Of a stretch of 43,542 bases of DNA, positions 1 to 43,542 are shown one piece after another. The notes beneath the pieces are model-generated. The model was given only the letters and a program-made list of their open reading frames with translations. It searched no databases and had not been told where the DNA came from. A program made the translations under genes and the position numbers. Origin of the DNA: Flavobacteriales bacterium (lineage in GTDB: Bacteria > Bacteroidota > Bacteroidia > Flavobacteriales > Flavobacteriaceae); assembly GCA_027066995.1 (NCBI GenBank), contig JAMOMQ010000067.1, positions 1 to 43,542 on the forward strand, in the 5' to 3' direction. Numbering within the stretch: position 1 is the stretch's first letter; each line of letters opens with the position of its first letter.

Positions 1-1
1 A

Positions 2-133
2 TTTTTGTTACAAAAAGCCTTTGACAAGGTTTTAAACAAGTTTGAACGTCCTAAAAAGATTATTGAAATAGACCGTTTTTTGCGTGCCGGTAACGGTAAA
101 ATAAGACGTCGGCAAACATTGAATAGTTTGTAA
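2..133 (+). CDS. menE: C-terminal end of an AMP-forming acyl-CoA ligase, probably o-succinylbenzoate-CoA ligase (partial)
   Basis: Only the last 43 codons lie in the window, and the gene enters from the left edge. The tail contains a PKKIIEIDRFLRAGNGKIRRR-like stretch (part of it at about 58-115), which is the C-terminal subdomain signature of ANL adenylate-forming enzymes. The Lys in GNGK is the conserved catalytic lysine of the adenylation half-reaction. In this family that lysine contacts the acyl-adenylate. The short Arg-rich end resembles MenE of Flavobacteriia, which activates o-succinylbenzoate in menaquinone synthesis. That would suit a menaquinone-using organism with alternative complex III. 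The exact substrate cannot be read from this fragment, so another acyl-CoA ligase is possible. Confidence 0.7.
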   Translation, partial: FLLQKAFDKVLNKFERPKKIIEIDRFLRAGNGKIRRRQTLNSL

Positions 134-460
134 TAATATATAATGTATAAATAAATTATAAAATATGTTATTATTCGTTATTTGTGGGTAAACCTTTCAA
201 TATTAATTTCAAATGGTTACCCTTAAAAAAATTGAGTAATACACTTAATATCCATTTGATTTGGTTATGATATATGGGCTTATTCTTGTTATCTGCACTT
301 TTTTTAGCTTAAAAGATTAACAATTTAATTGTCAGTTAAATGTATTAGTAATTTTTGTGTTATTGGGTGTTAAAATATTTTTTATCTGCGAATGTTAAGT
401 AAATAATTATTTATCGGTTTTTAATCCAATAATTTTACAATCTCTTTTATTTTTAAAACA

Positions 461-490
461 TTGAAATAATTAGATTTTTTTGTAAATTTG
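461..490 (+). promoter_or_regulatory. Bacteroidota-type promoter, distal one for the CZB gene
   Basis: TTG at 461-463, a 19-base spacer and TAaaTTTG at 483-490 match the Bacteroidota primary sigma factor consensus. Transcription would start near 497, giving an untranslated leader of about 110 bases before the CZB start at 607. Confidence 0.5.
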
Positions 491-576
491 TTATAAAGAT
501 TTAGATATTATTATATTTAACACTTAATACTCAAATAACTTACATAAATTTATTTTTTTAATAGTAACAAAAGTTA

Positions 577-584
577 TATATTTG
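577..584 (+). promoter_or_regulatory. -7 promoter element, proximal one for the CZB gene
   Basis: TAtaTTTG exactly matches the TAnnTTTG consensus, 22 bases before the ATG at 607. No clear TTG is present at the -33 spacing. Together with the site at 461-490 it suggests tandem promoters. Confidence 0.45.
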
Positions 585-606
585 TGTTTTAAAAAAATAA
601 AATGTT

Positions 607-1044
607 ATGACAAAATCAGAAGCTATAGAACAAATACGAAAAGCCAAAGCAGGACATAAGAGATGGATGTCTTATGCTAAAGCCATGCACATGGGAATAA
701 AAGTCGACAAGGATGCAACTCCCTTAGTTGAGACAGATTGTTCTTTTGGAAAATGGTATTATGGTGAAGGACAAATTTTTTCTGAAATGGATTCGTATCA
801 AGCCATTGAAGAGCCTCATGAAATGTTACATCAAACTTATATGAAACTATTTAAAACCAAGAAACAACCACTTAAAACTGGTCTTTTAGTTTCAAAAAGC
901 AGAGCGCTTAAAGAAAGACAAAATGAATTAGATGAACTAATGAAACAACTTACTTATGTTTCTCAGATGCTTATGGAAAATTTAAAAGAATTTGAGAGTG
1001 ATTTAAAAAACATGAGTGATTTGGAATTTAGACAACTACAATAA
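607..1044 (+). CDS. Free-standing CZB (chemoreceptor zinc-binding) domain protein
   Basis: The 145-residue protein carries the full CZB zinc site in order: His17 with Trp20, then Cys45-Ser-Phe-Gly48-Lys-Trp50, then His71 and His75. The spacings (24 residues from Trp20 to Cys45, 20 from Trp50 to His71) agree with the family consensus HxxW / CxFGxW / HxxxH. In characterised CZB domains this 3-His/1-Cys site binds zinc with very high affinity, and the Cys can sense zinc or hypochlorous acid. CZB usually sits at the C-terminus of chemoreceptors or the N-terminus of diguanylate cyclases. Here no signalling domain is attached. Residues from about 85 to 145 are charged and predicted helical, perhaps a dimerisation or partner-binding helix. 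There is no signal peptide, so it should be cytosolic. The gene is monocistronic and ends directly against the convergent permease gene. The partner is unknown. Confidence 0.88.
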   Translation: MTKSEAIEQIRKAKAGHKRWMSYAKAMHMGIKVDKDATPLVETDCSFGKWYYGEGQIFSEMDSYQAIEEPHEMLHQTYMKLFKTKKQPLKTGLLVSKSRALKERQNELDELMKQLTYVSQMLMENLKEFESDLKNMSDLEFRQLQ

Positions 1045-2481
1045 TTATTTTTTTTTGGAACCAACCAAGGTCTTTATTTTTTCTATCCAATTGGATACCT
1101 GAACAAACTCACCGTCATTATGGGCTTTATAACTCAAGTAGATGCCCAATGGTAATAAAACAAATATAGCAAGCCACGCCCCGAGGTAAGGCGGAATACC
1201 GCCTTCTTCGGCGGCATTTTTTCCTAACATGCTTAATATATAGTAAGTTACAAAAATAATAACCCCAAAAACAACAGAGACCCCAAAACCACCTTTTTTG
1301 ATTATGGCACCCAAAGGAATACCAACCAAAAACATGATAATAACCATAACAGGATAGGTGAATTTTTCTGATAAGGCATGTATATATTTGTTGGTTCTGA
1401 TTTTTTGGTGGTAGAAATTATCGGTTTTTCTTTTGGTAAATTGTTTAAGTATTTCTGCTTTTTGAACGGCACGGCTATAGATGGTTTTCATCACACTTTG
1501 ATTTATCAAACCGGTATCTTTTATAACTTGATATATATCTTTGTAATTATTAACAGATACGGTTTTAGAAGTGTTTTTTATCAAATTACGCCGCATGATT
1601 TCTTCGGTAAAAGCTTTTTTGGTTTTCAACCTTTTTTGATTTAAGGTGTCAATTTCTTTTTTCAAATCTAAAACATTGAGCATGTGATGTGCCGCTGAAA
1701 CACTGGTTTCATCCATATTGACTTTATTCATTTCAGATATATCAATATTGATAGTATGCTCTTTAAAAGCGGTTTTCATGGCCGGAAACTTTTTACGTTC
1801 CGATACCTTTTTCTGTTGACGAGTCAGGTCTTCATAAAAAGCACCGTCATATAATATTAATTGTATCAACTGATTGTTGGGGTCGCTTCTAAATAAACCC
1901 GTTTTGGCAATAATTACTTTGTCAGGAATACCGTTTACTTTTTGATGAATAATGACGTCTTTTAGCCGGTTATTGTTTTCACCGTATTTTTTTTTGACAT
2001 GAATGTTGATACCTGCCATTTTAAAGTCGTTAAAAATACCTTCGGTAATGGCTACACTTGGCATTTTCTTTTTAATATTGCGACGTAAATTGCTAAACTT
2101 AAAATTGCCGTAGGGTAGGGCGGTGTTGGCAAAAATAAATGCCCCGACAGCTAAAATCAGTATCATGGGTGCCATGGCTTTCATCATACTTTTGAGCGAG
2201 ATACCCATGGATTTCATAGCGGTAAATTCCGATTTCTCAGCCATACTGCCAAAACTCATTATACCGCCCAATAAAATAGAGAGCGGAATGGCATTGAGCA
2301 CCACAAATGGTGAAATGTATAATAAAAATTTGAAAATAGTAATAACGCCCAAACCTTTGCCGGCCAGCTCATCAAAATACAACCAAAATGTTTGTAAAAC
2401 AAAAATAAAATAGATGATGATAAAACTCGGTATAAACTTTTTTAAAAAATTGGTCAGTATGTAGCGATTGACAATTTTCAA
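1045..2481 (-). CDS. LptF/LptG family permease (YjgP/YjgQ), lipopolysaccharide export
   Basis: This 478-residue inner-membrane protein should belong to the LptB2FG ABC exporter that drives lipopolysaccharide from the inner to the outer membrane. The N-terminus is typical: a basic start (MKIVNRYILTNFLKKF), a first membrane helix, a FxFWLYFDELAGKG loop, a second helix, and the SFGSMAEKSEFTAMKSMGIS segment that couples to the ATPase. A periplasmic beta-jellyroll and a charged insert fill the middle (about 130-370). Three more membrane helices follow at about 375-460. It is longer than the roughly 360 residues of the E. coli proteins because of the Lys-rich insert. LptF and LptG cannot be told apart here. 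It starts 1 base after the lolA stop, so it is cotranscribed with lolA and ftsK. Its stop codon abuts the CZB stop with no gap. Confidence 0.88.
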   Translation of the reverse strand: MKIVNRYILTNFLKKFIPSFIIIYFIFVLQTFWLYFDELAGKGLGVITIFKFLLYISPFVVLNAIPLSILLGGIMSFGSMAEKSEFTAMKSMGISLKSMMKAMAPMILILAVGAFIFANTALPYGNFKFSNLRRNIKKKMPSVAITEGIFNDFKMAGINIHVKKKYGENNNRLKDVIIHQKVNGIPDKVIIAKTGLFRSDPNNQLIQLILYDGAFYEDLTRQQKKVSERKKFPAMKTAFKEHTINIDISEMNKVNMDETSVSAAHHMLNVLDLKKEIDTLNQKRLKTKKAFTEEIMRRNLIKNTSKTVSVNNYKDIYQVIKDTGLINQSVMKTIYSRAVQKAEILKQFTKRKTDNFYHQKIRTNKYIHALSEKFTYPVMVIIMFLVGIPLGAIIKKGGFGVSVVFGVIIFVTYYILSMLGKNAAEEGGIPPYLGAWLAIFVLLPLGIYLSYKAHNDGEFVQVSNWIEKIKTLVGSKKK

Positions 2482-2482
2482 T

Positions 2483-3124
2483 TTAATCTAAGTCGTTTAA
2501 ATAATAGTCGGGATATTTGTTTTTGTTAAACCGGAATAATTTTTCGGGCATAACCGTATTGGTTTGAAAACGGGTGATATCCAAATTGATAACCGATCCG
2601 TTTTTTTCTACTATAATGGCATTATGGATATTGTTGGTGCGAGTATCAATACCCAATAAAATATATTTTTCTGGTGATTGGCTGTTTTTGGGGATTAATT
2701 TAACGTATTGAATCAAGCGACCGTTAAGTTTTTGCTTGATATCCATTTTTTTGGTATAACCTTTTTTATAAAAACTAAAAATTTTGTTGGGGGTAAATTC
2801 ATCATCGTCCTTATGACTTGATACATTTATTTCTTCATTTTCATGGATAATTTGATACCGCTTTTGTCCGTCAAAAATGTCATCAATTCCCATATAATTG
2901 GCATGAAACTTATTGCCTTCTATGCTTATTTTGCCTTTGGTTTGTTGTTTAACACCGGCTTTTTTGTTGTTTAAACTATATTTAAACTCTGCATATATGT
3001 TTTTATAACTGTTTAACCGGTTGGTTACTTTATTTAACAATTTTATGGCGGCCGGATCGTTTTGGGCTGTCATATTGGTAGTAAACATTGTGGTTATAGC
3101 TATCAAAAATAATAATCTTTTCAT
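2483..3124 (-). CDS. lolA: LolA-like outer-membrane lipoprotein carrier protein
   Basis: The 213-residue protein has an N-terminal signal peptide (about residues 1-20, cleavage near MTAQ-ND). Mature features are those of the LolA/LppX fold: a helix with NKVTNRLNSYKNIYAEF, a run of alternating strands including GKISIEGNKF, and a C-terminal DITRFQTN...PEKLFRFNKNKYPDYY segment. LolA chaperones lipoproteins across the periplasm from LolCDE to the outer membrane. In Bacteroidota the sequence is weakly conserved, but length, signal and position support the call. It lies between ftsK (40 bases upstream) and the LptF/G permease (1 base downstream), so two envelope transport functions share one transcript. 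Confidence 0.85.
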   Translation of the reverse strand: MKRLLFLIAITTMFTTNMTAQNDPAAIKLLNKVTNRLNSYKNIYAEFKYSLNNKKAGVKQQTKGKISIEGNKFHANYMGIDDIFDGQKRYQIIHENEEINVSSHKDDDEFTPNKIFSFYKKGYTKKMDIKQKLNGRLIQYVKLIPKNSQSPEKYILLGIDTRTNNIHNAIIVEKNGSVINLDITRFQTNTVMPEKLFRFNKNKYPDYYLNDLD

Positions 3125-3164
3125 GGTATGTTGTTTGTTTCTTAATTTGTTTTTGTTTTATTTA

Positions 3165-5525
3165 TTATAAACCGTTGTTAAAGAATTCGTCCAAGGCAAT
3201 AATATCCGGTATCAATACCTTACGGGCTTTACTACCTTCAAAGGGGCCTACAATACCCGCCGCTTCCAATTGGTCGATAATACGACCGGCACGGTTATAG
3301 CCCAATTTTAGTTTTCGTTGTAACAACGAGGCCGAACCTTGTTGGGCATTAACAATAATATAAGCCGCTTCTTTAAACAATTCGTCTCTATCTTCAATAC
3401 TATCATCAAAATTTGTGCCACTTGTTTCGTCTTCTACTTCGGGTAATGCAAATGCACTGGCATAGCCACGTTGTGATCCGATGAATTCGGTTACATTTTC
3501 AACTTCCGGTGTGTCTATAAATGCACATTGCAGTCGCACCAAATCGTTGCCTGTAGAAATGAGCATATCACCTTTACCAATCAGACGTTCGGCGCCACCG
3601 CTGTCCAATATAGTGCGGGAGTCGATTTTGGAAGTAACCGCAAAAGCAATACGTGCCGGAAAATTGGCTTTAATCATACCGGTAATAACATTGACTGAAG
3701 GCCGTTGGGTGGCAACAATCAGGTGTATCCCTACGGCACGTGCCAGTTGGGCAATACGGGCTATGGGCAATTCTATTTCTTTGCCGGCAGTCATCATCAG
3801 GTCGGCAAATTCGTCTATAACTAAAACAATATAGGGTAAAAAACGGTGCCCTTTTTCAGGATTGAGCAGGCGCTTTTTAAATTTTTCATTATATTCTTTG
3901 ATATTTCTGACCATAGCATCTTTAAGCAAATCGTAGCGGGCATCCATTTCTTTGGTCAGCGAATTGAGTGTTTTAACGACTTTGGTCACATCGGTGATGA
4001 TAGCTTCTTCTTCATCGGGGAGTTTGGCCAAAAAATGCCGTTCGATTTTATTGTATAAGGTCAATTCCACTTTTTTGGGATCTACCAATACAAATTTGAG
4101 TTCGGCCGGATGTTTTTTGTATAACAATGAGGATAAAATAGCATTGATACCAACCGATTTACCCTGTCCGGTAGCACCGGCAACAAGCAGGTGAGGCATT
4201 TTAGTTAAGTCAAAAGTGTAGGTTTCATTGGTAATGGTTTTGCCCATGGCCACGGGCAATTCCATATCAGCCTCTTGAAAACGTTTAGATTGTAAAACCG
4301 AACGCATGGGCACAATTTTTCGCACCTTATTAGGCACTTCAATACCGATGGTGCCTTTGCCGGGCATGGGTGCAATAATACGAATGCCTAAAGCAGCCAA
4401 TGACAGGGCGATATCATCTTCCAAATTTTTGATTTTGGAAATACGCACGCCGGCTTCCGGTATAATTTCATATAAGGTAACCGAAGGGCCAACCACCACT
4501 TCAATTTTAGAAATTTTAATTTTGAAATCCAAAAGTGTTTTGACAATTTTGTCTTTATTACGTTTGAGTTCCTTTTCGTTATAAGTAATATCCGTAGCGC
4601 CGTAATCTTTGAGCAAATCAAAGGTGGGAAAACGGTAATCGGCCAATTCTAAACGTGGATCAAAAGGGCCTTGCTGTTCTACCAAATGGGCGGCTTTTTC
4701 TATGATTTCTTCATCGCCGGCAACAGATATTTTCATTTGAGTTGTTTCGGAAGGATTGTTGGCAGGCTCTTTGGTTTCTTCCGGGATAATTGTATCGGCT
4801 ATCGATTCTTCTTCGACCGGATTTTTAATAACCAAGTCATCGTCTAATGTCATAATACCAACATCTTGAGTCGGAATTAAAGGTTCGTCATCCTCTGCGG
4901 GGTTATTGGTTTTCTGTGAAGTTTTCTGTTTATCAAGCGGTTTTTTTAGAGAAGTAAAAAAACGGACTATTTTGTCGGCATCCCATTGTAATTTGATACT
5001 GATAATGACTAACAATACCAATAACAAAAGCAAAATACTCCCGGCGTGCCCCAAAATTTGTTTGCTAAAAAAAGCTATTTCTTTACCAAACAAACCGCTC
5101 CAAAGATAATTGGACGGAAAAACCAACGCTAAAAGAAATGCCCCCGTATACATATATATAAACAACCACAACCAGCGCTTAAAATGATTGATCCATGGTT
5201 TTTTGGCAATAATTAACAAGCCCGAATATAAAATACCGAACGGAACTAATAAAGAAAGAACACCAAATCCTTTGTATGCCAGAGTGTTACCTAAGATAGC
5301 GCCTAATTTTCCGGCAAAATTTTTGGCAGGTTCCCCTTGTGTGGTCAAAACAAGGTTGCTTTGGTCAAATTTCCAATTAAAGAAAAATGAAATTAAAGCT
5401 ACAAACAATAGCAAAGCCGCAAAAATTAAAGTCAAACCCAAAATCAAACGTTGCCGTTCGTTGAGTTGAAAATTTTGTTTGGATAGCGCCTTGGACTTTT
5501 TTTTGGTTTGCTTCTTTTTGGCCAT
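3165..5525 (-). CDS. ftsK: FtsK/SpoIIIE-type DNA translocase
   Basis: The 786-residue protein is a septal DNA pump that clears and aligns chromosome termini for XerCD resolution during division. The N-terminal 190 residues contain a basic leader (KKKQTKKKSK) and about four membrane helices. A short acidic linker (about 200-290) follows. The motor domain has Walker A GATGQGKSVG near residue 452, Walker B LVIDEFADLM near 570, and the LIVATQRPSVNVITG segment after it. The last 65 residues are the winged-helix gamma domain (SASLLQRKLKLGYNRAGRIIDQLE) that reads orientation sequences. Length matches Bacteroidota FtsK, which has a much shorter linker than E. coli FtsK. It is the first gene of the ftsK-lolA-permease cluster. 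Many small frames on the other strand inside it are shadows. Confidence 0.96.
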   Translation of the reverse strand: MAKKKQTKKKSKALSKQNFQLNERQRLILGLTLIFAALLLFVALISFFFNWKFDQSNLVLTTQGEPAKNFAGKLGAILGNTLAYKGFGVLSLLVPFGILYSGLLIIAKKPWINHFKRWLWLFIYMYTGAFLLALVFPSNYLWSGLFGKEIAFFSKQILGHAGSILLLLLVLLVIISIKLQWDADKIVRFFTSLKKPLDKQKTSQKTNNPAEDDEPLIPTQDVGIMTLDDDLVIKNPVEEESIADTIIPEETKEPANNPSETTQMKISVAGDEEIIEKAAHLVEQQGPFDPRLELADYRFPTFDLLKDYGATDITYNEKELKRNKDKIVKTLLDFKIKISKIEVVVGPSVTLYEIIPEAGVRISKIKNLEDDIALSLAALGIRIIAPMPGKGTIGIEVPNKVRKIVPMRSVLQSKRFQEADMELPVAMGKTITNETYTFDLTKMPHLLVAGATGQGKSVGINAILSSLLYKKHPAELKFVLVDPKKVELTLYNKIERHFLAKLPDEEEAIITDVTKVVKTLNSLTKEMDARYDLLKDAMVRNIKEYNEKFKKRLLNPEKGHRFLPYIVLVIDEFADLMMTAGKEIELPIARIAQLARAVGIHLIVATQRPSVNVITGMIKANFPARIAFAVTSKIDSRTILDSGGAERLIGKGDMLISTGNDLVRLQCAFIDTPEVENVTEFIGSQRGYASAFALPEVEDETSGTNFDDSIEDRDELFKEAAYIIVNAQQGSASLLQRKLKLGYNRAGRIIDQLEAAGIVGPFEGSKARKVLIPDIIALDEFFNNGL

Positions 5526-5902
5526 TCAATTTGGTTGTTTTACAAACTTCAAAAATCGGAATTTTTAAGCAGAATAAAAAATTTATTTTAAAACCGTTTT
5601 TATAGGCGGCTATTATTTTGTTGAGCTGGTTTATTAGTCTTAAGCATATTATGTTTATGGAATAATTTTATAGCAAATAAATAAAATAACAATCAATGGT
5701 CAATATTTAATAAACTTTACACCTTGATAGCTTTAATATCTGATTCGTATAAAAATAGATAAAATTAAAGGTTCAACAATCTTTTTTAAATCAACTATTT
5801 GCATTACAAAAATAAAATAATCTGTAAAAATTTTCTTTTTTTCATAATACTTTGTATTTTCGCAGACTAATGTAAAATATAAAAAATAAATTATAGACAA
5901 AA
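5526..5902. other. Divergent intergenic region between ftsK and the PpiD gene
   Basis: These 377 bases are AT-rich, hold no visible gene and should contain both divergent promoters. On the reverse strand GATTTTTG (5550-5557, one mismatch) and TAttTTTG (5807-5814, exact) are candidate ftsK -7 elements. The forward candidate is listed separately at 5855-5862. Confidence 0.5.
5855..5862 (+). promoter_or_regulatory. -7 promoter element for the PpiD-type foldase gene
   Basis: TAttTTcG followed by CA matches TAnnTTTG with one mismatch, about 40 bases before the ATG at 5903. No TTG is seen at -33. Confidence 0.4.
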
Positions 5903-8038
5903 ATGGCAATATTAGGACAAATTCAAAGGAGATCGAGCGTATTAATTATGATTATTGCATTGGCATTATTTGCTTTTATCATTCAAGGTTTGATTAAAAA
6001 TTCATCAACCATCGGTAAAGGCAATGTTAATACCATTGCAGAGGTGGACGGACAAAAAATATCAAGAAACGATTTTCAAAAAAGGGTTGCTTTGGTGCAG
6101 AAACAAAGCCGCAATATTTCCAATATGCAAGCGATGAAATCCGTTTGGGATCAAGTGATCAAAGAAGCGGTGTTAAATAATCAGTTTGATAAATTGGGAA
6201 TTAAAGTCGGACAAGACAGAGTGCGCCAATTGATAGTGGACAATCCTTCTATAAAACAAGCTTTTACCAATAAACAAGGTGTTTTTGATGAAAATGCATT
6301 ATCGGATTATATCGACCAAATATATAAAAACAAAAATTCTAATCCCGAGTTATACGAACAATGGAAAAATTTTGAAAATTCCGTGTTAGAATCCGAAAAA
6401 GAAAAAATATATATGGATTTGGTCAAAGCGGCTGTCAATCCTACTTTAAAAGAAGGAGAGTGGTTGTATCACTATGAAAACGATGCCGTAGATTTTAAAT
6501 ATGCAGCCGTGCCTTACAGCACCATACCCGATTCACTGGTCAAAGTAACCAAAGACGATATTTTATCTTACATCAAAAAGCATAAAGACCAATATCAAAC
6601 CGAAGAAAATCGTAGCTTGGAATACGTATTTATTCCTTTAAAACCTTCGGCAAAAGACAAACAAAAAGTAGAAGAAGAGTTAAAAGCTTTGATTAACGAC
6701 AAAGAAGTTTTTGATGCCAAAGCCGATGATAAAAAACGCATTGAACAAGGCTTTAAAAACACTGCCGATGCCGAGGCTTTTGCCAATAAATATTCCGATG
6801 TCAAACAACAAGCCCGTTATTTCTTTAAAAATCAATTGCCTAAAGAATATGCAGATACTTTGATTAAACTTAATACAGGCGATGTGTTTGGTCCTTATAC
6901 GCTTAATGACAATGTATATTTGAGCAAGGTAATTGATGCCAAACAAATACCCGATTCGGCCAAAGCCGCTCATATCCTTATTGCTTACAAAGGTGCTATG
7001 AGAGCTAATCCTTCTATTGCAAGAAGTAAGGAAGAAGCTAAAAAGAAAGCAGACAGTATTTTAAGAGTGGTTAAAAGAAATCCTGCCAAATTTGCCGATT
7101 ATGCCAAAAAATTATCAGACGGCCCTACCAAAACCAAAGGCGGAGATTTGGGTTGGTTTACCTACGGACAAATGGTGCCCAAGTTTAATGACTTTGTATT
7201 TAACGGCAAAAAAGGTCAAGTAGGTTTGGTAGAAACGCCATTTGGTTTTCATATTATTAAAATCAACGATTTAACTAAACCCGAAAAAGCTGTTAAATTG
7301 GTTTCAATTATTAGAAAAGTTGAGCCTAGCACCGAAACTGAAAATGAAACTTTTGCCAAAGCGGCACAATTTGCCAATGAGGCTTTAAACACTAAAGATT
7401 TTAATGCCTTAGCCAAAGAAAAAGGCTATGAAGCCAAACCGGTAATGAAAATAGGTCGTTATGAAGACAACCTCCCCGGTTTAGGCCGTAATAGAGAAAT
7501 TGTTCGCTGGTTATATAAAAGCGACAGAGCGGTAGGCGATGTTTCCAAATTTGATATTGAAAACGGTCATGTCATAGTTTATGTTACCGGTATGCAAGAG
7601 GAAGGATTAATGAGTCCCGAAGAAGCTTCACCATTAGTAAAACCTATTTTGTTGAAAGAGAAAAAAGCTAAACTTATCAAAGAGAAGTTTAAAGGTAATA
7701 CTTTGGAAGAAATGGGCAAAAATGCCAATGCCAAAATTGGTGTAGCCAAAGGTGTAACCCTAAAAAATCCGGTTATTCCCGGTTTTGGACGTGAGCCTAA
7801 AGTGGTGGCTAAAGCTTTTGTTTTACAGCCCAAAGAAGTTTCAAAACCCATTGACGGTAACAGAGCTGTTTATGTTATAGAAACCATCAAAGTCAATAAG
7901 GCGGCTGATATAAAAAATTATTTGCCTTATGTTGAAAAACTTAAAAAAGAACGTCAAACAGGTATCAATCAAGATGTGGTCAAAGCTTTAAAAGAAAAAG
8001 CCGAAATAGAAGACAACCGCGCTATTATTTATCAATAG
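5903..8038 (+). CDS. PpiD/SurA-type periplasmic peptidyl-prolyl isomerase, membrane anchored
   Basis: This 711-residue protein has a short cytosolic start, one membrane helix (about 12-31, SVLIMIIALALFAFIIQGLI) and a large periplasmic part, the topology of PpiD. A SurA-N-like chaperone region follows the anchor (VDGQKISRNDFQKRV and downstream, about 45-200). The parvulin rotamase domain lies at about 345-455, with AAHILI, GGDLGWF and TPFGFHIIKI as landmarks. A further helical chaperone-like part completes the protein. It probably assists folding of exported and outer-membrane proteins near the Sec translocon. It stands alone between its own promoter and a strong terminator at 8065-8098. Confidence 0.92.
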   Translation: MAILGQIQRRSSVLIMIIALALFAFIIQGLIKNSSTIGKGNVNTIAEVDGQKISRNDFQKRVALVQKQSRNISNMQAMKSVWDQVIKEAVLNNQFDKLGIKVGQDRVRQLIVDNPSIKQAFTNKQGVFDENALSDYIDQIYKNKNSNPELYEQWKNFENSVLESEKEKIYMDLVKAAVNPTLKEGEWLYHYENDAVDFKYAAVPYSTIPDSLVKVTKDDILSYIKKHKDQYQTEENRSLEYVFIPLKPSAKDKQKVEEELKALINDKEVFDAKADDKKRIEQGFKNTADAEAFANKYSDVKQQARYFFKNQLPKEYADTLIKLNTGDVFGPYTLNDNVYLSKVIDAKQIPDSAKAAHILIAYKGAMRANPSIARSKEEAKKKADSILRVVKRNPAKFADYAKKLSDGPTKTKGGDLGWFTYGQMVPKFNDFVFNGKKGQVGLVETPFGFHIIKINDLTKPEKAVKLVSIIRKVEPSTETENETFAKAAQFANEALNTKDFNALAKEKGYEAKPVMKIGRYEDNLPGLGRNREIVRWLYKSDRAVGDVSKFDIENGHVIVYVTGMQEEGLMSPEEASPLVKPILLKEKKAKLIKEKFKGNTLEEMGKNANAKIGVAKGVTLKNPVIPGFGREPKVVAKAFVLQPKEVSKPIDGNRAVYVIETIKVNKAADIKNYLPYVEKLKKERQTGINQDVVKALKEKAEIEDNRAIIYQ

Positions 8039-8064
8039 CACAAAACTTAACAATATTTTAATAC

Positions 8065-8098
8065 AAGTCCGTTACAATAGTGACGGACTTTGTTTTTT
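8065..8098 (+). terminator. Rho-independent terminator after the PpiD gene
   Basis: An 11-bp stem (8065-8075 with 8080-8090, one T-G wobble) closes a 4-base AATA loop and is followed by a T-rich run to 8098. It lies 27 bases after the stop at 8038. Confidence 0.9.
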
Positions 8099-8124
8099 GA
8101 AATCAAAAAATAGCCGTAAATTTG
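8096..8124 (+). promoter_or_regulatory. Promoter of pgk
   Basis: TTTG at 8096-8099, a 17-base spacer and TAaaTTTG at 8117-8124 form a near-ideal Bacteroidota promoter 33 bases before the pgk ATG. Its -33 box overlaps the end of the upstream terminator's T-tract. Confidence 0.7.
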
Positions 8125-8157
8125 TTTTGATATAAGAAATAACCCAAAACCGAGTAT

Positions 8158-9351
8158 ATGAAAACCATAAACGATATAAACTTTAAAAACAAAAAAGCTC
8201 TGATAAGAGTGGATTTTAACGTGCCTTTAGATGCAGACTTTAATGTAACGGACAATACCCGCATAGTAGCGGCCAAACCGACGATCGACAAAATATTAAA
8301 CGATGGCGGTAGTGTTGTATTAATGTCGCATTTGGGACGACCCAAAGGTAAAGACGAAAAGTTTTCCTTAAAACATATTATTCCCGAGTTGGAAAAAGTA
8401 TTGGGACGCAAAGTTAAATTTGTCCCCGATTGTATTGGAGAAGCAGTTCAAAACGCTGTGGGTCAACTCAAACCGGGAGAAATTTTATTGCTCGAAAATT
8501 TACGTTTTTATCCCGAAGAAAAGAAAGGCGATTCCTCATTTGCCAAAGCCTTGGCAGATTTAGGTGTCGATTATTATATTAACGATGCTTTTGGCACGGC
8601 TCACAGAGCCCATGCCTCAACGGCTGTCATAGCCCAATTTTTTGACAAGGAACACAAAGCCGCCGGTAAACTTTTAGAAAAGGAAGTTACCGCCATTCAA
8701 AAAGCTTTGGATAAAGGTGAACATCCCGTTACGGCCATTATCGGTGGTGCAAAAGTGTCGAGTAAAATCGGTGTAATAGAAAATTTGCTCAATAAAGTGG
8801 ACAATTTGATTATTGTAGGCGGAATGGCTTATACCTTTCTTAAAGCTTTGGGCAATAAAATAGGTGATTCTATCGTTGAAGACGATAAATTAGACTTGGC
8901 TAAAAAAATATTGAAAGAAGCCAAAGAAAAAGGTGTAAACGTAATTTTGCCGGTCGATTTGGTTATAGCAGACCGTTTTAGCAACGATGCACAAACTAAA
9001 GTGGTTAAAGCCAATGAAATACCCGATGGCTGGCAAGGATTGGATATTGGCCCTGATACTCGTAAACTGATTGACGGGGTGATTCAAAATTCTAAAACCA
9101 TTATTTGGAACGGCCCGGCCGGAGTTTTTGAGTTTGACAAATTTGCCAAAGGCACCGAAAATATAGGTTTGTCTATTGGTAAGGCTTCCGAAAAAGGCGC
9201 TTATTCATTAGTAGGCGGCGGCGATTCGGTAGCGGCGGTCAAAAAATTGGGATTAACCGGTAAAATCAGTTATATATCAACCGGTGGTGGCGCTTTATTG
9301 GAAATGTTGGAAGGTAAAACTTTGCCCGGTATAGCCGCATTAACAGAATAA
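8158..9351 (+). CDS. pgk: Phosphoglycerate kinase
   Basis: Pgk transfers phosphate between 1,3-bisphosphoglycerate and ADP in glycolysis, and runs in reverse in gluconeogenesis. At 397 residues it has normal bacterial length. Clear motifs are RVDFNVPLD (about 17-25), SHLGRPKG (about 56-66), the substrate-binding RAHAST near 150, [10 protein letters not shown] near 195, the WNGPAGVFE segment near 315, and the nucleotide-binding GGGDSVAA near 354. No key residue is missing. The start follows a strong promoter, and no RBS-like purine tract is obvious, as is usual in Bacteroidota. Only 7 bases separate it from the lytic transglycosylase gene, so the two are likely cotranscribed. Confidence 0.98.
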
Positions 9352-9358
9352 AATTTAT

Positions 9359-10999
9359 ATGAAAAAAATATTGTTATACAGTTTTTTGATTAGTGCTTTG
9401 TTATTAAAAGCCCAAGAACCTAAAACCGCACAACAAACGAATGATACATTATCATTGGAACAATTGTCACAGCAAGGCATAGAGGTAATCAAATCTAAAC
9501 AACCGGCAGTTATTTCAGATAGTGTCAGGGTTGAAGCAACTGTTGTCGGGGTAAGCTCTACCAATGTTAATACGAATGAGGCCGATACAATCAATCTGAA
9601 TATTGACAATGTGGTTTTAAAAGATTTACCAGGGGTTAAACGTATGGACAGCCTATGGTTTAAAGAATTATACCAGCCCGTATTGTTTGACAGCATTAAC
9701 GATTTATCAAACCGGATAAATGATGTGGATATAACAGATATAAAGCTGGATACAATGGATATCAAGCACAAATTACAGTTGTTAAATCAAAAAACGCAAT
9801 TGAATATTGTCTATCATCCGGCTTTGATAAGAACTATAAAAGCTTTTTTAAAAAACCGTAAAAAAAGTTTGGGGCGCTTATTTGGTATGGCCCAATATTA
9901 TTTTCCCATTTTTGAAGAAAAATTAGCCAAATATAATATTCCGTTGGAAATGAAATATTTGGCTATTGTAGAATCTGCTCTCAATCCGCGTGCCGTTTCA
10001 CGGGCTGGAGCCGGAGGTTTGTGGCAATTTATGTATTCGACCGGTAAAGTTTACGGACTGGAAATCAATTCGTATGTCGATGAACGTTTTGATCCTATGC
10101 AAGAAACAGAGGCTGCTTGTAAACACATGCAAGATTTGTATAAAGTTTTTCACGACTGGGATTTGGTTTTAGCCGCTTACAATTCAGGCGCCGGCAATGT
10201 TACCAAAGCCATCAGACGTTCGGGTGGTCATAAAAACTACTGGAACATCAGGGCATATTTACCACGTGAAACAGCCGGTTATGTGCCTTTGTTTCAAGCC
10301 ACTTTGTTTTTAGGTGAATATGCCAAGGAATTTGGAATAGAAACCACCAAACCAAACTTTCATTATATAGCCACCGATACCATACAGGTAAAACATAATA
10401 TAACTTTTAATCAAATTTCTCGGTTGTTAAAAATAGATGAGAAAGAATTGGAATTTTTAAATCCGCAATACAAACTCAATATCATTCCTTATGTAGAAGA
10501 CAAACATTATACTTTAAAACTACCTTTGGAATTGGTTGGCGTGTTTGTTAATAATGAACCCTTGATTTATGAGTTGGTTCAAAAAGAATTTAATCGTAAA
10601 GAAAAACCTTTGCCCAAATTTTATAAGCTCAACAATTATGTGGTTTACAGGGTGCGTCCGGGTGATTATTTAGGACGAATTGCCCGTAAATTTCATACTA
10701 CTGTGCGCAAAATAAAACGTTTAAACGGCTTGCGTTCCAATAGGCTTAGAGTAGGACAGCGTCTAAGAATTTACACGCGTTTTCCGGTAGCTGCAAATGT
10801 AAATTCAAAAAAACATCACAAAAAAAATAAAACATTAAAAAACAGAAAGTTAGTTACCTATAAGGTGAAAGAGGGTGATACGCTGTGGAATATCTCGCGT
10901 CGTTATAAGGTAAGTTTATCAGAAATATTAAAATGGAACAAATTAAAAAGTAATACAAAATTAAAACCCGGCATGAAACTTAAAATTTATAAATCATAA
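9359..10999 (+). CDS. MltD-type lytic transglycosylase with two LysM domains
   Basis: This 546-residue secreted enzyme should cleave the glycan strands of peptidoglycan to 1,6-anhydro products (GH23). A signal peptide (MKKILLYSFLISALLLKAQ) is followed by a linker of about 100 residues with no recognised fold. The SLT domain spans about 170-310. The catalytic Glu is residue 205 in AIVESALNP, and downstream markers are GAGGLWQFM and the LAAYNSGAGNV motif. Two LysM modules lie at the C-terminus (about 425-470 and 498-545), each with the (R/K)xGDxLxxIARK-type start, and should bind peptidoglycan. The order SLT then LysM is that of E. coli MltD. There is no lipobox, so it is probably periplasmic or exported rather than a lipoprotein. 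Confidence 0.94.
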   Translation: MKKILLYSFLISALLLKAQEPKTAQQTNDTLSLEQLSQQGIEVIKSKQPAVISDSVRVEATVVGVSSTNVNTNEADTINLNIDNVVLKDLPGVKRMDSLWFKELYQPVLFDSINDLSNRINDVDITDIKLDTMDIKHKLQLLNQKTQLNIVYHPALIRTIKAFLKNRKKSLGRLFGMAQYYFPIFEEKLAKYNIPLEMKYLAIVESALNPRAVSRAGAGGLWQFMYSTGKVYGLEINSYVDERFDPMQETEAACKHMQDLYKVFHDWDLVLAAYNSGAGNVTKAIRRSGGHKNYWNIRAYLPRETAGYVPLFQATLFLGEYAKEFGIETTKPNFHYIATDTIQVKHNITFNQISRLLKIDEKELEFLNPQYKLNIIPYVEDKHYTLKLPLELVGVFVNNEPLIYELVQKEFNRKEKPLPKFYKLNNYVVYRVRPGDYLGRIARKFHTTVRKIKRLNGLRSNRLRVGQRLRIYTRFPVAANVNSKKHHKKNKTLKNRKLVTYKVKEGDTLWNISRRYKVSLSEILKWNKLKSNTKLKPGMKLKIYKS

Positions 11000-11078
11000 T
11001 CCGCCGGATATACTGTCTATTTGTCACCATTAACTAACAGGAACAATTTTTGTTATATTATAAAAAAAATTCTTCTTT

Positions 11079-12050
11079 ATGAAAAAATATATATTGAGTT
11101 TCTTGTTTTTCAATCTTATTTTTGTGAGTTGTAAAAACGATCATAAAAAGCTCTTGCCGCAATCTGCCGGTAAAACACACAATTTATTGGTGATTATGGA
11201 TGATCGCGATTGGAAAGAATCGCTTGGTGATACCGTAAGAAAATATTTTGCGGTAGAATATAACGATTTACCTCAAGCCGAGCCTATATTTAGTTTAAAA
11301 CAGGCAGCCCCCAATCTTTTTACAGATATTTTTAAACGCGTTAGAACGGTTATGATTGTCACCAAAGGCGAGAAGCCGGGGGTATACTATTACAAAGATA
11401 AATATGCCGAACCGCAATTGATTATAAAGATTGTAGGCCGTAACAATGATGAACTAAAAAAACTTATTTCTCAAAACGCCCAAGAAATTATCAAGCGTTT
11501 AAATGATTTTGAAATAAAAAATTTGCAAAACAAACACCGGCTGGCTTTAAGAAACAATGAAGATGTTGAAAAAGAATTGGGCATCAGCATTGAAATTCCC
11601 GATTTCTTTGCATTGGTTGATCATCAAAATAACTTTTTTTGGTTTAGACGCGATTTAAAAAACGGTGAACAAGATATTTTGCTTTATAGCGTGCCACTCA
11701 AAGATTCACTTGACATCAAAGGAGAAAGGGTATTGTATTATAGAGATTCTATCGGTAAAAAATTTATTCCGGGACCGGTTGATAGCACTTATATGAAATC
11801 TGAAAGCAATATTTCACCATCGCAAATAATGACCAATATAAATGGCAAAAAAGCTATTGAAACCCGTGGTTTGTGGAATATGAAAAATGATTTTATGGGA
11901 GGACCGTATATCAATTATACCATTATTGACAAAAAACACAAACGCATGGTTGTGGGTGAAGGCTTTATTTATGCACCGGCTATTGACAAGCGTGATTATA
12001 TAGTGCAGTTAGAAGCTATATTAAAAACAATCAAATTAAAAGATGACTAG
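11079..12050 (+). CDS. DUF4837 family lipoprotein
   Basis: The 323-residue protein starts with a lipoprotein signal (lipobox FVSC, acylated Cys18). The following NLLVIMDDRDWKESLGDTVR and EPIFSLKQ segments are what I recognise as DUF4837, a Bacteroidota family of unknown function. Residues around AIETRGLWNMKNDFMGGPYINY are a second conserved block. It should be anchored in the envelope. It follows the lytic transglycosylase by 79 bases in the same direction, so a peptidoglycan-related role is possible but not shown. It ends just before a terminator shared with tatA. Confidence 0.85.
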   Translation: MKKYILSFLFFNLIFVSCKNDHKKLLPQSAGKTHNLLVIMDDRDWKESLGDTVRKYFAVEYNDLPQAEPIFSLKQAAPNLFTDIFKRVRTVMIVTKGEKPGVYYYKDKYAEPQLIIKIVGRNNDELKKLISQNAQEIIKRLNDFEIKNLQNKHRLALRNNEDVEKELGISIEIPDFFALVDHQNNFFWFRRDLKNGEQDILLYSVPLKDSLDIKGERVLYYRDSIGKKFIPGPVDSTYMKSESNISPSQIMTNINGKKAIETRGLWNMKNDFMGGPYINYTIIDKKHKRMVVGEGFIYAPAIDKRDYIVQLEAILKTIKLKDD

Positions 12051-12077
12051 TCCTAAATAACCACTTCAGATTTTAAC

Positions 12078-12113
12078 AAAAAAAAGAGGAAAATTAGTTT
12101 TCCTCTTTTTTTT
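12078..12113. terminator. Bidirectional terminator between the DUF4837 gene and tatA
   Basis: A perfect 16-bp inverted repeat (12078-12093 with 12098-12113) has an A8 run on one flank and a T8 run on the other around GAGG/CCTC, with a 4-base loop TTAG. It should terminate both convergent genes. The tatA stop codon (12094-12096) sits in the loop. Confidence 0.9.
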
Positions 12114-12297
12114 CAGTTTGTTTGGCGTTTTCCGTATCATCGTCGGAAGTCGCTTTTTTAAACTCTTTAATGCCTTTGCCCAAACCACTCATCAGTTCCG
12201 GTATTTTTTTACCACCGAAAAGCAGTAGAATAATGACGGCAATCAAAATCAATTGTTGTGGTCCAACCACACCTAAAGGTAATATATAAGCTGTCAT
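12094..12297 (-). CDS. tatA: Twin-arginine translocase subunit TatA/TatE
   Basis: TatA assembles the pore or membrane-thinning complex that moves folded proteins through the inner membrane. The 67-residue protein has one N-terminal membrane helix (GPQQLILIAVIILLLFGG), the hinge FGGKKIPEL, an amphipathic helix (MSGLGKGIKEFKKA) and an acidic, charged tail ending KKEEN. This is classic TatA. No tatC is present nearby. The Tat-like signal of ActB (19614) is a possible client, though that signal is a variant form. The last codons double as one arm of the terminator hairpin. Confidence 0.95.
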   Translation of the reverse strand: MTAYILPLGVVGPQQLILIAVIILLLFGGKKIPELMSGLGKGIKEFKKATSDDDTENAKQTEKKEEN

Positions 12298-12365
12298 AAT
12301 TGTCCGTTTTAAATTATTAAACGAAATTAATGCATATTTTTCAATTAAAGAAATAAAATTTGATT

Positions 12366-12373
12366 TATTTTTG
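12366..12373 (+). promoter_or_regulatory. -7 promoter element for the metallophosphatase gene
   Basis: TAttTTTG matches the consensus exactly, 22 bases before the ATG at 12396. No clear -33 TTG. Confidence 0.45.
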
Positions 12374-12395
12374 TGCTAAATTTAAATATTAGATC

Positions 12396-14306
12396 ATGAA
12401 AAATACACATAAGATTTTTACCGTTTTGTTTTTATTGTTTTTTATAAGTTTACAAGCACAAAAAATAAAAATTCCCAAATCCTATTCAAATATTAAATAT
12501 AAGAAAGGCGTTTTAGGAGTTGTAAAAGACAAAGCGTTTTATCCTGAGGTAAAGAATAATCCTATTTACACATATAGTAAAATAGTAGAGGCCGGTATCA
12601 GCGGCAATCAAAATGGTATCACACTCAATTTTCATGACGAGCGGATAAACGGCTCTGTAAGTTATGGACTGATTAAAATCAATAATGTCAAATATCCGCT
12701 ACCGGTTTATTTTAAAAGAACTGCCAAGGTCGTTAAAGGTAAAGTTACCATTCCCGTTTCAAAACTTAATGGCAAATACGATTTTATCAATTGGGAACAA
12801 ACCGGAAAAGTCCGTTTGGGTTACCGGTTAATCAACGAAAAAGGTGAAATCATTTATGACGGTCATTTAGGCTTAAAATGGGATAAAGAAACCGGATTTT
12901 CCGAGGATATATATTTAATTGAAGGGCCCTTTGTCAATCAATTGACTGATAGTGGTGCTGTTATTTCGTTTAAAACCAATAAAAAAGTAATGGCGCAGAT
13001 ACGAATAGGCGATCAGGTTTATTCCGATATAGTTCCGGTCATACAGCATGAGATAAGTATCAGTGGTTTAAAACCGCAAACATCCTATAATTATACCTTA
13101 ATTTATGAAGATTGGAAAGAATATTACCAATTTACTACCGCACCTAAAAAAGGTTGTCGTGGTCCTTTTACCTTTGCTTATGCTTCTGACAGCCGTGCCG
13201 GTAGTGGCGGCGGTGAACGTGATATTTTTGGGGTCAACGGTTATGTGCTCAAAAAAATGGTGCAATTGGCAGCCTACAAAAATGCTGCTTTTTTTCAATT
13301 TACAGGCGATTTAATGACCGGTTATAACGGTAGCAATGACAAACAAAATTTGCAATTGATCAATTGGAAACACGTGGTTGAAAATTTTGCGCACTACCGG
13401 CCTGTATATGTGGCCATGGGGAACCATGAGTCCATAGAACGTATTTTTAAACGCACGGATTATAAAGGACATTCCTTTTTCTTAGGCCATTTGTTTGTCG
13501 ATAAATTTCCGTTTAAACAATACAGTGCCGAAAAGACCTTTGCCGATAATTTTAGTATGCCGGTCAGCGATTTAAAATCTGAAGATCACAGTGTTTATGA
13601 TCCATCACATAAAACAGATGATTTTCCTTCTTATAAAGAAAACGTTTATGATTACACTTATGCCAATGTGGCTATGATTGTAATGAATTCCAATTATTGG
13701 TATGCCTCATCAACCGATGATATTCCTACAACTTCGGGCAATGTGCATGGTTATATTATGGATAATCAATTGGCTTGGCTTAAAAAAACCTTGGCCAAAT
13801 ATGAAGCCGATGAAGATATTGACCATATATTTGTTACTTTTCATACACCGGCTTTTCCCAATGCAGGACATAAAGGCGATGATATGTGGTATGACGGAAA
13901 CAATCAAATCAGACCTTATGTAGCCGGCAAACCCGTTGATAAGGGTATTATAGAGCGCCGTGATCAAATTTTAGATCTTTTGGTTAATCACAGTCAAAAA
14001 TTTGTAGCCTTGTTATCCGGCGACGAACATAATTACAGTCGTCTGGTGGTAAACAATCAAACGCCTATTTATCCTGACAATTGGACCGGTAAGAAATTGA
14101 AATTTAAGCGTCCCTTTGTGCAAATTACCAATGGAAGTGCCGGTGCACCTTACTATTCTTTAGAACAATTGCCATGGACTAAATATGTTAAAAAATTCTC
14201 GACATTACATGCTTTAATGTTGTTTAATGTCGAAGGGCAACATATTGATATGGAAGTTATCAATCCAGATACTTTTGAAGTTATCGAAAATGTCCGTTTG
14301 AGATAG
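12396..14306 (+). CDS. Secreted calcineurin-like metallophosphatase, purple-acid-phosphatase type
   Basis: This 636-residue protein has a signal peptide (to about residue 21, SLQAQ), a beta-sandwich region with a fibronectin-III-like segment just before the catalytic part (SGLKPQTSYNYTLIYEDW, about 215-240), and a calcineurin-like phosphoesterase domain. The metal-binding motifs appear in order: ASDSRAG near 262, TGDLMTG near 303, MGNHES near 342, TFHTPAFP near 482 and SGDEHNYSR near 542. The last motif is GDxH rather than the usual GHxH, and the first is DS rather than DxH, so metal coordination may differ from classical enzymes. Substrate is unknown; a phosphomonoester or phosphodiester is likely. 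It has its own promoter and ends 5 bases from the convergent YCF48 gene. No T9SS tail was seen. Confidence 0.88.
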   Translation: MKNTHKIFTVLFLLFFISLQAQKIKIPKSYSNIKYKKGVLGVVKDKAFYPEVKNNPIYTYSKIVEAGISGNQNGITLNFHDERINGSVSYGLIKINNVKYPLPVYFKRTAKVVKGKVTIPVSKLNGKYDFINWEQTGKVRLGYRLINEKGEIIYDGHLGLKWDKETGFSEDIYLIEGPFVNQLTDSGAVISFKTNKKVMAQIRIGDQVYSDIVPVIQHEISISGLKPQTSYNYTLIYEDWKEYYQFTTAPKKGCRGPFTFAYASDSRAGSGGGERDIFGVNGYVLKKMVQLAAYKNAAFFQFTGDLMTGYNGSNDKQNLQLINWKHVVENFAHYRPVYVAMGNHESIERIFKRTDYKGHSFFLGHLFVDKFPFKQYSAEKTFADNFSMPVSDLKSEDHSVYDPSHKTDDFPSYKENVYDYTYANVAMIVMNSNYWYASSTDDIPTTSGNVHGYIMDNQLAWLKKTLAKYEADEDIDHIFVTFHTPAFPNAGHKGDDMWYDGNNQIRPYVAGKPVDKGIIERRDQILDLLVNHSQKFVALLSGDEHNYSRLVVNNQTPIYPDNWTGKKLKFKRPFVQITNGSAGAPYYSLEQLPWTKYVKKFSTLHALMLFNVEGQHIDMEVINPDTFEVIENVRLR

Positions 14307-14311
14307 AAATG

Positions 14312-15520
14312 CTATTTTAATTGAATTCTTTTAACAAAAATTCCGGCTTCCGATTTTATTCTAACTATATAAACACCCTTTGGGTATCCGCTCATATCCA
14401 AAGGGTATTGTTTTTCCTTTATATTTTCAATTTTTAATATTAACCGGCCGGTTGCGTCTGTAACGGTTATATGGTAGGCTTGATCAAATAATGTATCTAT
14501 ATAGATTAAGCCGGATGACGGATTTGGATAAATATGTAACAAATTTTGAGACAAATCTTTTATGGCATTGGTGCCGCCGTCTACGGTTTTCCAAATGGTG
14601 TTTTCGTCTAAAAAATAAGTAATATTTTCATTAAATGATACGGTATTGGCAGCGTTGTCCGATATCCAATTGATGCTTACATATCCTTGGTCAAGACGGA
14701 CTAATATGCCGTCGCTATGTCCGTTTATTACAGCAAATCCATAATGGTCATTGAGATAGTTAACACCGGATATCAAAGAAGTTGCACACATGGGGACTGC
14801 AAATTCTGTATCATATGTTTGTCCACCATCATTTGAAGTATAAACGGTAAAGCCTTGTTTATAAGAGCCATCAGATACAAATCTTATTTTGGTTTCGGTT
14901 ATGGACAATGAAAAACAAGGGCTGTGAGGAAAATTATTGTAATCGCTTACAGGGTCTGTCCAAGTAATGCCGCCATCAGTTGTTTTTAGTAATTTGGTAT
15001 TACCTACAATATAACCTTCCAGATCATTTTTAAATTGGATGTCATATAGCTCGGTATTGGAAAATAATGAGTTGGTATGCCAATTTTGTCCGCCATTGAG
15101 TGTATAAATCAAACTGCCTTGATCGCCTATACAAAATATTTTATCCGTATTGACATAATCTAAGGCATATAAATTTTCATTTGTTCCGGTTTGAATAATT
15201 TGCCAAGTATTACCACCGTCAGAAGTTGTTAATAAACTGCCGTTGGCACCGGAAACAGCGCCATGTTGGGTGTCAATAAAATCAATGTCATAAAAAAGAG
15301 TATCAATGCCTATGTTTACAGATTGCCAAGTGTCGCCGCCGTCTTGGGTTTTATAAAAATTTCCATGATCGGTTATCACATATAAATGGTCGGCATCCGT
15401 TAGACAAATTTGCCCGTGTTCGTTATCGGTGATACCTGCGTGCAAATCAAACCAACCGGTTTGTGCATGTGTAAAAAGAGTGAACCAAAAAAGTCCCCAA
15501 AATGCTATAAAAGTTTTCAT
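14312..15520 (-). CDS. YCF48/BNR-repeat protein with type IX secretion sorting domain
   Basis: The 402-residue protein has a signal peptide (to about residue 19, THAQ) followed by several repeats of the form L-x-T-x-DGG-x-TW (FYKTQDGGDTWQ, LLTTSDGGNTWQ, LLKTTDGGITWT). These mark YCF48/sialidase-like beta-propeller blades. The last 75 residues are a type A T9SS C-terminal domain: YPNPSSGLIYI, a TDATGRLI strand, and a final GVYIVRIKSEAGIFVKRIQL block. It should therefore cross the outer membrane through the Por secretion system and be released or attached at the surface. Its ligand is unknown. It is transcribed alone, with a candidate promoter at 15566-15573. Confidence 0.9.
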   Translation of the reverse strand: MKTFIAFWGLFWFTLFTHAQTGWFDLHAGITDNEHGQICLTDADHLYVITDHGNFYKTQDGGDTWQSVNIGIDTLFYDIDFIDTQHGAVSGANGSLLTTSDGGNTWQIIQTGTNENLYALDYVNTDKIFCIGDQGSLIYTLNGGQNWHTNSLFSNTELYDIQFKNDLEGYIVGNTKLLKTTDGGITWTDPVSDYNNFPHSPCFSLSITETKIRFVSDGSYKQGFTVYTSNDGGQTYDTEFAVPMCATSLISGVNYLNDHYGFAVINGHSDGILVRLDQGYVSINWISDNAANTVSFNENITYFLDENTIWKTVDGGTNAIKDLSQNLLHIYPNPSSGLIYIDTLFDQAYHITVTDATGRLILKIENIKEKQYPLDMSGYPKGVYIVRIKSEAGIFVKRIQLK

Positions 15521-15565
15521 AATACCGGTTATTTAACTTTTTAAGAGAAAAAGTGAAAGAGTTAT

Positions 15566-15573
15566 CAAATTTA
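15566..15573 (-). promoter_or_regulatory. -7 promoter element for the YCF48 gene
   Basis: On the reverse strand this reads TAaaTTTG, an exact consensus match about 46 bases upstream of the start at 15520. No -33 TTG at the right spacing. Confidence 0.4.
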
Positions 15574-15620
15574 ACAATTTTTTTTTAAAGTTAAAAGTTT
15601 TTATTTTGGTATCACTGCTT

Positions 15621-18404
15621 TTAATTAAATTTACTCAATAAAGCATCAGCTTTATTACGGGCATTTTGCATGATCAAGTTGGATTGATTTTGAGCCTTGG
15701 TTTCTATAGCTTTGGCTTTTTTGTCTGCTTCTTTTATTAGTTTTTTAGCTAAGGCTTTGGCGGCTAATTGTTTAAACGGGTCGTTACCGGCTTCTTTAAT
15801 CAGTTTATCCGCCTGTTTCCGGGCTTCAGCTCTTAATTTATCCGCTTGTTTTTTGGCTTCAGCATTGAGTTTGTCCGCTTGCATCTGTGCTTGAGCTATT
15901 AAAGCATCCGCTTGTTTTTGTGCTTCTGCTTTGGCTTTTTCTTTGGCATCATCTACTGCTTCTTCTACCTTTTGTTCTACAGCTTGTGTGATGACTTCTT
16001 TGGCCGTTTGCCCTTCTGTTCCGGCAATAACCGGTGTAATCTTAGGATGATTGTAATCGCCGGTTATTTTAAATTTCATTTTTATTATATCTGCCAAGTC
16101 TGTTTTTAAACCTAAAGCTTTGGCTTTTCCTAACAGGTTTTCTAACACTTCATTAGCTTTGTTCCCCAAGGCTTGACGGGGTACATCCATATTTAAAATA
16201 AAATTTATTTTGTGGTCTAGGCCGACACTGCCTTCTAATGCCGATTGCATGTTATTAATTTTAAACTTAAACGGTTTAACATGCATTTTGCCTTTTTGTA
16301 TCTCAAATTGGGCTTTTATTTTATCAACTTTTGCTTGATTTAATTCGTTGATTTTTAACAAATTGCCAATTTTTTTTATAATATCTACATTGCCAATACC
16401 AATGTTGGCTGTTTTAAAGAGCCCGGAAGCATCTAAGGTTTGCAATACCGGATTCATGTGTTGGTCTAAAGTTACATCCATTTGTAAATCGGAAAAGAAG
16501 CGGCCGTTTATCTTTTTCATAATTGGCGCATAGGTTTTAAACATAGTCAGTTTGTCGGCCGACTCGTTGATTGAAAGCTTCTGCATAGATAAATTTAATG
16601 CTGTTTTGGCCATTTTGTCAGAGGTGTCATAAATCCCCTTAAGGTTGATATTACCTCCCAAAGCTTGTGTCAAAACTGTATTTAAAACGGCTTTTTGATC
16701 TTTGATGTTGATTTGACCTTTTAAGTTGTTAAGGGTCATATCTTTATATAGAACTTTATTGGCATCGGCTTTAAAAGTTACATCTATATTTTTAGGTATT
16801 CGTATTAAACTGTCAGCGGTTGTTTCTTTGGTGTTAGAGCCACTACTCATAAATTCGTTAATATTCAAATAATCCGAATGCAGATCAAAGTTGGCTTGAA
16901 GTTTCTGGTTTTTCTTTAAAAAATAGGTGATGTAATTGGTAACTTTTCCTTGCAAGTTAAAATCGCTTTGTCCTATTTTGGAATGAAACTGTTTTATTTC
17001 CAAAGCTTGTGGACTTATGTTAGCATTGGCTTGTGTTATTTTTATGGTATAAGGCAAGTCTTCGGTGCTGTAAACCATATCGGTTAAATCAAAATAACCA
17101 TCGGCTTTAAACCGGTCAAATTGTTGTTTTTCAATAGCTGAACTTTTTCCGGTTAGAGTCATGTCGGCTTTTAGTTGACCGCTGAGTTGTTTAACGCCGG
17201 GCAGGTGCATTGCTTTTTTTATTTGTGCCAAATCCAAGTCTGTTTTAAAATAGGTGTCTATATATGGATCGGACATAGGATGGCTCATAGTCAAACGTCC
17301 ATCTGCCGGATTACCGGCAATATTAAAGTGTATTTTAGGCATATCAATTTTTGTCAAGTCCAAATTGTTACCGCCCGGAAAGGTAATTTTTGTAACCACA
17401 TTGATATTGCTGATGTTTTGTGGTAAGTCAGGGTATTTTATTTGACCGTTTTTAATTTTGAAGTCTACGCCGTATGACGGGTAATTTTTGTTATTGTAAA
17501 CGCCTTTGACATATCCTTTCAGATCAGCTTGTCCGTCCGCTTTAAGTCCTTTAAAATCGGGCATGTAGGCTTTTGGCACCAGAGATAAAAGTTTTTTAAG
17601 ACTGTTTTTTTCTGTTTGATAGTTAATGTCCATATCAATATCATCATCTCCTTTTAAAGCTATCATCAAATTGGTTTGCAAGGGGAGTTCGTTTAGGCGT
17701 AATTTACCGTCTTTTATGGTGTATTTGTTAAAATCGTCTTCTATAAAAACCGAAGCATCTATATCTGTGGTAACCTTATTTAAATAATGAATGCCGTCAT
17801 AATTAACATCAAAAGTATCGATATGACTTTTGGTTTTGAGCTTATAGGTATCTTTGGTAAAGACGCCTTGGCCATGATGTTGTAAATTTTGAATAGACAT
17901 CTGCATGTTTAAGCTGCTGTCAACATATTTAATATTACTGTTTGTTATATCATAAGATTTAAGTTTGATGACATAATTTTTTTCGGATTTTTTTTCGGAT
18001 AAACTGTCCGGTTTGCTAATATCATAATTGGCTTTGCCGTTTTTTAACACCAATATATTGAGGTCGGCACCATCTACACCGATTTTTTTTATTTCCAAAT
18101 CTTTTTCAAAAAACAAGCGTTTAAAATCCAAACTCATATTAAACCGGTCGATGTGTGCCAAACGCACATTCTTAAATTCGTTGATGCCATCAACGACAAG
18201 ATTTGTTATTTTAACATGTAAATTTGGAAAATCACGCAAGAGTGACAAGTCCACCGAATCGTAATCAAGCTTGGCATTAATACTGTTATTAATTTCCTCT
18301 TTGATAAACTTTTCGATGTCATCTTTTAAAAAGTAAGGTACAGCTACAATAGTGATAATTATTACAAAAACAAGTGTAAATGCAATTTTTAAAAATTTTT
18401 TCAT
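15621..18404 (-). CDS. AsmA family protein with repetitive coiled-coil C-terminus
   Basis: The 927-residue protein begins with one membrane anchor (about 7-27). It continues with the AsmA N-terminal pattern INAKLDYDSVDLSLLRDFPNLHVKITNLVV and a very long run of short beta-strands. This architecture is that of bridge-like lipid-transfer proteins (AsmA, TamB, YhdP). Those proteins are thought to carry phospholipids between membranes and to affect outer-membrane assembly. A second conserved block near 640-730 (MKKINGRFFSDLQMDVTLDQ, INFILNMDVP) is the AsmA C-terminal region. From about residue 810 the chain becomes an Ala/Lys/Gln-rich helix with 11-residue repeats, an unusual tail for this family. 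The gene is alone, with a candidate promoter at 18426-18433. Confidence 0.88.
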   Translation of the reverse strand: MKKFLKIAFTLVFVIIITIVAVPYFLKDDIEKFIKEEINNSINAKLDYDSVDLSLLRDFPNLHVKITNLVVDGINEFKNVRLAHIDRFNMSLDFKRLFFEKDLEIKKIGVDGADLNILVLKNGKANYDISKPDSLSEKKSEKNYVIKLKSYDITNSNIKYVDSSLNMQMSIQNLQHHGQGVFTKDTYKLKTKSHIDTFDVNYDGIHYLNKVTTDIDASVFIEDDFNKYTIKDGKLRLNELPLQTNLMIALKGDDDIDMDINYQTEKNSLKKLLSLVPKAYMPDFKGLKADGQADLKGYVKGVYNNKNYPSYGVDFKIKNGQIKYPDLPQNISNINVVTKITFPGGNNLDLTKIDMPKIHFNIAGNPADGRLTMSHPMSDPYIDTYFKTDLDLAQIKKAMHLPGVKQLSGQLKADMTLTGKSSAIEKQQFDRFKADGYFDLTDMVYSTEDLPYTIKITQANANISPQALEIKQFHSKIGQSDFNLQGKVTNYITYFLKKNQKLQANFDLHSDYLNINEFMSSGSNTKETTADSLIRIPKNIDVTFKADANKVLYKDMTLNNLKGQINIKDQKAVLNTVLTQALGGNINLKGIYDTSDKMAKTALNLSMQKLSINESADKLTMFKTYAPIMKKINGRFFSDLQMDVTLDQHMNPVLQTLDASGLFKTANIGIGNVDIIKKIGNLLKINELNQAKVDKIKAQFEIQKGKMHVKPFKFKINNMQSALEGSVGLDHKINFILNMDVPRQALGNKANEVLENLLGKAKALGLKTDLADIIKMKFKITGDYNHPKITPVIAGTEGQTAKEVITQAVEQKVEEAVDDAKEKAKAEAQKQADALIAQAQMQADKLNAEAKKQADKLRAEARKQADKLIKEAGNDPFKQLAAKALAKKLIKEADKKAKAIETKAQNQSNLIMQNARNKADALLSKFN
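15783..15914 (-). repeat. Four tandem 33-bp repeats inside the AsmA-family gene
   Basis: These bases encode residues 831-874 as four 11-residue units: QADALIAQAQM, QADKLNAEAKK, QADKLRAEARK and QADKLIKEAGN. The 11-residue period fits a right-handed or straight coiled coil. Diverged copies of the same theme (LIKEADKKAKA, NKADALLSKF) continue to the C-terminus. Confidence 0.85.
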
Positions 18405-18425
18405 TTTAATATTATTGATTTATTG

Positions 18426-18433
18426 CAAATTTA
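18426..18433 (-). promoter_or_regulatory. -7 promoter element for the AsmA-family gene
   Basis: Reverse strand TAaaTTTG, exact consensus match 22 bases upstream of the start at 18404. The -33 box is unclear. Confidence 0.45.
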
Positions 18434-18523
18434 AGGAAATATTTTCATAATTGCAGATTGTCTTTTTCTTATTTAGAATCATTTTAAATATATTTACTTT
18501 ATGTGAAAATGTCATTTTTTCTA

Positions 18524-18531
18524 TATCTTTG
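18524..18531 (+). promoter_or_regulatory. -7 promoter element for the alternative complex III operon
   Basis: TAtcTTTG is an exact consensus match upstream of actA. Transcription would begin near 18538, which leaves almost no leader for an ATG at 18546 but about 40 bases for the ATG at 18579. Confidence 0.5.
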
Positions 18532-18578
18532 GCTTTGTAAAAAAAATGTTAAGAAAAATTAATATAATTTTAACTCTT

Positions 18579-19583
18579 ATGAAAAAAAGAAAGATGTTAT
18601 TGGAGATTATTCCGGTGAAAAGAATCGGTTTAATCATGCTCTTGTTTTTATCGGTTTCGGCTTTTGCCTCCGGTAATCAAACGCATCAAATGGCGGTTCA
18701 ATTAACCGGTTCAACTATTTATCAAACCGTAGCTACGGCCGCAGGCGCACAAGCCAAGGCTCAGGATGCTAAGTCTTCTGAGAAGGCGGTAGCCTCTGCT
18801 TCACATGCCGATTATGATAAGATTGATCCGGAATTTAAAGGTATTGGCCCTGGTAATAACACATTACCTTTTATCATTGCTTTGGTAGTCTTTATTTTAG
18901 CGACTGTCATGGGACGCCGTAAAAAATGCAAGGCACCTAAAGTTATGATGTTGGTAGCTTTATTGTCCTTGGGTTATATTGCCAAAATCACTTATGTAGA
19001 AGCCAGAGCATTAGGACGTCAACACGGTTATGCACCGGTTCAACCCATTTGGTTTTCGCATAAAGTGCACGTAACTCAAAATGGTATTGATTGTGAATAC
19101 TGCCATGTAGATGCGCGTACAAGCCGTCATGCCGGTATCCCGAGTTTAAATGTGTGTATGAATTGCCACAGTCAAGTCAAGGAAGGCACTATATCCGGCA
19201 AACAAGAGATTGCCAAAATTTATGAACATTTGGGATACAATCCGCAAACCATGCAATATGACAAGCCCGGCAAACCTATTGAGTGGGTCAAAGTGCATAA
19301 TTTACCGGATCACGTATATTTTAACCATGCCCAACATGTTCAAGCCGGTAAAGTAGAATGTCAAGAATGCCACGGACCGGTTGAAAAAATGAATAGAGTC
19401 GTGGAATATAAAGAATTAGCCATGGGTGATTTCTGTTTGGACTGTCACCGTAAACGTGGTATTGATACTTCAAACCCTTATTATAAGCATTATAAATTTA
19501 AGGAGTTAAAAGAAAAACAAGGTATAGATAAAATTACAGTGGACAAAATCGGTGGTGCCGACTGTTCCTCATGTCACTATTAA
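18579..19583 (+). CDS. actA: Alternative complex III subunit A, membrane-anchored pentahaem cytochrome c
   Basis: ActA is the pentahaem cytochrome c subunit of alternative complex III, which passes electrons from menaquinol to cytochrome c or directly to an oxidase. Five CxxCH haem sites are visible: CEYCH, CMNCH, CQECH, CLDCH and CSSCH. The N-terminus is a signal-like helix ending near SAFASG. Two more hydrophobic segments (LPFIIALVVFILATVMG and VMMLVALLSLGYIA) precede the haem domain. The frame is open to an ATG at 18546. I prefer 18579 (334 residues) because the promoter position leaves no leader for the earlier ATG and because the protein then begins MKKRK. The gene starts the act operon, with actB 30 bases downstream. 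Confidence 0.93.
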   Translation: MKKRKMLLEIIPVKRIGLIMLLFLSVSAFASGNQTHQMAVQLTGSTIYQTVATAAGAQAKAQDAKSSEKAVASASHADYDKIDPEFKGIGPGNNTLPFIIALVVFILATVMGRRKKCKAPKVMMLVALLSLGYIAKITYVEARALGRQHGYAPVQPIWFSHKVHVTQNGIDCEYCHVDARTSRHAGIPSLNVCMNCHSQVKEGTISGKQEIAKIYEHLGYNPQTMQYDKPGKPIEWVKVHNLPDHVYFNHAQHVQAGKVECQECHGPVEKMNRVVEYKELAMGDFCLDCHRKRGIDTSNPYYKHYKFKELKEKQGIDKITVDKIGGADCSSCHY

Positions 19584-19613
19584 TATAATATAAGGTATAA
19601 AATATATATACAG

Positions 19614-22600
19614 ATGAAAAAATATTGGAGAAGTTTAGAAGAACTGGAAAGCGCCAAGAAAAATGAATCTATTGAACCCTCAATAGAGTTTCCTACCGAT
19701 GGGCTTTCTCAAGACGAAATAAAAAACAAATATGTTTCTAACCGTCGCGATTTCTTAAAATTATTAGGATTCTCGACCGCATATGCAGTTGCTGCGACCA
19801 GTTGTCAACAACCGGTGCGTAAGGCCATTCCGTTTTTACAACGTCCTGAAGATGTTACTCCCGGAGTAGCCAATCATTATGCTACTACTTTATCAACAGT
19901 GGACGATTATGCCAGTGTAGTTGTTAAAGTAAGAGACGGTCGGCCTATTAAAATAGAAGGTAACAAATTATCTAAAATAACTCAAGGTGGCACAAATGCC
20001 CGGATACAAGCAGCTATTTTAGATTTATATGATACGGCCCGTTTACAACACCCCTTGAAAAACGGTAAACAAACCGACTGGAAAAAAGTAGATGCCGAAA
20101 TAATTAAAAAACTTGGTGAAATAGCCGCTGCCGGACAAAAGATTTATATCATGGCGGGGACGGTTATCAGCCCGACTACCAAAAAATTATTTGAAGATTT
20201 TAAAGCCAAATATCCAACTGCTGAAGTTGTATATTTAGATCCGGTATCTTATTCGGCTATGCTAGATGCTAATGAAGCCACATTTGGCAAAGCGGGTATT
20301 CCGTCTTATCATTTTGATAAAGCCAAAGTTATTGCCGGTTTTAATGCCGACTTTTTAGGTACTTGGCTGTCTCCGGTACAATTTGCCGCCGATTATGCCA
20401 AAACCCGTGATTTGACCAATGGTCAAACTGAGATTTCACGTCATTATCAATACGAAACTTTAATGAGTTTAACCGGTAGTAATGCCGATTATCGTCAGTA
20501 TATCAAACCGGCTCAAGAGAAAAAATTATTGATTAAATTGCATAATGCCATTGCAGCCAAAGTAGGAGGAACACCTATTAAAGAACTTAATTGTGCTTAT
20601 AAAGTTGATAAATTGGCGAATGATTTGGTTGCTAATAAAGGCGCTTCTTTAGTCGTGTCCGGTACCAATGACAAGAGTATTCAAGTTATTGTCAATGCCA
20701 TTAATAATATGTTAGGTAATTATGGCAAAACAATTGATTTTAGTCGTGAGCTTTTACTCAAACAAGGACGCGATGCACAACTGCACCAAGCTTTTTCCGA
20801 TATGAAAGACGGTAAAGCGGGAGCAGTTATTTTTTATAATGCCAATCCGGTTTACACTTGTCCGAAAGGTGACAAAAAAGCCGCAATTATCAAAAAAATG
20901 CCTTTAAGTATTTCGTTAACCGACAAATTAGACGAAACGGCTAAAAATGTTCAATATGCATTGCCTGATAATAACTTCTTAGAATCATGGTCGGATGCCG
21001 AACCGGTTACCGGTATGTATAGTTTGGGACAACCCACAATTACAAAACTTTGGAATACACGTCAAGCCCAAGAAAGTTTTATGAACTGGGCCGGCGTTTC
21101 GGGTAGTTTCTATGATTATATGAAGAAATATTGGCAAGAAAATATTTTGGCTAAAACCCAAGTTGCAACCGAAAAACCCGAAGGAGATGCCTCTGAAACC
21201 AATCAAGAAGCACCTGCCGAATCTCAGAGTATTACTGATTTTACATCCGGATGGAACAAAGCTTTACAAGATGGTGTTTACGAAGTAGAAATAAGCGCTG
21301 AAGCACCTCAGTATAAAGCTGATTATATAACACAGAATGAAGCTCAAATAACCGAATTTAAAAAACCTTCCGGTTTGCAATTGGCTTTATATCAAAAAGT
21401 TGGTATCGGTAGCGGTTTGATGGCAAACAATCCTTGGTTGCAAGAATTACCAGACCCTATTTCCAAAGCTACTTGGGATAACTATGTGACCGTAGCGCCC
21501 AAAACAGCAGAAGAAAAAGGCTGGAAACAAGAAGATGTCGTCAAAGTCAAAGCCGGTGATGTAGAAGTAGAATTGCCTGTTCTGATTCAACCCGGTCAAG
21601 ATTTAACTACTATAGGTATAGCTTTAGGTTACGGTAGAACAGCAGCCGGTCCGGTTGCCGATCAGGTAGGTGGTGCCAATGCAGCCGCATTTATAACCGC
21701 AAAAGATGGTAATAGAATATATAGCGGTATTCCGGTTGAAGTTAGTAAAACCGGTAAAACTTATCCTTTGGCACAAACCCAAACCCATGATACCATGGAA
21801 GGAAGAGCCGAAGATATTGCTCGTGAAACCACCTTGGCCGCATGGCAAAAAGATAAACATTCGGGTAATGAAAAGCATGTATTCTTTAAAGATAAATTAG
21901 AACATGTTAATTTGTATAAAGAAGGTTATAACCCCGAGGATTATCCCGGTCATCACTGGGGATTGGCTATCGATTACAATAAATGTACTGGATGTAGTGC
22001 TTGTATTATAGCTTGTCAAGTAGAAAATAATATTGCCATAGTCGGTAAAGAACAAGTCCGTCGTAGACGTAACATGCATTGGTTGCGTATTGACAGATAT
22101 TATTCAACGGTTGAAGACGAATTATATTCTGATATTAAAAATAATCCGGAAGTATTCCACCAACCGGTTATGTGTCAGCACTGTGACAACGCCCCTTGTG
22201 AGAATGTTTGTCCGGTGGCGGCTACACCTCACACCAATGAAGGTTTGAATGCCATGGCTTATAACCGTTGTATCGGAACACGTTATTGTATGAACAACTG
22301 TCCTTATAAAGTTAGACGCTTTAACTGGTTTAACTTTGTCGAAGGCGGTGAGTATGACTATTTATTTAATGATGAAGTCAAGCGTATGGTTTTAAATCCT
22401 GATGTAGTGGTTAGAGAACGTGGTGTAGTTGAAAAATGTACCATGTGTATCCAACGTATACAAGAAGGAAAACTTAAAGCCAAAACCGAAGGACGCGAGT
22501 TGCGTGACGGTGAAATACAAGTTGCTTGTGAACAAGCCTGTCCGTCTAATGCTATTGTGTTTGGTGATACCAATATGCCCGAGGCACGTATTATCAAATT

Positions 22601-22712
22601 ATTCCAAGACGAACGTTCTTACGGTTTGTTAGAGGAATTAAAAACATTGCCCAGTGTGGTATATATGACCAAAGTTAGAAATAAAGATGCCGAACACAAA
22701 ACTGAAGCTTAA
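19614..22712 (+). CDS. actB: Alternative complex III subunit B, molybdopterin-oxidoreductase-like iron-sulfur protein
   Basis: This 1032-residue protein fuses the B1 (molybdopterin-enzyme-like) and B2 (ferredoxin-like) parts of ActB. The N-terminal motif NRRDFLKLLGFSTAYAVAAT at about 43-62 resembles a Tat signal placed after a 40-residue extension, the variant form known for this family. Characterised ActB1 lacks molybdenum. The B2 part near 790-980 carries the cluster cysteines: CTGCSACIIAC, CQHCDNAPCENVCP, CIGTRYCMNNCP, and CTMC with CEQACP. In the third motif the usual second Cys is Thr (CIGT rather than CIGC), which fits three [4Fe-4S] plus one [3Fe-4S] cluster as reported for Rhodothermus ActB. 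A low-complexity Glu/Ala/Gln linker lies at about 520-545. It is cotranscribed with actA and actC. Confidence 0.95.
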   Translation: MKKYWRSLEELESAKKNESIEPSIEFPTDGLSQDEIKNKYVSNRRDFLKLLGFSTAYAVAATSCQQPVRKAIPFLQRPEDVTPGVANHYATTLSTVDDYASVVVKVRDGRPIKIEGNKLSKITQGGTNARIQAAILDLYDTARLQHPLKNGKQTDWKKVDAEIIKKLGEIAAAGQKIYIMAGTVISPTTKKLFEDFKAKYPTAEVVYLDPVSYSAMLDANEATFGKAGIPSYHFDKAKVIAGFNADFLGTWLSPVQFAADYAKTRDLTNGQTEISRHYQYETLMSLTGSNADYRQYIKPAQEKKLLIKLHNAIAAKVGGTPIKELNCAYKVDKLANDLVANKGASLVVSGTNDKSIQVIVNAINNMLGNYGKTIDFSRELLLKQGRDAQLHQAFSDMKDGKAGAVIFYNANPVYTCPKGDKKAAIIKKMPLSISLTDKLDETAKNVQYALPDNNFLESWSDAEPVTGMYSLGQPTITKLWNTRQAQESFMNWAGVSGSFYDYMKKYWQENILAKTQVATEKPEGDASETNQEAPAESQSITDFTSGWNKALQDGVYEVEISAEAPQYKADYITQNEAQITEFKKPSGLQLALYQKVGIGSGLMANNPWLQELPDPISKATWDNYVTVAPKTAEEKGWKQEDVVKVKAGDVEVELPVLIQPGQDLTTIGIALGYGRTAAGPVADQVGGANAAAFITAKDGNRIYSGIPVEVSKTGKTYPLAQTQTHDTMEGRAEDIARETTLAAWQKDKHSGNEKHVFFKDKLEHVNLYKEGYNPEDYPGHHWGLAIDYNKCTGCSACIIACQVENNIAIVGKEQVRRRRNMHWLRIDRYYSTVEDELYSDIKNNPEVFHQPVMCQHCDNAPCENVCPVAATPHTNEGLNAMAYNRCIGTRYCMNNCPYKVRRFNWFNFVEGGEYDYLFNDEVKRMVLNPDVVVRERGVVEKCTMCIQRIQEGKLKAKTEGRELRDGEIQVACEQACPSNAIVFGDTNMPEARIIKLFQDERSYGLLEELKTLPSVVYMTKVRNKDAEHKTEA

Positions 22713-22731
22713 TCACTAAAAAAATTCAATT

Positions 22732-24138
22732 ATGTATAAAAAAGAAGTCAGAGGCGAATTAATTTTAGGTAATAAATCTTATGGAGATATTACCCGTGAT
22801 ATATTAAGATCGCAAGAAGAAAAAGCCCCATTGTGGTGGAAGATTTCATTTGCCGTATTTTTTGTTCTGATGTCCATTGGGCTCGGTTATTATGTGCCGC
22901 TTACCATAGTCAAAGGTATTGGTATGTGGGGTAATAACAACCAAGTGCCATGGGGATGGGCTATTATTAACTTTGTATGGTGGATCGGTATCGGTCATGC
23001 CGGAACCGCTTTTTCCATTTTCTTATTGGTATTTCGTCAAAAATGGCGTACTTCCATTAACCGTGCTGCGGAGGCTATGACCGTATTTGCCGTATTGGCT
23101 GCCGGTTTGTTCCCTGCTATTCACGTAGGACGCCCTTGGGACGAAATTTTTATTTTTCCATACGGGCCTAACTCTCGTGGCTTATGGGTAAACTTTAATT
23201 CACCCTTGTTATGGGATGTATTTGCCATTTTAACCTATTTGACCACGTCAGCTATTTTCTGGTATATAGGTATGTTACCTGATTTTGCCACTATACGTGA
23301 CCGTTCCAAAGGAATGAAACGTAAAATTTTCAATGCTTTGAGTTTTGGTTGGGTAGGTTCTATGGACAAATGGCGTAAGTTTGAAGATGCTTTGATGATA
23401 TTGGGAGGTTTGGCCATGCCTTTGGTAATTGCCGTGCACTCTATCGTATCCACCGACTTTGCTGCCGGAGTTTTACCGGGTTGGCACGAGACAATATTCC
23501 CGCCTTTCTTTGTAGTAGGGGCTATTTTCTCAGGATTTAGTATGGTGGTCACCTTGATGGTGCTTATTCGTAAGATGTTCAAACTCGAAGAATACGTTAC
23601 CGATGATCACTTTGATGCCATTGCCCGTATTATCACTTTTGTGAGTTTGATAATGGGATCGGCTTACTTAATAGAATTGTTTATCGCCTGGTATTCGGCC
23701 AATGTTTATGAAACTTATGTCTTTGATGAGAACTATCTGAAAGGACACTATGCTATACCTTATTGGCTAATGCTTGTCTTTAATGCTTTTTTACCCCAAT
23801 TATTCTGGTTCAAAAAAGTTCGTCGAAATTTGACTTTAATTTTCTGGATTACTATTGGTGTAAATATCGGTATGTGGTTAGAGCGCTATAATATTGTAGT
23901 GCCCCCGGCTGCCGAAGATTTCTTACCCGCCAACTGGTTCCATTATTCTTCAACCATAGTTGACAAGTGGGTTTATTTGGGCACTATAGGTTTATTTGGC
24001 GTAGGCGTATTGTTATTTATCCGCTTTATTCCTATGATGGCAATGAACGAATTAAAACAACAAGCCAAGCGTCATACAGAATTGAAACCTACAGATATTC
24101 AATATCATGCAATTAAAAAACTTTTAGAAGATGAGTAA
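22732..24138 (+). CDS. actC: Alternative complex III subunit C, NrfD/PsrC-like quinol-binding membrane protein
   Basis: The 468-residue integral membrane protein belongs to the NrfD/PsrC family and should carry a quinol-binding site near the iron-sulfur chain of ActB. About ten hydrophobic helices can be traced, from ISFAVFFVLMSIGLGYYVPL at about 40 to WVYLGTIGLFGVGVLLFIRF near 430. Family landmarks are WWIGIGHAGTAFS near 85, the LFPAIHVGRPW loop near 125, and PLVIAVHSIVSTDFA near 225, whose His and Asp are typical of this subunit. It begins 19 bases after actB and overlaps actD by 8 bases, consistent with translational coupling. Confidence 0.95.
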   Translation: MYKKEVRGELILGNKSYGDITRDILRSQEEKAPLWWKISFAVFFVLMSIGLGYYVPLTIVKGIGMWGNNNQVPWGWAIINFVWWIGIGHAGTAFSIFLLVFRQKWRTSINRAAEAMTVFAVLAAGLFPAIHVGRPWDEIFIFPYGPNSRGLWVNFNSPLLWDVFAILTYLTTSAIFWYIGMLPDFATIRDRSKGMKRKIFNALSFGWVGSMDKWRKFEDALMILGGLAMPLVIAVHSIVSTDFAAGVLPGWHETIFPPFFVVGAIFSGFSMVVTLMVLIRKMFKLEEYVTDDHFDAIARIITFVSLIMGSAYLIELFIAWYSANVYETYVFDENYLKGHYAIPYWLMLVFNAFLPQLFWFKKVRRNLTLIFWITIGVNIGMWLERYNIVVPPAAEDFLPANWFHYSSTIVDKWVYLGTIGLFGVGVLLFIRFIPMMAMNELKQQAKRHTELKPTDIQYHAIKKLLEDE

Positions 24139-24634
24139 ACTAGTAGCCGTATATAACGATGATAAAAAATTGATGGATGCTGCCGACCAATTGGTTAAGG
24201 CTAAAGCACCCGTTGAAGAAATAATTACACCTTTTGTAATTGAAGAACTACTTGAAAAATTTCATATCAAGTCTAATATTCCATTATTGGCATTTTTCTA
24301 TGGCGTATTGGGTGTTACCAGTGTTTTTGCCGCTTTGTATTATACCTTTGTGGTTGATTATCCTTTAAATATCGGCGGAAAACCAAACTTGAGTTTGACT
24401 TTTCCGGTTTTGATGTTTATCGGTACGATTTTGATTACCGTTTTATCTACGGTTGGGACATTTTTTGTAATGGCCAAATTATATCCGGGTAAAGATCCGG
24501 AGTTTGAATATCCCGGTATTAATGATGATAAAATGGTGGTTTTGATCGACAAATCGAAATTGACACCTTCTATGGAAACTAAATTGAGAGAGATTTTTGA
24601 GACGACAGGTGCCGAAAAAATCGATGAGGTTTAA
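24131..24634 (+). CDS. actD: Alternative complex III subunit D (DUF3341)
   Basis: The 167-residue protein is the small DUF3341 subunit. It starts with a soluble part (VAVYNDDKKLMDAADQLVKA). Two membrane helices follow (about 55-80 and 95-118), and a soluble C-terminal part ends EIFETTGAEKIDEV. In solved alternative complex III structures ActD packs against ActC and ActB without cofactors. Its ATG lies inside the end of actC, so the two are translationally coupled. Confidence 0.93.
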   Translation: MSKLVAVYNDDKKLMDAADQLVKAKAPVEEIITPFVIEELLEKFHIKSNIPLLAFFYGVLGVTSVFAALYYTFVVDYPLNIGGKPNLSLTFPVLMFIGTILITVLSTVGTFFVMAKLYPGKDPEFEYPGINDDKMVVLIDKSKLTPSMETKLREIFETTGAEKIDEV

Positions 24635-24660
24635 TTATATAATTGTAAAAAAGAAGAGAA

Positions 24661-25227
24661 ATGAAAAAATATATAATTTTAATATTACTAATAGGCGGTT
24701 TGACTTCTTGTAATCACCATCAAGAAAAAACCTATTGGGATTATATGGGAGAATTTGATATGTATTACTCGGAAGCTTACGAATCTTATGCGCCCAATCC
24801 AAATTTTAAAGATGGTAAAACATTGCAAAAACCGGTAGCCGGCACCATTTCCAGAGAATACATGCCTTATCCTTTTAAAGATAAGTTTGCTGATAAAACC
24901 AAAGCCGGCCAATTGCTTAAAAATCCGTTACAACCAACCAAAGAAAATTTGGAAAGAGGTAAAGTAAAATATGATACTTACTGTGCCATATGTCATGGTA
25001 AAAACGGAAAAGGCGACGGCCAGTTAACCAAATTGGTTAAAAACGGGAAAAAATTATATCCGGCACCACCGGCAGATTTAACCGCCGGTTATATTAAAGC
25101 CAAACCCGATGGTGAGATTTTTCATGTCATAACCATGGGATCGGCTGTTATGGGTGCACATGCATCGCAAATTAAACCCGATGACAGATGGCGAATTGTT
25201 CTTTATGTCAAGAATAATTTAAAGTAA
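24661..25227 (+). CDS. actE: Alternative complex III subunit E, monohaem cytochrome c lipoprotein
   Basis: The 188-residue protein is a lipoprotein (lipobox LTSC, Cys17) with a single haem site CAICH near residue 108, followed by GKNGKGDG as in class I cytochromes c. Candidate axial methionines lie in ITMGSAVMGAHASQI, and the last helix DDRWRIVLYVKNNLK is typical of the fold. In alternative complex III, ActE passes electrons from the ActA haems towards the soluble acceptor or oxidase. It follows actD by 26 bases and precedes actF by 21 bases. Confidence 0.94.
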   Translation: MKKYIILILLIGGLTSCNHHQEKTYWDYMGEFDMYYSEAYESYAPNPNFKDGKTLQKPVAGTISREYMPYPFKDKFADKTKAGQLLKNPLQPTKENLERGKVKYDTYCAICHGKNGKGDGQLTKLVKNGKKLYPAPPADLTAGYIKAKPDGEIFHVITMGSAVMGAHASQIKPDDRWRIVLYVKNNLK

Positions 25228-25248
25228 AATAATTTTAAAACTACAACA

Positions 25249-26478
25249 ATGAAAAAACAATTCATATTTTCAAAAAAATTACAGACAATCAGCTTGATTT
25301 TAATGGTGATTGGTTTGATTGCGGGTATTTTGGCTTATATGGCTGATACGAATAGATTTTGGGCTAATATCTTAATGAGCAATTATTTCTTTTTGTTATT
25401 AGCTTTAGGTGCTGCTTTTTGGATGTCTTTGCAATATATAGCCGAAGCCGGTTGGTCTGCTGCTTTTAAGCGTGTTCCGGAAAGTTTTTCTTATTATCTG
25501 GTACCGGCCTTTATTTTTATGTTAGCTTTGGTATTTTTCGGATTGAAATATGTTTACCCTTGGGCCAATCCGGAAGGACATATTGAGGACTTTAACAAAT
25601 ATCCCGAGTTTAAAGAAATACTGGAAGTCAAAGAACCTTACTTAAATAAAAATTTCTTTATTATACGCACCTTAATATTTTTCGTAGTTTGGTTTTTGAC
25701 CACTGCTTTGTTACGTAAATTTTCTAAAAAAGAAGATAATGATAAAGCACATGCTTTAAAATGGTTTGAAAAAAGCCGGTTCTTTTCAAAAGTTTATATT
25801 TTTGCTTTTTCTTTGACTTTTATATTCGCCGGTTTTGACTATTTAATGTCTTTGGAACCGTTTTGGTATAGTACGCTTTTTAGTATTAAAGAATTGATCT
25901 CAGGCTTTTTTCATGCCTCGGCCTTGATTATTTTGATAGTTTATTTCTTGCATAAAAAAGGCTATTATCCATTTATGAACTCATCGCATTGGCATGATTT
26001 CTCAAAATATCTTTTCATGGGATCGGTATTATTTGCCTATGCATGGTATTTTCAATATATGTTGATATGGTATGGAAATATTCCTGAAGAAGCAGAACAT
26101 TATTTCTTGCGACGTTTTCATTTTTCACAAAGTTTATTTGTGTTAAATATTGTTATCAATTTCTTTATTCCGTTTTTGGTTCTTTTACCTAACAAATTGG
26201 CCAAAAATCCTAAAGTATTATTAATCATGTCCATAACTATTTTGATCGGTTTCTTCCTTGATGTTTATTTATCCGTATTTCCGCCGCTTGTTCATACTTT
26301 TGCAGGTGTAGGTGAACATATTCACCCTGTTTTCGGATTGTATGAAATAGGCATTTTCTTAGGATTTGCAGGGTTGTTTATGTTTGTTGTCTTTAGAAAT
26401 ATGGCTAAACGTAAACGTATTTTACCGGTCAATCATCCTTATATCGAAGAGAGTTTATTACATCATAACGCTCATTAA
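25249..26478 (+). CDS. actF: Alternative complex III subunit F, NrfD-like membrane protein
   Basis: ActF is the second NrfD-like polytopic subunit, here 409 residues with about ten hydrophobic helices. The first is LQTISLILMVIGLIAGILAY. Characteristic stretches are the ALGAAFWMSLQYIAEAGWSAA helix near 55-75, the FIFAGFDYLMSLEPFWYST segment near 190 and the FPPLVHTFAGVGEHIHPVFG loop near 345. In Rhodothermus and Flavobacterium complexes ActC and ActF form a pseudo-symmetric pair and ActF may take part in proton translocation. This is the last gene of the operon here: a strong terminator follows at 26498-26530, and no cytochrome oxidase genes are attached. Confidence 0.94.
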   Translation: MKKQFIFSKKLQTISLILMVIGLIAGILAYMADTNRFWANILMSNYFFLLLALGAAFWMSLQYIAEAGWSAAFKRVPESFSYYLVPAFIFMLALVFFGLKYVYPWANPEGHIEDFNKYPEFKEILEVKEPYLNKNFFIIRTLIFFVVWFLTTALLRKFSKKEDNDKAHALKWFEKSRFFSKVYIFAFSLTFIFAGFDYLMSLEPFWYSTLFSIKELISGFFHASALIILIVYFLHKKGYYPFMNSSHWHDFSKYLFMGSVLFAYAWYFQYMLIWYGNIPEEAEHYFLRRFHFSQSLFVLNIVINFFIPFLVLLPNKLAKNPKVLLIMSITILIGFFLDVYLSVFPPLVHTFAGVGEHIHPVFGLYEIGIFLGFAGLFMFVVFRNMAKRKRILPVNHPYIEESLLHHNAH

Positions 26479-26497
26479 TATAATTTTTAATACATTT

Positions 26498-26530
26498 AAA
26501 AGACCGTTCGTTTGGACGGTCTTTTTTTTT
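26498..26530 (+). terminator. Rho-independent terminator of the act operon
   Basis: A 12-bp stem (26498-26509 with 26514-26525, one wobble) with core AAAAGACCGT / ACGGTCTTTT and a 4-base loop is followed directly by T residues to 26530. It lies 19 bases after the actF stop. Confidence 0.92.
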
Positions 26531-26566
26531 GGCATCATTATTTCATTTCGTATATTATATTTTTTG

Positions 26567-26574
26567 TATTTTTG
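26567..26574 (+). promoter_or_regulatory. -7 promoter element for the SPOR-rlmH-pab gene run
   Basis: TAttTTTG matches the consensus exactly, 16 bases before the ATG at 26591. No TTG at -33. Confidence 0.45.
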
Positions 26575-26590
26575 ATAAAACTTTTAAACT

Positions 26591-26968
26591 ATGAAAGCCT
26601 TTTTTAATCTTGTTTTTTTGTTCACCGCTTTTTATTTTTACGGACAAAATATTGAGCCTAATCGCTTTATTGTAACTGCAAAAGTTGATACGCTTTTGAC
26701 CAAAAGGTCGGATTGTTTGGCCAAAACCAAAACCAGTTTTAAATACTATCATATTCAATTGTATAACGGACAAAGCATTAATACGGCAAGATCTGTTAAA
26801 GCTGATTTTCAACAAAAATTTCCTGATACTTATGCTGTTGTGGAGTGGGAGTCTCCCGAATTTAAAGTCTGGGTGGGTGACTATGAAACCAAGTTAGCTG
26901 CCGATCAGGCTTTGCTCAAAATTAAAAAAGAGTTCCCAAATGCTTTTATTGTCAATCCTAAAAAATAA
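26591..26968 (+). CDS. Small exported SPOR-domain protein
   Basis: The 125-residue protein has a signal peptide (to about residue 19, FYFYGQ). Its C-terminal half fits the SPOR fold: a YYHIQLYNGQSINTARSVKADFQQKFPD helix-strand unit and then FKVWVGDYETKLAADQALLKIKKEFPNAFIV. SPOR domains bind glycan strands lacking stem peptides and often localise to the division site. The protein has little beyond SPOR, so it probably acts as a periplasmic septal peptidoglycan binder. It is the first gene after the act terminator, and rlmH begins 5 bases downstream. Confidence 0.85.
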   Translation: MKAFFNLVFLFTAFYFYGQNIEPNRFIVTAKVDTLLTKRSDCLAKTKTSFKYYHIQLYNGQSINTARSVKADFQQKFPDTYAVVEWESPEFKVWVGDYETKLAADQALLKIKKEFPNAFIVNPKK

Positions 26969-26973
26969 GATTA

Positions 26974-27447
26974 TTGAAGATTAAATTATTAATGCTTGGC
27001 AAAACGGATCATGTCGCTGTTCAAAATTTAATGGATATTTATATTAAAAGAGCTCAATCTTATGTGACCGTTGAGCCTGTTGTAATTCCGGATATCAAAA
27101 ATACCAAAAATATAACCGAAGCACAACAAAAGCTTAAGGAAGGAACAGCTATTTTAAAACATATCAATACATCGGATTTTGTTGTGTTGTTAGATGAAAA
27201 AGGTCGCGAATATACCTCTAAACAATTTGCAGATTTTTTACAAAAAAAAATGATAAGTGGTATTAAGCAATTGGTATTTGTTATTGGTGGTCCTTATGGA
27301 TTTTCCGAGGCGGTTTATAGTAGGAGCAATCACAAAATAGCTTTGTCACAAATGACGTTCTCACATCAATTGGTTCGTGCTATTTTTACGGAACAACTTT
27401 ATCGCGGATTTGCTATCTTAAATAATCATCCTTATCATCATGAATAA
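26974..27447 (+). CDS. rlmH: 23S rRNA (pseudouridine1915-N3)-methyltransferase RlmH, TTG start
   Basis: RlmH methylates pseudouridine 1915 of 23S rRNA in helix 69 of assembled ribosomes, using S-adenosylmethionine. The 157-residue protein has the normal size and the SPOUT-class C-terminal knot: FVIGGPYGFSEAVYSR, then IALSQMTFSHQLVRAIFTEQLYRGFAI, ending in HPYHHE, which is nearly invariant in the family. The start is TTG at 26974. It gives the expected MKIKLLMLGKTD beginning, whereas the first in-frame ATG (26992) would remove the first beta-strand. It sits 5 bases after the SPOR gene. Confidence 0.97.
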   Translation: MKIKLLMLGKTDHVAVQNLMDIYIKRAQSYVTVEPVVIPDIKNTKNITEAQQKLKEGTAILKHINTSDFVVLLDEKGREYTSKQFADFLQKKMISGIKQLVFVIGGPYGFSEAVYSRSNHKIALSQMTFSHQLVRAIFTEQLYRGFAILNNHPYHHE

Positions 27448-27469
27448 AAATGATAAATAAACTATATTT

Positions 27470-28837
27470 ATGAAAAATCGATTTCCGACCTTTTGGCATT
27501 TAATGGCCATTCTTTTATTTTTTATAGTATTTTCTATGCCATTTGGTATTTTGCAAGTGGTGATGCCCAAATCGTTAAGTGCCTGGATGATGCTTTTGGG
27601 GTATGTCATACCTATGACTTTGACCATTTGGGCCACACGTAAAGCTTTTAATAAAAAGGGTACTTTTAGTTATAAGCCGGCTTATTGGTCGTTGTTTCCA
27701 TTGGTTGTGGTCGTTGCTTTTGCCTTTTTGGTAGTAGGAGAATTTACAATTTTTTTGTTGCCGGAACCTGCCGGTTTTTGGAAAAAATTGTTTGATATGC
27801 TAAATAATACCATGAAAGAAGTGTTTAATAGTCCTGTAGCCGGTTTTTTAATGGTTGCCGTGGCAGCGCCTGTTTTGGAAGAAACACTTTTTAGAGGCGT
27901 AATATTAAAAGCATTGCTAAAAAAATACCAACCTTTTAAAGCCATTTTGATTTCGGCTGTAGCTTTTGGAGCTTTTCATATGAATCCATGGCAGTTTTTA
28001 TATGCCACGGTTTTAGGGTTATTATTAGGTTATATGTATTGGAAAACCAAAAGTTTGTTTTATCCCATCATCATACATATGATATTGAACGGTACCGCTT
28101 TTGTTGCAGCCAGGTTTGTCGATATGGAGGCGACGGAAGGTATGGTAGAGCAATTATCAGGAAAAGATTTGCAACAGTTTTTGTTTTTGGTAGCTTTAGC
28201 ATTGGGTATTATTGTTGCGGCTTATTATTATTTTGAAAGATTTTTTGCCAATCAACCCAAAGATATAGTCTTGGCAACCCAAAACCGGCATAAAATTAAA
28301 GAAATAGAGAAAATATTACCCGCAAATTTGCAGTTAAAGTCATTGGAAGATATCGGATTTAAGAGCCAACTTAAAGAAACCGGACAAACATTAGATGCCA
28401 ATGCGCTACAAAAATTAAGGCAAATTACCATACCTTATGATGTTGATGCCATAGCCGATGATACAGGTTTGGAAGTAGCTGCTTTAAACGGTGCTCCCGG
28501 TGTATACAGTGCCCGCTATGCCGGTGAACAAGCTACTTATGAAGACAATGTTAAGAAACTTTTACAAGAATTGGAAGGCGTAGAAAACAGAGAAGCACAG
28601 TTTAGAACCGTTGTAGCTGTCAGTCAAGGCGCTAATGAACAATTATTTGAAGGCATTGTCAAAGGGCGTATTGCTACCGAACCTCGCGGCAATGGAGGTT
28701 TTGGCTATGATTCGGTCTTTATTCCCGATGGCTATAATCAAACTTTTGCCGAAATGGGGGAGGTAGAAAAAAATAAAATCAGTCATCGTGCCAAAGCACT
28801 ACAAGCATTGAAAAAGTTATGGGAAACCAAAAAATAG
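27470..28837 (+). CDS. Fusion of a CPBP (CAAX-type) intramembrane protease and RdgB/HAM1 NTP pyrophosphatase
   Basis: This 455-residue frame joins two complete proteins. Residues 1-258 are a polytopic CPBP protease: the helices carry the active-site motifs LEETLFRG (Glu137-Glu138 and Arg142), FGAFHMNP and HMILN. Residues 264-455 (192 residues, full length for RdgB) are a non-canonical purine NTP pyrophosphatase that removes dITP/XTP from the pool. Its motifs are ATQNRHKIKEI, ADDTGLEVAALNGAPGVYSARYAG, RGNGGFGYDSVFIP and ISHRAKAL. The junction is only FANQPKDIVL. No ATG occurs near it in any frame, so a separate rdgB start is not hidden there. The RdgB part should face the cytosol, tethered to the membrane. 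All catalytic motifs of both halves look intact. The gene is 22 bases after rlmH and overlaps the DUF481 gene by 19 bases. Confidence 0.93.
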   Translation: MKNRFPTFWHLMAILLFFIVFSMPFGILQVVMPKSLSAWMMLLGYVIPMTLTIWATRKAFNKKGTFSYKPAYWSLFPLVVVVAFAFLVVGEFTIFLLPEPAGFWKKLFDMLNNTMKEVFNSPVAGFLMVAVAAPVLEETLFRGVILKALLKKYQPFKAILISAVAFGAFHMNPWQFLYATVLGLLLGYMYWKTKSLFYPIIIHMILNGTAFVAARFVDMEATEGMVEQLSGKDLQQFLFLVALALGIIVAAYYYFERFFANQPKDIVLATQNRHKIKEIEKILPANLQLKSLEDIGFKSQLKETGQTLDANALQKLRQITIPYDVDAIADDTGLEVAALNGAPGVYSARYAGEQATYEDNVKKLLQELEGVENREAQFRTVVAVSQGANEQLFEGIVKGRIATEPRGNGGFGYDSVFIPDGYNQTFAEMGEVEKNKISHRAKALQALKKLWETKK

Positions 28838-29586
28838 TTTTAAAAACACTCATTTTTGCGGCTTTGTTACTTGTTAGTTTTGAAGCACAAGCTCAAATTC
28901 TAAATATAGAATCTTTTCGAATAAAAACAGATACAACCGGATGGGCCGGTTATGTGGGATTAAATATATCGCTGACCAAAAATACCAAACAATTAACCAA
29001 TATCGGTAGTAAGGCTCATGTGCAATATAAAAGTGGCAAAAATTTAATTTTACTGTTGTCCCAATATAATTTATTGTCATCGGGGCAAACCGATTTGATA
29101 GACAAAATGGTTTTGCATTTAAGGTATAATTATAAATTGACACCAAAGATTGCAACCGAATTTTTCTTGCAAGGACAAAAGAACAGTATTTCCAAAATTG
29201 ATTTTAGAGGTTTGGCCGGTAGTGGGTTGAGATTCAAACTCTCTAATCAAAAAAAGTTTAAATATTATTTAGGTTCTACCGCTATGTTTGAATATGAAAG
29301 GACGGCATTCGGAGATACAGAAAGACATTGGCGTTGGAGTAATTATTTTTCCTTTACCGTTTTTCCTGCCGATAATTTTAGTATTGTCAGCACAAGTTAT
29401 TTTCAGCCTGTTTTTACAAATTTTTCCGATTATAGAATATCATCTCAAAATGCCATTTATTTTAAAATGACGACACGCTTATCCTTTAAAACTGCTTTCA
29501 ATTATAATTATGACAGCACACCGGTTATGGGTGTGCCCAAGGAACAATACAATTTATCATCAGGCATTGTTTACAATTTTAAATAA
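28819..29586 (+). CDS. DUF481 (YdiY-like) outer-membrane protein
   Basis: The 255-residue protein has a signal peptide (to about residue 26, EAQAQ) and amphipathic strands throughout: GWAGYVGLNISLTKNTK, HVQYKSGKNLILLLSQYNLL, a RHWRWSNYFSFTVFPADN strand, and an aromatic C-terminus GIVYNFK. These fit the DUF481 beta-barrel family, whose E. coli member YdiY is acid-inducible. The role is unknown. The ATG lies within the last codons of the CPBP-RdgB gene, and its stop overlaps the pabA start by one base (TAATG), so it sits inside a translationally coupled run. An alternative is a generic outer-membrane barrel without a specific family link. Confidence 0.75.
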   Translation: MGNQKIVLKTLIFAALLLVSFEAQAQILNIESFRIKTDTTGWAGYVGLNISLTKNTKQLTNIGSKAHVQYKSGKNLILLLSQYNLLSSGQTDLIDKMVLHLRYNYKLTPKIATEFFLQGQKNSISKIDFRGLAGSGLRFKLSNQKKFKYYLGSTAMFEYERTAFGDTERHWRWSNYFSFTVFPADNFSIVSTSYFQPVFTNFSDYRISSQNAIYFKMTTRLSFKTAFNYNYDSTPVMGVPKEQYNLSSGIVYNFK

Positions 29587-30152
29587 TGAAAATAGTCATC
29601 ATAGATCATCAAGATTCTTTTACCTATAATATAGTTGAATTAATCCGGCAAGCTGTTGATTTAGAACCGGATATTATACCTGCAGATGCCATTAATTTGG
29701 ATGATTTATCAAAATATGATAAAATAATCTTATCACCCGGACCGGGATTGCCACGTGATTTTGTCAATATAAAACATATTTTGGACCGGTATAAAACCAG
29801 CAAGTCCATTTTGGGTATTTGTTTGGGGCATCAAGCTATTGCCCAATATTTCGGTAGTAAATTAGAGAATTTATCTTTTGTGATACATGGTCAACCAAAA
29901 CAAATTGAAGTGGTGAATCAAAACAAACTTTTTTATAAAATTCCATTGGTTTTCACAGTAGGTTTATACCATTCATGGGTTGTCTCAAAAGTGGATCTTG
30001 CCCAAGATTTACAAATCGATGCTTTTTCTACCGACGGTATGATTATGGCATTGTCGCATAAGCAATATAATATTTACGGCGTGCAGTTTCATCCGGAATC
30101 TTACATTACGGAATATGGTCGGCAATTGATTAAAAATTTTGTCTATGCTTAA
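29586..30152 (+). CDS. pabA: Aminodeoxychorismate synthase glutaminase subunit (PabA/TrpG type)
   Basis: The class I glutamine amidotransferase releases ammonia from glutamine for the partner synthase. The 188-residue length is standard. The triad is visible: Cys79 in GICLGHQ, and His near 169 with Glu two residues later in FHPES. DHQDSFTYNIVELI at the start and ILSPGPGLP near 55 are further markers. PabA and TrpG cannot be separated by motif alone. The adjoining pabB and pabC point to p-aminobenzoate synthesis for folate. There is no trp operon here, but the subunit may serve both pathways. Confidence 0.93.
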   Translation: MKIVIIDHQDSFTYNIVELIRQAVDLEPDIIPADAINLDDLSKYDKIILSPGPGLPRDFVNIKHILDRYKTSKSILGICLGHQAIAQYFGSKLENLSFVIHGQPKQIEVVNQNKLFYKIPLVFTVGLYHSWVVSKVDLAQDLQIDAFSTDGMIMALSHKQYNIYGVQFHPESYITEYGRQLIKNFVYA

Positions 30153-31125
30153 TGTTAATCGGAATTTTATCAACCGGTTTAATAAAGCCGTAGCTGCCGC
30201 TGAAGCCTTTGTCTTTTTAATAGATTTTGAAGGTAAGAAGCCTATTCTTTTTAAACGGGATGAGGCTGCCACCAAAGGTTTATGGTTTCAAACACCGGAA
30301 TATACCAACAGTCCTGTCGAAACCATGATACTGCAAAAATCTGCCGGTATAAAAAGTAAACCGGTGAGCATTGATTATTATCAAAAAGCTTTTGATTTGG
30401 TGCAAAAGCATTTAAAAAACGGTGATACTTATTTGCTCAATCTAACCATGCCAAGCCGTATTGAGACCAATTTAACTTTAAAGCAAATTTATCAAAGGGC
30501 ACAAGCACCGTATAAAATTTTATTTCGTGACGAATTTGTTTGTTATACACCGGAATCTTTTATAAAAACCGAGGGGAATACAATTATGACTTATCCCATG
30601 AAAGGTACCATTAACGCTGATATGCCCAATGCCGAAAATCATTTGTTGTCTGATAAAAAAGAAACCTATGAACATCACACTATTGTCGATTTATTACGCA
30701 ATGATTTGGCACAAGTTGCCACAGGCATTGAAGTGCGAAAATTTAAGTATATAGATGTTATACAGACCAATACCGGTAAGTTGTTGCAAATGAGTTCCGA
30801 AATTTCGGGTGTGCTGCCTTCCGGGTGGCGTAAGCATGCTGCAGAGATGTTTTTAAAACTTTTACCGGCCGGTTCGGTTAGTGGCGCACCAAAAAAGAAA
30901 ACTTTGGAAATTATCCAATCTGCAGAAAAAACGGACAGAGGTTATTATACCGGCATATTTGGTTATTATGACGGACATAATTTTGATACGGCCGTGTTAA
31001 TTCGGTTTATCGAAAAGAAAGGTGCCCGGTTGTATTATCACAGTGGTGGCGGTATTACGGCTTTAAGCCGGTTGACGGATGAATATCAAGAACTAAAACA
31101 AAAAATTTATGTTCCCATTAATTGA
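30145..31125 (+). CDS. pabB: Aminodeoxychorismate synthase component I (PabB), short form
   Basis: PabB converts chorismate and ammonia to 4-amino-4-deoxychorismate. The 326-residue chain covers the chorismate-binding domain: TYPMKGTINAD (the Lys of the PIKGT-type motif is the PabB nucleophile and distinguishes it from TrpE), the EHHTIVDLLRNDLAQV helix, the GSVSGAPKKKTLEIIQ loop and the DTAVLIRF / YYHSGGGITALS region near the C-terminus. It lacks the N-terminal subdomain of E. coli PabB (about 450 residues), a shortening usual in Bacteroidota. The frame can be opened 2 codons upstream at a TTG (30139). The ATG at 30145 is preferred; it overlaps pabA by 8 bases. It overlaps pabC by 17 bases. 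Confidence 0.94.
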   Translation: MLNVNRNFINRFNKAVAAAEAFVFLIDFEGKKPILFKRDEAATKGLWFQTPEYTNSPVETMILQKSAGIKSKPVSIDYYQKAFDLVQKHLKNGDTYLLNLTMPSRIETNLTLKQIYQRAQAPYKILFRDEFVCYTPESFIKTEGNTIMTYPMKGTINADMPNAENHLLSDKKETYEHHTIVDLLRNDLAQVATGIEVRKFKYIDVIQTNTGKLLQMSSEISGVLPSGWRKHAAEMFLKLLPAGSVSGAPKKKTLEIIQSAEKTDRGYYTGIFGYYDGHNFDTAVLIRFIEKKGARLYYHSGGGITALSRLTDEYQELKQKIYVPIN

Positions 31126-31708
31126 AAGTATAAAGGTAGTTGACGGCGTATTGCAAAATATTGAATATCATCAACATAGGTTTGAAGCTTCTTATTTCAA
31201 ATTATATAAGCGGCTGACCGATATTTTGTTGGAAAATGTCATAGATATTCCCCAAGATTACCGGCAAGGTCTGGTTAAATTACGTTTTTTATACAATGAT
31301 ACCGATTGTTTTTGTCAATATGACCGGTATAAATCAAAGCCGGTCAAAAGTTTAAAACTCGTATATGATAATCATATTGATTACAGTTTAAAATGGGTTG
31401 ACAGAAAAAAACTCAATGAACTGCATAAACAAAAAGACCAAGCTGATGATATTCTGATTATAAAAAATCAACGCATTACAGACACATCTTTTACAAATAT
31501 TGTATTTTATGATGGAAAAAACTGGGTAACACCAAAATTTCCTTTACTTCATGGAACTGCCAGGGCACGTTTGTTGGCAACCAATAAAATTATGGCAGAA
31601 GATATTATAGTTAATGATTTAAAAAGCTTCACTTCTTTTAAACTCATAAATGCGATGCGTGATTTTGACCAAGCAGACGAGCTGCCAATCCATTCAATTA
31701 TCTTATGA
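31109..31708 (+). CDS. pabC: Class IV aminotransferase-like 4-amino-4-deoxychorismate lyase
   Basis: The product should split aminodeoxychorismate to p-aminobenzoate and pyruvate with pyridoxal phosphate. At 199 residues it is shorter than E. coli PabC (269) but keeps the fold-type IV landmarks. These are ESIKVVDGVLQNIEYHQHRF at the start, a candidate PLP lysine in WVDRKKLNELH, ITDTSFTNIVFYD (the E/D-x-S-x-NI motif) and LHGTARARLL. This short form is common in Bacteroidota beside pabB. The gene overlaps pabB by 17 bases and closes the coupled gene run that begins with the SPOR gene. A branched-chain aminotransferase role is less likely given the neighbours. Confidence 0.85.
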   Translation: MFPLIESIKVVDGVLQNIEYHQHRFEASYFKLYKRLTDILLENVIDIPQDYRQGLVKLRFLYNDTDCFCQYDRYKSKPVKSLKLVYDNHIDYSLKWVDRKKLNELHKQKDQADDILIIKNQRITDTSFTNIVFYDGKNWVTPKFPLLHGTARARLLATNKIMAEDIIVNDLKSFTSFKLINAMRDFDQADELPIHSIIL

Positions 31709-31715
31709 CAAAAAC

Positions 31716-31745
31716 TTGACATTGGCATTAAAAAATAGTAAATTG
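31716..31745 (+). promoter_or_regulatory. Promoter of the UPF0173 hydrolase gene
   Basis: TTG at 31716-31718 and TAaaTTG at 31739-31745 (one T short of consensus) are separated by 20 bases. The ATG is at 31765. Confidence 0.45.
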
Positions 31746-31764
31746 CTTAAAAAAAATTAGCACT

Positions 31765-32448
31765 ATGAAAATATCATATTTAGGACATGCAACGGTATTG
31801 ATTGAAACCGGTGGCAAAAAAATTATTGTTGACCCGTTTATCACAGGCAATCCTTTAGCAAAGGACAAATTTGTTTTAGAACAAATAGAAGTTGATTACA
31901 TTATGATTACCCACGCCCATCAAGATCATGTTTTGGATGTGGAAGAGTTGGCCGAAGCCAATCCGCAAGCCCGTCTGATTTCAAATTATGAAATTATTAC
32001 TTATTTTTCTCGCGACGGTATCGATGGTCATCCTATGAACCACGGTGGTAGTTGGGATTTTGATTTTGGTCGTGTAACTATGGTCAACGCTTGGCACAGC
32101 AGTAGTTTTGCCGATGGCACTTATGGTGGCAATCCGGCGGGTTTTGTTATTGAAAGCGAAGGTAAAGCCATTTATATTGCCGGCGACACCGGATTGACTT
32201 TGGATATGAAGCTCATTCCTTTGTTTGCCAAATTAGACTTAGCCGTTCTACCTATTGGTGATAATTTTACCATGGGACCCGAAAGTGCAGCAGTTGCAGC
32301 CGATTTTGTAGCGTGCGATAAGGTATTAGGCTATCATTATGACACCTTTGATTTAATCAAAATTGACCATCAAAAAGCCAAAGAAACCTTTGCAAAAGCC
32401 GGTAAAGAATTGATTTTATTACCTATCGGCGATTCTATGGAAATTTAA
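31765..32448 (+). CDS. UPF0173 metal-dependent hydrolase (metallo-beta-lactamase fold)
   Basis: The 227-residue cytosolic protein starts MKISYLGHATVLIETGGKKI, the UPF0173 signature, and has the zinc-binding motif THAHQDHV at about 49-56. Further ligands are expected in the NAWHSSSF segment, the GDTGLT segment near 139 and the YHYDTFDLI segment near 193. The family is related to E. coli UlaG and tRNase Z-like enzymes. Its substrate is not established. The gene has its own promoter and is followed by a MITE-like element and a terminator. Confidence 0.93.
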   Translation: MKISYLGHATVLIETGGKKIIVDPFITGNPLAKDKFVLEQIEVDYIMITHAHQDHVLDVEELAEANPQARLISNYEIITYFSRDGIDGHPMNHGGSWDFDFGRVTMVNAWHSSSFADGTYGGNPAGFVIESEGKAIYIAGDTGLTLDMKLIPLFAKLDLAVLPIGDNFTMGPESAAVAADFVACDKVLGYHYDTFDLIKIDHQKAKETFAKAGKELILLPIGDSMEI

Positions 32449-32465
32449 TTTTTTTTAAATAATAG

Positions 32466-32710
32466 AGGGCTTGCTGAAAAGCTCGGAAGTGCAATAGATT
32501 TGTGATTTGTGAATTGAAGATGTATATAGATGCTTCAATATGAACAAGTTACAAAGATGTTGTGCTTCCGTGTAGCAGAAATATAAAATTTACGCTTTTT
32601 ACAAGTGTAAGGAATTTTATACTTTTATGTGAGAAAACCATGCATTTCTCATCGAACACCCGATTGTATTGTATTGATATTCAATATTTAAGCGTTTTTT
32701 AGCAAGTCCT
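32466..32710. mobile_element. MITE-like element with imperfect terminal inverted repeats
   Basis: The 245-bp segment begins AGGGCTTGCTGAAAA (32466-32480). It ends TTTTTAGCAAGTCCT (32696-32710), whose reverse complement is AGGACTTGCTAAAAA, so 13 of 15 positions match. It contains no coding frame. The pattern is that of a non-autonomous element mobilised by a transposase encoded elsewhere. No certain target-site duplication was found: the flanks AATAATAG and AATATATA share only an AATA-like stretch. Confidence 0.55.
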
Positions 32711-32720
32711 AATATATAGG

Positions 32721-32749
32721 CAGGCATCTCAAGCGGTTGCCTGTTTTTT
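32721..32749 (+). terminator. Rho-independent terminator, probably for the UPF0173 gene
   Basis: CAGGCA (32721-32726) pairs with TGCCTG (32738-32743) around an 11-base loop, followed by T6. It lies 272 bases beyond the UPF0173 stop, on the far side of the MITE-like element. Confidence 0.6.
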
Positions 32750-32856
32750 ATACTGACATTTCAGCAGCTTCATATAACAATTCAGTAAATAATGAGAGAT
32801 ATTGTGTAACATTTGTTTTATTATTGCGTCTATAAAACATATTCAAAATATTTCTT

Positions 32857-35232
32857 ATGAAAAAATATCTCATCATTTTTCTCATTACATTTTTATACCA
32901 ATGGACTTATGCACAGCAAGACATATTTGTATCCGGGCAAGTGCTTGATAGTCTGTCCGGTCAAGGTTTGGAATCTTGTGCCGTAGGCTTTTTTAATAGC
33001 AAAAATATGTTAGTATCCGGCACAACCTCTGATCACAAAGGTTATTTTGAAATAGCCTTAAAACCCGGAAAATATCAAATGGTATTGGACTATATCGGTT
33101 ATCAAAAAAAACGTTTGCCGGTTTATATCACACAAAACAACCAATTTTTAGGAACTTATAGACTTGCGCCTGACCAAACCGTTTTGGCTTCGGTAGAGGT
33201 TAATGCCAAAAGTAAAACCTTTAAAGTGGATAAAGATGTGTATGTGGTCTCAAAAAAAATGAAAATTGCCGCTGCCAATACCAATGATGTATTGGATAAA
33301 ATACAAGGGGTGACTTATGACCGGTATAACGATCAAATCAAAGTAGACGGACAGACCAATATTAAAATTTTGGTGGACGGTTTGGAAAAAGATGAAGATT
33401 ATATCCGGAATTTGAATCCCGACCGCTTAAAAAAAGTGGAAATTATACGTGACCCTTCCGGCAAATATGCTTTGGCCGGTTATACGGCAGTGATTAATGT
33501 TATTTTAAAGAAAAATTATACAGGTATTGAGCTCAATTTGTCTAACCAATCGGTTATTGACAGTGATGTTAAAGACCGTTCTCATTTATTACCTATGACC
33601 AATACTTCTGCAGGGCTGAATTATACCTACAATAAGCTGAATGTGTACGGTAAATACAATATTTTTACCAATGATTTTTATTTTCCCACCCAAACAGTAT
33701 ATCAGTATGATAACGGTTACAAAATTGAAAAAAAACCGGCTGCCGGTATCAATAATATGTTTAAAAAAGCTACAAACGACCGGCTGACTTTTGGTGTGGA
33801 TTATTATCTCAATCCGAGACATACATTGAGTTTTGAGACGGGTTTTCGCAATTTGTTTAACAAAACCAGTCAATCTGATTTGAGTTATCTGGTAAGCGGC
33901 TATGTTAATAATCAACTTGTTAACCAATATAGTCTGGCCAATCATAGTGATGATAATATGCAGTCCAATTATCAATCTTTGTTTTATATTGGAAAATTAA
34001 ATGCGCAAAATGAAATACGATTAGACGGCACTTTTTCAACTTATAAATCGGACATTGTCAATCGTTTTTTGACCAATGGTGTACAAGACCGGTTGGATAC
34101 ATCTCAAGATGAAAAACAAGCTTTTCGTTTTAATGCCGGTTATACCCGCCGTTTAAACGATCGTAGTTCGTTAGAGGTGGGGTATGGTTTTTACCGTCAA
34201 GATCATACCAATCAATTGGTGTCTAAGTATAATAACCAGCAAGAACAAACCGATTTTGAATTAAAAGAAACGCGTCATAAAGCTTTTGCATATTATGCTT
34301 ATAAATTTGGGAAAAAATGGTCGCTCAAAACAGGTTTGGCCGGCGAAATAAGTTTGCCCGAGATTTTTGATAAATCGCCGGTATATATGATTTACCAACC
34401 TTATATAGATTTGAAATACCAATGGTCAAAAAATATCAATATAAAATTGAAATATCGCACACAAAGTGATTATCCGGGCTTGGGTCAAGCCAATCCCAAT
34501 ACCGTTTATATTGATCCGCAATCCGTGCAAAAAGGAAATCCGGATTTAAGACCGGAAGTAACCCATCAAATTTCCATACGAACCAATTTTTTTGGAGGTG
34601 CTTTGTTTGCTGAGCCTTATTATCATTTTTCTGATAATTATATCGGACAAATATCGAAGCTACGCAATGACGGGATTATTGAATACACCTATGATAACAT
34701 AGGACATTATCATCATTATGGTATCAAGGGAAGTTTGGCTGTGCCTATCAGTAAAAAAATATTTTGGCAAACCGGTTTTGATGTTTATCACAGTAATATC
34801 GATTTTGAAGGTCGTGACAATGCCTTTAACGATTATAGTATGGATAGCAATTTGGTTTATGTCGATCAATCTAAGGGTTTGACCTCCGGATTTATTTATC
34901 AGCGCGGCATGAACAAATATATTAGTGCTCAGGGTTATAACAAATGGAATAATGATTTTTTAGGTTTTTTGGTGCAAAAATCAATGGTCAAAAAACGTTT
35001 GAATTTGATGCTTTTATATATGTTACCGGTTGATTTTGGAGTGAGTTATGTGCAGGAAGAATATATCAAGACACCACAATATCAAATGCTGACCCAACAT
35101 GATATACATTTGTTAAAAAATGTTATTGTTTTTAGAGTCAATTACCGGTTTGCCAAAGGCAAAACCACCCGCAAAACCAAAAAAGATATTGAAGATGATG
35201 CCCCCGAACAAAAATCAAAAGGAATTTTTTAA
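32857..35232 (+). CDS. TonB-dependent-receptor-like outer-membrane protein with carboxypeptidase-regulatory-like N-domain
   Basis: The 791-residue protein has a signal peptide (to about residue 19, TYAQ). A carboxypeptidase-D regulatory-like domain follows (about 25-105: FVSGQVLDSLSGQGLE, TTSDHKGYFEIALKPGKY). Then comes a plug-like domain (about 125-215: VLDKIQGVTYDRYNDQIKVD, LKKVEIIRDPSGKYALAGYT, INVILKK) and a large barrel with many aromatic strands. It fits the outer-membrane beta-barrel family related to SusC/TonB receptors (OMP_b-brl_3 type). No TonB box can be picked out. No SusD partner lies beside it, so glycan import is not indicated, and the substrate is unknown. Residues 745-791 form a Lys/Asp-rich tail after the apparent last strand, which is odd for a barrel that normally ends in an aromatic residue. 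Confidence 0.87.
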   Translation: MKKYLIIFLITFLYQWTYAQQDIFVSGQVLDSLSGQGLESCAVGFFNSKNMLVSGTTSDHKGYFEIALKPGKYQMVLDYIGYQKKRLPVYITQNNQFLGTYRLAPDQTVLASVEVNAKSKTFKVDKDVYVVSKKMKIAAANTNDVLDKIQGVTYDRYNDQIKVDGQTNIKILVDGLEKDEDYIRNLNPDRLKKVEIIRDPSGKYALAGYTAVINVILKKNYTGIELNLSNQSVIDSDVKDRSHLLPMTNTSAGLNYTYNKLNVYGKYNIFTNDFYFPTQTVYQYDNGYKIEKKPAAGINNMFKKATNDRLTFGVDYYLNPRHTLSFETGFRNLFNKTSQSDLSYLVSGYVNNQLVNQYSLANHSDDNMQSNYQSLFYIGKLNAQNEIRLDGTFSTYKSDIVNRFLTNGVQDRLDTSQDEKQAFRFNAGYTRRLNDRSSLEVGYGFYRQDHTNQLVSKYNNQQEQTDFELKETRHKAFAYYAYKFGKKWSLKTGLAGEISLPEIFDKSPVYMIYQPYIDLKYQWSKNINIKLKYRTQSDYPGLGQANPNTVYIDPQSVQKGNPDLRPEVTHQISIRTNFFGGALFAEPYYHFSDNYIGQISKLRNDGIIEYTYDNIGHYHHYGIKGSLAVPISKKIFWQTGFDVYHSNIDFEGRDNAFNDYSMDSNLVYVDQSKGLTSGFIYQRGMNKYISAQGYNKWNNDFLGFLVQKSMVKKRLNLMLLYMLPVDFGVSYVQEEYIKTPQYQMLTQHDIHLLKNVIVFRVNYRFAKGKTTRKTKKDIEDDAPEQKSKGIF

Positions 35233-35264
35233 CCGGATGAATAAATTAACTACAAGCTTGCGTG

Positions 35265-35292
35265 TTGTTTCAATAAAAATGTTGTAAATTAG
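35265..35292 (+). promoter_or_regulatory. Promoter of the small outer-membrane barrel gene
   Basis: TTG (35265-35267), a 17-base spacer and TAaaTTaG (35285-35292, one mismatch) lie 24 bases before the ATG at 35316. Confidence 0.45.
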
Positions 35293-35315
35293 TGTCGTAA
35301 AATTAAAAAAATGAT

Positions 35316-35999
35316 ATGAAAAAAAATTTTTTTATAATATTATTTTTAGCAGGTTTTTTCTTGCAAGCGCAAAATATGACTCTGCATTTAGGCTTAAACC
35401 ATGCCTCGCAATATAGAAAGGTAAGTGATACCAAAATAGATGATTCGGAATTTAATTTAGGTTATCTGGCCGGTGTCAATTTTGATTTTGATTTGAATAA
35501 GCATTGGTTTTTATCCCCCGGATTGTTTTTTGAGACCAAAGGTGTTAAAAGTATAGTTGAAACATCAAATCCATCACAAAATTCAAATAATGCAAGTTTT
35601 CCATTAACCTACCGATTGTTTTATATCAATATACCTGTTTTAATAAAAAAATCTTTTACTATCAATGATAATTTGGAGACCTATTTTGGAGCCGGGCCAT
35701 ATGTCGGGTTTAGAATTGGAGGCTGTGTCAAAACAGATTCTTGCGGTAGTTATGATTCTTGGTTTTTAGATACCTTGTATAAAACTATGGATTTCGGCAT
35801 ACAGGCAGAGACCGGTTTGGTTTACAAACAAAAATTTATTTTCAACCTTTCTTATGAATATGGTATCAGTAATATCGGTAAAGATTTTAATGTAACATAT
35901 TTAGATCCTATATATGGTTCTCCTCAAATTTCGAAAATCAAGTATCATATTAAAAACAGAGTATTATCATTAAGTCTGGGTTATAGATTTAAGTTGTAA
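35316..35999 (+). CDS. PorT/OmpX-like small outer-membrane beta-barrel protein
   Basis: The 227-residue protein has a signal peptide (to about residue 18, FFLQAQ) and about eight amphipathic strands. Landmarks are FNLGYLAGVNFDFDLNKHWFLSPGLFFETKG, RLFYINIPVLIKKSFTIN, TYFGAGPYVGFRIGG and a final VLSLSLGYRFKL. The YxNIPVLIK strand followed by a GAGPYxGF hairpin is typical of the Bacteroidota outer-membrane beta-barrel family 2 (porin-family annotation). Two Cys (GGCVKTDSCGS) in one loop may form a disulfide. Function is unknown. It sits alone between the TonB-receptor-like gene and a MITE-like element. Confidence 0.82.
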   Translation: MKKNFFIILFLAGFFLQAQNMTLHLGLNHASQYRKVSDTKIDDSEFNLGYLAGVNFDFDLNKHWFLSPGLFFETKGVKSIVETSNPSQNSNNASFPLTYRLFYINIPVLIKKSFTINDNLETYFGAGPYVGFRIGGCVKTDSCGSYDSWFLDTLYKTMDFGIQAETGLVYKQKFIFNLSYEYGISNIGKDFNVTYLDPIYGSPQISKIKYHIKNRVLSLSLGYRFKL

Positions 36000-36016
36000 A
36001 AAATTTAAGTTAATAA

Positions 36017-36157
36017 ATTTAAGAGGTCGTCTCAAAAGTATTTTTCATAAACCATTCATATAATAATGAAAATAAAAGTTGTTGATTATCAGGCATGAGA
36101 TTCCTCACTATGTTCGGAATGACAGATAATTTACACTTTTGAGACAGCCTCTTAAAT
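36017..36157. mobile_element. 141-bp MITE-like element with 23-bp terminal inverted repeats
   Basis: The left arm 36017-36039 (ATTTAAGAGG-TC-GTCTCAAAAGT) and the right arm 36135-36157 are reverse complements except for a TC/CT swap, so 21 of 23 positions match. If the true ends are GAGG and CCTC, both flanks read TTAA, a possible 4-bp target duplication. Inside lies a second inverted repeat: ATTATC (36085-36090) with GATAAT (36125-36130), and ATTCC (36100-36104) with GGAAT (36116-36120). No coding frame. The GAGRCNGTCTCAAAA-type end resembles the ends of known insertion sequences. It lies 4 bases from the tRNA-Thr gene. Confidence 0.7.
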
Positions 36158-36161
36158 AGTA

Positions 36162-36237
36162 TGGAGCCACCCACGGGACTTGAACCCGCGACCTGCTCAT
36201 TACGAGTGAGCTGCTCTACCGGCTGAGCTAAGGTGGC
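36162..36237 (-). tRNA. tRNA-Thr (anticodon CGU)
   Basis: Read on the reverse strand the gene starts GCCACCT at 36237. It has a D-arm AGCTCAGCCGGTAGAGCA, an anticodon arm CTCA-CTCGTAA-TGAG with anticodon CGU in the 7-base loop, and a T-arm CGCGGGTTCAAGTCCCGTG. The acceptor strand GGGTGGC is followed by discriminator T and an encoded CCA at 36164-36162. The acceptor stem has one G-T wobble. It decodes ACG. A promoter lies just upstream at 36248-36278. Confidence 0.97.
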
Positions 36238-36247
36238 ATTGGGGTTG

Positions 36248-36278
36248 CAAAATTACAAAGCTATTTTAAATATGTCAA
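36248..36278 (-). promoter_or_regulatory. Promoter of tRNA-Thr
   Basis: On the reverse strand TTG (36278-36276), a 20-base spacer and TAatTTTG (36255-36248) form a consensus promoter ending 11 bases before the mature 5' end at 36237. It overlaps the last codon of the VTT-domain gene. Confidence 0.65.
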
Positions 36279-36928
36279 GTATTTTCTTTGGTATGACGCA
36301 ATTTAAAAAACCATAGTAAATACAAAATAACATAAACGATACCGATACCAATAAAGGCCGGATAAGGATTGTCCGCACTACTGATAGACCCCAGATAAGT
36401 TAAAACTATGGCATAAGGTAATGTGCCTAGTAAATAATAGCCCAAGAATTTTAAAAAGTTAAATTTCATCATTCCCGAGAGACAGCAAGTGGCTTCGGGC
36501 AACATAGGTAAGGCACGGGCAATAATAAGCATGCCAAAACCCAAGCGGTGAAAAATGCTATTGACTTCGTCTATTTGTTTTTTATCTTTGATTAAAACAC
36601 TCAGCATTTTATTGCCCGACCAACGGCATAAAATATAGGCAATGGTACCGGATATTAACATACCGGTAGTGCTGGCTAACAATCCCAACTCAAAACCTAA
36701 GATATTACCGGCATAAGTAACTATCAGAATGGTGGGAACCGACAAAAAAACATCAGAAGCTAAGAGCACCGTTACAATCAGAGCTATTTTAAACTTATCG
36801 GCATGCTGAATTTGTTCCAAATATTCTTTTATATCTGCAACACTCAGTAAACCGGTAAGGTTGACCAATGTAAATATAAGTGCAAATACACCAATAATGA
36901 TAAGATAAAGCTTAATTAACGATTTCAT
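36275..36928 (-). CDS. TVP38/TMEM64 family (VTT/DedA-like) membrane protein
   Basis: The 217-residue polytopic protein has the VTT-domain pattern. After two N-terminal helices comes the re-entrant loop region VLLASDVFLSVPTILIVTYAGNILGFELGLLASTTGMLISGTIAYILCRWSG. A second half has FHRLGFGMLIIARALPMLPEATCCLSGMMKFNFLKFLGYYLLGTLPY, where the Arg-x-x-Pro motif is conserved. Relatives include DedA proteins, implicated in recycling undecaprenyl phosphate and phosphatidylethanolamine across the membrane, and eukaryotic VMP1/TMEM41B scramblases. The ATG overlaps the pssA stop by 4 bases (ATGA), implying coupled translation. A role in moving phospholipids made by PssA is an inference. Confidence 0.88.
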   Translation of the reverse strand: MKSLIKLYLIIIGVFALIFTLVNLTGLLSVADIKEYLEQIQHADKFKIALIVTVLLASDVFLSVPTILIVTYAGNILGFELGLLASTTGMLISGTIAYILCRWSGNKMLSVLIKDKKQIDEVNSIFHRLGFGMLIIARALPMLPEATCCLSGMMKFNFLKFLGYYLLGTLPYAIVLTYLGSISSADNPYPAFIGIGIVYVILYLLWFFKLRHTKENT

Positions 36929-37653
36929 TTGCCTTTTGGTGTTACAAGAGATAATAAAATGTAAAGAATAATAATGAGTGGAATGCTTAAAAATTTAAAG
37001 AATACGATTAATACAATACTTGCCAATATCAAAACATATTTAGGCCAATTATTTTGCCAGGAAAAATCTTTAAATTTTAGACTGAATAAAGGCAATTCCG
37101 CATTGAGCAAATATGCCGATATTAAAGTTATAACAGTTAATACAAAGGGATTTAATAGACTATTTTTTAAAAATGAAAATTGCGAATCGTAAATAATTAG
37201 TGGCAATGCAACCATAAACAAAGCATTAGCCGGTGTTGGTAATCCTATGAAACTACTGGTTTGTCGTTCGTCTATATTAAATTTAGCCAAACGGTAGGCA
37301 GAGGCCAAGGTAACAATTAAACCCGATAGCGCCCATAAATGAAGCCGGTCAAATTGAAAATCTTTTAAAAAATGGATGTGCAGACTGTCGGCCAATAAAA
37401 AAACCAAAACAAAACCCGGAACCACACCACTGGTAACCATATCGGCTAAAGAGTCTAATTGTAGTCCCAAACTACTGGAAACTTTAAAACTACGTGCTGC
37501 CAACCCGTCAAAAAAATCGAAAAATATGCCTAATGCTACAAAGAATGCAACGAAATGCCACTGTTGTTTAAAAACAAAAATCAAAGCCAATAGCCCTGAC
37601 GATAAATTGAAGAGGGTTAAAATATTTGGAATATATTTGGTTACTTGTGTCAT
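36925..37653 (-). CDS. pssA: CDP-diacylglycerol-serine O-phosphatidyltransferase
   Basis: PssA makes phosphatidylserine, the precursor of phosphatidylethanolamine. The 242-residue membrane protein carries the CDP-alcohol phosphotransferase motif: DFFDGLAARSFKVSSSLGLQLDSLAD at about 47-72, containing the DG-x2-AR-x8-G-x3-D-x3-D residues. The start MTQVTKYIPNILTLFNLSSGLLAL and the following SGVVPGF are typical of Bacteroidota PssA rather than PgsA. About seven membrane helices are expected. Its stop overlaps the start of the VTT-domain gene. The promoter is probably at 37704-37711, overlapping the divergent promoter of the RDD gene. Confidence 0.93.
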   Translation of the reverse strand: MTQVTKYIPNILTLFNLSSGLLALIFVFKQQWHFVAFFVALGIFFDFFDGLAARSFKVSSSLGLQLDSLADMVTSGVVPGFVLVFLLADSLHIHFLKDFQFDRLHLWALSGLIVTLASAYRLAKFNIDERQTSSFIGLPTPANALFMVALPLIIYDSQFSFLKNSLLNPFVLTVITLISAYLLNAELPLFSLKFKDFSWQNNWPKYVLILASIVLIVFFKFLSIPLIIILYILLSLVTPKGK

Positions 37654-37700
37654 GTTAAAATCAAACTATTTTTTTGATGATATAAAAATCGAATATATTA

Positions 37701-37729
37701 TTGCAAATGTAAGTATTTTATTAAATTTG
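37701..37729 (+). promoter_or_regulatory. Promoter of the RDD gene
   Basis: TTG (37701-37703), an 18-base spacer and TAaaTTTG (37722-37729) form a consensus promoter 23 bases before the ATG at 37753. Confidence 0.65.
37704..37711 (-). promoter_or_regulatory. -7 promoter element of pssA
   Basis: Reverse strand TAcaTTTG, exact consensus, about 50 bases upstream of the pssA start. It lies within the spacer of the forward RDD promoter, so the two polymerases would compete. No -33 TTG seen. Confidence 0.5.
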
Positions 37730-37752
37730 TTATCCTATTTATACAGATAATT

Positions 37753-38472
37753 ATGAGTGATTTTCAAATAAGAACGGCACAGAATGTTTTAATATCTCAA
37801 AATTTGGCCGGTGTTGGTCAGCGTTTTGTGGCGGTTATTTTAGATTTATTGTTTTTAAGTTTGTTTTATTATTTTGTCATTTATTTGATAAATTATGCCA
37901 AGTTTGACAAGCTTTTATCCGGTTGGAGTTTTGTGGCGGTTTTGACTTTGCCATATTTTCTTTATTATCCGTTATTACAATATTGGAATAATGGCCAGAC
38001 GGTTGGTAAGCAATTGATGAAAATTCGCATTGTAAAAAGTGATAACAGTCATCCCAAACTAGGCGATTTTTTAATTCGTTGGGTATTAAGACTTTTTGAA
38101 ATTAATGTTATTCCCGGATTAGGATTGATTGTGATGTTGTTTTCGGACAAAAACCAAAGATTAGGTGACATGGTAGCAGGCACCGTAGTAGTTACCGAAC
38201 AAAAAAAACAGCAATTGAATCATAGTATTTTTGAAGAATTGGAACAGACTTATCAGCCTGTTTTTGAGTCGGCTGCCAATTTAAAAGAGTCTGATGTGCA
38301 ATTGATTAAATCGGTACTGGTAGAAGCCAAAAAAAGAGGCAAGAAAGATATATTGCGAAAACTCAGTGGTAAAGTAGAGATTCTATTACAAATACAAAGA
38401 CCTAAAAATATGCCTTATGACCAATTTGTTAAAACCGTTTTAAGAGACTATAACTATTTTGCCGGAAAGTAA
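37753..38472 (+). CDS. RDD family membrane protein
   Basis: The 239-residue protein has an RDD domain in its first 145 residues: GVGQRFVAVILDLLFLSLFYY (the R and D that name the family), a helix ending YYPLLQYWNNGQTVGKQLMKIRIV, and SDKNQRLGDMVAGTVVV. The remaining 90 residues are soluble and charged (NLKESDVQLIKSVLVEAKKRGKKDILRKLSGKVE) and should lie in the cytosol. RDD proteins are linked to ion or compatible-solute transport in a few bacteria, but the function is generally unknown. It is divergent from pssA and 12 bases ahead of the Nudix gene, so probably cotranscribed with the latter. Confidence 0.9.
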   Translation: MSDFQIRTAQNVLISQNLAGVGQRFVAVILDLLFLSLFYYFVIYLINYAKFDKLLSGWSFVAVLTLPYFLYYPLLQYWNNGQTVGKQLMKIRIVKSDNSHPKLGDFLIRWVLRLFEINVIPGLGLIVMLFSDKNQRLGDMVAGTVVVTEQKKQQLNHSIFEELEQTYQPVFESAANLKESDVQLIKSVLVEAKKRGKKDILRKLSGKVEILLQIQRPKNMPYDQFVKTVLRDYNYFAGK

Positions 38473-38484
38473 TCTAATGTATTA

Positions 38485-39117
38485 ATGATGGATTTTAATT
38501 TTGTTGTATCACAACTCAAAGAGTTAAAAAACAAGCCTCTGGCTGGAGCATCGGCGCATAATAGAGTTATGGATCTAAACGTGCGCCGGCAAATTTTTGA
38601 AGATGTTAATCATAAACATTCAGCCAAACAAGCTGCTGTGTTGGCTTTGATTTACCCCGATGAACATCAACGGGCCCGTATGGTTTTTATTTTACGCAAA
38701 ACTTATAATGGCGCCCATTCGGGACAAATAGCTTTTCCCGGTGGTAAAATGGAAAAAATTGATACCTCATTACAAGAAACCGCTTTGCGCGAAACCCAAG
38801 AAGAAATTGGTATTGAACCGGACATCATTCAAATACAAAGAGCCTTATCACCCATTTTTATTCCTATTAGTAACTACAAGGTGCAGCCTTTTTTAGGGCT
38901 GGCTCATCAAACTTTAACATTTAAGCCGGATCCGGTAGAAGTGGACCGTATATTTGAAATGCGATTTAAAGATATTTTAAAAAGTAATTTGACACCTTTA
39001 CAACACAGTTATTTTGGAAAAAATTATACCTTACACGCTTTTGATGTCAAAAATATAAAGATATGGGGTGCAACCGCCATGATTTTATCAGAAATTGTTC
39101 ATTTGTTTAATGAATAA
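38485..39117 (+). CDS. Nudix hydrolase, CoA pyrophosphatase (NudL) type
   Basis: The 210-residue protein carries a Nudix box at about 87-112 with the form GG-KMEKIDTSLQ-ETALRETQEEIGIE, including the catalytic REtxEE core. Just upstream, HSGQIAFPGG is the extension typical of the CoA pyrophosphatase (UPF0035, NudL/Nudt7) group, which splits coenzyme A to phosphopantetheine and 3',5'-ADP. The segment ALSPIFIPISNYKVQPFLGL also fits. Two ATGs stand in tandem at 38485 and 38488, and either may be used. It ends 7 bases before the convergent ZIP gene. Confidence 0.9.
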   Translation: MMDFNFVVSQLKELKNKPLAGASAHNRVMDLNVRRQIFEDVNHKHSAKQAAVLALIYPDEHQRARMVFILRKTYNGAHSGQIAFPGGKMEKIDTSLQETALRETQEEIGIEPDIIQIQRALSPIFIPISNYKVQPFLGLAHQTLTFKPDPVEVDRIFEMRFKDILKSNLTPLQHSYFGKNYTLHAFDVKNIKIWGATAMILSEIVHLFNE

Positions 39118-39124
39118 TCCCGAA

Positions 39125-39883
39125 TCATAAAATATATTGTAAATACAGCATACCGATAATCGCCAATACTATGACAACAGCAGATTTTTCTTTTTCGATA
39201 TTCTCTTGTGATTCGGGGACAATATCAGCAAAAACCACCCAAAGCATAGCGCCCGCCGCAAAGCCTAAACCTATAGGTAAGTATTGTTTAAAATATGTAA
39301 TAAACATATAAGCCGGCACCGCAAAAAGCGGTTGTGGTAATGAGGTAAAAATACTCCAAAGAGCGGCTTTCCACCATGAGACACCCTTGGCAACCAAGCC
39401 CGCACTAATGGCTAAGCCTTCGGGTATATTATGTATGGCAATAGCTATTGTCATCATCAATCCAAATTTAAAAGTACCACCAAATGAGGTGCCTAAACCA
39501 ATACCTTCGGCGGCAGAGTGAGCTGTCATAACAACAATAATTAAGATGGCATTTTTATAATTTTTAAAAAAACTTTCTTTGTTTACCAAAAACATAGGAC
39601 TGTCTCTATTGGATTTTTCAAATTTATCTAAAACCCATTCAACTGCACCAATAAAAATTAAACCTAATAAAAGACCAATAATAACTTTAGGATAACTAAA
39701 TTCGACACCTTCGATAACAAGGCCTATACTGGCACCGGTCATCAAACCGGCAGCAATAGCGTTAGAATATCCCATAACAGAAGGTGTTATTTTTTTGATA
39801 AACATAAATGGTATGGCTCCCAGTCCGGTAGCAACAGCCGTGATTAAAGCATAAAGGAAGACATTCCAAGTTTCGTGTGTCAT
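39125..39883 (-). CDS. ZIP family divalent metal transporter
   Basis: The 252-residue protein has about eight membrane helices. It carries the two signature metal-binding helices of ZIP importers: MTAHSAAEGIGLGTSF (helix 4) and AIHNIPEGLAISAGL (helix 5), in which the His and Glu form the binuclear metal site. The likely substrate is zinc, possibly with iron or manganese. A charged cytosolic loop (about 87-108, DKFEKSNRDSPMFLVNKESF) precedes helix 4, but it has no His-rich run. It starts 11 bases after the GH114-like lipoprotein gene and is likely cotranscribed with it. Confidence 0.93.
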   Translation of the reverse strand: MTHETWNVFLYALITAVATGLGAIPFMFIKKITPSVMGYSNAIAAGLMTGASIGLVIEGVEFSYPKVIIGLLLGLIFIGAVEWVLDKFEKSNRDSPMFLVNKESFFKNYKNAILIIVVMTAHSAAEGIGLGTSFGGTFKFGLMMTIAIAIHNIPEGLAISAGLVAKGVSWWKAALWSIFTSLPQPLFAVPAYMFITYFKQYLPIGLGFAAGAMLWVVFADIVPESQENIEKEKSAVVIVLAIIGMLYLQYIL

Positions 39884-39894
39884 TATTTGGTTAT

Positions 39895-40878
39895 TTAATT
39901 ATTTTTTTCTTCAAAATATTCATAAGCATCAATGATATCGAGATAGGCACCGTCAAAGCCGGCGTCTATTATTTTTTTAAGATAAGATTGATTATTTCCG
40001 TAAATAATATTTTGCCAATCGGGTTCCCAATAGCGTACTTTATAATTGCCGGGCCATTCGGGATTTTCTTCATCGAGCCAAATAGGTCGATCGGTATTCC
40101 ATTGATTTTGCCAATAATACCGGTAACTTTCGGCTTCACCAATAGAAAGATAGGAGATAACCAAGCGACTTCCTCCGTTGGCCTTGATTTTTAGACGGTT
40201 GATGTCGTTAGGGGTAAAAGCGATATTATTTTGGTAAAATAAATCCAAAATTAAAATATCATAATTGGTATTTTCCAAACTTTGTAAAAGTAATTCTTTA
40301 TTAGGAAATCGGTTATAATTAATCAGATATAAGAAATTTTTTGCATCGGATAAATGGTTGATATTTTCGTTGTTTTCATTTGAAATATTAACGGGAGGAA
40401 TAATATTGAGTTCGCGACGGGTAGCAACAAAGCCTAAATAATGATTGGTTTGCACGCTATCTTTGGCTCGTTGTATATGTTCCGGAGAATAACAATAATC
40501 CGTAACAAGTATTTGTTTGCCTTGGGCTTTAGCTTTATCAAGATATTGTTTTAATTCCATTGTGATGTTTACAGGAGTAGGCTCGTTGTCAAATTCATAA
40601 CCGAAAAACAGACCTTCTTGTGCTTGACCGTCAATAGCACGGATATATTGGGAATGCACAGCGCCGTTGGGTTGGGCATTTTCAGTAATCAGGGCGGCAC
40701 CATTTTGTGTTACTATTTCAAAACCGGAATTAATACTTTTGGCATAATCACTGATACTAATGACAAATTGTCGCATCTCTTCCTTAAAATCAATATTGTC
40801 ATACGTATATGACCGGTCGGTCTTTTTGCATGAAGATGTGATAATTAAGATGATTAAAAATCGAAAAAAATTTGGCAT
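39895..40878 (-). CDS. GH114-like (TM1410/MJ1477 family) lipoprotein
   Basis: The 327-residue protein has a lipoprotein signal (lipobox-like TSSC, Cys17) and a TIM-barrel-like domain of the TM1410/MJ1477 family, related to GH114 endo-alpha-1,4-polygalactosaminidases. Family landmarks are NYDILILDLFY near 207, ISYLSIGEAESYRYYW near 245, WPGNYKVRYWEPDWQNIIYG near 280 and DAGFDGAYLDIIDAYEYF near the C-terminus. The Asp and Glu residues in these blocks are the expected catalytic acids. GH114 enzymes cut galactosamine-rich exopolysaccharide. The substrate here is not known. It is the first gene of a two-gene unit with the ZIP transporter. The last 10 residues (YFEEKNN) are shorter than in many relatives, so the barrel may end abruptly. 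Confidence 0.88.
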   Translation of the reverse strand: MPNFFRFLIILIITSSCKKTDRSYTYDNIDFKEEMRQFVISISDYAKSINSGFEIVTQNGAALITENAQPNGAVHSQYIRAIDGQAQEGLFFGYEFDNEPTPVNITMELKQYLDKAKAQGKQILVTDYCYSPEHIQRAKDSVQTNHYLGFVATRRELNIIPPVNISNENNENINHLSDAKNFLYLINYNRFPNKELLLQSLENTNYDILILDLFYQNNIAFTPNDINRLKIKANGGSRLVISYLSIGEAESYRYYWQNQWNTDRPIWLDEENPEWPGNYKVRYWEPDWQNIIYGNNQSYLKKIIDAGFDGAYLDIIDAYEYFEEKNN

Positions 40879-40906
40879 ATAAAGAAATTTGTTCGTTTGT
40901 TATCAA

Positions 40907-40914
40907 CAAAGATA
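40907..40914 (-). promoter_or_regulatory. -7 promoter element for the GH114-like/ZIP unit
   Basis: Reverse strand TAtcTTTG, exact consensus, 28 bases upstream of the start at 40878. A TTG on the reverse strand at 40931-40929 gives a short 14-base spacer. Confidence 0.5.
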
Positions 40915-41091
40915 CGGAAAAACCTTTACAAGTAATAGTTGAGACAAAATGAATTAAACTAATATTTTACTATTTTACAAAATAATTAAAATTGGTTATG
41001 ATAGTTTATATAACGCAGGTTGTTTTTGTTGAACCTTTTGCCTTTTTCGCGTAGAATTTTGTAATTTCTTTAATCAATTCAAAATAATACT

Positions 41092-41124
41092 AAAAAAATC
41101 CTCACTCTTATATCAAGAATGAGG
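41092..41124 (-). terminator. Rho-independent terminator after the orphan lipoprotein gene
   Basis: On the reverse strand a 10-bp stem (41124-41115 with 41109-41100, one C-A mismatch) with a 5-base loop is followed by a T7 run (41098-41092). It begins 26 bases after the stop at 41151. Confidence 0.85.
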
Positions 41125-41150
41125 GAAATATCTATGATATTAATATGTGA

Positions 41151-42002
41151 TTATTGAAGAATTAATTTAAAATGCCCATTATCAATATGATAGGTTTGAT
41201 TATTATTCGGATTGGTAGCCGTAAAATTAAAATCTCCTTCAATTAAGCCATTATTAAATCCTGATGATGGTGTGTAATTTGTGATTGAAAGAGTACCGGT
41301 AGAATTGCACTCAATCATTTCATCGTTTACCGGATCATATATATTTAATTGCATACGAAGGTTAGAATTGGCTGTAAATGCACAGTTGTTACAAGTGGAA
41401 ATAGTATTTTCGTCATAATAAAAATTAATAATATATTCATCGTCGTTAAAGAAACTGACTTCTACATTTGATCCGCTCGAAGAACTATCCATATTGGTAC
41501 TATACCAATCTTGGTTGTCAAATTTACAATGCAGACTTGATAATTCTGTTTCGGGTGTTTCAGCATATTTTAGGTTAAATTCACCGGAGACTTGATGAGT
41601 GGGCGAATTGATATCGTAATTATCCTCATATAAAAGCCCGTCAAAACTGGCTTTAACTGTATGGTTGTCAGTGTCTACATCGATTAAATTAAAGTTAAAA
41701 CTATGAGAACTGTAATAGATATATGATTGTGAAAGTGGAAAACTAAAATTTGAGGTAGAATATGAATTGGCGGATGAAAGGTGGCCGTATTTGTTAAATT
41801 CGATAGCAAAACCTTGCTCATTTCCTACCCCGCGAATTACAAAACGATCACCATTCTTTACAGCTTCCCAATTTGTAATTTCAACATTGTTGTTATCATA
41901 TTGATATTCAAAATATTCTTCTATATCGGAAGAATCATCGTTGCTACAACCTATTGTGGTTATCATTAGAAGTAATAATAGAAATAATGGTGCTTTTTTC
42001 AT
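41151..42002 (-). CDS. Orphan lipoprotein of unknown function
   Basis: I do not recognise this 283-residue protein. It has a clear lipoprotein signal (lipobox TIGC, Cys19) followed by SNDDSSD, an acidic tether like the lipoprotein surface-export signals of Flavobacteriia, so it may be exposed outside the cell. The rest is predicted beta-rich and Asn/Ser/Asp-rich. It can be read as two similar halves: residues 35-150 end in a VSGEFNLKYAETPE strand, and 155-283 end in LIEGDFNFTATNP and GHFKLIL. The second half holds a CNNC pair (STCNNCAF, near 205), which may be a disulfide or metal site. Its composition is more AT-rich than its neighbours. Promoter and terminator are both visible, so it is transcribed alone. 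Confidence 0.8.
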   Translation of the reverse strand: MKKAPLFLLLLLMITTIGCSNDDSSDIEEYFEYQYDNNNVEITNWEAVKNGDRFVIRGVGNEQGFAIEFNKYGHLSSANSYSTSNFSFPLSQSYIYYSSHSFNFNLIDVDTDNHTVKASFDGLLYEDNYDINSPTHQVSGEFNLKYAETPETELSSLHCKFDNQDWYSTNMDSSSSGSNVEVSFFNDDEYIINFYYDENTISTCNNCAFTANSNLRMQLNIYDPVNDEMIECNSTGTLSITNYTPSSGFNNGLIEGDFNFTATNPNNNQTYHIDNGHFKLILQ

Positions 42003-42058
42003 AAAAATTGTTTTAATCTGTAGTTTGGTTATGTTTTTATTTTAATAATATTGATATA

Positions 42059-42087
42059 CAAATATATTTATTTTTTTCTAAATTCAA
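42059..42087 (-). promoter_or_regulatory. Promoter of the orphan lipoprotein gene
   Basis: On the reverse strand TTG (42087-42085), an 18-base spacer and TAtaTTTG (42066-42059) form a consensus promoter. Its -33 box lies inside the last codons of the upstream membrane-protein gene. Confidence 0.6.
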
Positions 42088-42502
42088 TCATCAGCAAACC
42101 TGCTATGGATAAAATACCGGCAAAAACTATTAGCATATAAGTATTGTAATCAAATGAACTTGTTAGTCCGATTATCAAAACCACCAAAGGTGTGATACTT
42201 ATAAAAATAAATTTAAAATATCGTATATGATTTTTTTTAGCAACCAGTTTTTCGAGTAATTTATAAGTTTGTATTAATATAATAACCGCAATCAATAGAT
42301 ATAAATACAAGATAAATGCCGCTTGCAACCAATGTTGTTTTGAAGAAATACAGTAGAAGTCAAACAAACAAATTTGATTGTCTTTACTGATTAATACAAT
42401 CATTAAAGCAAATAAAAACAGTAAAACGGTATAAAAACTATAAAAATACAATTTGTCTTTTAGTGCTTTTTTTCGATTGTGTTGTTGAAAGAAATCTGCC
42501 AT
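42068..42502 (-). CDS. Small four-helix membrane protein of unknown function
   Basis: The 144-residue protein has no recognised family. Four hydrophobic helices are visible: FYSFYTVLLFLFALMIVLI (about 20-40), QAAFILYLYLLIAVIILIQ (about 60-80), FIFISITPLVVLIIGLTS (about 98-115) and MLIVFAGILSIAGLLMI (about 122-140). A CLFDFYC pair lies in the loop after helix 1, probably periplasmic, and could form a disulfide. The N-terminus (FFQQHNRKKALKDK) is basic and should stay in the cytosol. It stands between rlmF and the orphan lipoprotein with its own promoter. Confidence 0.75.
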   Translation of the reverse strand: MADFFQQHNRKKALKDKLYFYSFYTVLLFLFALMIVLISKDNQICLFDFYCISSKQHWLQAAFILYLYLLIAVIILIQTYKLLEKLVAKKNHIRYFKFIFISITPLVVLIIGLTSSFDYNTYMLIVFAGILSIAGLLMIEFRKK

Positions 42503-42530
42503 TCTATTTAGATTGATTATAAATTATAGG

Positions 42531-42560
42531 CAAAAATACAGTTTTTTTCAATGCAATCAA
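42531..42560 (-). promoter_or_regulatory. Promoter of the small membrane-protein gene
   Basis: On the reverse strand TTG (42560-42558), a 19-base spacer and TAttTTTG (42538-42531) match the consensus, 28 bases upstream of the start at 42502. Confidence 0.6.
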
Positions 42561-42561
42561 T

Positions 42562-43404
42562 TTAAAAACGCCAAGCCAAAATATGAATCTTTTTTTGTCC
42601 TTGTTGCAAAGGTATAATTTGCACTTCTTTGGCATTTAACCTTTGTAATAATTTTTGTAGTTTAGGTATGTTGTTTTTATCGGATATCAAACCGGTAAAC
42701 CATTGTATTTGATTCTTAAACAAAGCACTTTCCTTAATATATTTTTTCAAAAAAAGCAATTCTCCGCCTTTGGTCCACAATTCGTTGGCTTGTCCTTTAA
42801 AATTTCTTTGCTGCGGCAATTTTAAGTTTTTGTTTTTACGCCGGTTGGCATTTTCGGCAGCTTTTTGTGAAGGGTAAAACGGTGGATTGCAAATGCTGGC
42901 GGCAAATGCGTCGCCGGGTGCAATGATGTTTTGTAGAATTTTGCCGGATTCCGGTTGCCATTTCAATTTTATTTTACCGGCCAATTGGTTTTTATCAATT
43001 ATTTTTTGTGCAATTTGCAAAGATTCTTGTTGACTATCCGTGGCAGTAAAATGCCAACCGAATAAACTTTGTCCCAATAACGGATAAATCAGGCTGGCGC
43101 CGGTGCCAATATCTAGTATTTGAATGGGTTTTTGTGGCTTTCCAATCAAATCGTTTATATGATACAAATAGTCGGCGCGTCCGGGAACGGGTGGGGTTAA
43201 ATTGTCTATCGGAAATTCCCAGTAATTGATTTGATGATAAGCTTTTAGCAAGGCTTGGTTGAGGTAGCGCACCGCTTCCGGATTAGAAAAATCAACGGTT
43301 GATTGCCCATATTTGTTTGTAAATACATACGCTGATAATTTTGGAAGCACTTTGGTTAAGTGTTCCATATCATATGCTTTTTGGTAAATATTATCAGGAT
43401 GCAT
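42562..43404 (-). CDS. rlmF: 23S rRNA (adenine1618-N6)-methyltransferase RlmF
   Basis: RlmF methylates A1618 of 23S rRNA with S-adenosylmethionine. The preferred start gives 280 residues beginning MHPDNIYQKAYDMEHLTKVLP, which matches the usual HPRNxHxxxYDxxxL opening of the family. Other motifs are STVDFSNPEAVRYLNQALL, PPVPGRADYLYHI, the SAM loop ILDIGTGASLIYP, and the catalytic NPPFYPS. The frame stays open to an ATG at 43485. That longer form would run through the coding end of the upstream thioesterase gene, whose stop lies 7 bases before 43404, so 43404 is favoured. The two genes are probably cotranscribed. Confidence 0.93.
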   Translation of the reverse strand: MHPDNIYQKAYDMEHLTKVLPKLSAYVFTNKYGQSTVDFSNPEAVRYLNQALLKAYHQINYWEFPIDNLTPPVPGRADYLYHINDLIGKPQKPIQILDIGTGASLIYPLLGQSLFGWHFTATDSQQESLQIAQKIIDKNQLAGKIKLKWQPESGKILQNIIAPGDAFAASICNPPFYPSQKAAENANRRKNKNLKLPQQRNFKGQANELWTKGGELLFLKKYIKESALFKNQIQWFTGLISDKNNIPKLQKLLQRLNAKEVQIIPLQQGQKKIHILAWRF

Positions 43405-43411
43405 AAAGCTG

Positions 43412-43542
43412 TTATTTTGCTTTGCGCTCAATGGTTTTAAAATCTTTTGATTTGGGCAAGTCTTGTAACTTTTGTAAAATGTCATCGGGCAGGGTGGTCA
43501 GTTTTCTTTTTTGTAAATCAAACCAAGCACCGTAAACTTTTA
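43412..43542 (-). CDS. C-terminal end of a probable acyl-CoA thioesterase (partial)
   Basis: The last 43 codons of a gene enter from the right edge on the reverse strand. They read KVYGAWFDLQKRKLTTLPDD followed by a Lys-rich helix (ILQKLQDLPKSKDFKT) and a stop at 43412. The W-x-D-x-x-x-RK-x-x-x-LP-x-D pattern is typical of the C-terminus of hotdog-fold acyl-CoA thioesterases (4-hydroxybenzoyl-CoA thioesterase type) in Bacteroidota. The active site lies outside the window, so the substrate cannot be judged. It precedes rlmF by 7 bases. Confidence 0.7.
   Translation of the reverse strand, partial: KVYGAWFDLQKRKLTTLPDDILQKLQDLPKSKDFKTIERKAK

Follow-up and report, generated by a model that had tools for sequence, protein, structure and literature searches.

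We sought to establish whether a CPBP membrane protease and the nucleotide house-cleaning enzyme RdgB are truly joined in one polypeptide at this locus, and what such a joining could mean. RdgB is normally a free cytosolic dimer, and to our knowledge house-cleaning NTPases in general are regarded as free cytosolic enzymes. The window, that is the whole stretch of 43,542 nucleotides that was analysed, carries on its + strand a gene at 27470..28837 with an ATG start and one open frame of 455 amino acids plus stop. The first-pass annotation had described this gene as a CPBP protease running without a stop into a complete RdgB, and two full Pfam domains in one intact frame bear the description out. 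The Rce1-like domain (PF02517) covers residues 121-208 (E 1.1e-25, profile positions 3-92 of 93) and the Ham1p_like domain (PF01725) covers residues 266-449 (E 1.5e-66, profile positions 1-185 of 186), both far above cut-off. Three parts follow one another on the + strand. The CPBP/Rce1-like part (27470..28249, residues 1-260) has eight predicted membrane helices; in the structure model a junction of about three residues (28250..28258, residues 261-263) separates the last membrane helix from the first strand of RdgB; and the RdgB/Ham1 non-canonical purine NTP pyrophosphatase domain (28259..28834, residues 264-455) is without a start codon of its own.

The same two-domain order was looked for in related genomes, as had been proposed at the outset, and a protein search recovered the full-length fusion in 10 of the 13 genomes of the genus, in open frames of 454-490 codons. 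The nine fusions other than that of the window are 63-74% identical to the window protein. Absence of the fusion from the other three genomes is uninformative, because the locus either sits at a contig end or is missing from the assembly. The G009 contig breaks off 311 nt after rlmH, and its final bases, reading MKKRFPTIRHFAVIFLY, are the beginning of the same CPBP. G003 and G011 gave no fusion match and no rlmH match either (the rlmH test in these three genomes used family PF02590), and the locus seems to be absent from both assemblies. The fact that these genomes are mostly drafts in many contigs speaks for a reading in which the fusion is an assembly or sequencing error, or in which RdgB is translated separately from a hidden start. 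Against this reading, ten diverged species share the same junction, and five of the ten fusion genomes stand under distinct accession prefixes (WFZY, WGBX, JALWLE, JALVEJ and JANTGO). An assembly artefact in the genus is ruled out by these ten diverged genomes.

Start codons around the junction bear on the second half of the same reading. In the window, the stretch from 90 nt ahead of the RdgB ATQN motif to 30 nt past it is free of ATG codons in every frame, and the TTG codons that lie in frame closest to the junction fall at residue 268, in the first RdgB strand (264-268), and at residue 245, in the last helix (231-260). It had been claimed that no ATG lies near the junction and that the in-frame TTG would trim the RdgB core, and the position of TTG 268 within the first strand agrees with this. 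Across the eleven fusions, which comprise the ten of the genus and one from another family (G367, below), a TTG directly ahead of the ATQN motif and within the first RdgB strand is present in five (the window, L127, L128, L131 and L132), which could be taken as a hint of a hidden start. However, codons -14 to -4 before the RdgB motif hold only one candidate start in all eleven, a TTG at -14 in L124, and L125, L126, L129 and L130 have no ATG, GTG or TTG within 18 codons ahead of the motif. Since no ATG, GTG or TTG at the junction is common to all eleven fusions, we reject a hidden RdgB start. We rate error or separate translation as extremely improbable, and the in-frame CPBP-RdgB fusion is confirmed as real. 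No indels occur at residues 232 to 300 among the ten genus members; residues 230 and 231 are missing in L128. A second rdgB elsewhere in the genome had also been suggested as something to look for. A PF01725 profile search of the genome (98.39% complete) returned the fusion as the sole match and thus no separate second copy.

Both halves retain the residues expected of working enzymes of their families. On the CPBP side, E137, E138, R142, H170, H203 and N207 are invariant across the eleven fusions, G367 included; they belong to the EExxxR, H and HxxxN motifs, which, from work on Rce1, we take to be the CPBP catalytic residues. On the RdgB side, T270, N272, K275, D330, D331, F411-D414 and S438-R440 are invariant across the same eleven sequences, in what are presumably the RdgB active-site motifs (T/SxNxxK, DD, GFGYD and SHR); the first G of GFGYD (G410) varies in G367 only. 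The 15 PDB sequence matches all fall in the second half, the best being 3tqu, a non-canonical purine NTP pyrophosphatase (E 2.5e-38). Among the NCBIfam models, the fusion passes TIGR00042 (197.3 bits, cut-off 145.35) and stays under the cut-off of NF011398, the non-canonical purine NTP diphosphatase equivalog (247.7 bits, cut-off 272), and of the remaining listed RdgB equivalog and subfamily models. The window protein thus resembles the RdgB/Ham1/ITPA family (PF01725, TIGR00042) in its full domain, active-site residues and fold, but differs in that its RdgB has no start of its own and is joined at its N-terminus to a membrane domain. With CPBP/Rce1-like proteins (PF02517; Rce1 4cad, SpdC 6u0o), some relatives of which act without known proteolysis, it shares the EExxxR, H and HxxxN residues and a fold match; it differs in carrying a C-terminal enzyme domain and in falling under the NCBIfam cut-offs of all five CPBP equivalogs (MroQ, with 44 of 270 bits, MrtJ, MrtS, Rv0804 and ABC_perm_CPBP). 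Through the fusion, a CPBP group that lacks a named family gains a partner.

An AlphaFold2 model of the fusion, built on an alignment of 36 rows (the window and related-locus sequences), reached a pLDDT of 92.0 and a pTM of 0.88. Structural comparison by VIA-align matched the RdgB half to 4bnq (Z 27.9, 38% identity) and 3tqu (also Z 27.9), and to E. coli RdgB (2q16, Z 26.5; 1k7k, Z 26.3). The first 259 residues matched SpdC (6u0o, Z 12.8) and Rce1 (4cad, Z 10.4), values that helical bundles reach by chance and that come from a match list in which this first part was barely tested; these fold matches agree with the Pfam call. Nine helices are modelled in the first 260 residues, and eight membrane helices are left once helix 103-119 is set aside as non-membrane, which was our own choice. 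The model thereby lends predictive support to the earlier proposal that RdgB would be tethered at the membrane by seven or eight helices. Most of the basic residues (2-4, 57-69, 147-157, 192-194 and 257) fall on the same side as the N-terminus, and an acidic loop precedes the last helix; K34, K105, K106, K116, R215 and K232, on the opposite side, are exceptions to the charge rule. Our reading of these charges by hand over the sequence and the model suggests an eight-helix topology with both termini inside. With its C-terminus in the cytosol, RdgB would be located where its substrates are, and the fusion predicts a cytosolic C-terminus for its CPBP group as a whole.

In the model the last helix runs to residue 260 and RdgB opens with its first strand at residue 264, so that RdgB would sit against the membrane. 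Mean pLDDT is 95, 93 and 86 for residues 251-260, 261-270 and 271-280, and to judge from the model the junction is probably very short and stiff. Judged by eye, several split CPBPs of family f5 (L143, L169 and L209) end about 10 residues or fewer past the last hydrophobic stretch, and those of family f2 end later. The short junction may therefore have been inherited from an ancestor, and for this reason it does not prove that a coupling between the two halves was selected.

Selection on the two halves was compared across 45 genus pairs, at synonymous sites so near saturation that the pN/pS values are rough: 0.33 for CPBP and 0.25 for RdgB, with pN>=pS for no pair in either half. Both halves are under purifying selection. 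The linker stretch 251-266 (16 residues) had a rough pN/pS of 0.59, with pN>=pS in 8 of the 45 pairs, and this faster evolution indicates that constraint on the junction sequence is not strong. Members of the CPBP family can act as proteases, and this background together with the variable junction residues would fit a scheme in which the fused product is clipped close to the junction, whether by the protease domain itself or by another protease, freeing RdgB. The model, however, shows no disordered linker there, no cleavage motif was noticed in passing, and we regard such cleavage as quite improbable.

The origin of the fusion can be approached through relatives in which the two genes are separate. 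Their loci were scanned with HMMs made from both kinds of protein, fused and split. Two of the three f2 genomes (G037 and G052) carry rlmH, CPBP and rdgB as separate genes, one directly after another; in the third, which is 68% complete, no RdgB was found. Family f5, which contains Epilithonimonas and Chryseobacterium and which we take to be Weeksellaceae, has CPBP directly upstream of rdgB in 16 of 20 genomes hand-picked down the ranking, and no CPBP was found beside rdgB in the remaining four. The f5 loci taken for best score or long frame are mostly CPBP-rdgB adjacent as well, but they form a biased set. The match spans both genes with at least one internal stop in 14 of 148 f5 genomes. At the f5 locus L143 a single TAA comes after the end of CPBP, and the RdgB Met follows it immediately in the same frame; a single change would fuse the two genes. 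The first-pass annotation had offered a recent and tolerated stop-codon loss as one explanation. "Recent" does not stand, given that 10 of the 13 genus genomes carry the fusion, and stop loss itself is a plausible origin because in some split relatives the two genes share a frame with one stop between them.

At a cut-off of E 1e-5 and over about 1,500 nt, no CPBP was found beside rdgB at 11 Flavobacteriaceae loci outside the genus, among which L004 has too little upstream DNA for a call, or at 18 loci from other families. By this comparison the genus would either have kept or have regained an arrangement that is mostly absent from its family. It forms its own long branch in the RdgB tree, and in the CPBP tree the join between the genus (g1) and f2 is flagged with a long-branch warning, for which reason we do not claim the genus CPBP as closest to that of f2. 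An upstream rlmH was seen in the genus, in f2 and in G367; near the f5 loci L078, L079, L081, L085, L089, L139 and L141 no rlmH match was obtained, which makes its place in the ancestral operon unsure.

We consider it likely that loss of a stop codon fused the two genes of an old CPBP-rdgB operon and so produced a house-cleaning ITPase that is anchored in the membrane and whose two domains both work, mainly independently of each other. The ancestral operon would have comprised CPBP and rdgB, probably with rlmH in front, and the stop between them would have been lost in the ancestor of this uncultured Flavobacteriaceae genus. The predicted product is one polytopic membrane protein with both termini in the cytosol and the last membrane helix leading almost directly into RdgB. 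Its RdgB domain would hydrolyse dITP, ITP and XTP at the inner membrane face, and its CPBP domain, with residues of the glutamic-protease type, probably keeps a function of its own. Fusion would then fix the co-location and 1:1 expression of the two activities.

The f5 genome G367 provides a probable second origin. Its open frame of 488 codons, from a single assembly, contains both Pfam domains, and G367 is the only fusion carrier among the four genomes of its own genus. The fact that G367 groups with the split-gene genomes G463, G481 and G493 in both the RdgB and the CPBP trees, with starred support, leads us to reject a common fusion event behind g1 and G367; on these trees the CPBP-RdgB fusion probably arose twice. 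No RdgB frame longer than 264 codons occurs outside the genus among the matches listed for 199 family-level genomes (190 with a match), and among those listed for 246 order-level genomes (194 with a match) the long RdgB frames outside the window are in G367 (488 codons) and G375 (320 codons). Within the 148 f5 genomes, G367 alone has a full-length stop-free match; long open frames hinted at further f5 fusions, but the DNA of the 11 such loci that were read shows two ORFs each. Among the matches listed for 395 class-level and 247 phylum-level genomes, ranked such that a full-length match would lead, the window is the only full-length stop-free one, with at most four candidates scored per genome at class level and at most six at phylum level. 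The genome samples at these levels overlap. No viral contig with the fusion was found, and none of 180 matching plasmid records covers 80% of the query. The CPBP-RdgB architecture was not found in searches of open-licence literature, and the passages considered in PMC3814617 describe no rdgB fusion.

RdgB has joined other partners elsewhere. Five genomes of family f43 (G621, G879, G745, G932 and G859; loci L203-L207) encode what reads as a DUF386 (YhcH/YjgK/YiaL)-RdgB protein in all five loci, and Pfam was positive on L206 and L207, the two that were run. At L123:2168-3121 (G375) a DUF2809 stretch that looks hydrophobic precedes RdgB in frame, possibly another membrane-tethered RdgB. These fusions from other Bacteroidota share with the window an N-terminal partner on RdgB, but the partners are different ones, and L123 keeps a Met at the junction. 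The 581-codon frame at L216:1126-2868 (G1059) ends in RdgB after a first part that looks aminotransferase-like, and at L217:644-1879 (G1086) and L219:1858-3270 (G1009) RdgB is followed by about 200 in-frame residues that look similar in the two. Enterococcus faecium has an RNase PH-RdgB protein in one CDS annotated rph (1356 nt); RdgB is the C-terminal part of a two-domain protein there too, but the partner, RNase PH, is a non-membrane, RNA-processing enzyme, and the lineage is another.

These partners bear on the other explanation in the first-pass annotation, a coupling of nucleotide-pool cleaning to membrane proteolysis. In such a functional coupling RdgB, by binding or turning over nucleotides, would regulate the CPBP protease or the protease would control RdgB, the two forming one membrane signalling or quality-control device. 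Adjacency of CPBP and rdgB in two families and the two fusion origins favour some link, and the very short, probably stiff junction of the model would suit it. KomB, which has a role in defence as part of the KomBC complex, shares the HAM1 fold (8zsg, Z 21.9 by VIA-align), and by their entry titles complex structures with dITP have been solved for it. Yet RdgB is a repeated fusion partner, which weakens any inference from fusion to regulation; the other Flavobacteriaceae loci examined lack CPBP beside rdgB, and the upstream rlmH suggests a housekeeping operon. PADLOC models (library of 2023) matched the window protein in no family at E up to 1, so that membership among the anti-phage defence families of that library is rejected. 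We hold coupling to be unlikely. A more specific version, in which RdgB is a sensor whose binding of dITP, ITP or XTP is passed through the stiff last helix to switch CPBP intramembrane proteolysis as an alarm for nucleotide damage or infection, we consider very unlikely; if true, the split operon of the Epilithonimonas/Chryseobacterium family would be its two-protein version. The domain architecture at this locus is real and conserved and has a clear operon-like forerunner, an anchored ITPase being the likeliest product and coupling a minority view. A genus in which a polytopic membrane protein carries the one RdgB that was detected, together with a probable second origin in a family whose two genes are mostly neighbours, amounts to a natural experiment, and a connection of nucleotide cleaning with the membrane becomes testable in laboratory strains.

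The surroundings of the gene are partly conserved. A gene of the SPOUT methyltransferase family at 26974..27447 (+), presumably rlmH, ends 22 nt upstream of the fusion, and BLAST with the protein of this gene as query gave an upstream match at all ten fusion-bearing genus loci, in L127 and L132 only to the gene end at a contig edge. Downstream, a 255-aa protein is encoded at 28819..29586 (+), its ATG lying within the 3' end of the fusion gene in an operon-like overlap of 19 nt. Three overlapping genes follow it at 29586-31708 in the window; they look to us like pabA, pabB and pabC, and L124 and L131 have matches to all three on the downstream side of the fusion, L132 to two of the three. Further upstream, the window holds at 24661-26478 two genes for cytochrome-type and multi-helix membrane subunits, presumably parts of an alternative complex III.
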